NCBI GenBank assembly: GCA_903837355.1
Contig: CAILUI010000172.1
Span: forward strand, 1 to 64,000
DNA from: an uncultured Victivallales bacterium
Lineage (GTDB): Bacteria > Verrucomicrobiota > Lentisphaeria > Oligosphaerales > JAFGRS01
Reading direction: 5' to 3'
DNA: 64,000 nucleotides
Numbering within the stretch: position 1 is the stretch's first letter; every line of letters begins with the position of its first letter. Both the position numbers and the translations under genes were made by a program. The notes beneath the pieces were generated by a model. That model had not been told where the DNA came from. It ran no database searches and saw only the letters and a list, made by a program, of their open reading frames with translations. Positions 1 through 64,000 of the stretch are shown here, one piece after another.

Positions 1-118
1 GTTCACCGTTCACCCATCTCACTGCCGTTCACCGTTCACCCATCTCACTGCCGTTCACCGTTCACCCATCTCACTGCCGTTCACCGTTCACCCATCTCAC
101 TGCCGTTCACCGTTCACC
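1..118. repeat. 26-bp tandem repeat (GTTCACCGTTCACCCATCTCACTGCC), 4 full copies plus a partial copy
   Basis: Identical 26-nt units read directly at 1-26, 27-52, 53-78 and 79-104, partial from 105. Followed by (TGCCCCCC)n at ~119-149. Confidence 0.97.
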
Positions 119-734
119 CCCCCCTGCCCCCCTGCCCCCCTGCCCCCCAGCGGTTCCACTGCCGGATCTCGTCGAGGCTGAGCCGGGCGGAGCGGCGATC
201 GCCAGCGCCGGCGGCGGGCCAGCCGACGGCGAGCAGAGACACGACCCGATAGGAACGCGGGATACCGAGAACGCGCTTGGCGGCGCCTGCATTGAACCAG
301 CCGATCCAGCACGTGCCCAGCCCCAGCGTCTCGGCGGCCAGAACGAAGTGCTCGCCGGCAATCCCCAGGTCGATCAGGTAATACGGCAGACCCGAGAAGA
401 GCGGCGCCACCCGGTGTGTCAGCAGGTCCAGGCGGGCGCAGAGGGCCACGAAGACGGGGACCTGATCCCACCACGGGTGTGGGATGCCCGGCTTGCGGGC
501 CTCGGCGCGCAGACGGGCCAGGGTCTCGGGGGCATCGGCGATCAGAAGTCGCCACGGCTGGCGGTTGCAGGCGGAGGGCGCCCAGCGAGCGGCCTCCGCA
601 CACGCGTCCAGCAGCGCCCGCGGCACGGGTCGACCCACATCGTAGTGCCGGCAACTCCGCCGGCCCTGCACGGCGGCAAGCAGGTGCGGATAAGAGCACG
701 GCCGGACTGCACACGGGTCGAGGCCTGAGCTCAT
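114..734 (-). CDS. Nitroreductase family protein; start uncertain (ORF extends to 800)
   Basis: Translation RRSCRHYDVGRPVPRALLDACAEAARWAPSACNRQPWRLLIAD...LGLGTCWIGWFN is nitroreductase-like. The C-terminus runs into the C-rich repeat. Confidence 0.8.
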   Translation of the reverse strand: MSSGLDPCAVRPCSYPHLLAAVQGRRSCRHYDVGRPVPRALLDACAEAARWAPSACNRQPWRLLIADAPETLARLRAEARKPGIPHPWWDQVPVFVALCARLDLLTHRVAPLFSGLPYYLIDLGIAGEHFVLAAETLGLGTCWIGWFNAGAAKRVLGIPRSYRVVSLLAVGWPAAGAGDRRSARLSLDEIRQWNRWGAGGQGGRGG

Positions 735-786
735 GACGGTCCTTGCTCTCCCCCGTGAGTCCGGCGGGCCCCCGGCCGATGGACTC

Positions 787-1536
787 CTAGATCCGGTCAA
801 GCACGAAAAGCGCCTCGGCCGCCATCAGGTTGTCGCCCTCGCGCAGCACGCGGGACAAGCCATCGGCCAGTACATACGCCTCCAGGATGCGCACGTCGGC
901 AGAAGCCGCCCAATCCACGAAGTCGCGGATGCTGCAGAGGTGGATGTTAGGGGTGTTATGCCACATGTGGGGCAACGCCGCCGTCACCGGCATCCGCCCG
1001 CCCTGACCAAAGGCCTGGCGCACCTTCCAGTGTGCGAAGTTCGGGAAGGAGACGACACTGCGGCGGCCGACCCTGAGCATCTCATCGAGCACCGGCACCG
1101 GACGCCGCAGCGTCTGCAACGTCTCCTCAAGGATCACCACATCGACGCTGGCATTCGGAAAGCCGCGCAGCCCGTCATCAAGGTCCCCGTGAAACACCGG
1201 GACGCCACTCTCGATGCAGCGCAACACCGACTCCTGGTCGAACTCCACCCCTTGGGCGCAGGCATGCTTCGTCCGCATCAGCCGGCTGAGCAGCTTCCCG
1301 TCGCCACAGCCGAGGTCCAGCACGCAGCCGCCCTCGGGAACGAGAGTCTCGATGATCGGGTCCTGCCAGCGATGGCTGATGTCCCCCGGCGCCTCGACCG
1401 GCATCGGCATATCGCCGTCGTCGAGGCTGGCCAAAGTCTGCAGGTTAGCATCCGGAGCCGACGCCGTCAGGCTCTTCTGCAACTCATCTGGGAAAGCCGT
1501 CGCACTGCGGTGAGTGTGTCTTAGCATTGGGTGCAC
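787..1536 (-). CDS. metW: MetW-like methionine biosynthesis methyltransferase
   Basis: VLDLGCGDGKLLSRL SAM-binding motif and MetW-like SFPNFAHWKVR...MPVTAALPHMWHNTPNIHLCSIRDF; overlaps the 3' end of metX. Confidence 0.9.
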   Translation of the reverse strand: MHPMLRHTHRSATAFPDELQKSLTASAPDANLQTLASLDDGDMPMPVEAPGDISHRWQDPIIETLVPEGGCVLDLGCGDGKLLSRLMRTKHACAQGVEFDQESVLRCIESGVPVFHGDLDDGLRGFPNASVDVVILEETLQTLRRPVPVLDEMLRVGRRSVVSFPNFAHWKVRQAFGQGGRMPVTAALPHMWHNTPNIHLCSIRDFVDWAASADVRILEAYVLADGLSRVLREGDNLMAAEALFVLDRI

Positions 1537-2762
1537 CCTCCCTTGCGGGCACAGCGGCTGGCCGTCGTGTCCGGGGGCGCTGTGGTCAGGAAACCCTTGA
1601 TCAGGCGCTCGACCGTCTCGGCTTCCACCAGGAAAGCGTCATGGCCATAGTCGGAGCGGATATTGAGGTAGTTGACGGGAATGCGGTTGCGCATCAGCGC
1701 CATGCTGAACTGCCGACACTCCTCGGGCGGGTACAGCCAGTCGCTGGAAAAGGAGACAACCAGGACCTGGGCGCGGATCCGCGCGCAGGCCTTGACCAGG
1801 TCGCCATCGCCCCAGCGCAGGGCCGCATCGTAGTAGTCCATCGCCCGCGTGATGTAGAGGTAGCTGTTGGCGTCGAAACGCTCGACGAAGGAACGGCCCT
1901 GGTAGTCAAGGTAGCTTTCGACCTGGAACTCGATATTGAAGCCGCGGCCGGCCTGTGCGCCGTCCTGGATACGGCGGCCGAACTTATCGTCCATGCCCTT
2001 GCCCGAGAGATACGTCAGATGCGCCATCATGCGGGCCACCGCCAGGCCGCCATCCGGCGAGGACTGGCCGTAGTAGTTGCCATCGCGGAAGTCGGGGTCG
2101 TGGGTCACGGCGTGGCGGCCGACCGCGTTGAAGCCGAGGCCTTGTGCCGACAGCCGGGCGCTGGCGGCCAGCACGATACACTTGCGGACGCGTTCCGGGA
2201 AGGCCAGCGCCCATTCGATGACCTGCTGGCCGCCCAGGGAACCGCCCAACACGGCATAGAGGCTCGGGATGCCCAGCGCATCCAGCAGTCGGGCCTGCAA
2301 CTGCACCCAGTCGGCAACCGTGACCATCGGGAAATCCAGGCCGTAGGGCCGGCCGGTGTCCGGGTTGGTACTCGAAGGCCCGGTCGTGCCGTAACAGCCG
2401 CCCAGAACATTGGCGCAGACGACGAAGTAACGGCGCGTATCCAGGGCCTTGCCCGGGCCGACCACCGCGTCCCACCAGCCCGGCTTGCGCTGCCGCCAGG
2501 GCCGGCCGGTGGCCTCGGCATCGGCGTCCCATCCCGCCACATGGGCATCGCCACTGAGGGCGTGACAGACCAGAACCACGTTGTCTTTGGCCGGACTCAG
2601 CGTGCCATAGGTCTCATACTCGACGTCCACCGGTGCGATAGAGCCGCCAATCTCCAGCGGCAAGGGGTTGGTCGCATCGGCCAGCCGCAGGGTCTGGGCC
2701 TTGACCCACCCTACCGACCGCCGACTCTCGGGCCCCTCGTGTCGATCACGGTTCCGCGTCAT
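1521..2762 (-). CDS. metX: Homoserine O-acetyltransferase
   Basis: VLGGSLGGQQVIEWALAFPERV nucleophile elbow, NVLGGCYGTTGPSSTNP, and C-terminal YGHDAFLVE. Confidence 0.95.
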   Translation of the reverse strand: MTRNRDRHEGPESRRSVGWVKAQTLRLADATNPLPLEIGGSIAPVDVEYETYGTLSPAKDNVVLVCHALSGDAHVAGWDADAEATGRPWRQRKPGWWDAVVGPGKALDTRRYFVVCANVLGGCYGTTGPSSTNPDTGRPYGLDFPMVTVADWVQLQARLLDALGIPSLYAVLGGSLGGQQVIEWALAFPERVRKCIVLAASARLSAQGLGFNAVGRHAVTHDPDFRDGNYYGQSSPDGGLAVARMMAHLTYLSGKGMDDKFGRRIQDGAQAGRGFNIEFQVESYLDYQGRSFVERFDANSYLYITRAMDYYDAALRWGDGDLVKACARIRAQVLVVSFSSDWLYPPEECRQFSMALMRNRIPVNYLNIRSDYGHDAFLVEAETVERLIKGFLTTAPPDTTASRCARKGGCTQC

Positions 2763-2775
2763 AGTCTCGCGCTTC

Positions 2776-3999
2776 TCAGTCCGTTACCAGGGGTTCGTAA
2801 CCGGCCGCCGCCGCCATGGCCAGCGCCTTCTCTGCCAGCAACCCACCCGCCTCCCGACATTCGGCCAGGCAGGCTTCCTTGGGCTTGAACTTGGCCTTGA
2901 GCACCTCGCGAACCACCTCCCACTTCATCGCCTTCAGGGCCTCGTCCACAGCCTCAGGACCCCCTTTGCCCCAGCCGTAGGAACCGAAGGCGAAGCCGAC
3001 ACGGTTGCTGAACCGCAAGCCGGTGAGGTAGTTCACGGCTGCCGCGACGGTCGGCAGCATGCCCTGATTGAGCGTAGCGGACCCGAAGGCCACCGCGGCA
3101 CCGTCCAGGATCTCGGTGGCGACACGGGTCAGGGTAGTGTCCCGCAGGCTGACGATCTTGACCTCAACGCCTGGCTGGCAAGCGCCCTCGTAGATGGCCT
3201 CGGCCATCTTCCCCGTGCTGCCCCACATGGTGTCATAGACAACGACAACCTTCGCCTTCGGCTTGCACTGCGACCAGTTCCGGTAGGCCTTCAGGATCTC
3301 GGCCGCGTGCCGACGCCAGATGACGCCATGGCTGGGGGCGATCATCTCTACGGGGGTCCCCGCCAGCTCCTCGACCGTCTTGACCACGCGCGCCGCGTAG
3401 GGCGCGACGATGTTGGCGAAATAGATGCGGGCTTCCTCCATGATGGTGCAGAGGGAATTCTCGTCGTCGAAGCGCTGCGACGACGAGACGTGCTGGCCGA
3501 AGGCATCCATGCTGAAGAGCAGTTTGTCCTCGGCCACATAAGACACCATGGATTCGGGCCAGTGCACCATCGGTGTATCCACGAAGGTCAGCGAACGCCG
3601 GCCCAGGCGCAGGGTCTCGCCATTGCTGACGACCTTGAAGGTCCAGGCGCCGGTGTCGTAGTACTCCGCCAGCACCGCCTTGCACTTCGCGTTGCAGACG
3701 ACCTGCGCCTGCGGCAGCACCTGCATCAATGCGGGGAAGCCGCTGGAGTGATCGGGCTCGGCATGGTTGCAGACGACGTAGCTGATCTTGGCCAGGTCGG
3801 TCTTGGCGGCGAGGTTACGGATCAGGTGCCCGACGAAGGGGGCCTTCACCGTATCGATGACCGCCGTCTGCTCATCCTGCACCAGGTAAGCGTTGTAGGT
3901 AGCTCCGCGGTCGGTGCTGTAGCCATGGAAGTCGCGGACATTCCAGTCCACAAAACCTACCCAGTCGATGCCCGGTTTCAGCGTCGTGCTTGAACTCAT
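2776..3999 (-). CDS. A-type flavoprotein / flavo-diiron protein
   Basis: Metallo-beta-lactamase diiron ligands CNHAEPDHSSGFPAL, followed by a flavodoxin domain (VVVYDTMWGSTGKMAEAI). Start set at MSSSTTLKPGIDWVGFVDWNVRDFHGY. Confidence 0.93.
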   Translation of the reverse strand: MSSSTTLKPGIDWVGFVDWNVRDFHGYSTDRGATYNAYLVQDEQTAVIDTVKAPFVGHLIRNLAAKTDLAKISYVVCNHAEPDHSSGFPALMQVLPQAQVVCNAKCKAVLAEYYDTGAWTFKVVSNGETLRLGRRSLTFVDTPMVHWPESMVSYVAEDKLLFSMDAFGQHVSSSQRFDDENSLCTIMEEARIYFANIVAPYAARVVKTVEELAGTPVEMIAPSHGVIWRRHAAEILKAYRNWSQCKPKAKVVVVYDTMWGSTGKMAEAIYEGACQPGVEVKIVSLRDTTLTRVATEILDGAAVAFGSATLNQGMLPTVAAAVNYLTGLRFSNRVGFAFGSYGWGKGGPEAVDEALKAMKWEVVREVLKAKFKPKEACLAECREAGGLLAEKALAMAAAAGYEPLVTD

Positions 4000-4180
4000 T
4001 CCGCAAACGTCTCCTTGCCTGTGTCGCGCCCCGTCCGAGGATCGCGAACAGTGCATAGCCTACACCCACATGTGACCTTTGGCACGCCATCGGCACACGC
4101 CAGATCGCGGTAACGGCGGCTGCGGCTGGGTTCTGCCGGCCTCCCCGCCCCTGTGCTGTTGACACCCACGCGCGGGCAAG

Positions 4181-4220
4181 GTTGCGCGCGGGCGCCACGC
4201 CTTCGGGGTGGCGGCGCAAC
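4181..4220. other. Strong hairpin downstream of trpA
   Basis: GTTGCGC ... CGCCAC-G-CC-TTCG-GG-GTGGCG ... GCGCAAC; lies between trpA and the flavo-diiron gene. Confidence 0.7.
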
Positions 4221-4263
4221 GCTTTGGCCATAGCGCCGGGGCTGGCCACGGGAGGGTGCGTGG

Positions 4264-5070
4264 TCAAGCCCGACGCAGCGCCGCGGCCAGATCGGCAACG
4301 AAGTGGGCACAGGCTGCGATCCGTCCGTCGACGCTACCGGGTTCAGCCAGGCGCTGCACCAAGGCGCTGCCGACCACGACGCCGTCGGCGTGGGCTGCGA
4401 CGGCGCGGGCCATCTCCGGCGAAGAGATGCCGAATCCTGCGACCACCGGCACCGGGCTCACGGCGCGTACGCGTCCGAGCTGTGTCCCGAGGTCGTCCGG
4501 CAGTTCGCTGCGGCTGCCGGTGACCCCGGTGACGGTAATGCAGTAGACGAAGCCGCCGGCCTTCCTGGTGATCAGGGCGATCCGCTCCGGCGGTGTGGTC
4601 GGAGCGACCAGACGGATGACCGGCAGCCCGACCCGGTCGAAGGCCGGCAGGACCTCGCCCAACTCCTCGAACGGTACATCCACCAGCAGGATGCCATCGA
4701 TGCCGGCGGCGGCCGCCGCCGTGGCCAAGCGCTCCACGCCGTACTGGAAGATCACATTGTAGTAACTGAACAGCACCAATGGCACCGCGCTGACCTGCCG
4801 TACCTTTGCCACCATCTCCAGCACTCCGGCCAGCGTTGTGCCCGACGCCAGGGCCCGCTGGCTCGCCCGTTGGATGGTCGGCCCGTCGGCCATCGGGTCG
4901 GAAAACGGCACGCCCAACTCCACGATGTCCGTCCCCGCCGCGGCGATGGCGGGCACCAGCCGGGCCGTGGTCGCCAGGTCGGGGTCACCGGCACTGACAA
5001 AGCTGACGAGGGCCTTGCGTCCTTCGGCACGACATGTCTGAAAGGCTCGATCGATGCGGTTCATACCCAT
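4264..5070 (-). CDS. trpA: Tryptophan synthase alpha subunit
   Basis: KALVSFVSAGDPDL, VELGVPFSDPMADGPTIQRASQRAL, VTGVTGSRSELP. Confidence 0.97.
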   Translation of the reverse strand: MGMNRIDRAFQTCRAEGRKALVSFVSAGDPDLATTARLVPAIAAAGTDIVELGVPFSDPMADGPTIQRASQRALASGTTLAGVLEMVAKVRQVSAVPLVLFSYYNVIFQYGVERLATAAAAAGIDGILLVDVPFEELGEVLPAFDRVGLPVIRLVAPTTPPERIALITRKAGGFVYCITVTGVTGSRSELPDDLGTQLGRVRAVSPVPVVAGFGISSPEMARAVAAHADGVVVGSALVQRLAEPGSVDGRIAACAHFVADLAAALRRA

Positions 5071-5123
5071 CCTCTACTCTCAGGCCAGGCCACACTCGTC
5101 CCATGGGGAACCCGAAGGCTGTA

Positions 5124-5229
5124 GCGGTTTAGGCTGTAGGCTATTAGGTTACAGCACAAAGACGTGGACCTGGAAACACAAGATGCCCAGATGCATGACC
5201 TAACAGTCTACAGCCTGAATACCTAACCG
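5124..5229. repeat. Imperfect inverted repeat between trpB and trpA
   Basis: AGGCTGTAGGCTATTAGGTTA (5131-5151) versus reverse complement of TGACCTAACAGTCTACAGCCT (5196-5216), 18/21 identical; outer GCGGTT/AACCGC. Confidence 0.85.
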
Positions 5230-5253
5230 CCTTGGCGTCCTGTGGGACGCCTC

Positions 5254-6447
5254 TCAGGCCAGGCCCAGTTGGCGCTTGGCGTTGGCCACGTTGTCCATAT
5301 CCTTGTCGCCGCGACCAGACAGATTCACCAGCAGGATCTGGTCGGGGCGCATCCGCGGCGCCTGCCGCAGCGCCTCAGCCAGGGCGTGAGCACTCTCCAG
5401 GGCGGGGATGATCCCCTCCAGGCGGCAGAGCGTGTCGAAGGCCGCGATGGCTTCGCGGTCATTGATGGTGCAGTACGTGGCTCGACCCGTGTCGTGAAGG
5501 TAGGCGTGCTCGGGGCCGACGCCGGGATAGTCGAGCCCGGCTGACACGGAGTGGGTGTTGCGGATCTGTCCATCCTGGTCCTGCAGCAGATAGGTCTTGT
5601 TGCCGTGCAGGATGCCCACGCTGCCGGCGCTGATGCTGGCCGCATGTTCACCGGTCTCGATGCCCCGGCCGCCGGCCTCGACCCCGATCAGTGCCACCGC
5701 GGCATCGTCGATGAACCCGGCAAACAGCCCCATGGCGTTACTGCCGCCGCCCACACAGGCAATGGCCGCATCCGGCAGCCGCCCCTCTTGCTCCAGGATC
5801 TGCCGCCGCGCCTCCTCACCGATCACCGCTTGGAAGAAGCGCACCATTTCGGGATAGGGATGCGGTCCCGCCACCGTGCCAATGACATAGAAGGTGGTGC
5901 GCACCGTGGCCACCCAGTTGCGCAGGGCCTCGTTCATGGCATCCTTGAGGGTGCCCGTGCCACTGGCGACCGGGACCACCCGCGCCCCCAGCACCTGCAT
6001 CCGCCGCACGTTCGGTGCCTGGCGTTCGATGTCTTCGGTGCCCATGAACACGTCGCACTCCATGCCCAGCAACGCAGCGATGGTGGCGGTGGCGACCCCG
6101 TGCATGCCGGCGCCGGTCTCGGCGATCACGCGGGGCTTGCCCATGCGGCGGGCCAGGAGCCCCTGGCCGAGGGTGTTGTTGACCTTGTGCGCCCCGGTGT
6201 GGTTGAGGTCCTCGCGCTTGAGGTAGATGCGGGCGCCGCCGCAGTGCTCGGTGAGGCGTTTGGCGAAGTAGAGGGGCGATTCGCGCCCCACGTAGTCGCG
6301 CAGCAGCCCGTGAAACTCCGCCAGGAAGGCCGGGTCCTGCCGACTGGCCGTGAACACGCTCGTCAGTTCGTGCAGGGCGGGCATCAGCGTCTCCGCCACG
6401 TACTGTCCGCCGTAGATTCCGTAATGACCGTGCGTCGGCATCGTCAT
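5254..6447 (-). CDS. trpB: Tryptophan synthase beta subunit
   Basis: [20 protein letters not shown]-lysine motif and [15 protein letters not shown]. Confidence 0.98.
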
Positions 6448-7088
6448 CTCTCCGCTGCAGGTGCGCTCATTCCATCTGCCCGCGCCGCAGCCACGAAGCG
6501 GCGCACGCGGTCGTGGTCTTTACTTCCAGGCGCGGCCTCTACACCGCTGCTCACATCAACGCCCCAGGGCCGTACCTGGCGCAGGGCCTCCGCCACATTC
6601 TCCGGACGCAACCCCCCCGCCAGCAGGATGCGCCGGCGTTGGGCCAACTGCGCGGCGAGCGTCCAATCGCAGACCCGGCCCGTACCGCCCCGGCCGGCAG
6701 CGCTGCTGGCATCAACCACCAGGACCTCGCCCGGCAGCCCCGCGGCGCGCTCGACATCGGCAGGCTCCTGCAGGCTGACGACGCGCCAGGCGCGGGCCAA
6801 CCGGAACGCGGCCACCTCGTGGTCTGCCTCGTCACCATGGAACTGGACCACGTCCAGGCGTCCCGCAGCCACCGCCTCAGCCACGGCGGTCGCACTGGCA
6901 TTCACGACCACTCCAACCCGCAGGACACCGGCAGGCACCAAGGCGGCCAGCCCCGCCAGGCGCTCGCAGGACACGTAGCGCGGCGATTTCTCGTACAGCA
7001 CGAAGCCGACGCAGCCCGCGCCGGCCGCTACGGCGCAGGCGACATCTTCGGGACGGCAGAGACCGCAGATCTTAACGCACAGCGTCAT
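6444..7088 (-). CDS. trpF: Phosphoribosylanthranilate isomerase
   Basis: [26 protein letters not shown]...KSPRYVS; C-terminal [24 protein letters not shown]. Confidence 0.96.
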
Positions 7089-7897
7089 GCGGTCTCAGCC
7101 CCCTGCCCTGTACCTGCTGCCGCCAGTAGTTCGCGCAGAGCGTCGCCTGGCGCGGCGGCCCGCATCAGGCTCTCTCCGATCAGGAAGGCATCGGCGCCCG
7201 CTGCCTGCAGACGCCGGATATCCGCACCGTCGCGGATGCCGCTTTCGGCAACGCGGATCAGCCCCGCCGGGATGGCCGCCAGCAGCTCCGCCGTGCCCGC
7301 CAGATCGGTGCGGAAGGTCCGCAAATCGCGGCTGTTCACGCCGACGATGTGCGCGCCGCCGTCCAGCACCACCGCCAGTTCCTCACGGTTGTGCACTTCG
7401 CTGAGCACATCGAGCCCGATGGCCCGCGCCGCCTGGTAGAGGCGCCGATAGTCTGCCGGCGTCAGGGCGGCCGCGATCAGCAGGACCGCCGACGCCCCCC
7501 ATTCCCAGGCCTCCTCCAGTTGCACCGCATGGACGATGAAGTCCTTACGCAGGACCGGGATGGAGACCGCCTCGACGGCGCTGCGCAGGACCTCTGGATG
7601 ACCCTGAAAGTAGTGCGGCTCGGTCAGCGCCGAGAGGGCTGCAGCCCCCGCTGCGGCCAACTCGATAGCCAGCTCACGGGGCCGGAAGTCGGCCCGGATG
7701 AGGCCCTTGGAGGGCGACGCCTTCTTCAGTTCGGCGATCACCCGCACGGTTCCCCCCGGCGCTCGGCGCAATGCCGCCGCAAACGCCGGACGCAAGCGCG
7801 TGGCAGGGCGGACCGGTCGCGGCCCCGGCAGGCCGTCCGGGTAACGCTGCGCCAGGTCCTGACGCGTGCGCTCGACAATCTGTTCGAGGAGAGTCAT
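7085..7897 (-). CDS. trpC: Indole-3-glycerol phosphate synthase
   Basis: VIAELKKASPSKGLIRADF, VLRKDFIVHAVQLEEA, IVGVNSRDLRTF. Start set at MTLLEQIVERTRQ, 4-nt overlap with trpD. Confidence 0.96.
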   Translation of the reverse strand: MTLLEQIVERTRQDLAQRYPDGLPGPRPVRPATRLRPAFAAALRRAPGGTVRVIAELKKASPSKGLIRADFRPRELAIELAAAGAAALSALTEPHYFQGHPEVLRSAVEAVSIPVLRKDFIVHAVQLEEAWEWGASAVLLIAAALTPADYRRLYQAARAIGLDVLSEVHNREELAVVLDGGAHIVGVNSRDLRTFRTDLAGTAELLAAIPAGLIRVAESGIRDGADIRRLQAAGADAFLIGESLMRAAAPGDALRELLAAAGTGQGAETA

Positions 7898-8910
7898 TTC
7901 CCGTGGCTTCCCCGTAGCAGTGCTTCCAGCTTCGCTTGCGCCGCTCCGGAGTCGATGGCGGCCGCGGCCAACGCAATGCCTTCCCGGAGTTCCTCGGCCT
8001 TGCCGCCCGCCACGATGGCGGCGCCGGCGTTGAGCAGCACCGCCGCCCGCAGCCCGCCGCGCACCGAGCCGTCGAGAATGCCGCGCAGCTTGGCCGCGTT
8101 CTCTTCGGGCGTGCCACCGGCCAGATCGGCGAAGGGGAAAGACTCGCCCAGCAGCAGGTCGGCATCGACCTCGTAGGTACGGACCGCGCCATCGCGCAGT
8201 TCGCTGACGCGGGTACTGCCGCAGGGACTGATTTCGTCCAGACCGGGCTGGCCATGGACGACAAAGGCCCGCCGGCAACCGAGGTGGCGTAGCGCCTCGG
8301 CGAAGACCTCGGTCAGGTCCGCCGCGTAGACCCCCAGAACCTGGCCCGTGGCCCCGGCTGGGTTAGTCAGCGGCCCGAGCATGTTGAAGATCGTCCGGAT
8401 GCCCAACTGTCGTCGTGCCGGCATCACGTACTTCATCGCCGGATGCATCGCCGGTGCAAACAGGAAGCCGATGCCGTGCTCCTGCAGGCACTGCTCCATG
8501 ACCGCCAGCGGACACTCCAGGTTGAAGCCGAGAGCGGCCAGCACATCGGCCGAGCCGCACTTGCTGGAGACAGCGCGATTACCGTGCTTGGCGACGCAGA
8601 CTCCCGCCCCGGCAGCCGCAAAGGCAGAGGCCGTGGAGATGTTGAAGGTCCCCGCGCCGTCGCCGCCGGTGCCACAGGTGTCGACCACATGCTGCGCTCC
8701 CGCGTCGATCATGGCGGCATGGCGGCGCATGACCGCCGCCGCGCTGTAGACCTCGGCCACAGTCTCGCCTTTCATGCGCAACGCGGTCAGGAACGCCCCG
8801 ATCTGTGCATCGCTGGCCTGCCCCCCCATAATGAAGTTCATGGCGACCGTGATGTCGCGCTCGCTGAGGTCGCGGCGGGCGATGAGCTGGTTAAGGATGG
8901 CAGTGAACAT
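7894..8910 (-). CDS. trpD: Anthranilate phosphoribosyltransferase
   Basis: VDTCGTGGDGAGTFNISTASAFAAAGAGVCVAKHGNRAVSSKCGSADVLAALG; start set at MFTAILNQLIARRDLS. Confidence 0.97.
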   Translation of the reverse strand: MFTAILNQLIARRDLSERDITVAMNFIMGGQASDAQIGAFLTALRMKGETVAEVYSAAAVMRRHAAMIDAGAQHVVDTCGTGGDGAGTFNISTASAFAAAGAGVCVAKHGNRAVSSKCGSADVLAALGFNLECPLAVMEQCLQEHGIGFLFAPAMHPAMKYVMPARRQLGIRTIFNMLGPLTNPAGATGQVLGVYAADLTEVFAEALRHLGCRRAFVVHGQPGLDEISPCGSTRVSELRDGAVRTYEVDADLLLGESFPFADLAGGTPEENAAKLRGILDGSVRGGLRAAVLLNAGAAIVAGGKAEELREGIALAAAAIDSGAAQAKLEALLRGSHGK

Positions 8911-8918
8911 GGTGGCTC

Positions 8919-9530
<612 letters not shown>

Positions 9531-9546
9531 CGGAGGTCTCCGCTTC

Positions 9547-11025
9547 CTACAGACTCAGCCCGGCTGCCGCCAGCTCGAGGGCCCGAACCATGCCGCGGGC
9601 TTTCTGGCAGGTTTCCTGGTACTCCTTGTCGGGATCGGAGTCATAGACGATCCCAGCCCCGGCCTGGACCGCCACGCGGTGACCGTCGATCTCCAGAGTG
9701 CGGATGGTGATGGCGAGGTCCATGTTGCCATCGTAACCGATATAGCCAACCGCCCCGCCGTAGGCACCACGCGGCTGCGATTCCAGCTCGTGGATGATCT
9801 GCATGGCACGGATCTTCGGAGCCCCACTCAAGGTTCCGGCCGGGAACGTCGCCCGGATCAGGTCAAAGGCGTCCAGACCCGCCGCGAGCGTGGCCTGCAC
9901 CGTCGAGACGATATGCATGACGTGACTGTAGCGCTCGATGGTCATGAAGTCCTTCACCTGCACACTCGCCGGCGCCGCCACCCGCCCCAGGTCGTTGCGG
10001 CCCAGGTCCACCAACATCAGGTGCTCGGCCCGCTCCTTCTCGTCCGCCAGCAGTTCGTCGGCGAGGGCCCGATCCTCCTGTTCCGTGGCGCCGCGCGGCC
10101 GGGTGCCCGCGATCGGACGCAACTCGGCACGGTCGCCGGTCAGGCGGACCATGACCTCGGGGCTGGACCCCACCAGCAGATGCTCGCCCACCTTCAGGTA
10201 GAAGGTGTAGGGCGAGGGGTTGATCAGGCGCAGCGCCCGGTACAGCGTGATCGGATCCGCCGGCAGCTCGCCGCTGAAGCGCTGCGACAGGACGACCTGG
10301 ATGATGTCCCCCTCGAAGATCAACTCGCGCGCCCGCCGCACCATCTCCCGAAACTGCTCTGGAGTGACGTTGGAGCTGAGCGCGGGCGCGGCCCCGGTGA
10401 GTCGCGGCCGCAGATCCACCGGGGCCTGCAGGCGCTCCTCGATGGCCGCAATGCGCCGCACCGCGTCCTGGTAGGCAGCCTTCGTGGAAGCGAAGCGGTC
10501 CGGGCGCGCTCCGGCCACGATCTTCATGGTGTGCCGCACATTGTCGAAGACGATCATGGTGTCGGTGAGCATGAAGCAGGCGGTCGGTCCGGACGGCGCC
10601 TGTTTGGGTTCCGGCAGGCGCTCAAACTCGCGCACCGTCTCGTAGTTCATGAAGCCGACGGCGCCGCCAATGAAACGCGGCAACTCCGGCAAGAGTACCG
10701 GCGCGGTCTGGGCCATGATCGCGCGCAGGGCCGTAACGCCGTGGTCAGCACTGCTCAGAACCGTGCGCTCGCCATTCGCGTCCTCCACCATCGCCTGGCC
10801 GTTCTCGACGGTGAACAACGTGTGCGGCTGCAGGCCGATGAACGAGTAACGGCCCCAGCGCATCCCCCCTTCCACGCTCTCCAGCAGGAAAAGGCGGGTG
10901 TCCCGTGCAAAGCGTGCCGCCACCGAGACCGGCGTCTCCACGTCGGCCAGATGCTCACGGTAAACGGGGATCAGATTGCCCCGCGTGCACAGGCTCTCGA
11001 ATTCCTCATAGGTCGGTGTGATCAT
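9547..11025 (-). CDS. trpE: Anthranilate synthase component I
   Basis: YTFYLKVGEHLLVGSSPEVMVRL, RPIAGTRPRGATEQED, FPAGTLSGAPKIRAMQII. Start set at MITPTYEEFESL. Confidence 0.97.
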   Translation of the reverse strand: MITPTYEEFESLCTRGNLIPVYREHLADVETPVSVAARFARDTRLFLLESVEGGMRWGRYSFIGLQPHTLFTVENGQAMVEDANGERTVLSSADHGVTALRAIMAQTAPVLLPELPRFIGGAVGFMNYETVREFERLPEPKQAPSGPTACFMLTDTMIVFDNVRHTMKIVAGARPDRFASTKAAYQDAVRRIAAIEERLQAPVDLRPRLTGAAPALSSNVTPEQFREMVRRARELIFEGDIIQVVLSQRFSGELPADPITLYRALRLINPSPYTFYLKVGEHLLVGSSPEVMVRLTGDRAELRPIAGTRPRGATEQEDRALADELLADEKERAEHLMLVDLGRNDLGRVAAPASVQVKDFMTIERYSHVMHIVSTVQATLAAGLDAFDLIRATFPAGTLSGAPKIRAMQIIHELESQPRGAYGGAVGYIGYDGNMDLAITIRTLEIDGHRVAVQAGAGIVYDSDPDKEYQETCQKARGMVRALELAAAGLSL

Positions 11026-11095
11026 GCTGGCACCTGTTTCCTGCACTCCTGCTGCGTCGCTCCAACCACCCCGCCAAAAGCCCGCTCGCTGGCCA

Positions 11096-11136
11096 CAAAA
11101 GGAAGGCCCGGGCTGGCGGAATCCGCGGCCCGGGCC
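11096..11136 (-). terminator. Candidate trp leader (attenuator) terminator hairpin
   Basis: On the minus strand: GGCCCGGGC-CGCGGATTCCGCCA-GCCCGGGCC followed by TTCCTTTTG. The 9-bp perfect stem pairs 11105-11113 with 11128-11136; it sits about 70 nt upstream of the trpE start. Confidence 0.8.
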
Positions 11137-11155
11137 CCGAAACGGCCACACGGCA

Positions 11156-11215
11156 CTACGGTACGCCCCTGCCGCACCACCGCCACTGCCATACCGCCTG
11201 ACCTGCGCCGTACAT
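11156..11215 (-). CDS. Candidate trp leader peptide, MYGAGQAVWQWRWCGRGVP*
   Basis: Minus strand ATG TAC GGC GCA GGT CAG GCG GTA TGG CAG TGG CGG TGG TGC GGC AGG GGC GTA CCG TAG: three Trp codons in five, directly upstream of the terminator hairpin and trpE. Not in the ORF track because it is too short. Confidence 0.8.
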   Translation of the reverse strand: MYGAGQAVWQWRWCGRGVP

Positions 11216-11260
11216 CACTGCTCTGCCCCAAACCGTTGTTCTAGTGTTTCGCTGCAATAG

Positions 11261-11289
11261 AACATACAGGGCACGCCGCCACCCGTCAA
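11261..11289 (-). promoter_or_regulatory. Candidate sigma70-type promoter of the trp operon
   Basis: Minus strand TTGACG (11289-11284), 17-nt spacer, TATGTT (11266-11261), about 45 nt upstream of the leader ATG. Confidence 0.6.
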
Positions 11290-11503
11290 GTCAGGCTCGC
11301 CAGGAAAAGAGCAACTCCGCCCAGGAAGGGCGCCTGCCTGCCTGCCTGCAGCGCCGACGGCGCGGTGCTGAAGGCACCGCAACCGGGCCTGCGTCTCGGT
11401 CAGGGCCAGCGGGGCAGCGTAAGGCAGGCTGCTATCAAGGCAGAGGCCGGTGCGCTGGCCGATGCCATACCGGGCCGTTGTCTGACCGATGGGGCGAGAG
11501 CCC

Positions 11504-12601
11504 TCAGGGGCGAGGGCGCGTTCCCACATAGGCCTGGTAGTCGCGGTACCATTGGGCTGCCTTATCGCTGAGTTCGGGCCGGCCGTACTGGTAGTATCCC
11601 CAGGTGACGATCCGGTCGGCATACTCCGCTGCCAGTTCAAGCTTGCTCTTCAGCCTGTCGATGGGTACGGCCCGCCATGGGGCAGCCTTGACCGTGCTGT
11701 GGTGGACCCGCCCGTAACGACGCACGTACTCCTCCATGCTTGAGCATTCGAACTCGGCTGTCTCCACATTGGCCCAGAGGGTGGCGCCGGCAGTGTCGCA
11801 GGCAGCGCGCATAGCCGCGAAGTAGGGGCGGCGCTGCTCCATGGTGCAGAACGAGAAGTGTTCGCCACTGTCCTGGAGCATGATGATGTCGAACCTACTC
11901 AGCCTGATAAGGTCTGCCCAATAGGCCTGGTACTCCTCGGGCTCGTTGAACCTGAAGTCGCCAAACACGCGCTCCCGGTCAAGGATGAAGAAGGGCGACA
12001 AAGTAACTGGCTTGGCCGGCACAGCCTCCTTACACAGGCTGACCACCGCGGGGTACAGACGCCTGAGGTAGGCGTTCATGCTGTCCCAAGCCATGTAGAT
12101 CTCGTGGGGTACGTACCACGCATGGAAGGCAGGGTGGCTGCCGTAGCGTTCGGCGATGGTCTTCACGCTGGCACCGATGGCTTTGAGTTCCTTGTCCAGG
12201 TCAAGGTCACCGTACCAGAGAGGGCTGGCGCCCGTATCGACGATGACCTGCATCTTGCGCTCGGCGCAGAGGTCAAGGACCGTAAGCATCGGGTCCTCGG
12301 CCAGGGGCTTCGCGAAGGCGGGGGCAACATGGGAGATCCAGAGCAGGTCGAAGCCGATCGCCCGCTCATCGTCCAGTTGCTTCACCCACCCGGCCCGGTC
12401 CAGTGAGGGATCAAAGGGGCGCAGGTTGCCTGAGATGACGGGGGCGCAGCGCGGCCTCTTCGTTCCCTCCTTCGAGGCGGCCCCTTGCTCAGCGCCAGCC
12501 GAGCGGCCCAAGCCTATACCCGCCGTGGCGGCCGCGGCCGCCACGGTGCCGATGAATCCACGCCGGGTCAGCCGCTCGTGTCCGCTATTCCGAACCGACA
12601 T
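11504..12601 (-). CDS. DUF4434-like (TIM-barrel glycosidase-like) secreted protein with Tat-like signal
   Basis: N-terminal LTRRGFIGTVAAAAATAGIG twin-arginine signal; family assignment from overall sequence resemblance only. Confidence 0.6.
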   Translation of the reverse strand: MSVRNSGHERLTRRGFIGTVAAAAATAGIGLGRSAGAEQGAASKEGTKRPRCAPVISGNLRPFDPSLDRAGWVKQLDDERAIGFDLLWISHVAPAFAKPLAEDPMLTVLDLCAERKMQVIVDTGASPLWYGDLDLDKELKAIGASVKTIAERYGSHPAFHAWYVPHEIYMAWDSMNAYLRRLYPAVVSLCKEAVPAKPVTLSPFFILDRERVFGDFRFNEPEEYQAYWADLIRLSRFDIIMLQDSGEHFSFCTMEQRRPYFAAMRAACDTAGATLWANVETAEFECSSMEEYVRRYGRVHHSTVKAAPWRAVPIDRLKSKLELAAEYADRIVTWGYYQYGRPELSDKAAQWYRDYQAYVGTRPRP

Positions 12602-12790
12602 GGCTTTCTCTCCTTGCCGTTCGCGTTCGTCCGCGTGGTGAAACTGGCCAGACGTGTGGCTGCCGTCTCAATTGGGTTTGACCTGAACGGGGATTCCCGG
12701 AAGTGTGTTGGCGGGGGAGAGCCGCGCGGCCGAGCTGGCGTGGGTACGGTTGGCGTTGGCGGGCGGCGGACGAACGAGCCACGCGGAGCT

Positions 12791-15739
12791 TCACATGGAC
12801 GGTTTCTGGATGACCTCCATGATCAGCATCGGGTTTGACTCCACGTCGGTGCTGACGAAGTAAACCGGTTTCCAGACGCCGCCCATGCCTAAAGTGTTCA
12901 GGACTCGTACGGCGATCAGGTTCTCCTTGCCCGGATTGAGGAAGGGCCTGGGGTCGAACATGAAGGGGGTTGCCCAGATATCCACTGGCTTGAGGCCGGT
13001 GGATGCAGAGGTGTGCGCAAACGCTTTCTGGCCGTTTATCCAGATTTCCGCATCCTCATCCACGGCCCCAAACAGCATGTATGACAGCTTGCCGCTGCCG
13101 AAGTCCTGCGGAACCTGGAACGTCTGCCTGTACCAGCCATACCCCAGGTAATTGGGAAACCCCTGTTTTTCCCAGCCGTGGCCTTGATCGCTGCGCACCT
13201 CTGCCCAGTCGGCGTCGCTGACTTCGGGGGCATACCATTTCGCGGGGACGCCCGCTGCGTCCGCGTCGGGTTTGAACTTCCAGACATCACCGAGGCGCTG
13301 TGCCATTACCTTGGGCAGCTTCAAGGTGAACGTCTCCCGCCAGAACGCGATCTTCTGCTCCGCCCCCGGCGCCCCTTCCGCAAAATGGGTTATTCCTTCG
13401 CTCTTGACCACCTGCTCAAATTCAGCGATGAGCGCACCGTAGTCAGTGCCGTCGGTGGCTCTACCCATCGGCACATCCCCTATACGCATTGCCTGCAGTT
13501 GCATGGAGTAAGCCGGATAGCCGATATCCTGAGAGAGTTTCACATACATCACGGGAAGTTTCGCAAGTTTCACCCGGCGCAGGACTTCGGGGTCTTTGGC
13601 AAGCGCTTCCGCCTCGCTGAAGAGTCGGAAGGACCGCTTCAGGAAGTCCTTTGACAAGGGCGCCCACTCCGGCAAGAAGCACATGTCGACCATGATCGGA
13701 TTCCCGGCTACCGTGGTGCCCAACGGGTGGGGCCGATCATGATAGGTCTCCCACATATCCCACAGCATCTTGTTGTATTCCCAGATCGGGGCAGCAGCCT
13801 CAGCATAGTAGCCGTAGATGAAGTCGCGCATCAGCGCCTGCGTATCCAAGGCGGGATTCCAGAGCTGCTTTCCCCAGACCCAGGAACGCATGGGGCCGTT
13901 ATCGGAGCCGGGGCTCTGGTAGGCTCCCTGGAGCATGACGCCTTGGGCGTTGTGGGCGATGTAGAAACGGATATCCGGGGTCACCACGGGCATGTTTGGC
14001 ATAGGCAACGAGTAGCCGCTGAAGTTCACCGTGTAGTCCCAGATGTGAATTCTGGCCCCGATCGCCGCCCAGCCCTTCATCGCGGCCTGGAACTGCTCCG
14101 TCTCCGTGACGGTCAGGAATGGGGTGGCCCAGGCATGGCGGTCCGTGCAGAGCTGGATCACTACGTTAGGACGTGGCTTCACGGTTTTCGGCGGCAGGAA
14201 CGTGTCGGTATAGGCCAGGGTCGATACCTTCACGTTCGGGAAGTCTGGCGCGATGGCGTCCGCAACGCCATTGACGAAGATGAGCAGCGGGCCGGCCAGC
14301 GATCCCTCCGCGTCGGTGATTCTCTTGCAGTTCGGGCAGGCGCAACCGCAGGGGGGGCCGTCGTTCTGAGAGACGCTGATCAGCTCGGCGTTCGGATTGT
14401 TCTTCAGGATCTCCTTGACGCGCGCGATGACCAACTGCAGGACGTCCGGGTTGGTGACGCAGAGTTGATGCGCGTTCCGCTTGCCGTCGTTCTCCGCGAA
14501 GTACTCCGGATGATCCTTGAAGTAGCGGTCCGCAGGAAGCAGACCGGCGAAGGTATGGCAGAAGAACCCGCCGACGAAATTCACGTTGCCGCCGTAGTTT
14601 TCCGAGATGACTATACTGGTTGAACTTGTGCGGTTGCGCAGGGACCAGGTCGCATCGAAAGCATCCCAGTAGTAGGGGTCACGGATCTCGAGCACGGGCA
14701 CGAATCGCCGGGGAACGGGCCGGAAGTGCAGATCCGGGATATGCGGGATGGTGCTCGCGTCACGGTGGTACCACCGGCAGCCCAAGTCTTCCTCGAGGAG
14801 CGCATAAACAGCGTTGATCGGACCGCGCCGGCTGCCGCCAAGCAGGAACAGGTTCGCGCCCGCTACCTCGATGGCGTAGCCCTCCGTGCCAAGATTGGCG
14901 TCGCTGAAGCCGTGAGTCGAAGCGAGGCTGGTCCTGCCTATGCTTATGAATCTCCCCGTTACCTTGGTGTCGGCAGTCTCGCTAACGACCGGAAAACGGC
15001 TGCCCGTCATTACCTTGAGCCAGGCGCAGAGATCGGCGGCGGCCTTCTGGTCTTGGGTAGTCGCAACCGCGGGTAGCACCACGGTGTAGTCCGTAGCGCC
15101 ATGCGCTGACAGGGTCAAGGTCTTGGCGGATCGTCCTTGTGGTTTCAGGGCATTCCGCCAATGCTTCGGCATCGCAGTTACGATGCTTGTATCGTGATCA
15201 ATAATGATGGCTCCAACATTATCAAAACCATCGTAATTCGTGCTTTTATCGTCTACATAGAAAAATACATTGTATGTTCCTTTGAGGACATTCGGCTTGA
15301 ATTTGACTCTGTAGGTGACCGTAAGAACATCCGCAGTCTTATCAATTCTGGTGTTTTCACAATCAAGATATCCTTGGTCGTTTTCGATGATTATGCCTGG
15401 TGCACCGGGAGTCCCGATCGCTTCTGTCGCATTCCAGAATCCGTGTTTGACAATCGCCAGTTCATTCTTGGGAACATCGTAACCGATGTAGAACCCACTC
15501 AACTGATTACCGCCTCGGCAAACGACCAAGTAAGTGGAGTTCAGGAGGCCGAGATCGCCGGCATACTGATATTTCGCGGTCACTGTATGCCAGGTGTCGA
15601 CCGCCAAGGGTTCCGCAAGCTCAGCGCCTTGGCCATTGACGTCTACGCCCAGATTCTGCGGAGTCGCCGCGCAGAGGCAGGGTGCCGCAGCGCACCCCAG
15701 GATAGTGACGCACAGGCAAAGATACAGTCGTGTCTTCAT
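12791..15739 (-). CDS. DUF4838 domain-containing secreted protein (alpha-glucuronidase-like N-terminal domain)
   Basis: Signal peptide MKTRLYLCLCVTILGCAAAPCLCA; GAINAVYALLEEDLGCRWY-like segment (GPINAVYALLEEDLGCRWYHRD) and HQLCVTNPDVLQLV...CPNCKR, typical of DUF4838 proteins; C-terminal jelly-roll-like region. Confidence 0.75.
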   Translation of the reverse strand: MKTRLYLCLCVTILGCAAAPCLCAATPQNLGVDVNGQGAELAEPLAVDTWHTVTAKYQYAGDLGLLNSTYLVVCRGGNQLSGFYIGYDVPKNELAIVKHGFWNATEAIGTPGAPGIIIENDQGYLDCENTRIDKTADVLTVTYRVKFKPNVLKGTYNVFFYVDDKSTNYDGFDNVGAIIIDHDTSIVTAMPKHWRNALKPQGRSAKTLTLSAHGATDYTVVLPAVATTQDQKAAADLCAWLKVMTGSRFPVVSETADTKVTGRFISIGRTSLASTHGFSDANLGTEGYAIEVAGANLFLLGGSRRGPINAVYALLEEDLGCRWYHRDASTIPHIPDLHFRPVPRRFVPVLEIRDPYYWDAFDATWSLRNRTSSTSIVISENYGGNVNFVGGFFCHTFAGLLPADRYFKDHPEYFAENDGKRNAHQLCVTNPDVLQLVIARVKEILKNNPNAELISVSQNDGPPCGCACPNCKRITDAEGSLAGPLLIFVNGVADAIAPDFPNVKVSTLAYTDTFLPPKTVKPRPNVVIQLCTDRHAWATPFLTVTETEQFQAAMKGWAAIGARIHIWDYTVNFSGYSLPMPNMPVVTPDIRFYIAHNAQGVMLQGAYQSPGSDNGPMRSWVWGKQLWNPALDTQALMRDFIYGYYAEAAAPIWEYNKMLWDMWETYHDRPHPLGTTVAGNPIMVDMCFLPEWAPLSKDFLKRSFRLFSEAEALAKDPEVLRRVKLAKLPVMYVKLSQDIGYPAYSMQLQAMRIGDVPMGRATDGTDYGALIAEFEQVVKSEGITHFAEGAPGAEQKIAFWRETFTLKLPKVMAQRLGDVWKFKPDADAAGVPAKWYAPEVSDADWAEVRSDQGHGWEKQGFPNYLGYGWYRQTFQVPQDFGSGKLSYMLFGAVDEDAEIWINGQKAFAHTSASTGLKPVDIWATPFMFDPRPFLNPGKENLIAVRVLNTLGMGGVWKPVYFVSTDVESNPMLIMEVIQKPSM

Positions 15740-15861
15740 GTGGAGTCCTGTTTTGTGGATAGGAAGCCTCATCCCCAGGGACGCGAGGCAGAGTATAGCC
15801 CTGGGGAAAGCCGTTTCCTATCGGCCATCGCCTGCGGCGCAGTGGACTTGCCAGTCTGAGC

Positions 15862-16074
15862 GTGGGCTGGAAGGATGCAGCCGGAACGTGGACTGCGCAC
15901 GCACAGAACCGGCGACTCGTCGGCGTGGAGCCAGGCGACGCCGCGGGATGGCGCGAGATCGTCGGGCTCGTGGAGGCGCCGCCGGAGGCTGGCCAACTCG
16001 TCCTCATGGCAAATGCCACCGGCCAACTCAGCGACGCCGACCGCTGCTGGTTCGACGATGCCGCGCTGAAATAG
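15862..16074 (+). pseudogene. Possible 3' remnant of a carbohydrate-binding-type gene
   Basis: In-frame peptide GWKDAAGTWTAHAQNRRLVGVEPGDAAGWREIVGLVEAPPEAGQLVLMANATGQLSDADRCWFDDAALK* resembles the C-terminus of a CBM-like domain but has no upstream gene body. Confidence 0.4.
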
Positions 16075-16175
16075 GGGCGACGGGCCGAGCGGGCCAGCAC
16101 CAAGACAGCGCGCGGGCTCGGCCGGCCGGCCCAGGAAGCCCTCCGGCCTGATTCCATCGCGGTCCAGCCTGTGGG

Positions 16176-18140
16176 CTACAGCGTGCTCAGGTCCGGAATC
16201 AGGGTGAACACGCGTTCCCAGTCCACGCCCTCGCCTTGGCCGTCAGCGGGCTGAACCAGCACCAGAAGTGGATTGGCACCCCAGGCGCCAAAGGTCAGGC
16301 GCCGACAGGACGTCTGCCACCAGTAGCGCGAGACCGAAGCATGCCGACTATGACCATCCGTGAACCAGTACACGGCTTCCCGGCGCTCATTGCCGCGCGT
16401 CAACTCGACGCAGGCGGCCGCGCCGCCCGGCAGGGGGAACGGACGGCGCGTGCTCAGCCTCCAGCCGGCCCCCCGGAAACAATAGACCGGATCGTGCACA
16501 GCGTGCCGGTCCTTCGAGCCGTCGACCGCAATCACCAGCACGCTCCCGGAACGCATCTGGTAGAGCCGCTTAACCGTTTCAGCATTGCGATAGACGTCGG
16601 CTTCAGTCCGCGAGAGGGGCATATCAACGCTCGAGAACCCGAGCCCTGCACTCGACAGGTCCTGCAGGCGCCGGGAGGAACCGGCCACAGGAACCAGTTC
16701 CCAGAGCAGGGTTACGGTCGCGGCCAGGGCTACTGCCAGCGGCCGCCAGCACGTGTTCCCCGCGACGGACACAGGGCGTGATGGCGGGGCACGACGCAGC
16801 CCCAGAAGACCGGCGGCCGCGGCGACCAGACTAAGGCCCAGCCGCAGTCCCACGACCCCCTTCACCCCAAGGCCGGAAGCCACCCAGCCGAGGGCCGGCA
16901 TCCAGGATACAGCCAGGCCAAACCAGAGCAGTGTCCAGCCGCTCAGCGGTAGGAACGCCGCCGCCGCCAGCGCCAGCGCCGCATGCTTCAGGACATTGAG
17001 GGAAGCGGCCGTACCCACCAGGAGCAGCACCAGCGCGAGGACCGGCAGAGAGGGGATATGGGCCTGGCGAACTCCAGCGTCGGCGGTCCGCCAGGATGCC
17101 AGCAGGGCGGCCAGCACCGGCAGCAACCAGAGCGCCAGCATGGCCTGCCCGCCCCGGTCAAACGGCGAGTCGTGCCACGTCCGCACCAGATCAGCGCACA
17201 GCAGAGCACAGAACAGCAGGGCCGCGAGTCTTACCCCGTACGGGACCCCCCGCACGCGCTCTCGGCCGAAGCGCAGCAGCCACGGCACCCATGAGAAGCC
17301 AGCCAGGCAGAGCAGGAACATCAGGACCAGCACCAGAACACCGCTGAGAACGTGAAACCGCCCCGTGGCAAAGCCCGAGCCAAAGCTTAAGGCGACCGCG
17401 GTGGTCAGCAGGACCCGGAGGGTGTTGGCACACCAGGCCGCCGCCACCAGAGCGGGCACCACCCACCAGTAGCCACGGGATGCACGAAACTGCCGATGGG
17501 CCACGACCAGCCCGGCGATCAGCATCGCCTGCAGCACCCCCAACCCGGAACACTCCGGGTCGACCGAGATCGGCAGTCCCTGGACCACGACCAGGACACC
17601 TTGCCGTTCGACCGCGAACCCCAGCGCGCTAAAGAGACGATCGGCCACGCCCGCGGCCGAGAGGCGGAAATACCAGCCCAGCCAGTCGGTCTCCAGCGCC
17701 AGCCAGGGAAAGGCCAGCCACAGGAGCGGTAGCAGCCGCGCCACCGTCGGCCGCCGCGCCGGCTCGAGTCGCAGCACCAGAAGACTCCACGTGGCGACGG
17801 TCCAGGCCAGAGCGAGCAGCACGGTCAGATTGAGCACGATGCCCGCCATCCAGGCCAGGGCTGCCAGTCCCAGCCATTGCCGGTCCACCCCGGCCACGCC
17901 CGCCCGCCAACGCCAAGGCCGGCCGCACCACCAGAAAAGCGGGAACGCCACCAGCAGCGGCAGTACCTCCCCCGCGCTCGCCAGCCAACTGCGGTCGCGC
18001 CACCAGATGAACCCCCCAACGGCGCCCAACGCCAGCAGCCAGACCTTCTCGAACCCCGTCAGTCGGTCCGCGACGCCGGGTGACGCGCTGCCGTCACCAG
18101 GACGGGATGCCGACATGGACTCGGTTGCCGGTAGGCTCAT
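16176..18140 (-). CDS. Exosortase/archaeosortase family protein with C-terminal EpsI-like domain
   Basis: Multiple TM segments. Exosortase catalytic signature: Cys in SVDPECSGLGVLQAM, Arg in CANTLRVLLTTAVAL, His in GRFHVLSGVLVL. C-terminal HDPVYCFRGAGW resembles EpsI. Confidence 0.88.
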   Translation of the reverse strand: MSLPATESMSASRPGDGSASPGVADRLTGFEKVWLLALGAVGGFIWWRDRSWLASAGEVLPLLVAFPLFWWCGRPWRWRAGVAGVDRQWLGLAALAWMAGIVLNLTVLLALAWTVATWSLLVLRLEPARRPTVARLLPLLWLAFPWLALETDWLGWYFRLSAAGVADRLFSALGFAVERQGVLVVVQGLPISVDPECSGLGVLQAMLIAGLVVAHRQFRASRGYWWVVPALVAAAWCANTLRVLLTTAVALSFGSGFATGRFHVLSGVLVLVLMFLLCLAGFSWVPWLLRFGRERVRGVPYGVRLAALLFCALLCADLVRTWHDSPFDRGGQAMLALWLLPVLAALLASWRTADAGVRQAHIPSLPVLALVLLLVGTAASLNVLKHAALALAAAAFLPLSGWTLLWFGLAVSWMPALGWVASGLGVKGVVGLRLGLSLVAAAAGLLGLRRAPPSRPVSVAGNTCWRPLAVALAATVTLLWELVPVAGSSRRLQDLSSAGLGFSSVDMPLSRTEADVYRNAETVKRLYQMRSGSVLVIAVDGSKDRHAVHDPVYCFRGAGWRLSTRRPFPLPGGAAACVELTRGNERREAVYWFTDGHSRHASVSRYWWQTSCRRLTFGAWGANPLLVLVQPADGQGEGVDWERVFTLIPDLSTL

Positions 18141-20068
18141 TTCTTCAGGACCTCGGCCTCAATCGCAGCCAGCGACCGCCGGAGGTCCATTTCCCCGGGA
18201 AGCGCTGCGATCAGTTCCACGGTCAACCTGCGGGCCTCGTCCCAATCCCCGCGCTGGACCGCGCGGCGCGACAACCAGACACGGGCCTCGTTGGATTCCG
18301 TCGCCAAGGCGCGATAGAGCGTCTCCGCCTGGTCCGTGTGCCCTTCAGCCAGCTCCAGCCGTGCCGCGATCTCACGGCCGGCGACGCTGGCGCTCAGGCG
18401 GGGCTGTCGCGCCAGGACGGCGCGTACGTCGTCGGGGCGTCCCTGCTCCAGACGCGTCGTGGCCATCAGCCAGGCGGCACGGTCGCCGAGGGCATCGGCA
18501 CGGGGCACGAGCGACTCCAGCCGTGCGCAGCCCTCGTCAAGGTGCTGCTGTGCGATCAGCAACTCGGCCGTAAGCAGTTCCAGCAGTGGCGTCGGGGGCC
18601 GCGTCTTCAGCAGCGCCAATGCCGCCTCGGGGCCACGGTTGTAGCGCACGGCCTGGGCCAGGGCATAGACGTACCACTCTGGCACATCCTGCGGCAACGG
18701 CCGCTCCGCCCAGAGGCTCAGGGCGGCGCCGCGCCAGCCGGCGGCCAGGCAGGCCGCGACAAAGGCGTGTGGACTGTTCAGGAAACTGGCCTGCGACGGC
18801 GTCAGATCGCGGCGGCGTCGCAGGGGCTGCAGTTCGTCGAAGAACGTATGGCGCGGCGGCGCCGTAGACGGGGCCGGACGCAGGGCCCAGGTGCTCGGCA
18901 GGGCTCCCGTACCCCGAAGCGCCAGAATCTGCTGCAGGGCGCCACCCAGATCCGGCTGCAGCTCACGCGCCCGCACGGGCTCCGCCGCAAGCCACCTCTG
19001 CGCCTCCGCCTCGCGACCGGCGCGCAACTCCTCCAGTACCGTCAGCCAGAACACTTCGGGATGCTCGCGCGCGGCGTTGCTTGGGACCGGTGTCCCGGGC
19101 CGCGCCGCCGCGTCCCAGAACGCCTCCGTAGGGGTTGCCTGCATGACGGCGACCAGCGCTGCCAGCACGCCATCAGGCGGTGCGGCTGGCAAGACCGTAG
19201 TGCCCGGCTGAACCACCCGCCCCCAGAAGAGCGTCTTGAGCCAGAGCACATCAAGCGGCGCACAGAGCAGCGCCTGACCCCAGGTCTGGATGGCAAGGTC
19301 CAGGGTTCCCTGGCGGCGATAGTACTCGGCCAACTGGTCCCACCAGAGTGGGTTGGACGAATCTGCAAGGGCTGCCGCGACGTATTCGACACGCGCCTCG
19401 GACGGACGCCCAGCCGCCTCCAGGAACTGCGCACAGAACGAGCGGATCTCGGGGTTCTGCGGGTCAGTAAGGCGAGCCTGCGAAAGGCTCCACCACGCCG
19501 CTTTCTGATCCTGTGGTGCCGCCACCAGCGCTAGGCGCAACAGACGCCCCGCCTCGTCCGCCCCGGTCAAGGTTTCGCTCCGCAGCAACTCCGCGGCCGC
19601 ATCCCGTTCTCCGGCCCAGAGCAAGGCATCGACGTCGAGTAGTCGCCAGCGCCCCTTGGCGCGTTCGTTGCCGCGCCAGGTGGCGCGCAGCCGTTCGTAG
19701 GACGAACTGGAGCGCCTGGCCAGCCAGGCCCGCAGCAGCAGCAACGTGGCATCCTCATCGCGTTGCAGGGCTTCGGGGGCGCGCCGGCTGAGCGCATCCA
19801 GCGCCACCACATCACGCGTGATGGCAAGAGCACGCACTTCGAACGCGGACCAGTCCGGGTGTCGGAAGGGTCGCGGTTGCAGGCGGATGATCGTACGGGC
19901 GTCACCCCCCTGGCCTGCCGCCAGCAGGGAGGCGACGCGCTCACGGGCTTGGCGATCCTGGCGCTCGATCACTCCCCGGCGCCAGTGCGGCACCGCCCAG
20001 AAGGCCAGGCCGGCGCTCAGCAACAGCCCAAGACCAACACACAGAACCGTGCGCGTGCTCTTCATCAC
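18137..20068 (-). CDS. Membrane-anchored TPR-like repeat protein in the exosortase operon
   Basis: N-terminal TM (TVLCVGLGLLLSAGLAFWAV), helical A/L-rich repeats. Stop overlaps the exosortase start by 4 nt. Confidence 0.75.
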   Translation of the reverse strand: MMKSTRTVLCVGLGLLLSAGLAFWAVPHWRRGVIERQDRQARERVASLLAAGQGGDARTIIRLQPRPFRHPDWSAFEVRALAITRDVVALDALSRRAPEALQRDEDATLLLLRAWLARRSSSSYERLRATWRGNERAKGRWRLLDVDALLWAGERDAAAELLRSETLTGADEAGRLLRLALVAAPQDQKAAWWSLSQARLTDPQNPEIRSFCAQFLEAAGRPSEARVEYVAAALADSSNPLWWDQLAEYYRRQGTLDLAIQTWGQALLCAPLDVLWLKTLFWGRVVQPGTTVLPAAPPDGVLAALVAVMQATPTEAFWDAAARPGTPVPSNAAREHPEVFWLTVLEELRAGREAEAQRWLAAEPVRARELQPDLGGALQQILALRGTGALPSTWALRPAPSTAPPRHTFFDELQPLRRRRDLTPSQASFLNSPHAFVAACLAAGWRGAALSLWAERPLPQDVPEWYVYALAQAVRYNRGPEAALALLKTRPPTPLLELLTAELLIAQQHLDEGCARLESLVPRADALGDRAAWLMATTRLEQGRPDDVRAVLARQPRLSASVAGREIAARLELAEGHTDQAETLYRALATESNEARVWLSRRAVQRGDWDEARRLTVELIAALPGEMDLRRSLAAIEAEVLKK

Positions 20069-20931
20069 CGGGACTCTTCCCCACTGCGGAACGCGGGTTG
20101 ACGGCGCAGGAAGGCCACCACCAGGAAGGCACTCAGAACCAAGCCCAGGGCGGGCTCGGGAGCCCCGGTCAGGGCCGCTACGTTGCGGGCCCCGATGTCG
20201 ATGGCGATGAGGACGTCATTGAAGTCACGGTCGCCGCCGCCGAGGAGATCCTCGAAGCCCAGGATCAGATAAGGGCTGTCCGGCAGGGCGAAGGCCACCA
20301 CATGGTTCATCAGATCCGGATTACGGGCCGCCACCGTGCTGAAAACGTTGGTGCCCCCGTTGGCGCCGTTGGCGATCAGGAAGAAATCGAGCACGGAATT
20401 GGCGGCGACAGTTCCCAGGTCGACATAGTCGCCCGGCAACAGGGGCGTTGACGGCGCCCGTGCCGTTGTCCTGGCGGGGTCGTAGGTGGAGACGCTACTG
20501 GAGGCGTCGGGGAAGATGAGTTGCCGGTCGGTCGCTGCCGCTTGTCCGACGCCGCTCACCGAGAACCCCAGGGTGTTGCGGTATCCGGCGCCCTCGCCGA
20601 TGAAGTAAACCCGCACGTCGCTTTCGGTGAGCAGGCTCAGCCGACTGGGGTCGAGCAGACTTGCCGAGTCGCCAAAGCTTCTGGTTTCGGCCAGGCGCTG
20701 GTTCAGCAGTTGGCTGATCGACGGCAGAACGCCCGTTTGGAAGGCGGCCGCGGCCGCGTCGGACCCGGCCACCATGACCGGCCCAACCGTGTTTAGTCCC
20801 GTGGGCCTCACCGTGGCTTGCACCGGACTCGGGGTGCCCGCAAGCTGCGCGCTGGCCGCCCCGGCCGCCAGCAACAGAACACCCAGCACCCGCGGAATCG
20901 TGATCGACGCCACCAGGCCGACGTTCTTCAT
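20065..20931 (-). CDS. DUF4114 domain protein with PEP-CTERM-like sorting signal
   Basis: FEDLLGGGDRDFNDVLIAIDIG (DUF4114 motif) and C-terminal GAPEPALGLVLSAFLVVAFLRRQPAFR (PEP + TM + basic tail). N-terminal signal peptide; SD-like GGAAGGGG before the ATG. Confidence 0.88.
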   Translation of the reverse strand: MKNVGLVASITIPRVLGVLLLAAGAASAQLAGTPSPVQATVRPTGLNTVGPVMVAGSDAAAAAFQTGVLPSISQLLNQRLAETRSFGDSASLLDPSRLSLLTESDVRVYFIGEGAGYRNTLGFSVSGVGQAAATDRQLIFPDASSSVSTYDPARTTARAPSTPLLPGDYVDLGTVAANSVLDFFLIANGANGGTNVFSTVAARNPDLMNHVVAFALPDSPYLILGFEDLLGGGDRDFNDVLIAIDIGARNVAALTGAPEPALGLVLSAFLVVAFLRRQPAFRSGEESR

Positions 20932-21134
20932 GTTGCCCCTTCCTTTGTCCATTGGATGGCAATAGAACTGTAGCACCGCATCTGCTTCCCGACGAAGGTT
21001 ACCTCAACGCCAACAACAGGCGCAGCACTGCGGGCGGCTTCGCCTGCGTGCACGGCCCCTCCGCCGGCCACCGTCCGGTCCCCGGGTCTCGGCTTAGCAT
21101 GATGCCGCCATCCGTGTCCGCGCGGCCGGTGGCC

Positions 21135-22895
21135 TCAGGGCGCGGCGAGCAGCGCCCGGACCGGCTCGAGCAGAGCCTCGGCCAGGCGGGCGTGGCCCTT
21201 GACGTAGGGGTGGCAGCCGTCTTCGATCAGCTCCAGGTCGGCCGGGGTGGCGGCGAAGAGGGCGAAGCCATCGAAGACCGGGACGCCGATTTCCTGGCCC
21301 AGGGTCTGCACGGCTGCGCGGTAGCGACGCAACTGGTAGTTCATATCCTCATTCTGGGCGTAGGCCCCGAGATCCTGATAGAGGTACTTGCGGCTCATCG
21401 GGGTCGAGGTGCAGAGCAGGACCTTGGCGCCGCTGGCGCGCATGCGTTCGACGATGGCTCGCAGATTGGCCCGGTAGTCGTCCAGAGAGACGCGGGGCTC
21501 AGTGCGGGCAACCGGTCCACCATCGACCATGGCGGCATCGTTCATGCCGAACATCACGATGACCAGGTCCGGCTTCTCGGCCAACACATCGCGGTCCAGG
21601 CGCGCCAGGGCCCCCGCGCTGGTGTCGCTGCCGAGGCCGGCGTTGGCGACGGTTACCGGCAGGCCCAGGCGCTTGAGCGTGTCTTCGAGCAGGAAGCGGA
21701 AAGTCTGGTACTCGGTGACGCCGGGCCGGACGCCGGCGGTGATCGAGTCCCCGAAGGCAACCACACGCTTAGGCGGTGGCTGCCCCTGGCGGTCCTCGAT
21801 CCACTCCCGGTTGAAGCGCGCCAGCCAGACCGAGTTGCGTCCAGCATCAGTGCGCTGCCACCAGGCCAGCAGGAGGGTGCCGTCCGCGGCCTGCGCCAGG
21901 CTGGGGTAGCAGGCGGTGGCGTAGGACAGCGTGCCGTCGGCCTGGGGCACCGGCGCGGTGACCGTGCGCGGGGTACCCCAGGTCTTGCACTCGTCGGTGC
22001 TCAGGGCAACCACCAGCGGGAAGCGGTTGAGGGGGCTGTTGTCCCAGGCGCGCAGGATGGCGCCGTCACGTAGGCGCAGCAGTGCCGAGGGCGTGTTGTT
22101 TCCGTAGACGGGCGCCGGTCGCAACGGCTCCCAGGTCGTGCCACCATCGTGGCTGACGGTTTCGTGGGGCCGGCCGGTGGTCGTGCGGACGATCATGAAG
22201 AGGTCGCCGTTGGCAAGGCGCACCACGGCGGGTTCGTCAGCCCCCATCGCTTGCTGTGGCAGGTCGACATCGGCCCCGGGCGCCCAGGTCCGGCCACGGT
22301 CGGCGGAGATGAGCACGCCGGCGCGGGTGTGCATCTCCCCCTCCAAGGCGCTCGGGCGGCCCTCCTCGGCGGGCACGTCCCAGGCCCAACCCATGACCAC
22401 GGTGTCGCCGTCGAGCCAGACCGGGACGTTGACGCAACCCGTGACATAGCGCCGCGGCAGCGGCATGGCCTCAGGTGCTGACCAGGTCGCACCGCCATCC
22501 CGGCTGACGGCGCTACGAAACACGCTGCGGGCAAGCTTCCCGGTGAACTCCGGCAGGTCCAGCACATGGGTGGCAAAAACGGTGAGCTGGTCCCGATCTA
22601 CCAGGAGGTTGGCGTCGGTGATGTAGCGCGGCTCGGACAGGCCCATCACCTGCACCGGTTTCGACCAGGTCGCACCCGCGTCCGTGCTACGCTGGATCCA
22701 GATGGAGGAGATGGTGTTGGAGTAGGTGCAGTAGAGGCTCTGACCATCCCAGGTGCCGAGCCGTGGGATCTCGACGTCCCCCGTCAACCCCGTCTGCAGG
22801 GCGCTCATCTCGAAGAAGGGTTCGGTGCCCATAGCTCCTCCTGCACAGAGTGCCCAAACCGCCAAACAGACCACCCGCAAACAGGTTCTCTGCAT
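21135..22895 (-). CDS. Sialidase-like beta-propeller (BNR) fused to SGNH/GDSL hydrolase
   Basis: Asp-box-like SRDGGATWSAPE, STDAGATWSKP, SADRGRTWAPG; C-terminal RVVAFGDSITAGV, VIVMFGMNDAA, DGCHPYVKGHARLA. Confidence 0.88.
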   Translation of the reverse strand: MQRTCLRVVCLAVWALCAGGAMGTEPFFEMSALQTGLTGDVEIPRLGTWDGQSLYCTYSNTISSIWIQRSTDAGATWSKPVQVMGLSEPRYITDANLLVDRDQLTVFATHVLDLPEFTGKLARSVFRSAVSRDGGATWSAPEAMPLPRRYVTGCVNVPVWLDGDTVVMGWAWDVPAEEGRPSALEGEMHTRAGVLISADRGRTWAPGADVDLPQQAMGADEPAVVRLANGDLFMIVRTTTGRPHETVSHDGGTTWEPLRPAPVYGNNTPSALLRLRDGAILRAWDNSPLNRFPLVVALSTDECKTWGTPRTVTAPVPQADGTLSYATACYPSLAQAADGTLLLAWWQRTDAGRNSVWLARFNREWIEDRQGQPPPKRVVAFGDSITAGVRPGVTEYQTFRFLLEDTLKRLGLPVTVANAGLGSDTSAGALARLDRDVLAEKPDLVIVMFGMNDAAMVDGGPVARTEPRVSLDDYRANLRAIVERMRASGAKVLLCTSTPMSRKYLYQDLGAYAQNEDMNYQLRRYRAAVQTLGQEIGVPVFDGFALFAATPADLELIEDGCHPYVKGHARLAEALLEPVRALLAAP

Positions 22896-23041
22896 CGTTT
22901 CGACCCCTTTGACCTTACTCTAGCGGCCCGCACCAGTCCGCGCCACGGCCGCACCCATCTTGCCGCGCCGGCCCGGCAACGGTATGGTGACCCCGGCCCA
23001 GCGACAGAAGTCACGCGCCGTTGACAGGGGAGCACGAGCCG

Positions 23042-24283
23042 ATGGTAGCCGTCTGCAGAAGCGCCCTGACGACCATGCTCCTCGTGCCGCTGTGCCAGGT
23101 TGCCGCGGAACCGCGCCCAGCGGAGTTGCGCCAGACGGCTGCCAAGCTGGAGGCCGGACAACCGGTCCGGGTCGTCTGTCTCGGCGACAGCGTCACCGGC
23201 GTCTACTACCATAGTGGCGGGCGCCGCGCCTATCCCGAGATGCTCAGCCTGGCCCTGCAGGCCGCGTATCCGCAGACCCCGGTGACGGTCGTCAATGCCG
23301 GCATCAGCGGCAACACCACGGCCGATGGCCTGAGCCGACTGCAGGCGGATGTTCTGGAGCAACGGCCGGACCTGGTCACCGTCATGTTCGGCCTGAATGA
23401 CATCACCCGAGTGCCCCTCGACGAGGTCCGCGCGAACCTCGGGCAGATCATCGACCGCTGCCGCGCCGCCGGGGCCGAGGTGCTCCTGTGTACCCCCAAC
23501 TCGGTGCTTGACACGCCCAGCCGCCCGATCACGAAGCTGGTCGAGTACTGCAACCTGCTGCGCGAGGTGGCACGGCAGCGTCAAGCGCCGGTCTGCGATA
23601 TCCATGCGGCCTATGAAGCCCTCCGGGAACGCGAGCCGCTGGCCTGGCGGCTTCTGCTCAGCGACGAGATCCACCCCAATATGGACGGCCACAAACTCAG
23701 CGCCGAAACGCTCTGCCGCACCCTCTGTGGCCACAGCGTCGCGCTGGCCACGCTGCGGCCGCCGCAGCCGGCGCTGCCCAAGACGCAGGCTCTGCTGCAG
23801 GCGGGTCGCCCGCTGCGCGTGCTCGCCATGCCTCCCTACGACGCCCTGATCGCGCCGGCACTGCGAGCGCTGGTACCGACGGCCCAGATCGAGGTCCGAA
23901 CCTGGCCGACGGCGGCGCAGACGCTGGCCGAGATCGAAGCCGCGGCCAAGAGCGTCCGCGCGGCACCGCCCGACCTGGTCCTGCTGGCGGTGCCCGTCGC
24001 GGTTACGCCTCCAGAGTCTGCCCCACCAGAAGCCGCCATCCGCTCACATAGTTGGATCCTGAACAACGCACTCAGCTTCGGGTTGCAGGAGTGGGACGTC
24101 GTCGCCATCGCCCCCTCCGTCCTCACGCCTGACCTGACCACGACGGAACGGGACCGCGACGCCTTCGCTTGCCGCATGGTCCGCGCTCAGGACCTGAACC
24201 TGATCACGCGTCCGGACCTCGACCCGGCGCCGCCGGAGCAAATCCTCCAGAACTGGCTGCGGGCCGAGCTTTCCGGGAAGTAA
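23042..24283 (+). CDS. SGNH/GDSL hydrolase family protein
   Basis: VRVVCLGDSVTGVYY, VTVMFGLNDIT, SDEIHPNMDGHKL; signal-like N-terminus. Confidence 0.88.
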   Translation: MVAVCRSALTTMLLVPLCQVAAEPRPAELRQTAAKLEAGQPVRVVCLGDSVTGVYYHSGGRRAYPEMLSLALQAAYPQTPVTVVNAGISGNTTADGLSRLQADVLEQRPDLVTVMFGLNDITRVPLDEVRANLGQIIDRCRAAGAEVLLCTPNSVLDTPSRPITKLVEYCNLLREVARQRQAPVCDIHAAYEALREREPLAWRLLLSDEIHPNMDGHKLSAETLCRTLCGHSVALATLRPPQPALPKTQALLQAGRPLRVLAMPPYDALIAPALRALVPTAQIEVRTWPTAAQTLAEIEAAAKSVRAAPPDLVLLAVPVAVTPPESAPPEAAIRSHSWILNNALSFGLQEWDVVAIAPSVLTPDLTTTERDRDAFACRMVRAQDLNLITRPDLDPAPPEQILQNWLRAELSGK

Positions 24284-24327
24284 CCCGGGGCCGCGCCTGC
24301 CGTCCAGCAGTGCTCAGAGCGCAGGCC

Positions 24328-25338
24328 TCACCCTGCCGGCAAACGCGGCGCAACCCACGCCGTGCGCGCGGCGCCCTTGTAGATCGCCGCCATCACGGCA
24401 CTGCGCACCGCCGCTTCGGTCGCACCCACCAGATGGGCGGTTGCACCCCCGCCACTGGCGTCGAGGAAGAGGTCGAAGGCGTGCGGCAACGCTGCCGGCA
24501 GGTCGGTCCAGACCTCCTGACCATCGGCGCCGGCAACCTGGTTGCTCTTGAAGTACAACTGGCCGTCAATGACCACGGCGTGGCCTTCAGTACCGCTGAT
24601 CTGCAGGGAGACCGGGTCCGACAGATCGACCCAGCCGGCCGCCAGCGTGCCCACGGCACCGTCGGGGAAACTCAACATCGCCTCACCGGACTCGTCGCAC
24701 TCGGCATAGCGGCCGGTGACGACGGCAACGCGGCCGGTGACCCGAGCCGGATTCCCCATCAACCACAGCATGATGTCCAGCGCGTGCGTCCCCAGGTCGC
24801 CAAAGGCGCCGCAGCCAGCGAGGCTGGGGTCGGCCATCCAGCGCCACTCGGTGTCGAACCAGCCGGCCAGACTGCCGTGGTGGCAGTTTGAGCCGCGGAT
24901 GCGCGTGATCTTGCCGAACGCCCCAGCGCCGATCTGCGCTTTCAGAAACTGGTTCACGGGCAGCCCGCGCATGAAGTACCCCGTCTGAAAGAGCACCCCG
25001 GCCTCCTCAATCGCGGCTGCCATCGCATAGGCGTCGGCAGCCCCCATACCGAGCGGTTTCTCGACGAAGAGATGCTTGCCGCTGGCACAAGCGGCCCGGA
25101 CCAGTCCACGGTGACGGTTGGTCTCCGAACAGATGACGACCGCCGTGACCTCTTTATCCCGCCAGATCGTCGTGGCGGACTCGACTGCCGTGGCGCCGAG
25201 GGCCGCTGCATTCTTCTGGGCTTTGGCAGGTACGGGATCCCAGGTGTACTTAACGCGGACGTCACCCCGCGCCTGCAGCCGGTTCACGAAACCTGGGGTG
25301 TGGATATGCGCACAACCGACCAAGGCCAACGTCTGCAT
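24328..25338 (-). CDS. Gfo/Idh/MocA family oxidoreductase
   Basis: KHLFVEKPLGMGAADAYAMAAAIEEAGVLFQTGYFMRG. Start set at MQTLALVGCAHIHTPGF. Confidence 0.88.
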   Translation of the reverse strand: MQTLALVGCAHIHTPGFVNRLQARGDVRVKYTWDPVPAKAQKNAAALGATAVESATTIWRDKEVTAVVICSETNRHRGLVRAACASGKHLFVEKPLGMGAADAYAMAAAIEEAGVLFQTGYFMRGLPVNQFLKAQIGAGAFGKITRIRGSNCHHGSLAGWFDTEWRWMADPSLAGCGAFGDLGTHALDIMLWLMGNPARVTGRVAVVTGRYAECDESGEAMLSFPDGAVGTLAAGWVDLSDPVSLQISGTEGHAVVIDGQLYFKSNQVAGADGQEVWTDLPAALPHAFDLFLDASGGGATAHLVGATEAAVRSAVMAAIYKGAARTAWVAPRLPAG

Positions 25339-25650
25339 GCTCAGCTCTCCTGTTGCTTCCCGCTGTCCAGCCCACGCATCGGCGCCACGACCGTGGCGCC
25401 AAGCTACCGGCAGCATCTGCCGGCAGCACCACTCAACGTACGGCGCTGGCCCTTCCCCCGCAACCCCCAACGGCCGGCTCCAGCGGTGTTCCATAATCGA
25501 CCTTGCCGGGGTTCGCGATTCAGCCAGTCGATCCGAGCAGACCGCGGTCGCGAGAGCTTGCATGGAGGCGATTTCGGTGGTTCATTAACAGCAACGCGAC
25601 GGGCTGCGGCAACACGCAGGGACTGCGCGCCACAGGGGAGTCAGGCTGCC

Positions 25651-26583
25651 ATGACCGACTACGCTATTCGTGAGATGCGCCCGGCAGATCGGCTGGAGGT
25701 CGCGGAACTCATCTGCTTGTCCACCAATTCCTGGTACGAGTCCCACGGCCGTGGCCTGGTCTTCACCGCCGGACCGGAAGCGACCGAACTGCACTACGAT
25801 GTCTACCACGCGCTGGAAGGAAGCTCCGGAATCGTCGCCGAAGACGCTAGAACCGCGCGCGTCATCGGCTCCTGTTTCCAGCACATCCGGCCCACCCACG
25901 TCTCGCTCGGCATCATGAACGTCCATCCGAACCACTTCGGCCGCGGCGTGGCCGGCGCCCTCCTGCGCCATATCATCCAGACGGCCGACTCCCTGGACCG
26001 GCCCCTACGCCTGGTCTCCAGCGCCATGAACCTCGACTCGTACTCGCTCTACACCCACGCCGGTTTCGTGCCCCGCTGCGCCTACCAGGACATGTGGATG
26101 AAGGTGCCCTCGCGTGGGCTCTCCGCCAAGGTCCCCGGCCTCAGCCAGGTGCGGGCCGCGGTCCCCGCCGATATCCCCCTCATGGCCGCCCTGGAGATGG
26201 AGGTCAGCCACGTCCGCCGTGACGGCGACTACCGTCATTTCATCGAGAACCCGATGGGTATCTGGCACGTTTCCGTCTATGAAGGCGAAGACGGCCAACT
26301 CGACGGTTTCCTCGCCTCCTGCGCCCACCCAGGCTGCAACATGATCGGACCCGGCGTCATGCGGAACGACGACGAGGTCGCGACGGCGTTGCTCGTCGCG
26401 GAGTTGAACCAGCACAAGGGGCGCGCCCCGGTGTTCCTGCTGCCGGTGGAACGCAACACCCTGGTCTGCCGCGTCTACGACTGGGGCGCCCGGAACTGCG
26501 AGATTCACTTCGCGCAGGTGCGGGGCGAGTTCGAGCCGTTTGAGGGCATCAACCTGCCCACCTTCATGCCCGAGACGGCCTGA
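25651..26583 (+). CDS. GNAT-family N-acetyltransferase, apparently two GNAT domains
   Basis: MTDYAIREMRPADRLEVAELI...LGIMNVHPNHFGRGVAGALLRHIIQTAD; second N-terminal-type segment VRAAVPADIPLMAALEMEV. Confidence 0.8.
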   Translation: MTDYAIREMRPADRLEVAELICLSTNSWYESHGRGLVFTAGPEATELHYDVYHALEGSSGIVAEDARTARVIGSCFQHIRPTHVSLGIMNVHPNHFGRGVAGALLRHIIQTADSLDRPLRLVSSAMNLDSYSLYTHAGFVPRCAYQDMWMKVPSRGLSAKVPGLSQVRAAVPADIPLMAALEMEVSHVRRDGDYRHFIENPMGIWHVSVYEGEDGQLDGFLASCAHPGCNMIGPGVMRNDDEVATALLVAELNQHKGRAPVFLLPVERNTLVCRVYDWGARNCEIHFAQVRGEFEPFEGINLPTFMPETA

Positions 26584-26645
26584 CGCCAGAGCGCCCGGCA
26601 GACCCCGCACCGACCCGCGCGACTCGAACCGTCTGCACTCCCGTC

Positions 26646-27674
26646 TCAGTACTTGCCGTCCTGAGTCTCGAAGTGGGTCGGCTTGCCAAGGGTCTCACCG
26701 CCGGCCATGATCCATTGCGCCGTATAGTCGACGATGCGGCTCAGCGGCACCGTCGGATTGCCGAAACGCCCATTGGCCGCGCTGGCGTTGTTCAGGTAAC
26801 CCCGGCCATTCTCGGCGCCGGTGAACGTGGGTTGCCGGTCCATCAGACGACCGAATTGCTGCGCCACCTGGCGGATGGAGAACGTCTCCGGCCCGGTGAC
26901 GTTGAGGATGGTGCCAGGATGACTGGCCAGGGCCAGCGCCTGCAGAATCTGGTTGCAGGCGTCGCCCTGCCAGATCACGTTGGCGTAACCGGTGGTGACA
27001 TCGACGGGCTCCCCCGCCCAGACCTTGCTGCCGACGTCGTAGAGGACGCCGTAACGGCACTCGACGGCGTAGTTCAAACGGATGTGCACGACGTCCAACT
27101 TCCCTTGGTCGGCAAAGCCGTCCCACATGCGCTCGCGGCCCAAGCAGCTCTGCGCATACTCGCCGACCGGTTCGACGGGCGTCTGCTCGGTGGCGCCGCC
27201 GGAACTGAGGTGCATGACCGGGTAGACGCAGCCTGTGCTGAAACCGGCCACTCGGCAGCCCTGGAAGGCGCGGGCGGCATGGTAGGCGGCGACGCAGTTG
27301 ATGGCCCAGGTGAGGGACTCGGCACCCGTGCTGCCGAATTTGCGGCCGATCATATAGACGATGTTCTTCGGCTTGGGCAGCCGCGCCACGGCATCGAGAT
27401 CCATCAGGTCGCAGCGGATCGTCTCGATCCCTGCCGCCGCCAGGGCCTCCAGCGGCGCCACGTCCACGGCGAACACCGTCTTGCGCACACCCGCCGCAGC
27501 CACCGCGCGCTGGGCCAGGCGGGCCATGGTGGGACCGATCTTGCCGCCGGCCCCAACCACCATCAGATCGCCGTCCAACTGGCCCATGAATGCCACCAGC
27601 CCAGGACTCGGACGGCTGAGCAACTCGTCGAGTTCTGCCACGCTCTGCAGCCGCGTCGGAAGGGTGTCGTCCAT
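26646..27674 (-). CDS. NAD-dependent epimerase/dehydratase family protein
   Basis: DLMVVGAGGKIGPTMARL dinucleotide-binding region and VAGFSTGCVYPVMH...LNYAVECRYGVLYD. Confidence 0.8.
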   Translation of the reverse strand: MDDTLPTRLQSVAELDELLSRPSPGLVAFMGQLDGDLMVVGAGGKIGPTMARLAQRAVAAAGVRKTVFAVDVAPLEALAAAGIETIRCDLMDLDAVARLPKPKNIVYMIGRKFGSTGAESLTWAINCVAAYHAARAFQGCRVAGFSTGCVYPVMHLSSGGATEQTPVEPVGEYAQSCLGRERMWDGFADQGKLDVVHIRLNYAVECRYGVLYDVGSKVWAGEPVDVTTGYANVIWQGDACNQILQALALASHPGTILNVTGPETFSIRQVAQQFGRLMDRQPTFTGAENGRGYLNNASAANGRFGNPTVPLSRIVDYTAQWIMAGGETLGKPTHFETQDGKY

Positions 27675-27928
27675 CGTCCTGTCTCCATGGCCGGCCCACT
27701 CGCGGTACCCCCATGGCCACGTCCCTCGTGGCTGGCGCCGTCACGAGCGGGAAACGATCTCGTCGCCTACTCTACCTGCGCTGCTGCCACAAACCAGCAG
27801 CATCGCTCTTCAACCCCGCCGTGGCCGGCACTCCCAGCGGAGGCCAGCACGGTTCCTGAAGCCGCAGTATGGTACGCCATAGCCGGCGCCGCCGCAGTGG
27901 CGAGCACGACGGACGGATGGGGCAACCG

Positions 27929-28369
27929 ATGGGCTTCCTTGCCGATTTCATGCCGTTCTACCCCAAGCCGGACCGGGGGCGCGGGGAACTGCCGCGCAAC
28001 CTCGATATCGAGAGCGCACTGGACGTCGAGATGCATGCGCATCCGTCCATCGAGACGCGGCGTGCGGACACGGGGGAATTCGTGGTCCGGGTGCGGCGCC
28101 ACCCCCATCCGGCAGAACGCCTCCTGGGGCGCTTTCTGAAGCTCAATCCCTACCGCCAGGTCGTCCTCGACCGCCAGGGGGAGTTCCTGCTGACCGAGGG
28201 CACGCGACCGGGGGTACGGTTGGCCGAGGTGGCGGCCGCCCTGGCTCGGCAGTTCGACCTGAAGCCCGAGCAGGCGCGCCTGGGGGTCATCCACCTGGTG
28301 CGTGAGTTGATGTTGCGTGAGGTCGTCTACCTGGTGCGCAAAGGCAGCGCCCATTCGACGCTTCCGTAA
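27929..28369 (+). CDS. PqqD-like (RRE-type) protein
   Basis: LNPYRQVVLDRQGEFLLTEGTRPGVRLAEVAAALARQFDLKPEQARLGVIHLVRELMLREVVYLV resembles PqqD/RRE folds. Confidence 0.55.
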   Translation: MGFLADFMPFYPKPDRGRGELPRNLDIESALDVEMHAHPSIETRRADTGEFVVRVRRHPHPAERLLGRFLKLNPYRQVVLDRQGEFLLTEGTRPGVRLAEVAAALARQFDLKPEQARLGVIHLVRELMLREVVYLVRKGSAHSTLP

Positions 28370-28412
28370 ACAGCCTCGTGCCCACCCGACCGCGCTGGCC
28401 GCTCACCGCGCT

Positions 28413-30587
28413 TCAGAGGGCGGTGGCACGGCCAATGATCTCAGCCTGTTCGACCGGGGCCAAATCGACGAAGCGAGCGCTGAGGCCGGCAACGCGAACC
28501 ATCAGGTCGCCGTACTGCTCCGGCTGCGCCTGGGCCGCGCGCAACCTGGCAGCGTCCAGACAGTTGACCTGCAGTTCCTGTCCGCCGCGCCGAAAGAACG
28601 TCTCCACCAACGCCCAGAGGTCTGCCGGCTGTGTTCGGCCGGCCGGCAGAGCCAGGTTGAGATTGTAGCCGCCGCGGTAGAAACGGCTGGCGTCGATGCC
28701 AGCAACACTGCGCAGCACGCCGGTGGGGCCGTTGCAGGCCGTACCCAGTTCGGCGCCGATGCTGTCGGCCAGCGGCGCGCCCGCCTGCCGGCCATCGGCG
28801 GAGGCGCCCAGGCGCCGCCCGTCGAGATGGTGCAGGCTGCGCACCACGTGACACACGGCGTGAGCGGCATCGCCGAACTCGCGGTCGACCTCGTCCAGAA
28901 CACGCTCGCGTACCTCGAGCAAGGCCAGTGCCCAATGGTCAGCGGCGGGGTCGCCCTGGCCCCACTTCGGGGCCGCTCGCAGACACTGCTGCAGAGCCTC
29001 GGCACCGGCGAAGTCTGCCCGCAGGGCCGCCACGATTCCGGCCAGGGTCAGGGTCCGCTCACGGAACACGCAGGTATCGATAGCTGCCAGCGCGTTGACG
29101 GCATTGGTGAAGCCGCGCTCGTAGAGGCCGGGAATACGGTAGGGCATGGCTTCGAGCATGTCCGCGCCAGCCTCGATGCACCCTTGCATGAGGGCCGACG
29201 TGAAGGGTACCGGCGCCCGTTGGGCCAGATGCTGCAGGTGCGCCCGGTAGTGGCGTCGGGACTCGCGCAGTCGCCCGCAGAGGCCAACTTCAATCCGCCC
29301 CAGCAGTTCATCCATGCCGCCAACGTGGTCGGGATCCGGCAGGCTCAGCAGGGCCGCGGCCAGTACCTCCATGTACGGCACACTGCCCGCCCGCGCGTTG
29401 CCCGACTCCGCCGACCAGCCGGGAACCCCGAGTTCGTTGCAGCCAATGACGCAGTATCGCCAGGCGTGCTCCGGGGCGAGCCCGCAGGCCATGAAGCCCT
29501 TCGCCGTCACCTCGTCATTGACCAGCAGCGGCTGGCTCAGACCCGCAGCCAACAAGCGCGCCGCCAGGTGGGCCAGGTCGGCCGGTAGCCCCGGGTGCCA
29601 GCGCAAGAACACCGGCGGATCGCCGAGCCGCACCCGGTCCGCAGCCAGCAGGAAGCCACGCGTCAACGCATTGCTGCAGTCCCGGCCGTCCTCATCGGCA
29701 CCGCCGACGGTGATGGTCTGCGTCTTGGAGGCGCGGCCGAAGACCGAGTTGGCAGCGACCTTAAGCATGAAGGCTGCCAGCAGGTCAACCGTCCCCGCCG
29801 CGCTGGCCTCGGCCGCGAAGGGCGCCAGCACACGGTCGGGAAGGCCGATGGAGACCGACATGCCATGGCCTTCCAGGGCCAGTGCCAAGTGCACCAGGAC
29901 GATGGCCTGCAGCCCCTCGAAAAGATCCCGCGCTGGCTCGGCCGGGACGCGACGGCAGGCCGCGGCCACGCGCTCGTGGCAGCGGCGGCGCAGCGGGTCG
30001 GGCTCCCGTCCGGCGGCCTGTGCGGCGGCCTGTGCGTAGCGCGTGGCCCAGTCGATCACGGCCTGCAGGGTGATCGCCATGGCCTCGCGGTACTGGCCCT
30101 GCGCCATTGTGCCCTGACCCCGCAGCGCCTCCAGTTGGCGCAGGGCGTGGGCGAGCCCCTGGTGCACGACCCGGTCAAGATCCACGGCCAGGTGCCCCGG
30201 ATCGCCCAAGCCGCCCAGCGCGCGCCCCTGCCAGAACTCCGTGATCTCGGCCGGGATCGCCTGGTCGAGCAAGCCTGCCACGCCGGGGTTCTCCAAGACG
30301 ACCTGCGCATCGTAGCCGATACCATGCTCGGGGATGAGCATCCAGGCGCGGGGCCGGGAGGAGGTATTCCCCGCGAACACGGGGTTCGAGTCCACGTCCA
30401 GGGACATGCCGGCAAGCAGGTGCTGGAAAGCGTAGGCCCGCACCAGTACGGGGGCCTCGCCATCATGGCGGCGCCAGGACTCGGTGACGAGGCGGGCACG
30501 CTCGAGACAGACCGTGTCCGCAGCGTTCAACTGCCTGTCGCGTACCGCTTGCACCAGCACTGCCAGCGGCGCGATTGCGCATTCCAT
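28413..30587 (-). CDS. Pyruvate formate-lyase-like glycyl radical enzyme
   Basis: Glycyl radical loop DLMVRVAGLSARFVDLAPVEQAEIIGRA near the C-terminus, Cys-x-Glu motif YCVIGCNELGVPG, N-terminal FAGNTSSRPRAWMLIPEHG. Confidence 0.88.
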   Translation of the reverse strand: MECAIAPLAVLVQAVRDRQLNAADTVCLERARLVTESWRRHDGEAPVLVRAYAFQHLLAGMSLDVDSNPVFAGNTSSRPRAWMLIPEHGIGYDAQVVLENPGVAGLLDQAIPAEITEFWQGRALGGLGDPGHLAVDLDRVVHQGLAHALRQLEALRGQGTMAQGQYREAMAITLQAVIDWATRYAQAAAQAAGREPDPLRRRCHERVAAACRRVPAEPARDLFEGLQAIVLVHLALALEGHGMSVSIGLPDRVLAPFAAEASAAGTVDLLAAFMLKVAANSVFGRASKTQTITVGGADEDGRDCSNALTRGFLLAADRVRLGDPPVFLRWHPGLPADLAHLAARLLAAGLSQPLLVNDEVTAKGFMACGLAPEHAWRYCVIGCNELGVPGWSAESGNARAGSVPYMEVLAAALLSLPDPDHVGGMDELLGRIEVGLCGRLRESRRHYRAHLQHLAQRAPVPFTSALMQGCIEAGADMLEAMPYRIPGLYERGFTNAVNALAAIDTCVFRERTLTLAGIVAALRADFAGAEALQQCLRAAPKWGQGDPAADHWALALLEVRERVLDEVDREFGDAAHAVCHVVRSLHHLDGRRLGASADGRQAGAPLADSIGAELGTACNGPTGVLRSVAGIDASRFYRGGYNLNLALPAGRTQPADLWALVETFFRRGGQELQVNCLDAARLRAAQAQPEQYGDLMVRVAGLSARFVDLAPVEQAEIIGRATAL

Positions 30588-30654
30588 GGGCGTTAGTCCC
30601 CTGCCCGCCAGGACCCCGGCCTGGAGCCGTCACCGACCCCGATGCGTTCACGGT

Positions 30655-31320
30655 TCACTGGAACTGCTCGCGGAAAGCGGCCAGTTGCGTCTTGAGGTCG
30701 GCCACCTCGGCCCGCAGCGTGCCCAGTTCCTCTTCGATCCGGCCCAGGCGGGCATTCTCGGCCTCGACCAGCGCCCGGGCCGGCTCGGGTGCCGGCACGG
30801 CCACCTCCACCACCGGCACCACCGGCTCACCGCAGAGCAGGTGCGCAAAGCGCGGTTCGTGCGAGCGCGGCAGGAGCGGTAGCTTGACCACCAACGCCCC
30901 CTCGGCCCGCACCGAGAGCTGGTGCAGGGCGATCTCTGCCTCAGGGATCATCGCAAACGAGTGCAGCCTGCCGCTGCGACCTCTGATCTCGCCGGCGGTC
31001 TGCGGACCGCGCAGCAGCAGCAGGCAGAGCGCCGCCACCTGGTCGGCCGGCAGCGGCAGCGTCTCGGGAAGACGGTGTTCGTACTTGGGCACGCGGCTGC
31101 CGGTCGAATGGACCATCCAGATCAGCTTCTTCTCGCGCAACCCATCCAAACCGCGGACCACCGTCCGGTCATCGTAGGTTACCAGCGGGTCGCGGTTGTT
31201 CTTCTGGTTACAGGCGAGCATCAGAGCGTTCAACGACAGTGGATAGTACTCCGGGGTCGTCAACTGCTTCTCGATCAGACACCCCAAGACTCTCGCTTCA
31301 ATATCCGTCAGCACCAGCAT
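30655..31320 (-). CDS. YceH / DUF480 family protein
   Basis: LTDIEARVLGCLIEKQLTTPEYYPLSLNALMLACNQKNNRDPLVTYDD is the hallmark N-terminus of this family. Confidence 0.95.
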   Translation of the reverse strand: MLVLTDIEARVLGCLIEKQLTTPEYYPLSLNALMLACNQKNNRDPLVTYDDRTVVRGLDGLREKKLIWMVHSTGSRVPKYEHRLPETLPLPADQVAALCLLLLRGPQTAGEIRGRSGRLHSFAMIPEAEIALHQLSVRAEGALVVKLPLLPRSHEPRFAHLLCGEPVVPVVEVAVPAPEPARALVEAENARLGRIEEELGTLRAEVADLKTQLAAFREQFQ

Positions 31321-31499
31321 GGCGTCGATTCCTCCTTTGAGCGCGTTCGCAGACCGTCATCACTCTAGCTCCGATCGCGCCTCATGCCAGACGCCACCTC
31401 CCGGCCCCGCCGTCCTCCCGGCAGGTTCCAGGCGCGCTTGCGCCGGAGGGTGCTTCCTACTACCTTTCGTGAGTACTGGTCAGCGCCGGAGGATCCCCG

Positions 31500-31961
31500 A
31501 TGAGTCAGACCACGCCGAGCCCCAAACCGGGCGAGTCGTTCATGTGCGCCGCCTGCGGGCGGGAGTCCATCGCCAAAACCCAGAACCTGATGGACGGCTG
31601 GCGCTGCATCGGCGAGGCCATCGTCTGCGCCTTCTGCAAGGCGCCGATCGGACCGCCCCAGCGCCGCGCTGGCGCGGCAGGTAAGAACGCGCCGACGCCG
31701 CCGGCGGCCACGGCGGCAGCGCTGGACCGGCTGGCCAGCTTCCTGGACACGAAACCCGAAGCGCCACCGGAGTTCAAGGACAAGGACCGGGGCCGCTTCT
31801 GCAAGGACTGCCGGCACTATTTCAAGCACCCCTTCTATAGCCGTTGCCTGTGCCACGACAAGCCTGTGGAGCCCATGGATGACTGCGACGATTTCGCCCT
31901 CCGCCCCGTGGCGGCGCCGAACCCGGCCGCCGACACCGACGCCAACTCGCCGCACCCCTGA
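31500..31961 (+). CDS. Hypothetical cysteine-rich (putative zinc-ribbon) protein
   Basis: Paired Cys motifs MCAACG...VCAFCK and RFCKDCRHYFKHPFYSRCLC. Confidence 0.7.
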   Translation: MSQTTPSPKPGESFMCAACGRESIAKTQNLMDGWRCIGEAIVCAFCKAPIGPPQRRAGAAGKNAPTPPAATAAALDRLASFLDTKPEAPPEFKDKDRGRFCKDCRHYFKHPFYSRCLCHDKPVEPMDDCDDFALRPVAAPNPAADTDANSPHP

Positions 31962-32940
31962 GCGCTGCGGCCGCCGCCGTCCGTGCAGACTGGCCAGCCT
32001 GGGTGCAGCGCTGATGCTGGTCACGGGCGTGGTCGGCTGTCGGAGCAACGGCTCGAATAGTGCGGCGCCAACTCCGACCTGGCCCTATGAAGCCGGAGAG
32101 CGGCCACGCTTTACCATGCTCTACCTGCCTTACGCCCAGAACGGCGCTCCTCTGGCCATGCCCAGCCCGACCGCCTACGGCTGGACGGACGAACGCATGG
32201 AGCGTGATCTGTCGCGCCTCCTGAACGCCGGCCTGGACGGTCTCATTCTCGGCCTGCAGCCCACAACCTTCGCGGACCCCCTGCAGACGGAGCGCGTGCT
32301 GCGTTTCCTGGACTTGGTCGAGGGTCGAGGAACCACCGCCTTTGAGGTGACGCTGTTGCTGGTGCCGACGTCTCCAGCGAGCGCCGCCATCGACGCCGAG
32401 GCCGTTGGCCGGTGGCTGGCGACTCACGACCTGCAACGCCGGACCTGCCTGCGCCAACAAGACGGGCGGGTCATGCTTGTTTGCCCACCGGGCATGGCCC
32501 TGTCCGGACCGCCGCACCCAGCGCTGTACACCGTGCGCATTGGTATGGCTGGCGCTGCCTGGGCCTGGGGCGACCCCGGTGACCCGGCGCGCAGCAAGCC
32601 CACCGGCGCCGACCGGCAGGTCCTGGTCTACGCCGGCTGGCGTGGACGCACCGCCCCAGTCGATGCTAAGGGGCGCCCGCAGTGGGACATCGAGCGCCAA
32701 GGCGGGCGGGCGCTGGAGGCAGAGGTCCGCAACGCCTTCAATGCCAAGGCGGGCCTGATCTGCATTTCGAGCTGGAACAACTACGTCACCGGCGACTTCA
32801 TCGAGCCGAACTCGCTGGATGGCGACGCTGTGCTGCGCCGGCTCACCGCCTTGATTCGGCAGGCCCGAGAGACGGCGGCGGCCACCCCGGCGCCGCCCGG
32901 CGGCGGCTCGACCCTAACTCCCCTGCCCCCGGCGTCGTAA
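31879..32940 (+). CDS. GH99/GH71-like glycosidase-type lipoprotein; start uncertain
   Basis: Lipobox-like LVTGVVGC; C-terminal NAFNAKAGLICISSWNNYVTGDFIEPNSLDGDAVLRRL resembles GH99-like proteins. ORF start overlaps the upstream gene. Confidence 0.6.
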   Translation: MTATISPSAPWRRRTRPPTPTPTRRTPERCGRRRPCRLASLGAALMLVTGVVGCRSNGSNSAAPTPTWPYEAGERPRFTMLYLPYAQNGAPLAMPSPTAYGWTDERMERDLSRLLNAGLDGLILGLQPTTFADPLQTERVLRFLDLVEGRGTTAFEVTLLLVPTSPASAAIDAEAVGRWLATHDLQRRTCLRQQDGRVMLVCPPGMALSGPPHPALYTVRIGMAGAAWAWGDPGDPARSKPTGADRQVLVYAGWRGRTAPVDAKGRPQWDIERQGGRALEAEVRNAFNAKAGLICISSWNNYVTGDFIEPNSLDGDAVLRRLTALIRQARETAAATPAPPGGGSTLTPLPPAS

Positions 32941-32956
32941 CGTCTGTCGAACACGT

Positions 32957-33367
32957 GTGGAACCCATGCACACCCTACGCTGGGCTCTCGTCATCCTGGC
33001 CCTGGTACTGGCGCTGAAGGCGCTGCTGCTCCTGGTGTGGCCGGCGCGCTTCCGCGCCCTGGCCGCCTGGTGGCTGGCAATGCCCCGGTGGCTGGCCCGT
33101 TCGTGCGGTCTGCTGACACTGGCCTGTGGCACCTTGCTGCTCGGGCTTGCCGTCTCTCAGATCGCCAACCCGGCGGTCGTCGCCGGGTTGCTTGCCGGCG
33201 CCACGCTGGTGTGCGTGGGCGGAATCTTCCAGGCGCCCAAGCTCGGGCGCGGACTGGTCCAGGCCGCCAGCGCCCGGCGCCCGCACTGGCTGGCGCCAGC
33301 CTTCGGTATCGCGGGACTCGTCCTCGCCACCCTGCTCGCCTGGGCCGCCTGGCGCGCCAAGCGCTGA
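32957..33367 (+). CDS. Hypothetical small membrane protein
   Basis: Several hydrophobic segments; no family recognised. Confidence 0.6.
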   Translation: MEPMHTLRWALVILALVLALKALLLLVWPARFRALAAWWLAMPRWLARSCGLLTLACGTLLLGLAVSQIANPAVVAGLLAGATLVCVGGIFQAPKLGRGLVQAASARRPHWLAPAFGIAGLVLATLLAWAAWRAKR

Positions 33368-33394
33368 CCCGCTGGGTATGGAAGGCTTGTCCAG

Positions 33395-33733
33395 ATGGCA
33401 GTCCGCAATAGCCCCAACCACACCGAAGCCACTCCTCTACGCGAGGCGAACGACCGTACCGATGGCGTCTGGAGCGATGTAAAGCGCGGCTTCGACTCGG
33501 TTCCACTCCTGCTGCAGTTGCTCCCCCTGTTCCTGATCGCCCTGGGCGTGCTGACCACCAGGAGGCGGCGGAGACGCAAACGCGAACGGTTAGCGGCGGC
33601 TCTGGCCGCCTCCGCCCGCGCGGAACCCGCCCGTCCCTTCCACGGCCCGGACAACCCTGCCCTCTCGCCTGCGGAGAACCGCGTGCTGCGCCAAGCGCGG
33701 TCGCATCACCTCCGGGCCATCCGCAGGAAGTAG
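33395..33733 (+). CDS. Hypothetical protein with one TM segment
   Basis: VPLLLQLLPLFLIALGVL then basic RRRRRKRERL. Confidence 0.5.
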   Translation: MAVRNSPNHTEATPLREANDRTDGVWSDVKRGFDSVPLLLQLLPLFLIALGVLTTRRRRRRKRERLAAALAASARAEPARPFHGPDNPALSPAENRVLRQARSHHLRAIRRK

Positions 33734-33827
33734 ACGTCGGCAGGGGGCCGCGGGTGTACGCAGACCCCCGCTGGCGGCCCCCGCCAGAGCTGGGGCTGAA
33801 CAGGCCTATCGTGGCCCGAAAACACAG

Positions 33828-33859
33828 CCGGCGCCGACGTCTTAGCGCGTCGGCGCCGG
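33828..33859. terminator. Strong hairpin between convergent genes, likely terminator for the minus-strand isomerase
   Basis: CCGGCGCCGACG-TCTTAGCG-CGTCGGCGCCGG, 12-bp perfect stem. The minus strand continues CTGTGTTTTCG (T-rich). Confidence 0.75.
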
Positions 33860-33890
33860 GAGGGGTAGCCCCTGACTCAGGCCGCGTGAC

Positions 33891-34886
33891 CTACTTCTTT
33901 GCGAACTGCCCGTCGAAGGCCAGGGCGCTCGGCTTGAAGTCGATGTCATGCACGAAGGCGCAGGCCTCGGTGGCCCCGTGGATGCGGTCCATGCGGGAGT
34001 CTTCCCACTCGACCGACAACGGGCCAGTGTAGCCGATGTCGTTCAGCGCCACGATGATCTCTTCGAAGTTGATGTCGCCGTGGCCCAGGGAACGGAAGTC
34101 CCAGTAGCGCCGCGGATCGGCGAAGTCGGTGTGGCCGCCGAAAACGCCGACGGTGCCATCGCCGTGGCCCCACCAGGCATCTTTCATGTGGGCGTGGAAG
34201 ATGCGCGGCCCGAAGGTGCGCAGGAAGCGGACGTAGTCGACGCCCTGGTAGCCCAAGTGCGAGGGGTCGTAATTGAAGCCGAACGCCGGATGACCGCCAA
34301 CGGCCTCAAGGGCGCGCTCGGCCGAGGCGATGTCGAAGGCGATCTCGGTCGGATGTACCTCGAGAGCGAACTTCACCCCCTGGTCGGCGAAGACGTCCAG
34401 AATCGGCTTCCAGGTATCGGCGAAGGTCTTGTAGCCTTGGGCGATCTGCCCGGGCAGGCAGGGCGGGAAGGAGTACAGGAGGTGCCAGATGGGCGAGCCG
34501 GTGAAGCCGGCGACGACCTTGATACCGAGGTTGGCGGCGGCCTTGGCGCTGGTCTTCATGGTCTCGATGGCCCACGCCCGCGCCGCGGCCGGATTGCCCT
34601 TGACCTGGCTCGGAGCGAACCCGTAGTGCCGTTCGTCGATGATATCACAGACCAGCTGGCCCGCCAGGTGGTTGGAGATACACCAGCACTTGAGGCCGTG
34701 CTTGGCCAGCAGCGCCAGCTTGTCGTCGCAGTAGGCCTTGCTCTGCGCCCCTTTGACCACGTCGAAGTGATCGCCCCAGCAGGCGAGCTCGAGACCCTCG
34801 TAGCCGATACCCGACGCCAGCTTGGCCAGTTCCGCCAGCGGCAGGTCGGCCCATTGCCCGGTGAAGAGGGTGACTGGACGTGCCAT
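33891..34886 (-). CDS. Sugar phosphate isomerase/epimerase (xylose isomerase-like TIM barrel)
   Basis: [60 protein letters not shown] upstream. Confidence 0.9.
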
Positions 34887-35025
34887 GGTACGTTCTCCTT
34901 ATCAGCGTCACGTGGGACCACGGACAGGACTCGCCTGAACCCCGCGGTGGCCTCATTCCATAACCGCGTAGTGTGACACGGCAGCCCGTAGAGCGCAAGC
35001 GCGGCAGGCCGAAAAATGCACGGAT

Positions 35026-35124
35026 GCTGCGTACGGCGGGTATGGCCGGTTGCCGGGTGCTGCGCAAGGCGGGTATGGCCGGTTGCCGGGTGCTGCGCAC
35101 GGCGGGTATGGCCGGTTGCCAGTT
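35026..35124. repeat. 33-bp tandem repeat, 3 copies
   Basis: gctgcgYaMggcgggtatggccggttgccgggt units at 35026-35058, 35059-35091, 35092-35124 (last 3' end divergent). Confidence 0.93.
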
Positions 35125-35131
35125 GGCAGCC

Positions 35132-36862
35132 TCACGCTACGCTGCGGGTCTGCAGGGCCTGGCGCCGCGCCGCGCGGGCACCGACGATGCGGACCGTAAG
35201 GCCGAGAACCAAGAGCGCCGCCAGGGCGCTCGCCACCTGCGCGAACCAGTTCCCCCAGCGCGCGTAGAGGGTCAGGGGCGGCGAGTCGTAGAGGGGGATC
35301 TCGTAGACTTGGGTGCCCCGCAGGAAGCGGTTACCGGTCACCACATCGTAGAGCAGTCCGCTGACCTGGCCGTCGGGAAGGATCAGGCAGGTGTCGCTGT
35401 TGTTGCCGCTGCGCAGGAGTGGCCGGCGGTTCTCGGCGGCGCGGAAGACGGCATGGAGCAGGTGCTGCCGGGACCCCGCGCTCTCGGCATACCAGGCGTC
35501 GTTGGTCAGGGTCATCAGGACGTTGGCACCACGCCGTACGAACTCGCGACTGATCTCGGCAAAGGCGTCCTCAAAGCAGATGTTGACACCGGCACGAGCC
35601 CCCTGCCCCAGGTCGAACACGGTGAACTCGGAACCGGGGACCAGATCGCGCCCCATGCCGATCATCCGCACCAGCCAGGGCAGGTAGCGACTGAAGGGCA
35701 CGTACTCGCCAAAGGGCACACGGTGGATCTTGTCATAGGACTCCAGGCGCTGGCCGTCGGCCGCGAGGAGGAGGGCGGAGTTGAAGTCCAGCAGCGGCGG
35801 CTCCCAGTCGGTGCCCGTCCAGCGGGCTCCGGGAAGCGCCCGGCTGTCGATGGCGCCGATGAGCAGAGGTGTGCGGATCTGCGGAAGTACCTGCTGCAGA
35901 CGGGTCTTGAACGGCTCGTAGGTCAGCGGTGCCGGCACCGCGCTCTCCGGCCAGACCACCAGGTCGGGGCGATTCGCGGGGGCGGCGAGCAGGCTCAGGC
36001 CCGTATAGACGTCCAGGGCCTCGGCGAACTGCGCCTCGGTCCACTCCCGACACTGCGCGATGTTGCCCTGCACAGCCAGCACCCGTAAGCTCCCACTCGG
36101 GGCGGGCAGGCGCGGCGCGCTGCGGGCCGCGAGCACGGCCGCGCCGACGAGGACGACCCCCGTCAGCAGTGGCGCCCGCGCCGCCCGCCGGGGCGTGCCC
36201 TTCGTGACGCCCCGCCACCAGGCCACCACGACCAGCGCCAGAGCGAGGTTCACGGCCACCAGCAGGAAGGTGATGCCCGCAATGCCGGTGCAGCAGGTCA
36301 GCGCCAGCAGCAGCGGTCGCTGCCATTGGCTGACGCCGAGTTCGTTCCAGGGGAAGCCCGTGCCCAGCCAACTGCGCACCCACTCGAGGCCCACCCAGAG
36401 CAGCGCACCGCCAAGGATGTACACGGCCTGTCGCCAGCCGGGGCGAAGGTCGGCGGGATGCCCGCCGCGGCCGGGGTGCAGCGCGCCCAAGGCCTGGCTG
36501 AGTTCGGTGACGCCGAGGTACCAGGCCGCGGGGTAGAGGGCGCAGTAGGCCGCCAGGAGGACCCCGGCGCCGAAGCCGACCTCATTCAGCCAGAACAGGT
36601 TCGTGACGCAGTGCAGCAGGCCGAAGAGCAGGCCGGCGAGGGCGCGGCGGCGAGGCGTGGCGGGCACCGGCGCGAGGAGCAGGGGCACGAGTGCCAGCCA
36701 GGCTGCCCAGTCCCACTCCAGCGGCGGGAAGGCGCTGGTCAGCAACGCTCCCGAGGCCACGGCACCGGCCGCGCCGACGAGCGTTGGTCGCCAGCCGACC
36801 AGATGGCGCAGGTTGCCCTGCGGCAGCGCGGCGATCGTCCCGGCATGGCGGTCCTGACCCAT
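35132..36862 (-). CDS. lnt: Apolipoprotein N-acyltransferase
   Basis: Multi-TM N-terminus, nitrilase-type domain with VVWPESAVPAPL, YDKIHRVPFGEYVPFS, INICFEDAF-like (VNICFEDAFAEISREFVRRGANVLMTLTNDAWY). Confidence 0.93.
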   Translation of the reverse strand: MGQDRHAGTIAALPQGNLRHLVGWRPTLVGAAGAVASGALLTSAFPPLEWDWAAWLALVPLLLAPVPATPRRRALAGLLFGLLHCVTNLFWLNEVGFGAGVLLAAYCALYPAAWYLGVTELSQALGALHPGRGGHPADLRPGWRQAVYILGGALLWVGLEWVRSWLGTGFPWNELGVSQWQRPLLLALTCCTGIAGITFLLVAVNLALALVVVAWWRGVTKGTPRRAARAPLLTGVVLVGAAVLAARSAPRLPAPSGSLRVLAVQGNIAQCREWTEAQFAEALDVYTGLSLLAAPANRPDLVVWPESAVPAPLTYEPFKTRLQQVLPQIRTPLLIGAIDSRALPGARWTGTDWEPPLLDFNSALLLAADGQRLESYDKIHRVPFGEYVPFSRYLPWLVRMIGMGRDLVPGSEFTVFDLGQGARAGVNICFEDAFAEISREFVRRGANVLMTLTNDAWYAESAGSRQHLLHAVFRAAENRRPLLRSGNNSDTCLILPDGQVSGLLYDVVTGNRFLRGTQVYEIPLYDSPPLTLYARWGNWFAQVASALAALLVLGLTVRIVGARAARRQALQTRSVA

Positions 36863-36878
36863 CCACTACCCCCGCCCG

Positions 36879-38669
36879 TCACATGGCATCGAGTGTGCCG
36901 ATCGTCAGTGTCGCCAGGCCGTCTTGCAGAATGTCGCGAACCGTGACGCTCAGCCGCAAGCGCGCCAGCCGCTCGGCCGCGGTCGGAGCTGCCAGTACGG
37001 GGCAACTCCGCCAGAAGCGGCTGAAGTCCTTGGCCAGATCCAGCAGATAGCCCGCCAGGATCGAGGTATCGAGGGCCGCCGCGGCCCGCTGCATGGTCTC
37101 GGGGTACTGCGCGCAACGCAGGGCCAGCAGGCGCTCCTCGGGAAGATCGAGAGCGCTCGCGTCAACCGCCTCGGTGGGCAACGTTCCCGCTTTGCGCAGC
37201 ACCGAGGAGATGCGGGCGTAGGCATAGAGCACATACGGGCCAGTGTCGCCCTCGAAGGTGATACTGGCCTGCGGATCGAAGAGGATCGTGGTGCGCGGAC
37301 TGACCTTCAGCAGCATGAACTTCAGCGCCGCCATGGCGATGACCCGCGCCCGCTCGTCGAGGTTCTCGGGGGCACCGTCCGTAGCGCGCTCCAGCGTCGC
37401 CTGTCGCGCCAGGGCCTCCATCTCGTCGAACAGGTCGTCGGCATCGACCACGGTGCCCTCGCGACTCTTCATCCTGCCGGTCGGCAGGTTGACCATGCCG
37501 TAGGCCATGTGGACGAGACGGTCGGCCCAGGGGTAGCCGAGGGCTTTGAGGATCGCAAAGAGGATGTGGAAGTGGTGGATCTGCTCGTCGCCGACGACCC
37601 AGATCTGCTGATCGGGGGCGTAGTCGCGCTGCTTGAGCAGGGACGTCCCGATGTCCTGCGTCACGTAGACACTGGTGCCATCGCTGCGCAGCACCACCTT
37701 GGTGCCGAGATTCTTGTCGGCGAAGTCAATGACCACGGCCCCATCCTCGCGGCGCCGGAAGACGCCGCGGTTCAGGCCTTCCAGGATGGTCTCGCGCCCC
37801 AGGGTGTAGGTCTGGCTCTCGAGGTAGGTGTGCTCGAACTGCACGCCCATGCGGCCGTAGGTTGCCGCGAAGCCGGCGAGCACCCAGCCGTTCATGGTCT
37901 CCCACAGCCGGCGCACCTCGACCTCGCCCTGCTCCCAGGCCACCAGCATGTCCTGGGCGGCGCGGCCGACCTCGGTTTCGAGGAAGAGCTCGTCCGAGGA
38001 CTTGCCGGCCAGCTCCGGTCGGGCGCTGCACAAGGCCGCCATCTGGCGCCGCAGTTCGGCGTCGAACTTCACGTAGTACTCGCCGACCAGGTGGTCGCCC
38101 TTGGTGCCGGTCGAAGCCGGTGTCGCCCCCTGCCCCAGGCGCTGATAGGCCAGCATGCTCTTGCAGATGTGGATGCCGCGGTCGTTGATCAGGTTCACCC
38201 GCACCACGTCGTGCCCAACGCGCGCCAACAACGCCGCGGTCGCCATGCCGACACTGTTATTGCGGACGTGGCCAAGGTGCTGCGGCTTGTTGGTGTTGGG
38301 GGCCGAGAACTCGATGAGCACGCGGCGGCGCTGGGCGGCGGGCAACTGCACCGCTGCCAGCAGCTCCTCCGGCCGCGAGACCGTGTCGCGCCACAGCGCG
38401 GCCGGCTTCAGGGTGATGTTGGCAAAGGCCTTGACCACGGTGGCCGACTGCACGTCGGCGTGGCTCGCGAGGTACGCGGCGACCAGCTCGGCGATCTGGA
38501 CGGGGCTGCGCCGGAGTTGGCGCGCCAGCAGGAAGCCGTTGACGGTCACGTCCGCGCCGAACTCGGACGGGCACAGCTCCACGGGCAGATCGGTGACCGG
38601 CACCCCGCAGGTGGTCGATAGGTGCTGCTCGAGATCACTGACAAAGGCAAACTTCATAGGGTCGTTCAT
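36879..38669 (-). CDS. argS: Arginyl-tRNA synthetase
   Basis: IEFSAPNTNKPQHLGHVRNNSVG (HIGH-type region), VYVTQDIGTSLLKQRDYAPDQQIWVVGDEQIHHF, GRMKSREGTVVDADDLFDE. Confidence 0.96.
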   Translation of the reverse strand: MNDPMKFAFVSDLEQHLSTTCGVPVTDLPVELCPSEFGADVTVNGFLLARQLRRSPVQIAELVAAYLASHADVQSATVVKAFANITLKPAALWRDTVSRPEELLAAVQLPAAQRRRVLIEFSAPNTNKPQHLGHVRNNSVGMATAALLARVGHDVVRVNLINDRGIHICKSMLAYQRLGQGATPASTGTKGDHLVGEYYVKFDAELRRQMAALCSARPELAGKSSDELFLETEVGRAAQDMLVAWEQGEVEVRRLWETMNGWVLAGFAATYGRMGVQFEHTYLESQTYTLGRETILEGLNRGVFRRREDGAVVIDFADKNLGTKVVLRSDGTSVYVTQDIGTSLLKQRDYAPDQQIWVVGDEQIHHFHILFAILKALGYPWADRLVHMAYGMVNLPTGRMKSREGTVVDADDLFDEMEALARQATLERATDGAPENLDERARVIAMAALKFMLLKVSPRTTILFDPQASITFEGDTGPYVLYAYARISSVLRKAGTLPTEAVDASALDLPEERLLALRCAQYPETMQRAAAALDTSILAGYLLDLAKDFSRFWRSCPVLAAPTAAERLARLRLSVTVRDILQDGLATLTIGTLDAM

Positions 38670-38762
38670 CCCGCTGACTCGCCGCGTTCACGATCCGCTG
38701 GGTCCGCTCGGCATACGAGCTGACGCGGAGCGCGTTAACATAGCCACGGCGGGGAGCCCTGT

Positions 38763-39611
38763 CTAAAGGCGGCAGGTGCGGATGTCGGTGACGATGATAC
38801 CCCGTGCGCCGAGAGCATGGAGCTCGTCCATGATGCGGTTCACCTGCACCCGCCGGCTCATGGCCTTGACCGCTACCCAACCGGGCTTGCTCAGAGGCGC
38901 CACGGTGGGCGACTCGATGCCCGGCGTGGTCCGGCAGGCGGCGGCGAGACAGGTCTCGGGGACGTCGTACTCGACCATCACATAGTCGCGCGCCACGATG
39001 ATCCCTTCGAGCCGCTTGGCAAAGGTACGCACGTCCGCTCCGGCCGCCGCCAGGCCGGCACGACCAATCAGGACTCCCTCGGACTTCAGGATGGGCTCGC
39101 CCACCAGACTCAGCCCGGCCTGGCGCAGGGTCTCGCCGCTCTCCACCACGTCGGCGATGACGTCGGCCACGCCGAGCTGAATGGAGATCTCGACGGCCCC
39201 ATCCAGGCGCACGATCGTGACCTCGAGGCCGCGGGCAGCCATGTCGGCCGCCACCAGATTCGGGTACGAGGTGGCCACGCGCAAGCCGCCGAAACGGTCG
39301 ACGGTCAGCCCCGAGTCCTTCGGCGCCGCGTAGTGAAAAGCCGAGCGGCCAAAGCCCAGCGCCATCAACTCCTCGACGCCGGCGCTGCTGTCTCGGACCA
39401 GATCCCGCCCCGTGATGCCAAGATCCAGCACGCCCTCGCCGACATAGACCGCGATGTCACGCGGCCGCAGGAAGTAGAACTCGACCCCGTTTCCCGCATC
39501 CTGCAACCGCAGTTCACGGTCGCTGCGGCGGCACCGGTAGCCGGCCTCCTTGACCAGGGCGACGGCATCGTCGGACAGCGCACCCTTGTTGGGCAGTGCG
39601 ATCTGAAGCAT
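38763..39611 (-). CDS. hisG: ATP phosphoribosyltransferase, long form
   Basis: MLQIALPNKGALSDDAVALVKEAG...DLGITGRDLVRD...GVADVIADVVESGETLRQAGL; C-terminal regulatory region. Confidence 0.95.
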   Translation of the reverse strand: MLQIALPNKGALSDDAVALVKEAGYRCRRSDRELRLQDAGNGVEFYFLRPRDIAVYVGEGVLDLGITGRDLVRDSSAGVEELMALGFGRSAFHYAAPKDSGLTVDRFGGLRVATSYPNLVAADMAARGLEVTIVRLDGAVEISIQLGVADVIADVVESGETLRQAGLSLVGEPILKSEGVLIGRAGLAAAGADVRTFAKRLEGIIVARDYVMVEYDVPETCLAAACRTTPGIESPTVAPLSKPGWVAVKAMSRRVQVNRIMDELHALGARGIIVTDIRTCRL

Positions 39612-39633
39612 GGCGGGGCTCCTTCTTCTCCGG

Positions 39634-40989
39634 TCAACGCGACAGGGTGTCGAGATAGCGCTGCAGTTCGGGGTCCAACTCACGCTCGGCACGGGCATAG
39701 CGCCCGACGATTTCCAGCGGCAGCGCAAAACGGCGCTCGGCGGGAACGAAGCGCCGTTCCTGCTCGTCGAGATAGGCGTCCAGCAACCGCTGCCGCGCCA
39801 GGGCCTGCCCGAACTGCTTGCGGGCTGCCCGCAAGGCATTGCGCGCGGCCCGCGTGCGGCCTGCCGCCAACTCGTCGCAGGCTTCGCTGTACAGGCTGAT
39901 GGGTTTCTGCAGCAGATAGGGTGCGTCTTTGAGCAGTTCGAACAGGTCGTGCTGCAGTCTGCCGATGGCACCGTTCTCCAGCGGCAGGGCGGCAAGCCGT
40001 TGCGGTACGTCCTCGAGCGGTACGCGGTTCCCGCGCGAACCGATGTCTGCGGGCGCGGCAACGGTCACGGTGACCAGGGCCTCGAAGCGCTCTGCCGTGC
40101 TGTCGGTATCGCTGACGCGCCGGCCCTGACGGCTGCCGTCTGCCGCCGCGCGTGCATACCAGGACTGCAGCGTCTCGCCGGGGGCCAGCACCTCCTGCAG
40201 CACGAAGCGGAGCGCTTCCGGCGGAGTCCGCCCGCGCGCGTCCAGTTCCAGCAGCCGCTGTCCAGCGTCCGGGCCGGCCGCCTCGAGCACGCAGAGCGCC
40301 AGCAGGTCGCAGTGCAGCGCATACAGGCGGTAGAGAACCGTGGCCTCGGGAGGCACCGGGTGCTCCAGCAGGCGCTCGACCTCCGGGTAGATGCCGCGCT
40401 GAAAGGCAAAGCGTGCCGGTTCGTAGTCGGGCGCAAAACGCCCATCGCGCTCCCGGTTCCCGAAGAGCACCCGGTTGGTCAGGGCCGCCGCCAGCCACTC
40501 GGCCGAGGGCATGAGCGGCGGGTTGGCGTCCTCTGCGGCCATGAACCGACGTTGCAGGAGCGCGCGCAGCAACCGGTGCGTCACCCGTTCCATCGTGTCA
40601 TCAGGGCCAAAGGAAAGCGAAAGCGGTTCCGCCACCACGCCGACGCTGGCGCCACTGTCTGCAAAGTGGATTCGCAACATCCTGGGCGGCTCCAGCGCGC
40701 GGCCGGCAAACTCGTCGACCGCGGCGACGCAGGCCAACGCAAAACGCTGCCAGGTCTTGGTGGTCTGCTCGCCCTTGCAGGTGATGCGCAGGCGCGCCTC
40801 GATGAGGGCCTGGGGTTCCGCGGCCTGGGTGGACCAACCGGCCACGCCCAGCAGCAGGAGCGCCAGCATCGCGCCGTGCCAGTACGCGACCGGTGGCCGC
40901 GCCGCCGCCCGCTCTGGGCCCTGGCGCAGCGTGACGAGCGGGGGGCTCGGTCGCGGACTCTGCATGGAAGTGCGCCTGGTCACCTGCAC
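39634..40989 (-). CDS. Hypothetical secreted/membrane-anchored protein
   Basis: N-terminal hydrophobic AMLALLLLGVAGWSTQA; no recognised family. Confidence 0.7.
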   Translation of the reverse strand: MQVTRRTSMQSPRPSPPLVTLRQGPERAAARPPVAYWHGAMLALLLLGVAGWSTQAAEPQALIEARLRITCKGEQTTKTWQRFALACVAAVDEFAGRALEPPRMLRIHFADSGASVGVVAEPLSLSFGPDDTMERVTHRLLRALLQRRFMAAEDANPPLMPSAEWLAAALTNRVLFGNRERDGRFAPDYEPARFAFQRGIYPEVERLLEHPVPPEATVLYRLYALHCDLLALCVLEAAGPDAGQRLLELDARGRTPPEALRFVLQEVLAPGETLQSWYARAAADGSRQGRRVSDTDSTAERFEALVTVTVAAPADIGSRGNRVPLEDVPQRLAALPLENGAIGRLQHDLFELLKDAPYLLQKPISLYSEACDELAAGRTRAARNALRAARKQFGQALARQRLLDAYLDEQERRFVPAERRFALPLEIVGRYARAERELDPELQRYLDTLSR

Positions 40990-40998
40990 CCGCCGGCA

Positions 40999-41889
40999 CT
41001 AGAAGTGCTTCTGTTGGAACGTGCAGATCGCTGTCAGTAAGTCCAGCGCCTGGCGTACGCTCCCATCGCCGTCGCCCGTCGGCACAGCGGGGTTTCCACG
41101 ACCGTGCCACGGACCGCTGGCGTCGGTGCCAGCCGCAGCGCCAGGAACATCCGGCTGCAGGGGATCGATGCGGCCGCTGGCGGGGATCTCCGGTAGCATC
41201 ACCTCGAGGTCGCCGGCAAGCCGCACCGGCCGTAGCGGGTACGGGAGTCCGCGCGTCGGCTCGCCCAGGATCACGGCCCCGTGCGCCGTGCGCAGGCCGG
41301 CGGCGAGCACCTCGGCGGCGGCCCGCGTCTTACGATTCACGATAACCACGGTGGGGTGACCCCACGAGCCGATCAGGGTGGCACCCGCCGCCGCCGCGCT
41401 CAGGTCGTTGCCGGCGCTGTCCCGCAGATCGACCACGGTGCCATCGTACACCGGGCCCGACAGGCGGCCTTTGGCGGCGGACAGGGCCTGCTCCAGGCCG
41501 GCTTCGACGGCCCCGATCTGCACATAGCCGAAGCGTCCAGCCCCACCCTCGACACGCGTCAGCAGCGCCACCGGCACCGCGCTGTTGGCGGATTCCGGAG
41601 CCACGACCACCACACCGCCTGAGGCAAAAGCATCGAGCAACGCCTGGCAGGCGATGCGACGCAGCTCGGCCTCGGCGCCAGGCACAAGCTGCCGGGAGCG
41701 TAACTCGCCCAGCAGGTCCGACAGCGCCTCACGCACCGCCGCCGCCGTCACCGGCTCCGGCGGCAAGACCTCGGCCGCGTCCAGTCGGGCACACGCTGCC
41801 AGACTGGCCACGGCGCACGCCCGGAGCAGTCGCCCTAGCGGCAGGCGGAACGAACCGCGCCCGTTACCCGGGTTGTCCTGAAACCTCAC
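40999..41889 (-). CDS. S41-like peptidase homologue, possibly catalytically degenerate
   Basis: [15 protein letters not shown]...[35 protein letters not shown] resembles the S41 core but lacks the usual SASAxE serines. Confidence 0.6.
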
Positions 41890-42364
41890 GATCGGCCGCC
41901 TCCACCTTGGACCGCTGCTGGGTCCGGTACTCCTCGAGACGCCGCAGTAGCCCCGCGTCGTTCAGCGCCAGAATCTGGGCCGCCAACAGGGCCGCGTTCA
42001 GCGCTCCGCCGCTGCCGATAGCCACCGTGGCGACCGGAATGCCTCCCGGCATCTGCACCGTCGCCAGCAGGGCGTCGAGCCCGTTGAGCGCGCCGCCCTC
42101 GACCGGAATGCCAATCACCGGCAGCAGCGTGTGCGCCGCGCAGACGCCGGCCAGATGCGCCGCGCCTCCGGCCGCCGCGATAATGACCCCGAAACCGCTC
42201 TCCCGGGCGCTGGTCACAAACGCCGCCACGGCCTCCGGGGTGCGGTGCGCACTCATCACGCGGACCACATGCGGGACCCCGAGTGCCTGCAGTGTGCTGA
42301 TGCACCCTTCAAGCTTGGGCAGGTCATTCTTGCTGCCCATCAATATCGCCACCTGCCGTGTCAT
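41864..42364 (-). CDS. purE: N5-carboxyaminoimidazole ribonucleotide mutase
   Basis: [42 protein letters not shown]...[26 protein letters not shown]. Confidence 0.96.
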
Positions 42365-42548
42365 CGTCGGCTCTGCTCCTTCGTCAGCAACCACTCCGCC
42401 AGGCACCGTTCAACCACCCCGGCTCTGACCGCGGTGCACGGCCCTGAAAATAGCCGCCCAGTCGCCCCGGCGCAACCGCTGCGAGGCAGTTGCCAGGGCG
42501 TCCGGATGCGCAGCGCGATGGGCGAGGGACAAGCACCGCCACGCTGCC

Positions 42549-45497
42549 TCAGGAGGGCGTCTCGGCAACCGTCTTACGGATCGCCTGGTTCCGTGTGCTT
42601 TGCGGGCAATCGGGGCCGCGGCCCAGCGCCCACGCGACCTGCTGGTTCAGGTCCTGGATGCGGAAGGGCTTGTGGATGTACGCCAGCACTCCGTCCTCCA
42701 GCATGCCCTGCACGTCACCATCCAGACTGTAGCCGGTGGCGAGGATGGCTCTGAGTTGGGGATTGATCACGCGCATGGCGGCGAAGGCGTCGCGGCCATT
42801 CATCTTCGGCATGTTCATGTCCAGAATGACGAGGTCGATGTCTGGCCATGACCTGCGGTAGCAGTCGACGGCTTCACTGCCGTCAGTGGCCGTGAGCACG
42901 GAGTGCCCCTGGCGACGCAGCAGTTTGGCGGTGAACTCTCTGACGATCTCTTCGTCGTCCGCGATCAGAATCCTGGCGTGGGCAGTCGGGCGAGGCGCGG
43001 GCTCAGCGCTGCCTTCCGGCCCCGGTGGCTCCGCTGCGGTCCGCCCCTCTGGCCCGTCCTGCCGCAGCAGCGGGAGGAGAAGGGTCATGGTGGTGCCTTT
43101 GCCGAGTTCACTATGGACCGCAATCGCGCCGTGATGGTTGACCACGGTGCCGTGGACGGAGGCTAATCCCAGACCCGTGCCTTTGCCGGGTTCCTTCGTC
43201 GTGAAAAAGGGCTCGAACAGGCGCGCTTGGGTCGGCGCGTCCATGCCCGTTCCGGAGTCGGTCACCGCGATGCGCACATAGTCTCCGGGAGCCATATCGA
43301 ACCGGCTGCTGGCGCAGCGTTCCCGGTCCAGCGTGACGAGGTCCGTCGCGAACCGGAGTTCACCCCCCGTCGGCATGGCATCGCGGGCGTTCAGCCCGAG
43401 ATTGAGCAGTGCATTGACCAACTGCGTCGGATCGCCAATGGTCGTCGGCGGCTGGGCGTCAAGGCACTGGCGGATGCGGATGCGCTTGTCGACACTGCGT
43501 TCAAGCAGAGCGCTGACCTCGGCCACACACTCATGGATGTTGACCGGTACCGTGCGGTACTTGCCCTTACGCGAGAACGCCAGCAACTTGCTGGTCAAGT
43601 CGCTGCTCCGTGCACACAACCGGAGAATGCCCTCGACGGCGCCGCGGGGTTCCGCATTTTGGGTCATCGTCAGCAGCAGGTCCGCGTAGTTCACGATGCC
43701 AGCGAGTTGGTTGTTGAAATCGTGGGCAACACCGCCCGCGAGCTGCCCGATCGCTTCCAGCTTCTCGGACTGTCGGAGGCGCTCCGCGCTCTCGCGTAAG
43801 GCCGCCTCGGCTTGCTTGCGTTCGCTGACGTCGCGGACGATGGCCCACATCGCCGACGGCTGTCCGTCGGCATCGCGGATCAGCGACGTGCGCAGCTCCA
43901 CCGGGAAGAACATCCCGTTCTTGCGCCGGTACTCCTTCTCATAGACGCCGGAGAAGCCTTGCGGCAGGATCTGCTCCTCGACGATGCGCGACTCGAAAGC
44001 GCGCCACTTCTCCGGGGTAAGGTCCTGGTAGGTTACCTTGCTCAACTCGGCCGCGCTGAAGCCGAGCATGTCACGGTAGCTCTGGTTGCACTCCAGAATA
44101 TGTCCCGCCATATCGACCAGCACGAAGGCGTCCGTCATGCTCTCGTGGAGCCGTCGGTACTTCTGTTCCGATTGCCGCAGGGCCTCTTCCGCCCGCTTGT
44201 GCTCAGTGATGTCGCGCACAAAGGTCACCAACTGCCCACCTGCACCCGGCTGGTACTGGACGCTGACCTCCACGTCGTACTGGGTTCCGTCCTTGCGGCG
44301 GTGCCGTGACTCGAAACGGTCCTGGCCCCGCGCCACGATCCTGTCGATGTGCTGAGCCACGCCGCCAACTCCCTCGGTGACGGTCAGATCGGGAATGCGC
44401 ATGGCCAGCAGCTCTGCCCTGCTGTAGCCGCTCATCCGGCAGTAGGTCTCGTTCGCCTCCAACAGACGCCCCTCTGTGTCTGTCTGCCAGAAGCCGTCCA
44501 TGGCCGTCTGCAGGATGGTCCGGAGCCGGTTCGCATCCCCTTCATGACGCTTCCACGAAAACCACAGAAACCCGGTGGCGATCCAGACACCCGCCAGGAA
44601 CAGCAGCACCATCAACAGGGTGGTCAGACGGTCTACTCTCCACTGCGCCAGGTAGTCTTCCTCGGCCAGGCTGACCACCACGAAGAGGGGTGCCCCAGCG
44701 ACCCGCTGGAAGGTTAGCGTCCCCCTGGATTGGCTGGTGGCCGCCGTGACGGTATGATCCCTCTGCATTGGCTCTGCGCCGAAGGTCGCCAGAAGCTCGC
44801 TGGAGTAGGTTCGCGCGCCGACGGCCGGCGTCCCGTCGTCGGCCGCGGCCGGATGGCTTGCCACGAAGCCGCCGTCCGTGTCGCAGAGCGTCAGCGTTCC
44901 GCCTCTGCCCACGTCGAAGCCTGCGAGTACCTTCTGGAAATGCTCAAGGAAGACGGGGGCGACCACGACGCCTCCAAAGCTGCCATCGGGTTGCTGGTAA
45001 CGTCGGGCGGAGGTGATCACCCAGCGGCGAGTGAACTTGCCGACGATGGGCTTCGTAACGAACACCCCAGCCTGCGGATGGTCCCGGAGGAACGGGAAAT
45101 ACGGACGATCCGCGAAGCTTGCGGCCGGATCCGCGGACGGGTTCCCAAGAATGACGGCGCCGTCCGCATCGCTGACGCGGAGGGCCACCGCTTCCGGGAG
45201 GAGCGCCTCCTCACGGGCGAGGAGCCCATCGAGGCGCGTACGATCGATGCCGCCGGTCGCCAGTCCCCTCTCCATCTCGCCGGTGACCGAGAGCAGCGTG
45301 TGGTCAATGCGCGTGAGGGTGGAGGCGAGGTTCTGGTCGATGGCTCGGGCCAGGTTCTGGCTCTGGACCTCGGCGTTTCGCGTGGCGTAATCACGGCTGA
45401 CGACCAGGCTACGAGCGGCCAGCAGGATAGCGCCCAGGCTGACGGCGATAGCCACCACCAGATAGGCCTTGCCAAAGTGCAGTCTGCGGGTGCTCAT
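42549..45497 (-). CDS. Hybrid sensor histidine kinase (Cache-like N-terminus, PAS, HisKA, HATPase, REC)
   Basis: PAS-type segments, phospho-acceptor GGVAHDFNNQLAGIVNYADLL, GTGLGLASVHG, and receiver DLVILDMNMPKMNGRDAFAAM. Confidence 0.93.
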   Translation of the reverse strand: MSTRRLHFGKAYLVVAIAVSLGAILLAARSLVVSRDYATRNAEVQSQNLARAIDQNLASTLTRIDHTLLSVTGEMERGLATGGIDRTRLDGLLAREEALLPEAVALRVSDADGAVILGNPSADPAASFADRPYFPFLRDHPQAGVFVTKPIVGKFTRRWVITSARRYQQPDGSFGGVVVAPVFLEHFQKVLAGFDVGRGGTLTLCDTDGGFVASHPAAADDGTPAVGARTYSSELLATFGAEPMQRDHTVTAATSQSRGTLTFQRVAGAPLFVVVSLAEEDYLAQWRVDRLTTLLMVLLFLAGVWIATGFLWFSWKRHEGDANRLRTILQTAMDGFWQTDTEGRLLEANETYCRMSGYSRAELLAMRIPDLTVTEGVGGVAQHIDRIVARGQDRFESRHRRKDGTQYDVEVSVQYQPGAGGQLVTFVRDITEHKRAEEALRQSEQKYRRLHESMTDAFVLVDMAGHILECNQSYRDMLGFSAAELSKVTYQDLTPEKWRAFESRIVEEQILPQGFSGVYEKEYRRKNGMFFPVELRTSLIRDADGQPSAMWAIVRDVSERKQAEAALRESAERLRQSEKLEAIGQLAGGVAHDFNNQLAGIVNYADLLLTMTQNAEPRGAVEGILRLCARSSDLTSKLLAFSRKGKYRTVPVNIHECVAEVSALLERSVDKRIRIRQCLDAQPPTTIGDPTQLVNALLNLGLNARDAMPTGGELRFATDLVTLDRERCASSRFDMAPGDYVRIAVTDSGTGMDAPTQARLFEPFFTTKEPGKGTGLGLASVHGTVVNHHGAIAVHSELGKGTTMTLLLPLLRQDGPEGRTAAEPPGPEGSAEPAPRPTAHARILIADDEEIVREFTAKLLRRQGHSVLTATDGSEAVDCYRRSWPDIDLVILDMNMPKMNGRDAFAAMRVINPQLRAILATGYSLDGDVQGMLEDGVLAYIHKPFRIQDLNQQVAWALGRGPDCPQSTRNQAIRKTVAETPS

Positions 45498-45498
45498 G

Positions 45499-46665
45499 TC
45501 AGTATCTCGGCGAGGCGGCGCGGCGTTGACGACCCAGGGTGCCGCTGGCCACCCGGTGCATCCGCTCCATCTGGTCTCTGCGCTGACGGCTTACACAGGG
45601 GCAGGCCGCGAGCCCGATGTGGCGGTCCGCTCCGCCGTAGTAGAGGAGCCATTCGCCCTTGAAAGGGACCAGTCCATTGGCCACCACTGCCGGCCCCACG
45701 AACCCCGCCAACTCCCAGTCCGTCTCCGGCTTGATAAACGGCCGGTCAAGCCGCTGCACGACCGTGGGTGAGTCGCCGTGGCCAAGGAGCGCCTGGCCCA
45801 GGCTCCAGGCCTCGGCGGGAAGCGCTGGATCGGCTCCATTCAGGGCATTGTAGAAGAGCAGAATGCCTTCGGGATGATGCAGCGCCGCCGCCCCTGCTTC
45901 GCGTGTTCCACTGTCAAAAAGTGTTCCGAGATCCTGACCCCATGGCGTCCTGCCGAGGGGCTCCCAATCGATCAGATTGTCGGACCTGGCAACTTCGCAG
46001 CGGAGACCGAAGAACATGAGGTACTGGCCGTCGATCCTCGTCGCGATCAGCCGGGAACCTTCCCGCCGGCTCACCACCACGCCACTGCGCGTGCCGGGAA
46101 CGCGAGCCGGCGCGAGCCGCGCAAAAGCCGGCCCCCGTTTGGTCCAATGAAGCAGGTCCTTCGAGGTAGCCACCAGCAGCGTGTCCTGTCTGCCGGACCA
46201 GGCCGTGTAGTTCATGAAGTAGGTGCCGGCATCATCCTCGACGACGTGCAGGTCTTCGCAACCGCCTTCCCACTCGTAGATCCGGCTGGAGTCGGGCGCG
46301 GGGTACAGCACGGGTTTCCCCAGACGGGTGAAGCTGCGGCCATCCTCGCTCCACGCCATCCCGATGCGGCAGGTTCGTCCCCACGCGCTGGGCTTGGGGC
46401 CATCGTCGGCGCGGTAGAGCAAGTACACCTTGCCATCCCGGACGATGGCGGCAGGGTTGTAGACGTTCTGCTCTTCCCAGCGCACGACCTTCTGTTCGAT
46501 GGGGCAGTTGAAGGTCGAATCGGGCGTGGGCGAGAGCACGGGCGTGGGCAGTTTGATGAAAGGTCCCAGTGACCATGGTGCCCCGGCGGAACTCGCGGCG
46601 GGTGCACCCGTGATTCCCTTCACTGTCGGCAGCGCGTCCCCCGCCTCTTTGCCTGACGTGTCCAT
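45499..46665 (-). CDS. GH130-like glycosidase/phosphorylase (beta-propeller); start uncertain
   Basis: NVYNPAAIVRDGKVYLLYRADD, GGCEDLHVVEDDAGTYFMNYTAW, LLYYGGADRHIGLA. Confidence 0.85.
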   Translation of the reverse strand: MDTSGKEAGDALPTVKGITGAPAASSAGAPWSLGPFIKLPTPVLSPTPDSTFNCPIEQKVVRWEEQNVYNPAAIVRDGKVYLLYRADDGPKPSAWGRTCRIGMAWSEDGRSFTRLGKPVLYPAPDSSRIYEWEGGCEDLHVVEDDAGTYFMNYTAWSGRQDTLLVATSKDLLHWTKRGPAFARLAPARVPGTRSGVVVSRREGSRLIATRIDGQYLMFFGLRCEVARSDNLIDWEPLGRTPWGQDLGTLFDSGTREAGAAALHHPEGILLFYNALNGADPALPAEAWSLGQALLGHGDSPTVVQRLDRPFIKPETDWELAGFVGPAVVANGLVPFKGEWLLYYGGADRHIGLAACPCVSRQRRDQMERMHRVASGTLGRQRRAASPRY

Positions 46666-47174
46666 CGCCTTCGCTGTCACCGGAGCTCCTGCCTTGCTCA
46701 AACGCTTGTCCGTCGATTCCCGCCTGGTCACGGCGCTACAGTCGCTGCGGGCTGGCGGGGTTTCAAGGCCACCGTGTGGCAGAAGAGCTGGCGGCGGCCG
46801 TGGGTGGTGCGCCAGCGGGCGGGCGTGGGGTCTATGCGCCCGTCCAGTCCTAGGTATCCGTGGAGCCGGGCACCGCGGGGTGGCGAAGCCCCCGCGGCGG
46901 CGTCCTTCCCTTGGAGGGCGGAACTCCGCGGGTCCTGCGGACGGCGGGCTGCCCCGCCGAGCCGACGCGAGCAGCGGGAGCGGGGTCACCCTCTCGGCTC
47001 ACCGGCGCGCGCGTCCTGCCATGGCAGGATTCGCCCTCCAGCCAAGCCCCCGGCTGGCGCCGGACATACCGACAGGCGAACTACGAGTCCCGTACCCCGT
47101 CATGGGTCATGGGTCATTCAGCGGTCCAAATACAGGGCACTTGCCTGCGGGTGGCTCCTGCCCGCGTCCCGCCG

Positions 47175-47855
47175 TCAGCGTTTCTTCAGGACGATCTTGC
47201 CGGCGCGGACCTCGTAGGTGAGGCCCTCTGCGGTGAGCACCTTGTCGAGGGCCTCCCGGAGGGTCATCCCCGCGATCTGCGGCGTGACCCACTTCCGGCA
47301 GATGGGGTCCGTGTTGGTGAACGAGGTCTTGAAGTCGTACCCGAGCCCGGCCTGCTTGGCCAACTCAAGTACAGCGTACTGGATGGCGATCTTCTCCGTG
47401 CCCGCGTCCTTGTAGCTCTCGGGGTAGGGCTTCGTCAGGGAGACCTTGGCGTCTAGCGGGTCCCCGGCAGCCTGCGCCGGTCCAGACTGCTTCTTCAACA
47501 CGATCCCGCCGTCATGGACCTCGTAGGTCAGGCCTTCGGGTTTGAGGATCTGGTCAAGGGCTTCCCGTAGGGGGATCCCCTCGATCTTCGGCGTAACCCA
47601 CTTCCGGCAGGCTGGGTCCGTGTTGGTGAACGAGGTCTTGAAGTCGTACCCCAGTCCCGCTTGCTTGGCTAGCTCGATCACGGCGTACTCAACGGCCATC
47701 CTCTCCGTCTCCGCGCCCTTGTAGCTTTCGGGATACGGTTTGGTCAGCGAGACCTTGGCGTCGAGCGGGTCGGCGGCGGCGCGGGCCGGTCCAGCCAGTG
47801 CTGCGGCGAAGAGCAGAACGACACACAGGACTTTGAGTGCAGACAGCAGTCTCAT
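47175..47855 (-). CDS. Secreted protein of two tandem STN-like domains
   Basis: Signal peptide then two copies of DAKVSLTKPYPESYK..LAKQAGLGYDFKTSFTNTDP.CRKWVTP.I.G..LREALD..L..EGLTYEV..G.IVLKK. Confidence 0.85.
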   Translation of the reverse strand: MRLLSALKVLCVVLLFAAALAGPARAAADPLDAKVSLTKPYPESYKGAETERMAVEYAVIELAKQAGLGYDFKTSFTNTDPACRKWVTPKIEGIPLREALDQILKPEGLTYEVHDGGIVLKKQSGPAQAAGDPLDAKVSLTKPYPESYKDAGTEKIAIQYAVLELAKQAGLGYDFKTSFTNTDPICRKWVTPQIAGMTLREALDKVLTAEGLTYEVRAGKIVLKKR

Positions 47856-47856
47856 C

Positions 47857-49848
47857 TCAGGCTCCTTGTTGCTTCTTCAGCACGATCTTGCCGTCGCGGA
47901 CCTCGTAGGTGAGGCCCTCTGCGGTGAGCACCTTGTCGAGGGCCTCCCGGAGGGTCATGCCCGCGATCTGCGGCGTGACCCACTTCCGGCAGATGGGGTC
48001 CGTGTTGGCGAACGAGGCCTCGAAGTCGTACCCCAGCCGCGCCTGCCTGGCCAGTTCGGCTACCGCAGACTGAAGGGAGATCTTCTCCGTTCCAGCGTCC
48101 TTGGAGCTCTCGGGGTATGGCTTGGTTAGCGAGACCTTGGTCGTGAAGGGGTCATCATAGGCTCCGAAGACCACAATCTGGTTGACCTTCCCCTGAGTCA
48201 CCCAGAAGAGCACCCCAGCCTTTGCATATTCGAGCTTCTCGGCCATCGTCGTGGGTGTGCTCTGCGATGGCTCGCCATACGCCGCGAGTAGCTTCTCCTT
48301 GGTGGACCCGATCCGGATGCCCCTGGCGGTCGCTCCAGCGAATCCCTGGCTGAAGCGGATTTCGACAATGACCCCACTTCTGACCAGGCAGTCCAGGTGC
48401 TGCTCTGACAGCAGTATGTTGCAGTCCTGTGCGGGAGAGGTCCCCTTCTCCCCCTTTTCCTGCGGCGGCCGTCGAATCTGGTAGGCATCCTTGGGGAGTT
48501 CCTTCACTAGGTCCTCAGCCAACGCGCCAACGACAACTTGGCCCCATCCGCTTCCTTCTCGTATGGTTCCACCCGCGCCGCCGGACCCCTCCGGAGTGAT
48601 CTGCCTTGGCCCAGACGGTGCCTGTTGCCTGACTTCTCCAGAAGTGGCGACCGGGACCTCCCGAGCGGAATGGTACCTGACGAAGGCCAGGGTGATGAGG
48701 GCTCCCAGGGCAACGGCCGACGCGAGCATGGACGCGAGTTTCATCGGTGTTCCTTCTGTGGCTCGTGGTGAGTCTGCGGCAAGCGGCTTGCTTGCTTCCA
48801 CAGAAGAGTTGGCCGTTGCGGGCGATTCCTTACAGCGCCTGGCGATTTCTGCGGCGGCGGGGCGCCGACGCGGGTCCTTCTCGAGGCAGGCCAGGATGAG
48901 CTCGGACACGTCGGTGGGCAGGTCGGGGGCCCCCGCCGCGGGCGACGGTGGGCGGTCGCGCTGAATACCGGCGGCGATCTGGTGGATCGTCTTGCCGGCG
49001 AAGGGGTGGCGCCCGGTGGCCGCTTCGTAGAGGGTGATCCCCAGGGCGAAGACATCCGAGGCCGGGGTCAGCCGCTCGCCGGCCGCCTGCTCGGGCGACA
49101 TGTAGGCGACGGTGACCGGCGGCGAGCCGGCGCGGGTCAGGGTCAGGCACAGGCTGGAAAGGCGGTCCTCCTGGCTGACACGTTCACTGTATTCGCGCGC
49201 CAGGCCCAGGTCGGCCAACCAGGCTTCGCCCGCCGCGTCGAAGAGGATGTTGGACGGCTTGATATCCCGGTGGACGATATCCAGGCGGCTGAGCCCGTCC
49301 AACGTGCCCGCCAGGCGGGCGGCGAGGGCCCGCAGGTGGGGCACCGGCAGCCGCCCGTCCCGCGCCAGCCGTTCCGCCAGACTGCCGCCGGTGAAGAGGC
49401 GGGTCACCAGGTAGGCAGGAATGTGTGCCTCGGCGGCGGCGAGTAGCGGCGGGATGCCGACCACGTGGGCCTCGTAGGCACGGACCATGGTGCGGATCTC
49501 GCGCCGGAAGTAGGGCACGGCGTCGGCCTGGTGGCACACTTTGACGGCTACAGTGCTGCCGTCGGGCGCCGTGGCTGAGTAGACGCTGGCCATGCCGCCA
49601 CGACCGATGGGGACGCAGTGGGTGTACGGCCCAAAGAAGAGCGGGGTAGCCGGTGGCTCGGCGGACTCCGCGAGCGTCGGACGCAGCCGGCTCTCCAGGA
49701 AGGCCTCATCGGCGCGGCACGCGGCCAGTTCCTCACGGCAGTCGGCGCACGCCGCCAGATGCTCCTCTTCTCTGTCCGTCGCCCCAAAGCCGCGGGCCAT
49801 CTCGTCGAGACGGCAAGCTCCCAGGCACGGGCTGGTCACGGGCGGCAC
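47857..49848 (-). CDS. Ser/Thr protein kinase with N-terminal zinc-finger-like motif and C-terminal STN-like domain
   Basis: HLAACADC (H-x3-C-x2-C), VAVKVCHQ, DIVHRDIKPSNILFD, DLGLAREYS, TM segment (MLASAVALGALITLAFV), and a third copy of the repeated domain at the C-terminus. Confidence 0.93.
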   Translation of the reverse strand: MPPVTSPCLGACRLDEMARGFGATDREEEHLAACADCREELAACRADEAFLESRLRPTLAESAEPPATPLFFGPYTHCVPIGRGGMASVYSATAPDGSTVAVKVCHQADAVPYFRREIRTMVRAYEAHVVGIPPLLAAAEAHIPAYLVTRLFTGGSLAERLARDGRLPVPHLRALAARLAGTLDGLSRLDIVHRDIKPSNILFDAAGEAWLADLGLAREYSERVSQEDRLSSLCLTLTRAGSPPVTVAYMSPEQAAGERLTPASDVFALGITLYEAATGRHPFAGKTIHQIAAGIQRDRPPSPAAGAPDLPTDVSELILACLEKDPRRRPAAAEIARRCKESPATANSSVEASKPLAADSPRATEGTPMKLASMLASAVALGALITLAFVRYHSAREVPVATSGEVRQQAPSGPRQITPEGSGGAGGTIREGSGWGQVVVGALAEDLVKELPKDAYQIRRPPQEKGEKGTSPAQDCNILLSEQHLDCLVRSGVIVEIRFSQGFAGATARGIRIGSTKEKLLAAYGEPSQSTPTTMAEKLEYAKAGVLFWVTQGKVNQIVVFGAYDDPFTTKVSLTKPYPESSKDAGTEKISLQSAVAELARQARLGYDFEASFANTDPICRKWVTPQIAGMTLREALDKVLTAEGLTYEVRDGKIVLKKQQGA

Positions 49849-50474
49849 TCCTGGCTGTCCAGTTCGCGGAGGCGACGGATGAGGCGATGCTTGACTACAT
49901 AGACATTATTGAGCTGCAGGCCCGTTTCCTTACACACCTCCTGCTCTGACGCGCCGTCCAGCAGCAGCCCGAGCACCCGGAGATGCAGCGGGTTCACCGA
50001 CGGGTCTGCCTCGAGCCGCTCGAGAGCGCGGATCAGCCTCTCCTGGCGCTCGTGCTCGCCGAGAGGGTCAGACTGTTCTGTAATACATTCCACATAAGGT
50101 ACATCCGACTCTTGCTCAGCGCCGCCTCCGCGGGCGCCGCTGCAGGACCGCAGTTCCTGCCGGACCTCATGGACCTTGTTCCGGGTCACCCCGAGCAGAT
50201 AACTGCGGAAACTGCTCCCACGGCTGGCGTCGTAGCGGAAGCCGCTGCTGTGGAAGAACACCATGACCGCCTGGATGACCAGCAAACGCTCGTCACGCGA
50301 GGCCATCGGCGGGACCGCTCTCTCCCGGCAGAACCAGTCGATCAGCCTGGCGTAGCGGCTGTAGAAATCCTCCCAGCTCGCATTATCCCCATGGGCGACA
50401 CGCGCCAGCAGCGTGGCGCGGGTCGAGAAGAAGCCGTGGGGCTGTGCTGGATTGCGCATCACCCTGCTATGCAT
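49836..50474 (-). CDS. ECF-type RNA polymerase sigma factor
   Basis: WEDFYSRYARLIDWFCR, FRYDASRGSSFRSYLLGVTRNKVHEV, C-terminal LLLDGASEQEVCKETGLQLNNVYVVKHRLIRRLREL (region 4). Stop overlaps the kinase start. Confidence 0.88.
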   Translation of the reverse strand: MHSRVMRNPAQPHGFFSTRATLLARVAHGDNASWEDFYSRYARLIDWFCRERAVPPMASRDERLLVIQAVMVFFHSSGFRYDASRGSSFRSYLLGVTRNKVHEVRQELRSCSGARGGGAEQESDVPYVECITEQSDPLGEHERQERLIRALERLEADPSVNPLHLRVLGLLLDGASEQEVCKETGLQLNNVYVVKHRLIRRLRELDSQECRP

Positions 50475-50513
50475 GACCTTCGTGGTCGATATGTCCTTCG
50501 TGGTGCGTCCAGG

Positions 50514-53060
50514 TCAGCCGCGGCAGCAGGTCGCAGCAGGCGCGAAGGTCAGGCGCAGGGTCTTGACCTCGAAGGCGCGCAGTTCCTGCTGCACGACCCC
50601 GGCGTGGATGGCCACCGGCCCGATCTGGTCTTCGACGAGGTTGACTTCCTCGACAGCCTGCACGCCGGCCGGCAGGCGCAACTGCATCACAGTCGCCTGG
50701 CCCATCGCCTCGTAGACGCGCAGCACGATGGTCCCCTCCTGGCCGGGCTTCAGGGCCGAGAGTACGAGGTTGCGCGGTTCGATCTCCAGCAGGCCCCAGC
50801 GCGGCGGCAGTCGTCCGGCGTGGGCCGCGGCGGTGCGCGCGATCAGCGGCTGATTGAACTCCTGCCCAGCCCGTGGCACGCCCGCCGCGCGCCAGTCGCC
50901 GGCGTGGGGTGCCAGGGCGTAGTCGAAGGTGAGGCGTTTGCCCCGTTCGAGGCCGGTGTCCGACGACATACCCGGCTCGTAGCCGCCTCCGAAGCCGTAG
51001 GCGACGATCCGGGTACTCCGGCAGAGCGACAGGACCAGCGCGCCGGCCGAGGTGGCATTGCCCGGCAGGCCCCGGTTCAGCAGGGCGACGCCGTGCTGGC
51101 CATCGCTCCAGTCGGCCCAGTTCTGCGCCGGGAACTCGATCCCCTCCGGCCGCGTGCTGGCCCCGAAGGGGATCTCGTGGACCACCTCACCGGCACTCAC
51201 CGTCGTCGGGAAGACGGCGCGGTAGCGGACAAACTCGTCGTGGTTCACGATCTCAGTGCGGATCTCGACGCGCCGCAAGCCGGCGTAGAGGCGGACGCGC
51301 GTCTGGAACTGGCCGCGCTCGCCGAAGGGATGGACGACACTGAACTCCTGCAGCACCGGGCCGCCGATCAGCGTGCCCGCGGCCGCGGACTGCTCGTCGC
51401 TGTAGACCGCCTGGCCGCGGGGGGCAATGGGGTGGGGCGTGGTCATCGCGATGCGACTGCCGCCGTCCAGCGGCCGGTACGGTTCCCAGAGGTCGCCGTG
51501 GTCCGCCTCCTGCACCACGATGTTCCCCGGCTCGCGCAACGCCTGCCAGTCCCCATCCTTGGCGACGACGCCCGTGATCGCGCCGGTCAGTGGATCGACC
51601 TCGACGCGGAGGTGCTCGTTCTCGAGGGTGCCGGCGGCGGCGAGTGCCGGGGTCGCGGCCTCAGGTGCGGGGCGCTGCCGCAGCGGGATCACCCGGTAGA
51701 CGGCGTGCCCAAGCGCCGGGACCTCACGGGCAATGAAGGCGATCTCGGCCTCGACCAGCGTGCCATCGGCGCGGCGCTCGGCCTGCAGTACCTGCACCGG
51801 TACGGGGCTGCCGTCCGGGGCGCACAGGCGGATGCCGGTGACCCCGGCGTCGGCAAAGCCGACGCCAGCGTTGACCACGTCGGTGCGCGCCCACCCCAGG
51901 CTGTTGAAAACCAGCAGTGCCAGGCCCTCGCCCTGGGTATCGACGGCGGCGCTGTAGCGCGCCAGACGGCTCTCCAGCTCCTGGTCGGCAAGTTGGCGCG
52001 AGAAGGCGAAGCTGCGGACGGTGTCGTCCCAGACGTGGTCCGTCATCACCCCTGACATCAGGTCATGAGCCTGGTTGAAGAGCATCGGCTCCCAGGCCCG
52101 CCAGACGGTCTCGTCACAGGTCGCGATCCCCAGGCTGGCGAGCACGGCGCCCAACTTCTCGACGGTAGTGAGGGTGCCCTCCAGTTCACGGGTCCACTGC
52201 TTGAGCTCGATGCGGCTGCTGTAGATGCCTTGGAAGATCGGGTTCAGCTCGCCGCGCACCACCGGCCAGTCTGGGCTCAGGACGGCATCCTCGTACTCGG
52301 TAGGCGTGGCCAGGCGCAGTTCGCAGGGCATGTCCGGTAGCGCATTGAACTGCTGGACCAACTCCGGCAGGTGCTCCTCGGGCAGGCAGACATCGGCGCC
52401 ACCCAGGGCGACTCGGTGGTCGTTGCGACCGAAGGCGTCGAGCAGCGCATAGCGTCCGCGCATGAACTCGGCGAACTCGGGCAGCGTGGTCGGGGAGCCG
52501 TAGCTGAGGGCGTAGCCGTGCGGCAGCCAGAAGGCCGGGAGACGGCTGCCGTCGAGGCCCTCCCAGAGAAACTCGGCTGGGGTCTCCCACTTCGCCACCC
52601 CGCGGAAGAACCAGAAGGACCGGAAGCCGGCCAGCCGCAGCAACTGCGGCATCTGCGCGTGGTGGCCGAAGGTGTCCAGTTGCCAACTGCAGTGCACGTC
52701 GACCCCCAGCGCCTCGCGGAAGTAGGTCTTGCCCAACAGCACCTGGCGGACGAAAGACTCGCCGCCCGGCATGTTCACGTCCAGCATGACGTCGGTGGCG
52801 CCGACGATGGCCAGGCGCCCTTCCTCAACGAAACGCCGCAGGCTCGCCGCCGCCTCGGGGTAGCGTTCCAGGAAGGGTTTGATGTAGCAGACCTGATCCA
52901 GCGTAAAGCGGTAGTGCGGGTAGGTCTCGAGCAGCGCCAGGGCGCGCAGAATGATCGACAGGCCCATGTCAAGGTACTGTTCGCGGGTCTTGAAGACGGC
53001 GCCCTCCCAGTGGGTGTGCGGGACGAGGTGGAGGACGGGCTTCGACGGGCTATCCGGCAT
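50514..53060 (-). CDS. GH38 family alpha-mannosidase-like protein
   Basis: LHLVPHTHWEGAV and SWQLDTFGHHAQMPQLLRLAGF (GH38 nucleophile region). Confidence 0.92.
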   Translation of the reverse strand: MPDSPSKPVLHLVPHTHWEGAVFKTREQYLDMGLSIILRALALLETYPHYRFTLDQVCYIKPFLERYPEAAASLRRFVEEGRLAIVGATDVMLDVNMPGGESFVRQVLLGKTYFREALGVDVHCSWQLDTFGHHAQMPQLLRLAGFRSFWFFRGVAKWETPAEFLWEGLDGSRLPAFWLPHGYALSYGSPTTLPEFAEFMRGRYALLDAFGRNDHRVALGGADVCLPEEHLPELVQQFNALPDMPCELRLATPTEYEDAVLSPDWPVVRGELNPIFQGIYSSRIELKQWTRELEGTLTTVEKLGAVLASLGIATCDETVWRAWEPMLFNQAHDLMSGVMTDHVWDDTVRSFAFSRQLADQELESRLARYSAAVDTQGEGLALLVFNSLGWARTDVVNAGVGFADAGVTGIRLCAPDGSPVPVQVLQAERRADGTLVEAEIAFIAREVPALGHAVYRVIPLRQRPAPEAATPALAAAGTLENEHLRVEVDPLTGAITGVVAKDGDWQALREPGNIVVQEADHGDLWEPYRPLDGGSRIAMTTPHPIAPRGQAVYSDEQSAAAGTLIGGPVLQEFSVVHPFGERGQFQTRVRLYAGLRRVEIRTEIVNHDEFVRYRAVFPTTVSAGEVVHEIPFGASTRPEGIEFPAQNWADWSDGQHGVALLNRGLPGNATSAGALVLSLCRSTRIVAYGFGGGYEPGMSSDTGLERGKRLTFDYALAPHAGDWRAAGVPRAGQEFNQPLIARTAAAHAGRLPPRWGLLEIEPRNLVLSALKPGQEGTIVLRVYEAMGQATVMQLRLPAGVQAVEEVNLVEDQIGPVAIHAGVVQQELRAFEVKTLRLTFAPAATCCRG

Positions 53061-53208
53061 GATTCGCGCTCCTTTTGCGGGGTTCTGCCGGTAATGTGCG
53101 TCGTGCGGCCGCAGGATGCAATGCCGACGGCCTCACAGGCTAGATTACGCCGGCTCCGTGTCCGCCGGGCGGAGTGTGCCGGGATTGCCTGTAGCCGGGA
53201 GGTGTGTC

Positions 53209-54750
53209 ATGGACCGTGGACCGTACTCGCCGCTCAGCCGCCGCGCCAGCCGCGCCGTTACAGGTCTGGCCAGCGTGCTCTGGGCCGCGTGCCTGTGTCT
53301 GACGGCCGCCGACAGCGACGGCCGCTCGCCGTTTGCCAGCGTCCGTGACTTCGGCGCCCGCGGCGACGGGGTCGCGGATGACACTGCCGCGATCCAGGCC
53401 GCGCTGGACTCCGGGAGGCGTATCCTCTTCCCGCGCGGCACCTACCAGGTGCAGATGAACCGCTTGACGCTGGCCGATGGCGCCTACCTGGTGGGCGAAG
53501 GCAGGCAGAGCCGGATCCGCAGCGCCGAGGTCTCCGAGGCCCAGGTGGCGCTCTTCAAGGCGGTCGGCCGCAGTGACATCACCATCGAGTCCCTCTGCTT
53601 CGAGACCCCAAAGTCCACCCAGGCCGCGCTGCTGTTCGCCTCCTGCTCCGCGGTGACGGTGAGCCGCTGCCGCGCCGTCAACTGCCAGTTGGTCTACGTC
53701 GGTTCCGCGGCGGTGGCGGCCCTTCATGACATCAGCAGCGTCAATGCCTTCTTCGACATCTACGATCAGGTAACCAGCCCGGCACACTTCTCCAACACCA
53801 TCGCCATCGAGGGGAACGAGTGCGTCGGCGATAATGTCCGGGGCCGGGGTGGCATCAGCCTCTCGGCTATCTTCATCAGCTATGCCAACAACGTGCGCGT
53901 AGCCAACAATGACCTCACCGGGTACCTGCATGGCATTACCTGGTGGGGCGGGAACGCCAACACCAAGGGGCCGGCGCCCAATGGTGCCATGGCCAATCCG
54001 CGCAAGTGCAAGGGCCTGGCGATCACGGGGAACACGATCCACGACATCGAGATGGGCGGCATCTGGGGATCGATGGGCGAAGGTGTTGCGGTGACCGGAA
54101 ATACGGTATTGAACTGCGGGGATGTGGGGATTGACTTCGAGGGCTGCTTCTCCTGCACCGCCACCGGGAACATCGTCGAGGACTGCTTTGCGGCCTGCCT
54201 GTGCACAGTCTTCGACAACCGGGGGATCGTCTTCTCCGGCAATTCCTGCACCCAGCACACCGCTGGCTGGTGGATTGCCGCGGTCCGCAACCAGCATGAC
54301 TCCACGGCGAATCAGGACGTCAGTTTTGTGGGCAATCACTTCACGGCGGCCACCGGCATGTCCGCGGTGGTCTCGGAGGGCGTGCAACACCTGTTCTTCC
54401 AAGGCAACAGCCTGCGCAACGTGGTTCTGCAGTTCCGCGATCCGGCGGCAAAGCACCGCATGCAGACCGTCTGCGGCAATGGCATCTTCTTCGATGTTGC
54501 CGCCGCCACGCCGTTCGCTGCCGTACGCATCGGACCGGTCAGTCCCGGTGGCCACGTACTGTTCCAGGGCAACAGCCTGGCGACCCAGGTGTCCCAACCC
54601 GAGGGCTCCAGTGGCCTGGAGGTGCTGGCGGCTACGCCGGCCACGGAGCGCTACCTGCTGTCCGGCAACCTCATTTCCGGGTGGGGTGGGCGCGACCTCC
54701 TGGCCGACCCCGTGACGCTGCTGCTGCCGCCGCCGCCGGCCGGCAAGTGA
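53209..54750 (+). CDS. Right-handed beta-helix / pectate lyase superfamily protein
   Basis: VRDFGARGDGVADDTAAIQAALDSGRRILFPRGTYQV N-terminus, repeated VTGNTV..C/ISFVGNHF coils; SD GGGAGG before the ATG. Confidence 0.9.
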   Translation: MDRGPYSPLSRRASRAVTGLASVLWAACLCLTAADSDGRSPFASVRDFGARGDGVADDTAAIQAALDSGRRILFPRGTYQVQMNRLTLADGAYLVGEGRQSRIRSAEVSEAQVALFKAVGRSDITIESLCFETPKSTQAALLFASCSAVTVSRCRAVNCQLVYVGSAAVAALHDISSVNAFFDIYDQVTSPAHFSNTIAIEGNECVGDNVRGRGGISLSAIFISYANNVRVANNDLTGYLHGITWWGGNANTKGPAPNGAMANPRKCKGLAITGNTIHDIEMGGIWGSMGEGVAVTGNTVLNCGDVGIDFEGCFSCTATGNIVEDCFAACLCTVFDNRGIVFSGNSCTQHTAGWWIAAVRNQHDSTANQDVSFVGNHFTAATGMSAVVSEGVQHLFFQGNSLRNVVLQFRDPAAKHRMQTVCGNGIFFDVAAATPFAAVRIGPVSPGGHVLFQGNSLATQVSQPEGSSGLEVLAATPATERYLLSGNLISGWGGRDLLADPVTLLLPPPPAGK

Positions 54751-54819
54751 CCTGCCGCACCGCCGGCCGGTTACGCCGCCGGAGCAGGGCTGTTCCAAGA
54801 TCGCGGTTCCCGCTACGGG

Positions 54820-54910
54820 TGAGCGCGTGAGAACGTGAAAGCGTGGATTCGTGGCAGACGGCTGGCACACGCGCCGTAACCCTCACGCAATCACGCTCTC
54901 ACGCTTTCAC
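54820..54910. repeat. Imperfect 27-nt inverted repeat built from 8-nt GTGANNGC units
   Basis: GTGAGCGCGTGAGAACGTGAAAGCGTG near 54820-54845 and, inverted, CACGCAATCACGCTCTCACGCTTTCAC ending near 54910. Confidence 0.8.
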
Positions 54911-55241
54911 CGTGCCGGTGACCAACACCGATGGTCGTTGGGAAAACGGAACCGCCCTGCCGCCGGAGGGCGCCCTGTTGCCGCGGCCGGGTGCGGCGGT
55001 AGATTGTGGCGGCCGGGTGTTGCGGAAGCGGCCCGCGCGGGCTGGCGTCAGGGTGAATGCGCTCAACCTGGACCGCCTCCAGTGAGACAAGGGCTCGCGG
55101 GGTGCAGGGCACCCGTGGACGCTCGCGCTCCAGCGGCGATCCGATGTATCGCTCTGACATGACCGGACGGACACTGCGCCCCGCGGGGGCTGAAGGCGGC
55201 ACTACGAACCTCGTAAACCACTGTAGATAGGGAGTCTGAGT

Positions 55242-56528
55242 ATGTTCCCGCACGCTGGCTCAACGCGGCCGTTCAGGCCGTGTCCGTTCACCTCCCTCCG
55301 GCGCGGCACGGTCGGCTGCCGTGGGCTTGGCGCTGCGGCGCTGTTGAGTATCGCACTGTACGCAGGAGAACCCATGGCCACGCCACCACCCGCTGCCATC
55401 AACCCGAACGCCCAAATGGGCAGTCTGTTCCCCTTTGTACGCGCGACCGCCGACCGGGCACCACAGGAGTTGTCCTTCCTCAATGATCGCTTCACGGATG
55501 TCGGGGCCTGGCAGCAGGAGGGGCGCGCCAAGGTGCTCAGCCTGCTGCAGTACAGCCCGCCGCACTGCGAGCCCAAGGTGGAGATCGTCGAGCGGGTGGA
55601 CTGCGGCGAGTACATCCGTGAGAAGCTGTACTTCAACACCACGCCCGACATCCGCGTGCCGGCCTACCTGCTGCTGCCGAAGGGCGAGGCGAAACGCCGT
55701 CCTGCCATCGTTGCCCTGCACGACCATGGCGCCTTCTTCGTCTGGGGGAAGGAGAAGGTCGTGGCCACCGAGAATGAGCACCCAACCTTGACTGAGTTCA
55801 AGCGTACGGCGTACTCCGGCCGCAGTTACGGCAGCGAGTTGGCAAAGCGCGGCTACGTGGTGATCGCCATCGACATGTTCTACTGGGGCGAGCGCCGCCT
55901 GCAGTTCGCCGGCGATGCCCCCGCCTGGCGCAACCGCGACGCCATGAGTGCTCAGGACGTCGCCGACTTCAATCGCCGGTCGGGAGCCAGCGCGCCGCTG
56001 GCGGCAACCGGGCTGTTCGAAGCCGGTGTGACCTGGTCAGGGGTGATGTTCATGGACGACATCCGGACGGTGGACTACCTGGCGTCCCGGCCAGAGGTCG
56101 ATCCCGAGCGCATCGGCTGTTGCGGCCTGTCGGTGGGCGGCTTCCGCTCGGCGCACCTGGCTGGACTGGACCCGCGCATCAAGGCGGCGGTGGTCGTGGG
56201 CTGGATGTCGACCTATGGCTCGATGCTCGAGGACAAGCTCACCAGTATCGGCTTCATGAAGGTCATCCCCGGTCTGTATCGCTATATGGATCTGCCGGAC
56301 GTCGTTTCGCTGAATGTGCCGGGCGGCCTGATGATCATCCAGGGCACGCAGGATGGGCTCTTCACCAACGCCGGCGTTTCGGCGGCCTACGCGAAGATCG
56401 CCGCCGTCTACGGCAAGGCCGGCGTGCCGGAGCGCTTCCAGGGCGTCACCTACGATGGCCCGCATGAGTTCAATGCCGAGATGCAGGACAAGGCCTTCGC
56501 CTGGCTGGACCGCTGGCTGCAGCCGTAG
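55242..56528 (+). CDS. Alpha/beta hydrolase (acetyl xylan esterase / dienelactone hydrolase-like); alternative start 55374
   Basis: RRPAIVALHDHGAFF, IGCCGLSVGGFRSAHLA nucleophile elbow, DGPHEFNAEM. Confidence 0.88.
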   Translation: MFPHAGSTRPFRPCPFTSLRRGTVGCRGLGAAALLSIALYAGEPMATPPPAAINPNAQMGSLFPFVRATADRAPQELSFLNDRFTDVGAWQQEGRAKVLSLLQYSPPHCEPKVEIVERVDCGEYIREKLYFNTTPDIRVPAYLLLPKGEAKRRPAIVALHDHGAFFVWGKEKVVATENEHPTLTEFKRTAYSGRSYGSELAKRGYVVIAIDMFYWGERRLQFAGDAPAWRNRDAMSAQDVADFNRRSGASAPLAATGLFEAGVTWSGVMFMDDIRTVDYLASRPEVDPERIGCCGLSVGGFRSAHLAGLDPRIKAAVVVGWMSTYGSMLEDKLTSIGFMKVIPGLYRYMDLPDVVSLNVPGGLMIIQGTQDGLFTNAGVSAAYAKIAAVYGKAGVPERFQGVTYDGPHEFNAEMQDKAFAWLDRWLQP

Positions 56529-56602
56529 GTCTTGCCGGCGGGTCCTGCAGACAGCGGGTCTTGCAGACAGCGGGCGAGTGGGCTTCCGGAACGGAGGAGT
56601 CA

Positions 56603-59600
56603 TGAACCACGCCATGAGCCTGTCTTTGCTGGCCGGTATGCTGACGGCCAGCCAGGCTGCCGAGGTTGCCATGCCACGCCTGACGCTCCGCAATGATCGG
56701 GAGCGGGCACTGCACGAGGTCGCTCGGGTGGCGGTGCCCTTCGCAGCGGGACAGGTGCGGGAGCAAGCGCTCCAGGTGGTCACTGCGGCCGGGGCGCGCC
56801 TGCCGACGCAGACGCACGTCATCACCCGCCATCCCGACGGCTCGACGCGCCGGGCGATGCTCAGCTTCCCGGTGGAGCTGGCTCTGGGGCAGACGCTCGA
56901 GTTGCAGTGTGAGCCGGCCGCCGGCCCGGTGCCCGAGCCACTGGCGCAGGTGCTGCCGGACCGGAAGGCCGTCATCGTGACCGACGCCTTCCGCCTGCAA
57001 CTGACCGACGATACCGTGCAGGTCCAGTCCGGCGCGGAGGGCACGGTACGGGCTGTCCTGAAGGCTATCGGACCCGCTCTCACAGATCCGCAAACTCCTA
57101 CCCTGGAGGTGATTGAGAATGGTCCTCTACACGTCTGGTTGCGCTGGCGGCAGGATGGTCAGGACTTCAGCCGCGAGGTCGACACCCAGGTCGACCGCCT
57201 GGGCCGAATCCGGCTCGTGCAGCGCGTCCTGCGCCACCTGAAGGACAACGCTCCGGCCCCCGACTTCGGGCTCCTGTTGACGGCGGCAGGGGCCACCCCG
57301 GAACGGCTGCCGGCGACGCCCGTGCACTTCCTGACGCTGCCCCTCGCCGCGCCCCTTGGCCGCCACCCCGAGTTGGTGGTGGCGCTGAGGCTGGCGGATG
57401 GTGCGCGGCTGGCGCTCGCCAACCCGCTGGCCCTGCAGCAGCATCGTGGCACCATCGCGGCGCAGTCGGAGGCCGGCGCGCTAAGCGTACGTTTCAGCCG
57501 CCTGGAACCCGTGGCCAAGGAGAGCGACGGCTTGCTGCTTCAAGAGGGCGCCTGGCAGTCCATGGAGGTCATCCTCCAGCCTGGCACCCCTGACGACCTG
57601 GCTGCGGCCGTGGACACGCCGCTCGTGGCCACGGTGGACTGGCAGACCTATGACGCCGTCTACCGCACGGGGCCGCCGCTGACGGTCTCGCACCCGGTCC
57701 TGAAGCGCCTGACCGAACGCTACATCACCGCGCTGCAGGGGGTGGCGCTGAAGGGTGACGACCTCGGCAGCTTCGGCGGCCTGGAGCGCTACAACCACAC
57801 CGCCTACGTCTGGGATGACTGGTTCCGCAGCGGCGATGCCCGCCTGCGGCGGCTGGCGCTCGACTACTCGGAGAACTACCACGACTTCTCGATCAACTGG
57901 GGCCGTGATCCAGCCTGCTATGGTGGCGGCCGCTATCCGCCCAACGCCAAGACCCAGCCCTGGTTCGGCAGCTATCGCACCCGGCAGAACGACGCGGTCA
58001 CCTTCTGCACCAAGGGCTTCCACAGCTTCTGGCTGGCCTTTGAGGAGACGGGCGACCCGCGCTTCCGCTACGCCGCCGAGCAGCAGGCCAAGTGGTCGGC
58101 GGAGCACGTGCACGCGACCGTCAACTACATGCGCTGCATCGGTGTGGTCAGCGACTTCGTCAAGCTCTTCGAGTACACCGGCGAGCGCGGCCATCTCGAC
58201 CAGGCCGTGCGCCTGTGGACCGAGTTCCAGGCCTGCCAGAACCCGGATCTGTTGTTTAACGAGGGCGGGGTGCCCTCGACGGGGAACGACCTGTACGTCC
58301 CCGACGACCGCTTTGGCTACGAACACCCCTACGTCAAGTCGTATATCGTCCAGTACGCCACCAACGCCTTGCCCGACCTGCTCCGCTACCGTCCCGACGA
58401 CCAGCGCCTGCGCGACACCATCCTGGCCTGCAATGACTGGATGGCGCGCGTTCAGACCGCCGGCGGCGGCTGGTCCTACCCCGGCCCGACCACGGCGGGT
58501 TTCGGCTGGAGCATCGAGTATAGCCACGGTCTCATGTACGGCTACGGTATCGAGCCTAAGTCCGCCTACCTCGACGCCGTCGCTCGCGAGCTGCGCGCCA
58601 TCGCGGCACTTTTCGAGGTCTACGACGCCATTCCGTCTGGCGTCACGCCCTGGGAGTCCCTGCAGGGCCTCAGCGCCGACGATCTCGGCAAACGCTACCG
58701 GCTGGGCACCGACCGCGACCGCAGCCGCGACTTCCGCGACGGGCGGGTGGGCTTCGGCGTTTCCGCCGATTCCAGCGTCTACTTCCACGTCCTGCTCCGG
58801 GACTACCTGGCGCAGCGCCCGGAGGACACTCTGTTCACGACCGACGAGACGCTGGCGGCGTTGCTGCAGATGCCCACGGCTCAGGATGGACCGTTTGCGC
58901 AGAGCGGCGACCCCTCCCTGCGCCTCAGCATCGTGCCCCGGCCGGCCGCCGAAGGGTTGGCGATCACCTGCGGCGCTCGCGGCGTCTATCGCCTTGCCGG
59001 CAAGGCCCTGGCGCTGGAGTGGCATCTGCCCGATGGGTCGGTCCACGCCGGTCCGGAAGCCGCCTTCATCCTGCCTCGAGCGGGCCGGTATGAACTCAAA
59101 CTGCTGGCCAGGGACGGCGCGGCCGAGTTCGTCCGCAGCGTTGTCATCGTGGCCCCGGCCGGCCCGGGCGACCTCGATTGCGAACGCTGGCCGACGGGAC
59201 TGCGGGTGCAGGCGGAGAGCTTTGTGACGCAGGGCGGCGGCGACGTGCCGGTACAGGCCCGGGCCGCGAATCAGAAGCGCGGTGCGGACGGCGGTTCACT
59301 CTCCCACTGGAACGCGCTGAACGCCTGGGTCGAGTGGGCCGTCGAGGTCCCAACCGCCGGTCGCTACGCCCTGCTGCTGAAGTACGCCACCCCGGAAAGT
59401 GCCCAGCGGCAAGTGCTCCTGGACGGCAACGAACTGGGCCGCGCCGTGCTGCCAAATACCGGCGGCTACAGCGGCCCGGACCGCGACGACTGGGCCGTGG
59501 CGCTGCTCTGCGACCCCCAGGGTAAACCGGCACGTTTCGACCTCAGCGCTGGCCGGCACGTCCTGCGCCTGGCCAACCCTGACGGCCACGGCTGCAACCT

Positions 59601-59631
59601 CGACTACCTGGAGTTCCTGCCGGCCAACTAG
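56603..59631 (+). CDS. Large secreted PcRGLX/YetA-like (exo-rhamnogalacturonan lyase-type) protein with C-terminal CBM-like domain
   Basis: Signal-type MNHAMSLSLLAGMLTASQAAE; NHTAYVWDDWFRSGDARLRRLALDYSENYHDFSINW; C-terminal RVQAESFVTQGGGD...AWVEWAVEVPTAGRYALLLKYA...LDYLEFLPAN. Confidence 0.7.
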
Positions 59632-59684
59632 GTGGAACCGACGAAAGGCCACGCCGGGCCAGTCGGTCTGCCGCCTCGGCTGCC

Positions 59685-60536
59685 CTAGCCCCGCGCGCCG
59701 GGCCAGGTGGCGACCACGACGCGGTCGCGCTGGGTATAGTCCTGGCGGACGTCTACCGGCCCGAAACCGGCCGCGCTGAAGGCCGCCGCCGCCGCCTGGC
59801 CCTGTTCGCAACCGATTTCACAGAGCACCATGCCACCGGGAACCAGATGCGGCGGACTCTCCTGGGCGATGCGCCTGACGATGGCCAGTCCCCCCTCGGC
59901 GGCCCAGAGGGCCAGGCGCGGTTCGTGGGCGCTGACCTCGGCAGGTAGTTCTGCATAGGCTTCCGGACTGACATAGGGTGGATTGGCGGTAACCAGTTGG
60001 AAGCGCGGCTCTGGCGGCAGGGGCGCGAAGAGGTCACCCTGAACGAAGGTGACCGACAGCCCTAACCGGGCCGCGTTGCGTCGGGCGTAGCCGAGTGCCG
60101 TCGGCGAGAGGTCGGTGGCGTAGACCGCCGGAATCGCGGGTTGCTCGCGGGCCAGGGCCAGGGCGATGGCCCCCGAGCCGGTGCAGAGGTCGCAGACGGC
60201 ACCGCCCGTGCGCCAGGCCGCGAGGGCAAAGTCCACCAGCCGCTCGGTCTCTGGGCGCGGGATAAGCACGCCCGCGCCGACCTGCAGCTCCAATCCGTAG
60301 AACTCGGCCGAGCCCATGACGTACTGCAGGGGCTCGCCGCTCAATCGCCGGCGCAACAAGGCACGAAAACCGCACTCGGTCTCCGGGTCCAGCGGAGCCC
60401 CGCCGCAGCACGGTGAACGCTCGGGATCGGCGGCCAGAACGTGCAGCAACAGCCAACGGGCTTCCTGGGCACCATTGTGGATGCCCACGGCCCGCAATGC
60501 CGTACCCGCTTCTGCAAGCAGAGACTCAACACGCAT
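59685..60536 (-). CDS. prmC: Peptide chain release factor N5-glutamine methyltransferase
   Basis: VCDLCTGSGAIALALAREQP, VTANPPYVSPEAY; start set at MRVESLLAEAG. Confidence 0.93.
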   Translation of the reverse strand: MRVESLLAEAGTALRAVGIHNGAQEARWLLLHVLAADPERSPCCGGAPLDPETECGFRALLRRRLSGEPLQYVMGSAEFYGLELQVGAGVLIPRPETERLVDFALAAWRTGGAVCDLCTGSGAIALALAREQPAIPAVYATDLSPTALGYARRNAARLGLSVTFVQGDLFAPLPPEPRFQLVTANPPYVSPEAYAELPAEVSAHEPRLALWAAEGGLAIVRRIAQESPPHLVPGGMVLCEIGCEQGQAAAAAFSAAGFGPVDVRQDYTQRDRVVVATWPGARG

Positions 60537-60907
60537 CAGCCACTCCCGCACCCGCCGGCCCAAGCCGCAGGACTCAGTTATCCACGTCCAGCCCGCCCGC
60601 CAAGCTCTTGCCGTCATCAGCAATACAATAGACTCTCTTGGTCCGCAGGTTCTTCAGGGCCGCGTCGATAACGACACTCTGGTTGCCGTCCCGGAAGTAG
60701 TCCGCAGTGCAGTCCGCAGCCGCCGGCTTTGCGGGCACGCTTTGGAGAGCGAATCCGGCTGTCCAGCAGGGCCTGCCGGCAGGCGGTGAGCCGTTCCCCG
60801 TCTCTGGTCTCTGCCGGTGCCTGGGCTGGACATTCGCCGCTTGCCGGGGGATATTCGGCAGGTAGGACGCGGGGGGGGCGTAGGTCAAGGCGCTGCAAGG
60901 TGGGTTG

Positions 60908-62560
60908 ATGAAGCTCGTTTGGCTGGCAGTCAACGCCTCCCACGCCCATTCGTCACTGGCTCTGCCTGTGCTGCAGTCCGCCTGCGCCTGCGTACCGGAG
61001 GTATCCTGGCAGGCGGTCTCGACCGGCCTGCACGACGATCCGGCCGCGGTGACGGCAGCCGTCTGGTCAGCGCATCCGGACGTGGTAGCGGCGACGCTCT
61101 ACCTGTTCAACCGGCGTCAGGTCCTCGAGGTGTTGGCGCGAGTGAAGGCACTGCTGCCGGCATGCCGGATGATCGTCGGCGGCCCGGAGTGCCTCGGCGA
61201 CAACCGTGAGCTGCTCCGGCAGAACCCGGCGCTTGACGGTGCCGTGCGCGGCGAAGGCGAAGCGGTGCTGCCCGACCTGCTGCGCTGCCTCCTGCACGGC
61301 GAGCCGCCGACCGGACTGGACGGTGTGTGCTGGCGGGATGCCAGTGGTAGGCTGCTCGACGCGGGCCGGCGGGCGGTTTTCGCGGCCTGGGCCACGGCGC
61401 CCGCGCCCAGCGTCAGCCCCTTCTACGACACTACCAAGCCCTTCGTCCAGATCGAAACCAGTCGCGGCTGCACGGCACACTGCAGTTACTGCACCAGCAG
61501 CGGCGCGGCGCCGCTGCGCTGGCGCCCCCTCGCGGCAATCCGGGACGAGTTGCGCGAGCTGCAGCGGCGCGGCGTCCGCGAGGTCCGTCTGCTCGACCGT
61601 ACCTTCAACGCCCTCGACGAGCGTGCGAGTGCCCTGCTGGAGCTGTTTCTGGCAGACTTCGCGGGCCTCCGCTTCCACCTCGAGATCGATCCGGCAAAGC
61701 TCACGCCGGCGCTGCGGCGGCTCCTGCAGTCGGCGCCGCCGGGGGCGCTGCACGTCGAGGCCGGGCTGCAGACCACTGGCCTGGCCGCGCGCGCCGCGGT
61801 CGGCCGCGGCGGCACGGTGGCGGCGGCTCTGGAGGGCATCGATTTCCTCTGCCGCTGCGCTGGGGTGCTAACTCACGTCGATCTGCTGGCCGGCCTGCCC
61901 GGACAGACCCTGACCGACGTCGAGCGCGATGTGGCGTTGCTGCTGGAGCTCGGCCCGGCCGAGATTCAGCTTGAGATCCTGAAGGTCCTGCCGGGAACGC
62001 CGCTGCGGGAGCAGGCCCAGCGCCAGGGTTTGTGCTGGGCGCCAGAACCGCCCTACGACGTGCTTAGTACGCCGGAGCTGGACGTCCTCGCCCTGCGCCG
62101 CGTGGCCGGCTGGTCGCGCCTGTTGGATGGCTTTTACAACGTCCCCGCCCTGCAGCCGGCCGTCCGTCGGGCGGCCGAACTGCGGCCGGGGTTCCTGGTG
62201 GACTTCGCGGCCTCCTGCCAGGCGGCGGGGTTGCTGACGGCTCCGGCGAGTCTGGAGCGCCGTTTTCGTCACCTGCACGCGACGCTGGTGGAGGGTAACG
62301 CAGAGCTCGACGCCCTAGTCCGACTGGGGTGGCTGCAGGCGGGGTTCAGTCCCGCCGACCGACTGGCAGGGGCCGGGCCTTGGAAGGCCGCTGTCCCCGA
62401 GGGTGGCGAGTGGCTCCAGGGCCAGGCCGAGATGGTCGCGTCCGGTCGCGTCTGGCAGTTGGCGTTGCCGGCCGCCGACTACTGGTTTGTCTATGACCGC
62501 CGGCACTCCCCCCAGCGCCCGGTTGTTTGCTTGCGGCGGCCCCGGCCGACGGCTACGTGA
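60908..62560 (+). CDS. B12-binding-domain radical SAM protein
   Basis: B12-binding-type N-terminus (VVAATLYLFNRRQVLEVLARVKALLPACRMIVGGPE), SRGCTAHCSYCTSSG (Cx3Cx2C), C-terminal region typical of DUF4080 proteins. Confidence 0.88.
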   Translation: MKLVWLAVNASHAHSSLALPVLQSACACVPEVSWQAVSTGLHDDPAAVTAAVWSAHPDVVAATLYLFNRRQVLEVLARVKALLPACRMIVGGPECLGDNRELLRQNPALDGAVRGEGEAVLPDLLRCLLHGEPPTGLDGVCWRDASGRLLDAGRRAVFAAWATAPAPSVSPFYDTTKPFVQIETSRGCTAHCSYCTSSGAAPLRWRPLAAIRDELRELQRRGVREVRLLDRTFNALDERASALLELFLADFAGLRFHLEIDPAKLTPALRRLLQSAPPGALHVEAGLQTTGLAARAAVGRGGTVAAALEGIDFLCRCAGVLTHVDLLAGLPGQTLTDVERDVALLLELGPAEIQLEILKVLPGTPLREQAQRQGLCWAPEPPYDVLSTPELDVLALRRVAGWSRLLDGFYNVPALQPAVRRAAELRPGFLVDFAASCQAAGLLTAPASLERRFRHLHATLVEGNAELDALVRLGWLQAGFSPADRLAGAGPWKAAVPEGGEWLQGQAEMVASGRVWQLALPAADYWFVYDRRHSPQRPVVCLRRPRPTAT

Positions 62561-62760
62561 TGTGTCGGCGCAACCCGCGGCCCGGCGGCGTGTCCGTGCT
62601 GTGGAGCGCACGGTGGCGCGTGCGCTTGACGGCAACCTTAGCACCTGGTTGTACGGCACGGCACCCACGTTACATTGTGAGGCTCCGTGGTCGTCTGCCC
62701 CGGCAGGCGTGAGCCGGTACTCGGAGCCGCGAAGCAACGCCTAACGACATGTGAACCCGC

Positions 62761-63985
62761 AATGCTTGGTCTGGCACTCAGAGAAATCACCCGCCGCAAG
62801 AGTCGCACCGCACTCTCCGTCTGCGGTTTCCTGTTGGTGGCGTTGCTGATCGCTGCCGGCCACTGCCTGGGCCGGGCCATCAAGAAAGCCACGTCCGAGC
62901 CGCTGAAGGTCACCGGCGCCGATCTGGTGGTGAGCCGGGAAGTGAAGCCCTGCGCCTTCCTCAAGGTCAAGCGGCCGAAGAGCCTGGGCGCCATCACCGC
63001 GAGTGAGGTGGCGGCGATCGGCAAGATTCCGGGCGTGAAGACGGCCACGGGATCGTTGGTGGTGTGGGCCTTCCATGACGGTCAGCCGACGGTAGTGACC
63101 GGCGTCGTCCCCGACAGCGTCAAGACCGGCCCGCTGCGCCAGTACCAGTCGGGCGAGCGTTGCTGCGTGCTGGAGGAAGGCCGGCTGTTTGATCCCGCCC
63201 AGGACGAGGCGGTGCTCGACAAGGACTTTGCCGCGCAGAAGGGGGTCAAGGTGGGCGACCGCGTCTTCCTGGGGCCGCGCGAGTTCACCGTCTGCGGCAT
63301 TCTGAAGGTCGCCGGGGTGGCCGTGATCGGTGGCGGCCAGGCCTATGTACCGCTGACCACCGTGCAGGAGATGCTCAAGGAAGGCGAGGTGGTCGACTAT
63401 GTCTTCGTGGCGACGCGGACCACGGATGTGGTGCCGGCGGTCAGTCGTGCCATCGAAGAGCTGATCGGCGCCGGGGCCCGAGTCAGCAGTCAGGATTCCC
63501 TCCCCAGCCAGATCAGTCAGTCCGCCGCGATGACGGCGGCCGGCTCCGGGGCGTTCGTTTTCCTGATCCTGGTGATCGGCGGTCTGCTCATCGTACGCTC
63601 CGCGTTGTCGTCGGTGCGCGAACGCGTCGTCGAGATCGGCATCCTGCGTGCCTTGGGCTGGCGCAAACGGCACGTGGTGTCATTGCTCAGTTGGGAGACC
63701 ACGCTGCAGGGTATTCTCGGTGCGGTTCCCGGCGTCGTCTTGGGGTACGTCGTCGCCTTCGTCATCTGCGCCCAGCTCAATCTCAGCCTGCCGTCCAGCT
63801 TCGACTCCTACCCACCGTGTGCCACCACTGCGCCGGCGCTGACGCTGACGCTGGAGCCACGCGTGGCGCTTGACGGCGTTGCCATCACCCTCCTGTTGAC
63901 TGTAGCCCTGGCGGTGGCCGCGGGGCTGATTGCGGGCCGCTATGCCGCCGCGCGCGCGCCCATGGACTCCCTGCGACAGCCCTAG
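62761..63985 (+). CDS. FtsX/MacB-like ABC transporter permease
   Basis: MLGLALREITRRKSRTALSVCGFLLVALLIAAG, periplasmic MacB-type domain, RERVVEIGILRALGWRKRHVVSLL. Confidence 0.93.
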
Positions 63986-64000
63986 CCATGGGCAGGGCAC

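Follow-up and report, generated by a model that had tools for sequence, protein, structure and literature searches.

Is the region just upstream of trpE in an uncultured Victivallales bacterium an attenuator of the tryptophan operon, and if so, of what kind? The window (the whole 64,000 nt stretch of DNA analysed) belongs to a 9.6-Mb Victivallales (Lentisphaerota) assembly, and the closest named trpE records are from Lentisphaerae, Victivallales and 'Verrucomicrobia' MAGs (72–81% identity). A complete trpEGDCFBA operon lies directly 3′ of the candidate attenuator on the same strand, with trpG to trpA spanning 4264–9530. The trp genes, assigned by Pfam, and the next gene 5′ of the leader are:

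4264–5070, minus strand: trpA
5254–6447, minus strand: trpB
6444–7088, minus strand: trpF
within ORF 7085–8278, minus strand: trpC
within ORF 7894–9114, minus strand: trpD
8919–9530, minus strand: trpG
9547–11025, minus strand: trpE, first gene of the operon (PF00425, PF04715)
11504–12601, minus strand: gene for a DUF4434 protein, ending 367 nt before the hairpin described below

Between the DUF4434 gene and trpE, the following features were located:

11289–11284, minus strand: −35 box, TTGACG (TTGAC is likewise placed in relatives L008, L009, L012, L016, L035 and L048)
11266–11261, minus strand: −10 box, TATGTT, after a 17-nt spacer; it opens the conserved block TATGTTCTATTGCAGCGAAAC
11238–11263, minus strand: putative TrpR operator, GTTCTATTGCAGCGAAACACTAGAAC, an imperfect inverted repeat (GTTCTA..TAGAAC) across the −10 box and presumed +1
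11215–11156, minus strand: leader peptide trpL, MYGAGQAVWQWRWCGRGVP*, 19 codons, of which 9, 11 and 13 are TGG
11203–11171, minus strand: segment 1, including the Trp codons, the partner of segment 2
11161–11144, minus strand: segment 2, CCGTAGTGCCGTGTGGCC, across the stop codon, where a ribosome on the stop would cover it
11136–11123, minus strand: segment 3, GGCCCGGGCCGCGG, terminator 5′ arm and antiterminator 3′ arm
11137–11104, minus strand: intrinsic terminator hairpin (3:4), 34 nt, −28.7 kcal/mol, nine perfect G-C pairs
11103–11096, minus strand: T-rich tail, TCCTTTTG (also written TTCCTTTTG), an interrupted U tract

The promoter, leader ORF, TGG codons, hairpin and tail all lie where a sequence-only reading of this DNA had placed them. 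The TTGACG-N17-TATGTT pair is the sole promoter-like match within 2.8 kb (0.3 expected from shuffles). The hairpin begins 20 nt after the leader stop on the minus strand, and between the two lie TGCCGT (11155–11150) and GTGGCC (11149–11144). The built-in terminator scan misses the hairpin, its loop-length and T-content rules being unmet, and our own scan was substituted; this found three terminator-like places as strong in the 64 kb, the hairpin included. Two features of the leader count against an attenuator, namely that the U tract is interrupted (TTCCTTTT) and that no good Shine-Dalgarno sequence was found ahead of the leader ATG. The hairpin might instead be the 3′ terminator of the DUF4434 gene, unconnected with trp, as the two share one strand and the gene stops 367 nt away. 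However, a conserved promoter and leader intervene before the hairpin, and in relatives the leader-plus-hairpin unit stays beside trpE, making this explanation extremely improbable.

Taken alone, the window makes an attenuator only suggestive. When upstream regions are shuffled, about 5% of them yield a leader with three Trp in seven codons (P ~0.05), and the two strands of the 64 kb together hold nine short ORFs that are comparable. The minimum free energy of the leader as a whole is not lower than expected from shuffled sequences (z +0.95) and is uninformative. The 6-bp antiterminator proposed earlier, GTGGCC with GGCCGC, is plausible, but the 2:3 pairing of the window is not above chance relative to shuffled sequence (P 0.37–0.78). 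The earlier 1:2 stem fares somewhat differently: TGCCGT is present and the 1:2 duplex (−30 kcal/mol) is marginally stronger than in shuffles (P 0.013–0.048), but the stronger helix takes in more of the leader than had been named, with AGGCGGTATGGCA... paired with ...TACCGTAGTGCCGTGTGGCC. These values are also what would be seen if the Trp-rich ORF and hairpin were accidents of a GC-rich leader and the operon were controlled at initiation only, through a TrpR homologue. The significance of the attenuator has to be drawn from relatives.

If the leader is a regulatory device, then its Trp codons and stems might be expected to be kept beside trpE in related genomes. From the class Lentisphaeria, 99 trpE loci with at least 300 nt upstream were collected, and a locus was scored when a short ORF with at least two Trp in six codons was followed by an intrinsic terminator. 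By this rule, 68 of the 99 loci carry a Trp-cluster leader and terminator, and inspection by eye adds two further loci (L019 and L048). The leaders of the 68 loci have a median of 20 codons, with a median of 43 nt from stop to terminator. The Trp clusters include WGWWRSG (L033, L034), WWWRP (L048), WWWSP (L035), GWYWRR (L009), GWWAWR (L010), DWWWRR (L012) and WRWQWRKP (the Victivallis type, L037), as well as SWRWR, WSWSWR and AWWWR; the full leader of the cultured Victivallis vadensis DSM 14823 (L037) is MLNNRIQSVIKGWRWQWRKPAMASFVAL. Outside the Trp cluster, the peptides differ widely among relatives. TGG-TGG spacings of 3–14 nt in the zone from −420 to −90 are in frame in 238 cases versus 45 and 56 in the other two frames. 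Upstream of this zone the corresponding figures are 38/24/30, and control spacings of CCA (16/25/17) have no in-frame excess. The in-frame excess of TGG points to codon structure, beyond what stem structure alone would give.

The stems are also kept. Segment pairings were compared with within-locus, composition-matched dinucleotide shuffles in 40 thinned loci, and the 2:3 energy was below the shuffle mean in 93% of them (Fisher P 5.5e-18), with 1:2 pairing giving P 2.6e-5; as the thinned loci are still partly related, these exponents are not to be taken literally. A control region past the terminator paired no better than its shuffles (P 0.78). A locus's own segment 2 and arm 3 bind each other more strongly than swapped pairs do (z −9.6), and because the swapped-arm comparison is open to a confounding effect of GC content, the within-locus shuffles and negative control were run. 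The window's own family provided only two other full-length leaders, those of L033 and L034, which are the nearest relatives. In both, the sequence surrounding the stop codon (CGTAG) is kept, as is the arm GGCCCGGGC-GCGG, while neighbouring positions have changed. Both also have a stretch homologous to segment 2, and each forms a strong 2:3 helix (−34.7 and −36.3 kcal/mol, P 0.017). The Trp codons and stems are thus conserved, and the 1:2 / 2:3 / 3:4 logic put forward in the sequence-only reading is borne out by the TGG periodicity and by mutually exclusive 2:3 and 1:2 pairings above shuffles across the clade.

When the RNA was folded with a ribosome masking part of the leader, a ribosome stalled on the Trp codons gave the antiterminator once RNA polymerase had made arm 3, and a ribosome at the stop codon gave the terminator. 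The equilibrium fold of the full-length leader mostly favours the terminator, which counts against an attenuator and means that antitermination would have to be kinetic, as in E. coli. A leader of this kind might also work at the level of translation, either through reinitiation or because the trpE start is sequestered, or it might serve in trans, in the form of a small RNA or peptide. Both terminated leader RNA and free peptide would indeed arise, and trans roles exist elsewhere, for example that of Sinorhizobium peTrpL (PMC7298713). The hairpins, however, end in U tracts well before trpE and leave its start uncovered, and the antiterminators are conserved, so that a role without termination seems highly improbable.

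It is the clade-wide comparison that settles the case in favour of ribosome-mediated transcription attenuation, and the element in the window very probably controls the trp operon in this way. Starting near 11255, RNA polymerase would be trailed by a ribosome on the 19-codon leader. With ample charged tRNA-Trp, the ribosome would reach the UAG at 11158–11156 and mask segment 2 (11144–11161), leaving arm 3 to pair with arm 4 and transcription to stop at 11137–11104. With charged tRNA-Trp scarce, it would stall at the UGG codons 9–13, and the free segment 2 would pair with segment 3 to form the antiterminator; the terminator would then come too late, and trpEGDCFBA would be transcribed. If the leader were not translated, 1:2 would form and termination would be the default. 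A TrpR homologue probably represses initiation as well, from an operator overlapping the −10 box.

This operator is part of a block, TATGTTCTANTGTATCGAAAC (11238–11266, minus strand), that recurs in trpE promoters across families in which TrpE has only 63–81% identity with that of the window. The site is present in 15 loci (L003, L008–L012, L014, L016, L017, L019, L021, L033–L035 and L048). Within the 9.6-Mb genome, a search allowing up to two mismatches found the block only at trpE, plus one poor two-mismatch match elsewhere. Taken from GTTC onward, the block forms an imperfect palindrome of 18 bp that overlaps the −10 box and in the window extends to GTTCTA..TAGAAC. Its left half (consensus GTTCTAGTG) resembles the half-site bound by TrpR in E. 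coli, GTACTAGTT. Encoded in the genome is a TrpR homologue (G000:C36:2329-2580) that matches PF01371 above the Pfam cut-off (E 3e-19) and has TIGR01321 TrpR as its best NCBIfam model, at a score under the equivalog cut-off (50.5 versus 67.25 bits). For 13 of the 15 loci with the site, the genome has a PF01371 match, and the other two genomes are incomplete (68% and 83%); among the 149 genomes sampled from the class, only 30 have such a match. No operator-like motif was found upstream of the genome's TrpR gene, leaving autoregulation without support. In genome G070, a TrpR-family gene (G070:C44:44670-44909) is directly 5′ of trpE (43161–44576) on the same strand, and a Trp leader was not seen in its family (f19).

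Conservation, uniqueness and co-occurrence with PF01371 make it likely that the promoter block is a TrpR operator, to which TrpR would bind at the trpE promoter, and suggest an E. coli-like dual control by TrpR and attenuation. The sequence-only reading had recognised the attenuator but missed both this likely operator and the variants found in the clade. Three loci (L008, L014 and L017) have the site 53–84 nt ahead of trpE and no attenuator, so operator and attenuator come apart in evolution. The conserved operator, the encoded TrpR homologue and these three loci would suit control at initiation only; a chance origin of the leader in the window is nevertheless very unlikely, given that in-frame Trp codons, the terminator and 2:3 pairing are conserved clade-wide.

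In mechanism, the window element would be a classical trp attenuator in a little-studied lineage. Searches of Rfam (Trp leader, T-box and other families) at gathering and relaxed thresholds gave no match, which places it outside every Rfam family though it would work like a Trp leader. The Yanofsky-type trp attenuator is that of E. coli trpL, with which the window element shares a short leader with Trp codons, a terminator ahead of trpE and 1:2/2:3/3:4 alternatives, the 2:3 pairing being supported at the level of the clade, and likely also the TrpR operator over the −10 box. It differs in having a separated W-x-W-x-W in place of tandem WW, 19 codons and very GC-rich arms, and sequence homology is undetectable (no Rfam match). 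The trp attenuators described for Corynebacterium and Streptomyces have double or triple UGG repeats, GC-rich terminators and complementary GGCC-type triples (PMC1262725). The window likewise uses GTGGCC / GGCCGC / GGCC, but it belongs to another phylum and the match may reflect convergence through GC richness.

While the window has the simple single-terminator form, more unusual arrangements are confined to relatives. In nine loci (L018, L020, L022, L036, L061, L072, L076, L089 and L090), two complete units of leader plus terminator follow one another. Those of L061 are recent copies with identical terminators, whereas the units of L072, L076, L089, L090, L022 and L036 differ from each other. 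About 25 loci have one leader followed by two terminators, and L097 and L100 have three (double or triple: L023–L025, L027, L030, L062, L064, L068–L071, L074, L078, L082, L083, L085–L087, L091, L094, L096–L098, L100, L102 and L104; L060 was left out as doubtful). Tested across 13 thinned loci, segment 2 is complementary to both 5′ arms (2:3A, P 1.9e-4; 2:3B, P 1.1e-5). It is bipartite, with a 2a part such as CCGTC or CCGCC and a 2b part such as GACCGGGT, CCGGGG or CACTCCG. Covarying pairs were found for 2a/3A (CCGTC/GACGG, CCGCC/GGCGG) and for 2b/3B (GGCCGGGT/ACCCGGCC, CCGGGGC/GTCCCGG, CACTCCG/CGGAGTG). Given the order 2a-2b-3A-3B, both helices at once would make a pseudoknot; alternatively, 2b:3B may supplant 2a:3A after RNA polymerase has cleared terminator A, when hairpin A would be harmless. 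In folds of L023 and L027, hairpin A sits within the 2:3B loop.

The complementarity to both arms suggests, with fair probability, that this clade evolved one leader whose bipartite segment 2 matches two, sometimes three, terminators, so that one stalled ribosome would disarm each in turn and repression would be multiplied, with other relatives duplicating whole attenuators in tandem. No report of a single-leader, multi-terminator design with segment 2 matching each terminator was found in the literature searched. Salmonella mgtCBR has two leader ORFs per leader, as do L018, L022, L036, L061, L072, L089 and L090 (the window does not), but its ORFs sense different signals and typical intrinsic terminators are missing, whereas the relatives' leaders are both Trp-rich with intrinsic terminators (PMC3641672). 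The gammaproteobacterial rimP leader has two consecutive terminators like the double-terminator relatives, but a Trp leader peptide is not described for it (PMC2965389).

Beyond the class, 40 other Verrucomicrobiota loci were searched, and leader-plus-terminator arrangements were found only in family f34, L131 and L140. Trp leaders with terminators, unlike most of the phylum sample, are seen in L130, L131, L134–L138 and L140 (f34, one f30 and one f44 genome), and f34 has double terminators too. In these non-Lentisphaeria cases, the operon was possibly transferred together with its attenuator. Two MAGs labelled Proteobacteria (L038) and Thermodesulfobacteriota (L039), whose trpE has about 52% identity, carry leaders that are almost the same (MKAYDGIILRWWWSGLI / MKTYDGIILRWWWSGLI) and a terminator, and the antiterminator of L039 is significant.

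In the literature searched, leader-peptide attenuation is known from Proteobacteria and Actinobacteria, together with a few Firmicutes (PMC2965389, PMC1262725); the 2010 survey that added a Firmicutes case gave only the first two phyla for previously known leader-peptide systems (PMC2965389). No paper on trp regulation in Lentisphaerota was found in a search of openly accessible literature, which does not include the 2010 comparative survey of Lopatovskaya et al. (cited in PMC4833913). Within Lentisphaeria, attenuation appears to be the rule in several families, part of them with a probable TrpR operator, and it is rare in the remaining sampled phylum. The clade offers a natural series on one operon, from no attenuator through single and double or triple terminators to tandem attenuators, allowing tests of how attenuators arise, multiply and disappear, and of whether extra terminators deepen repression.
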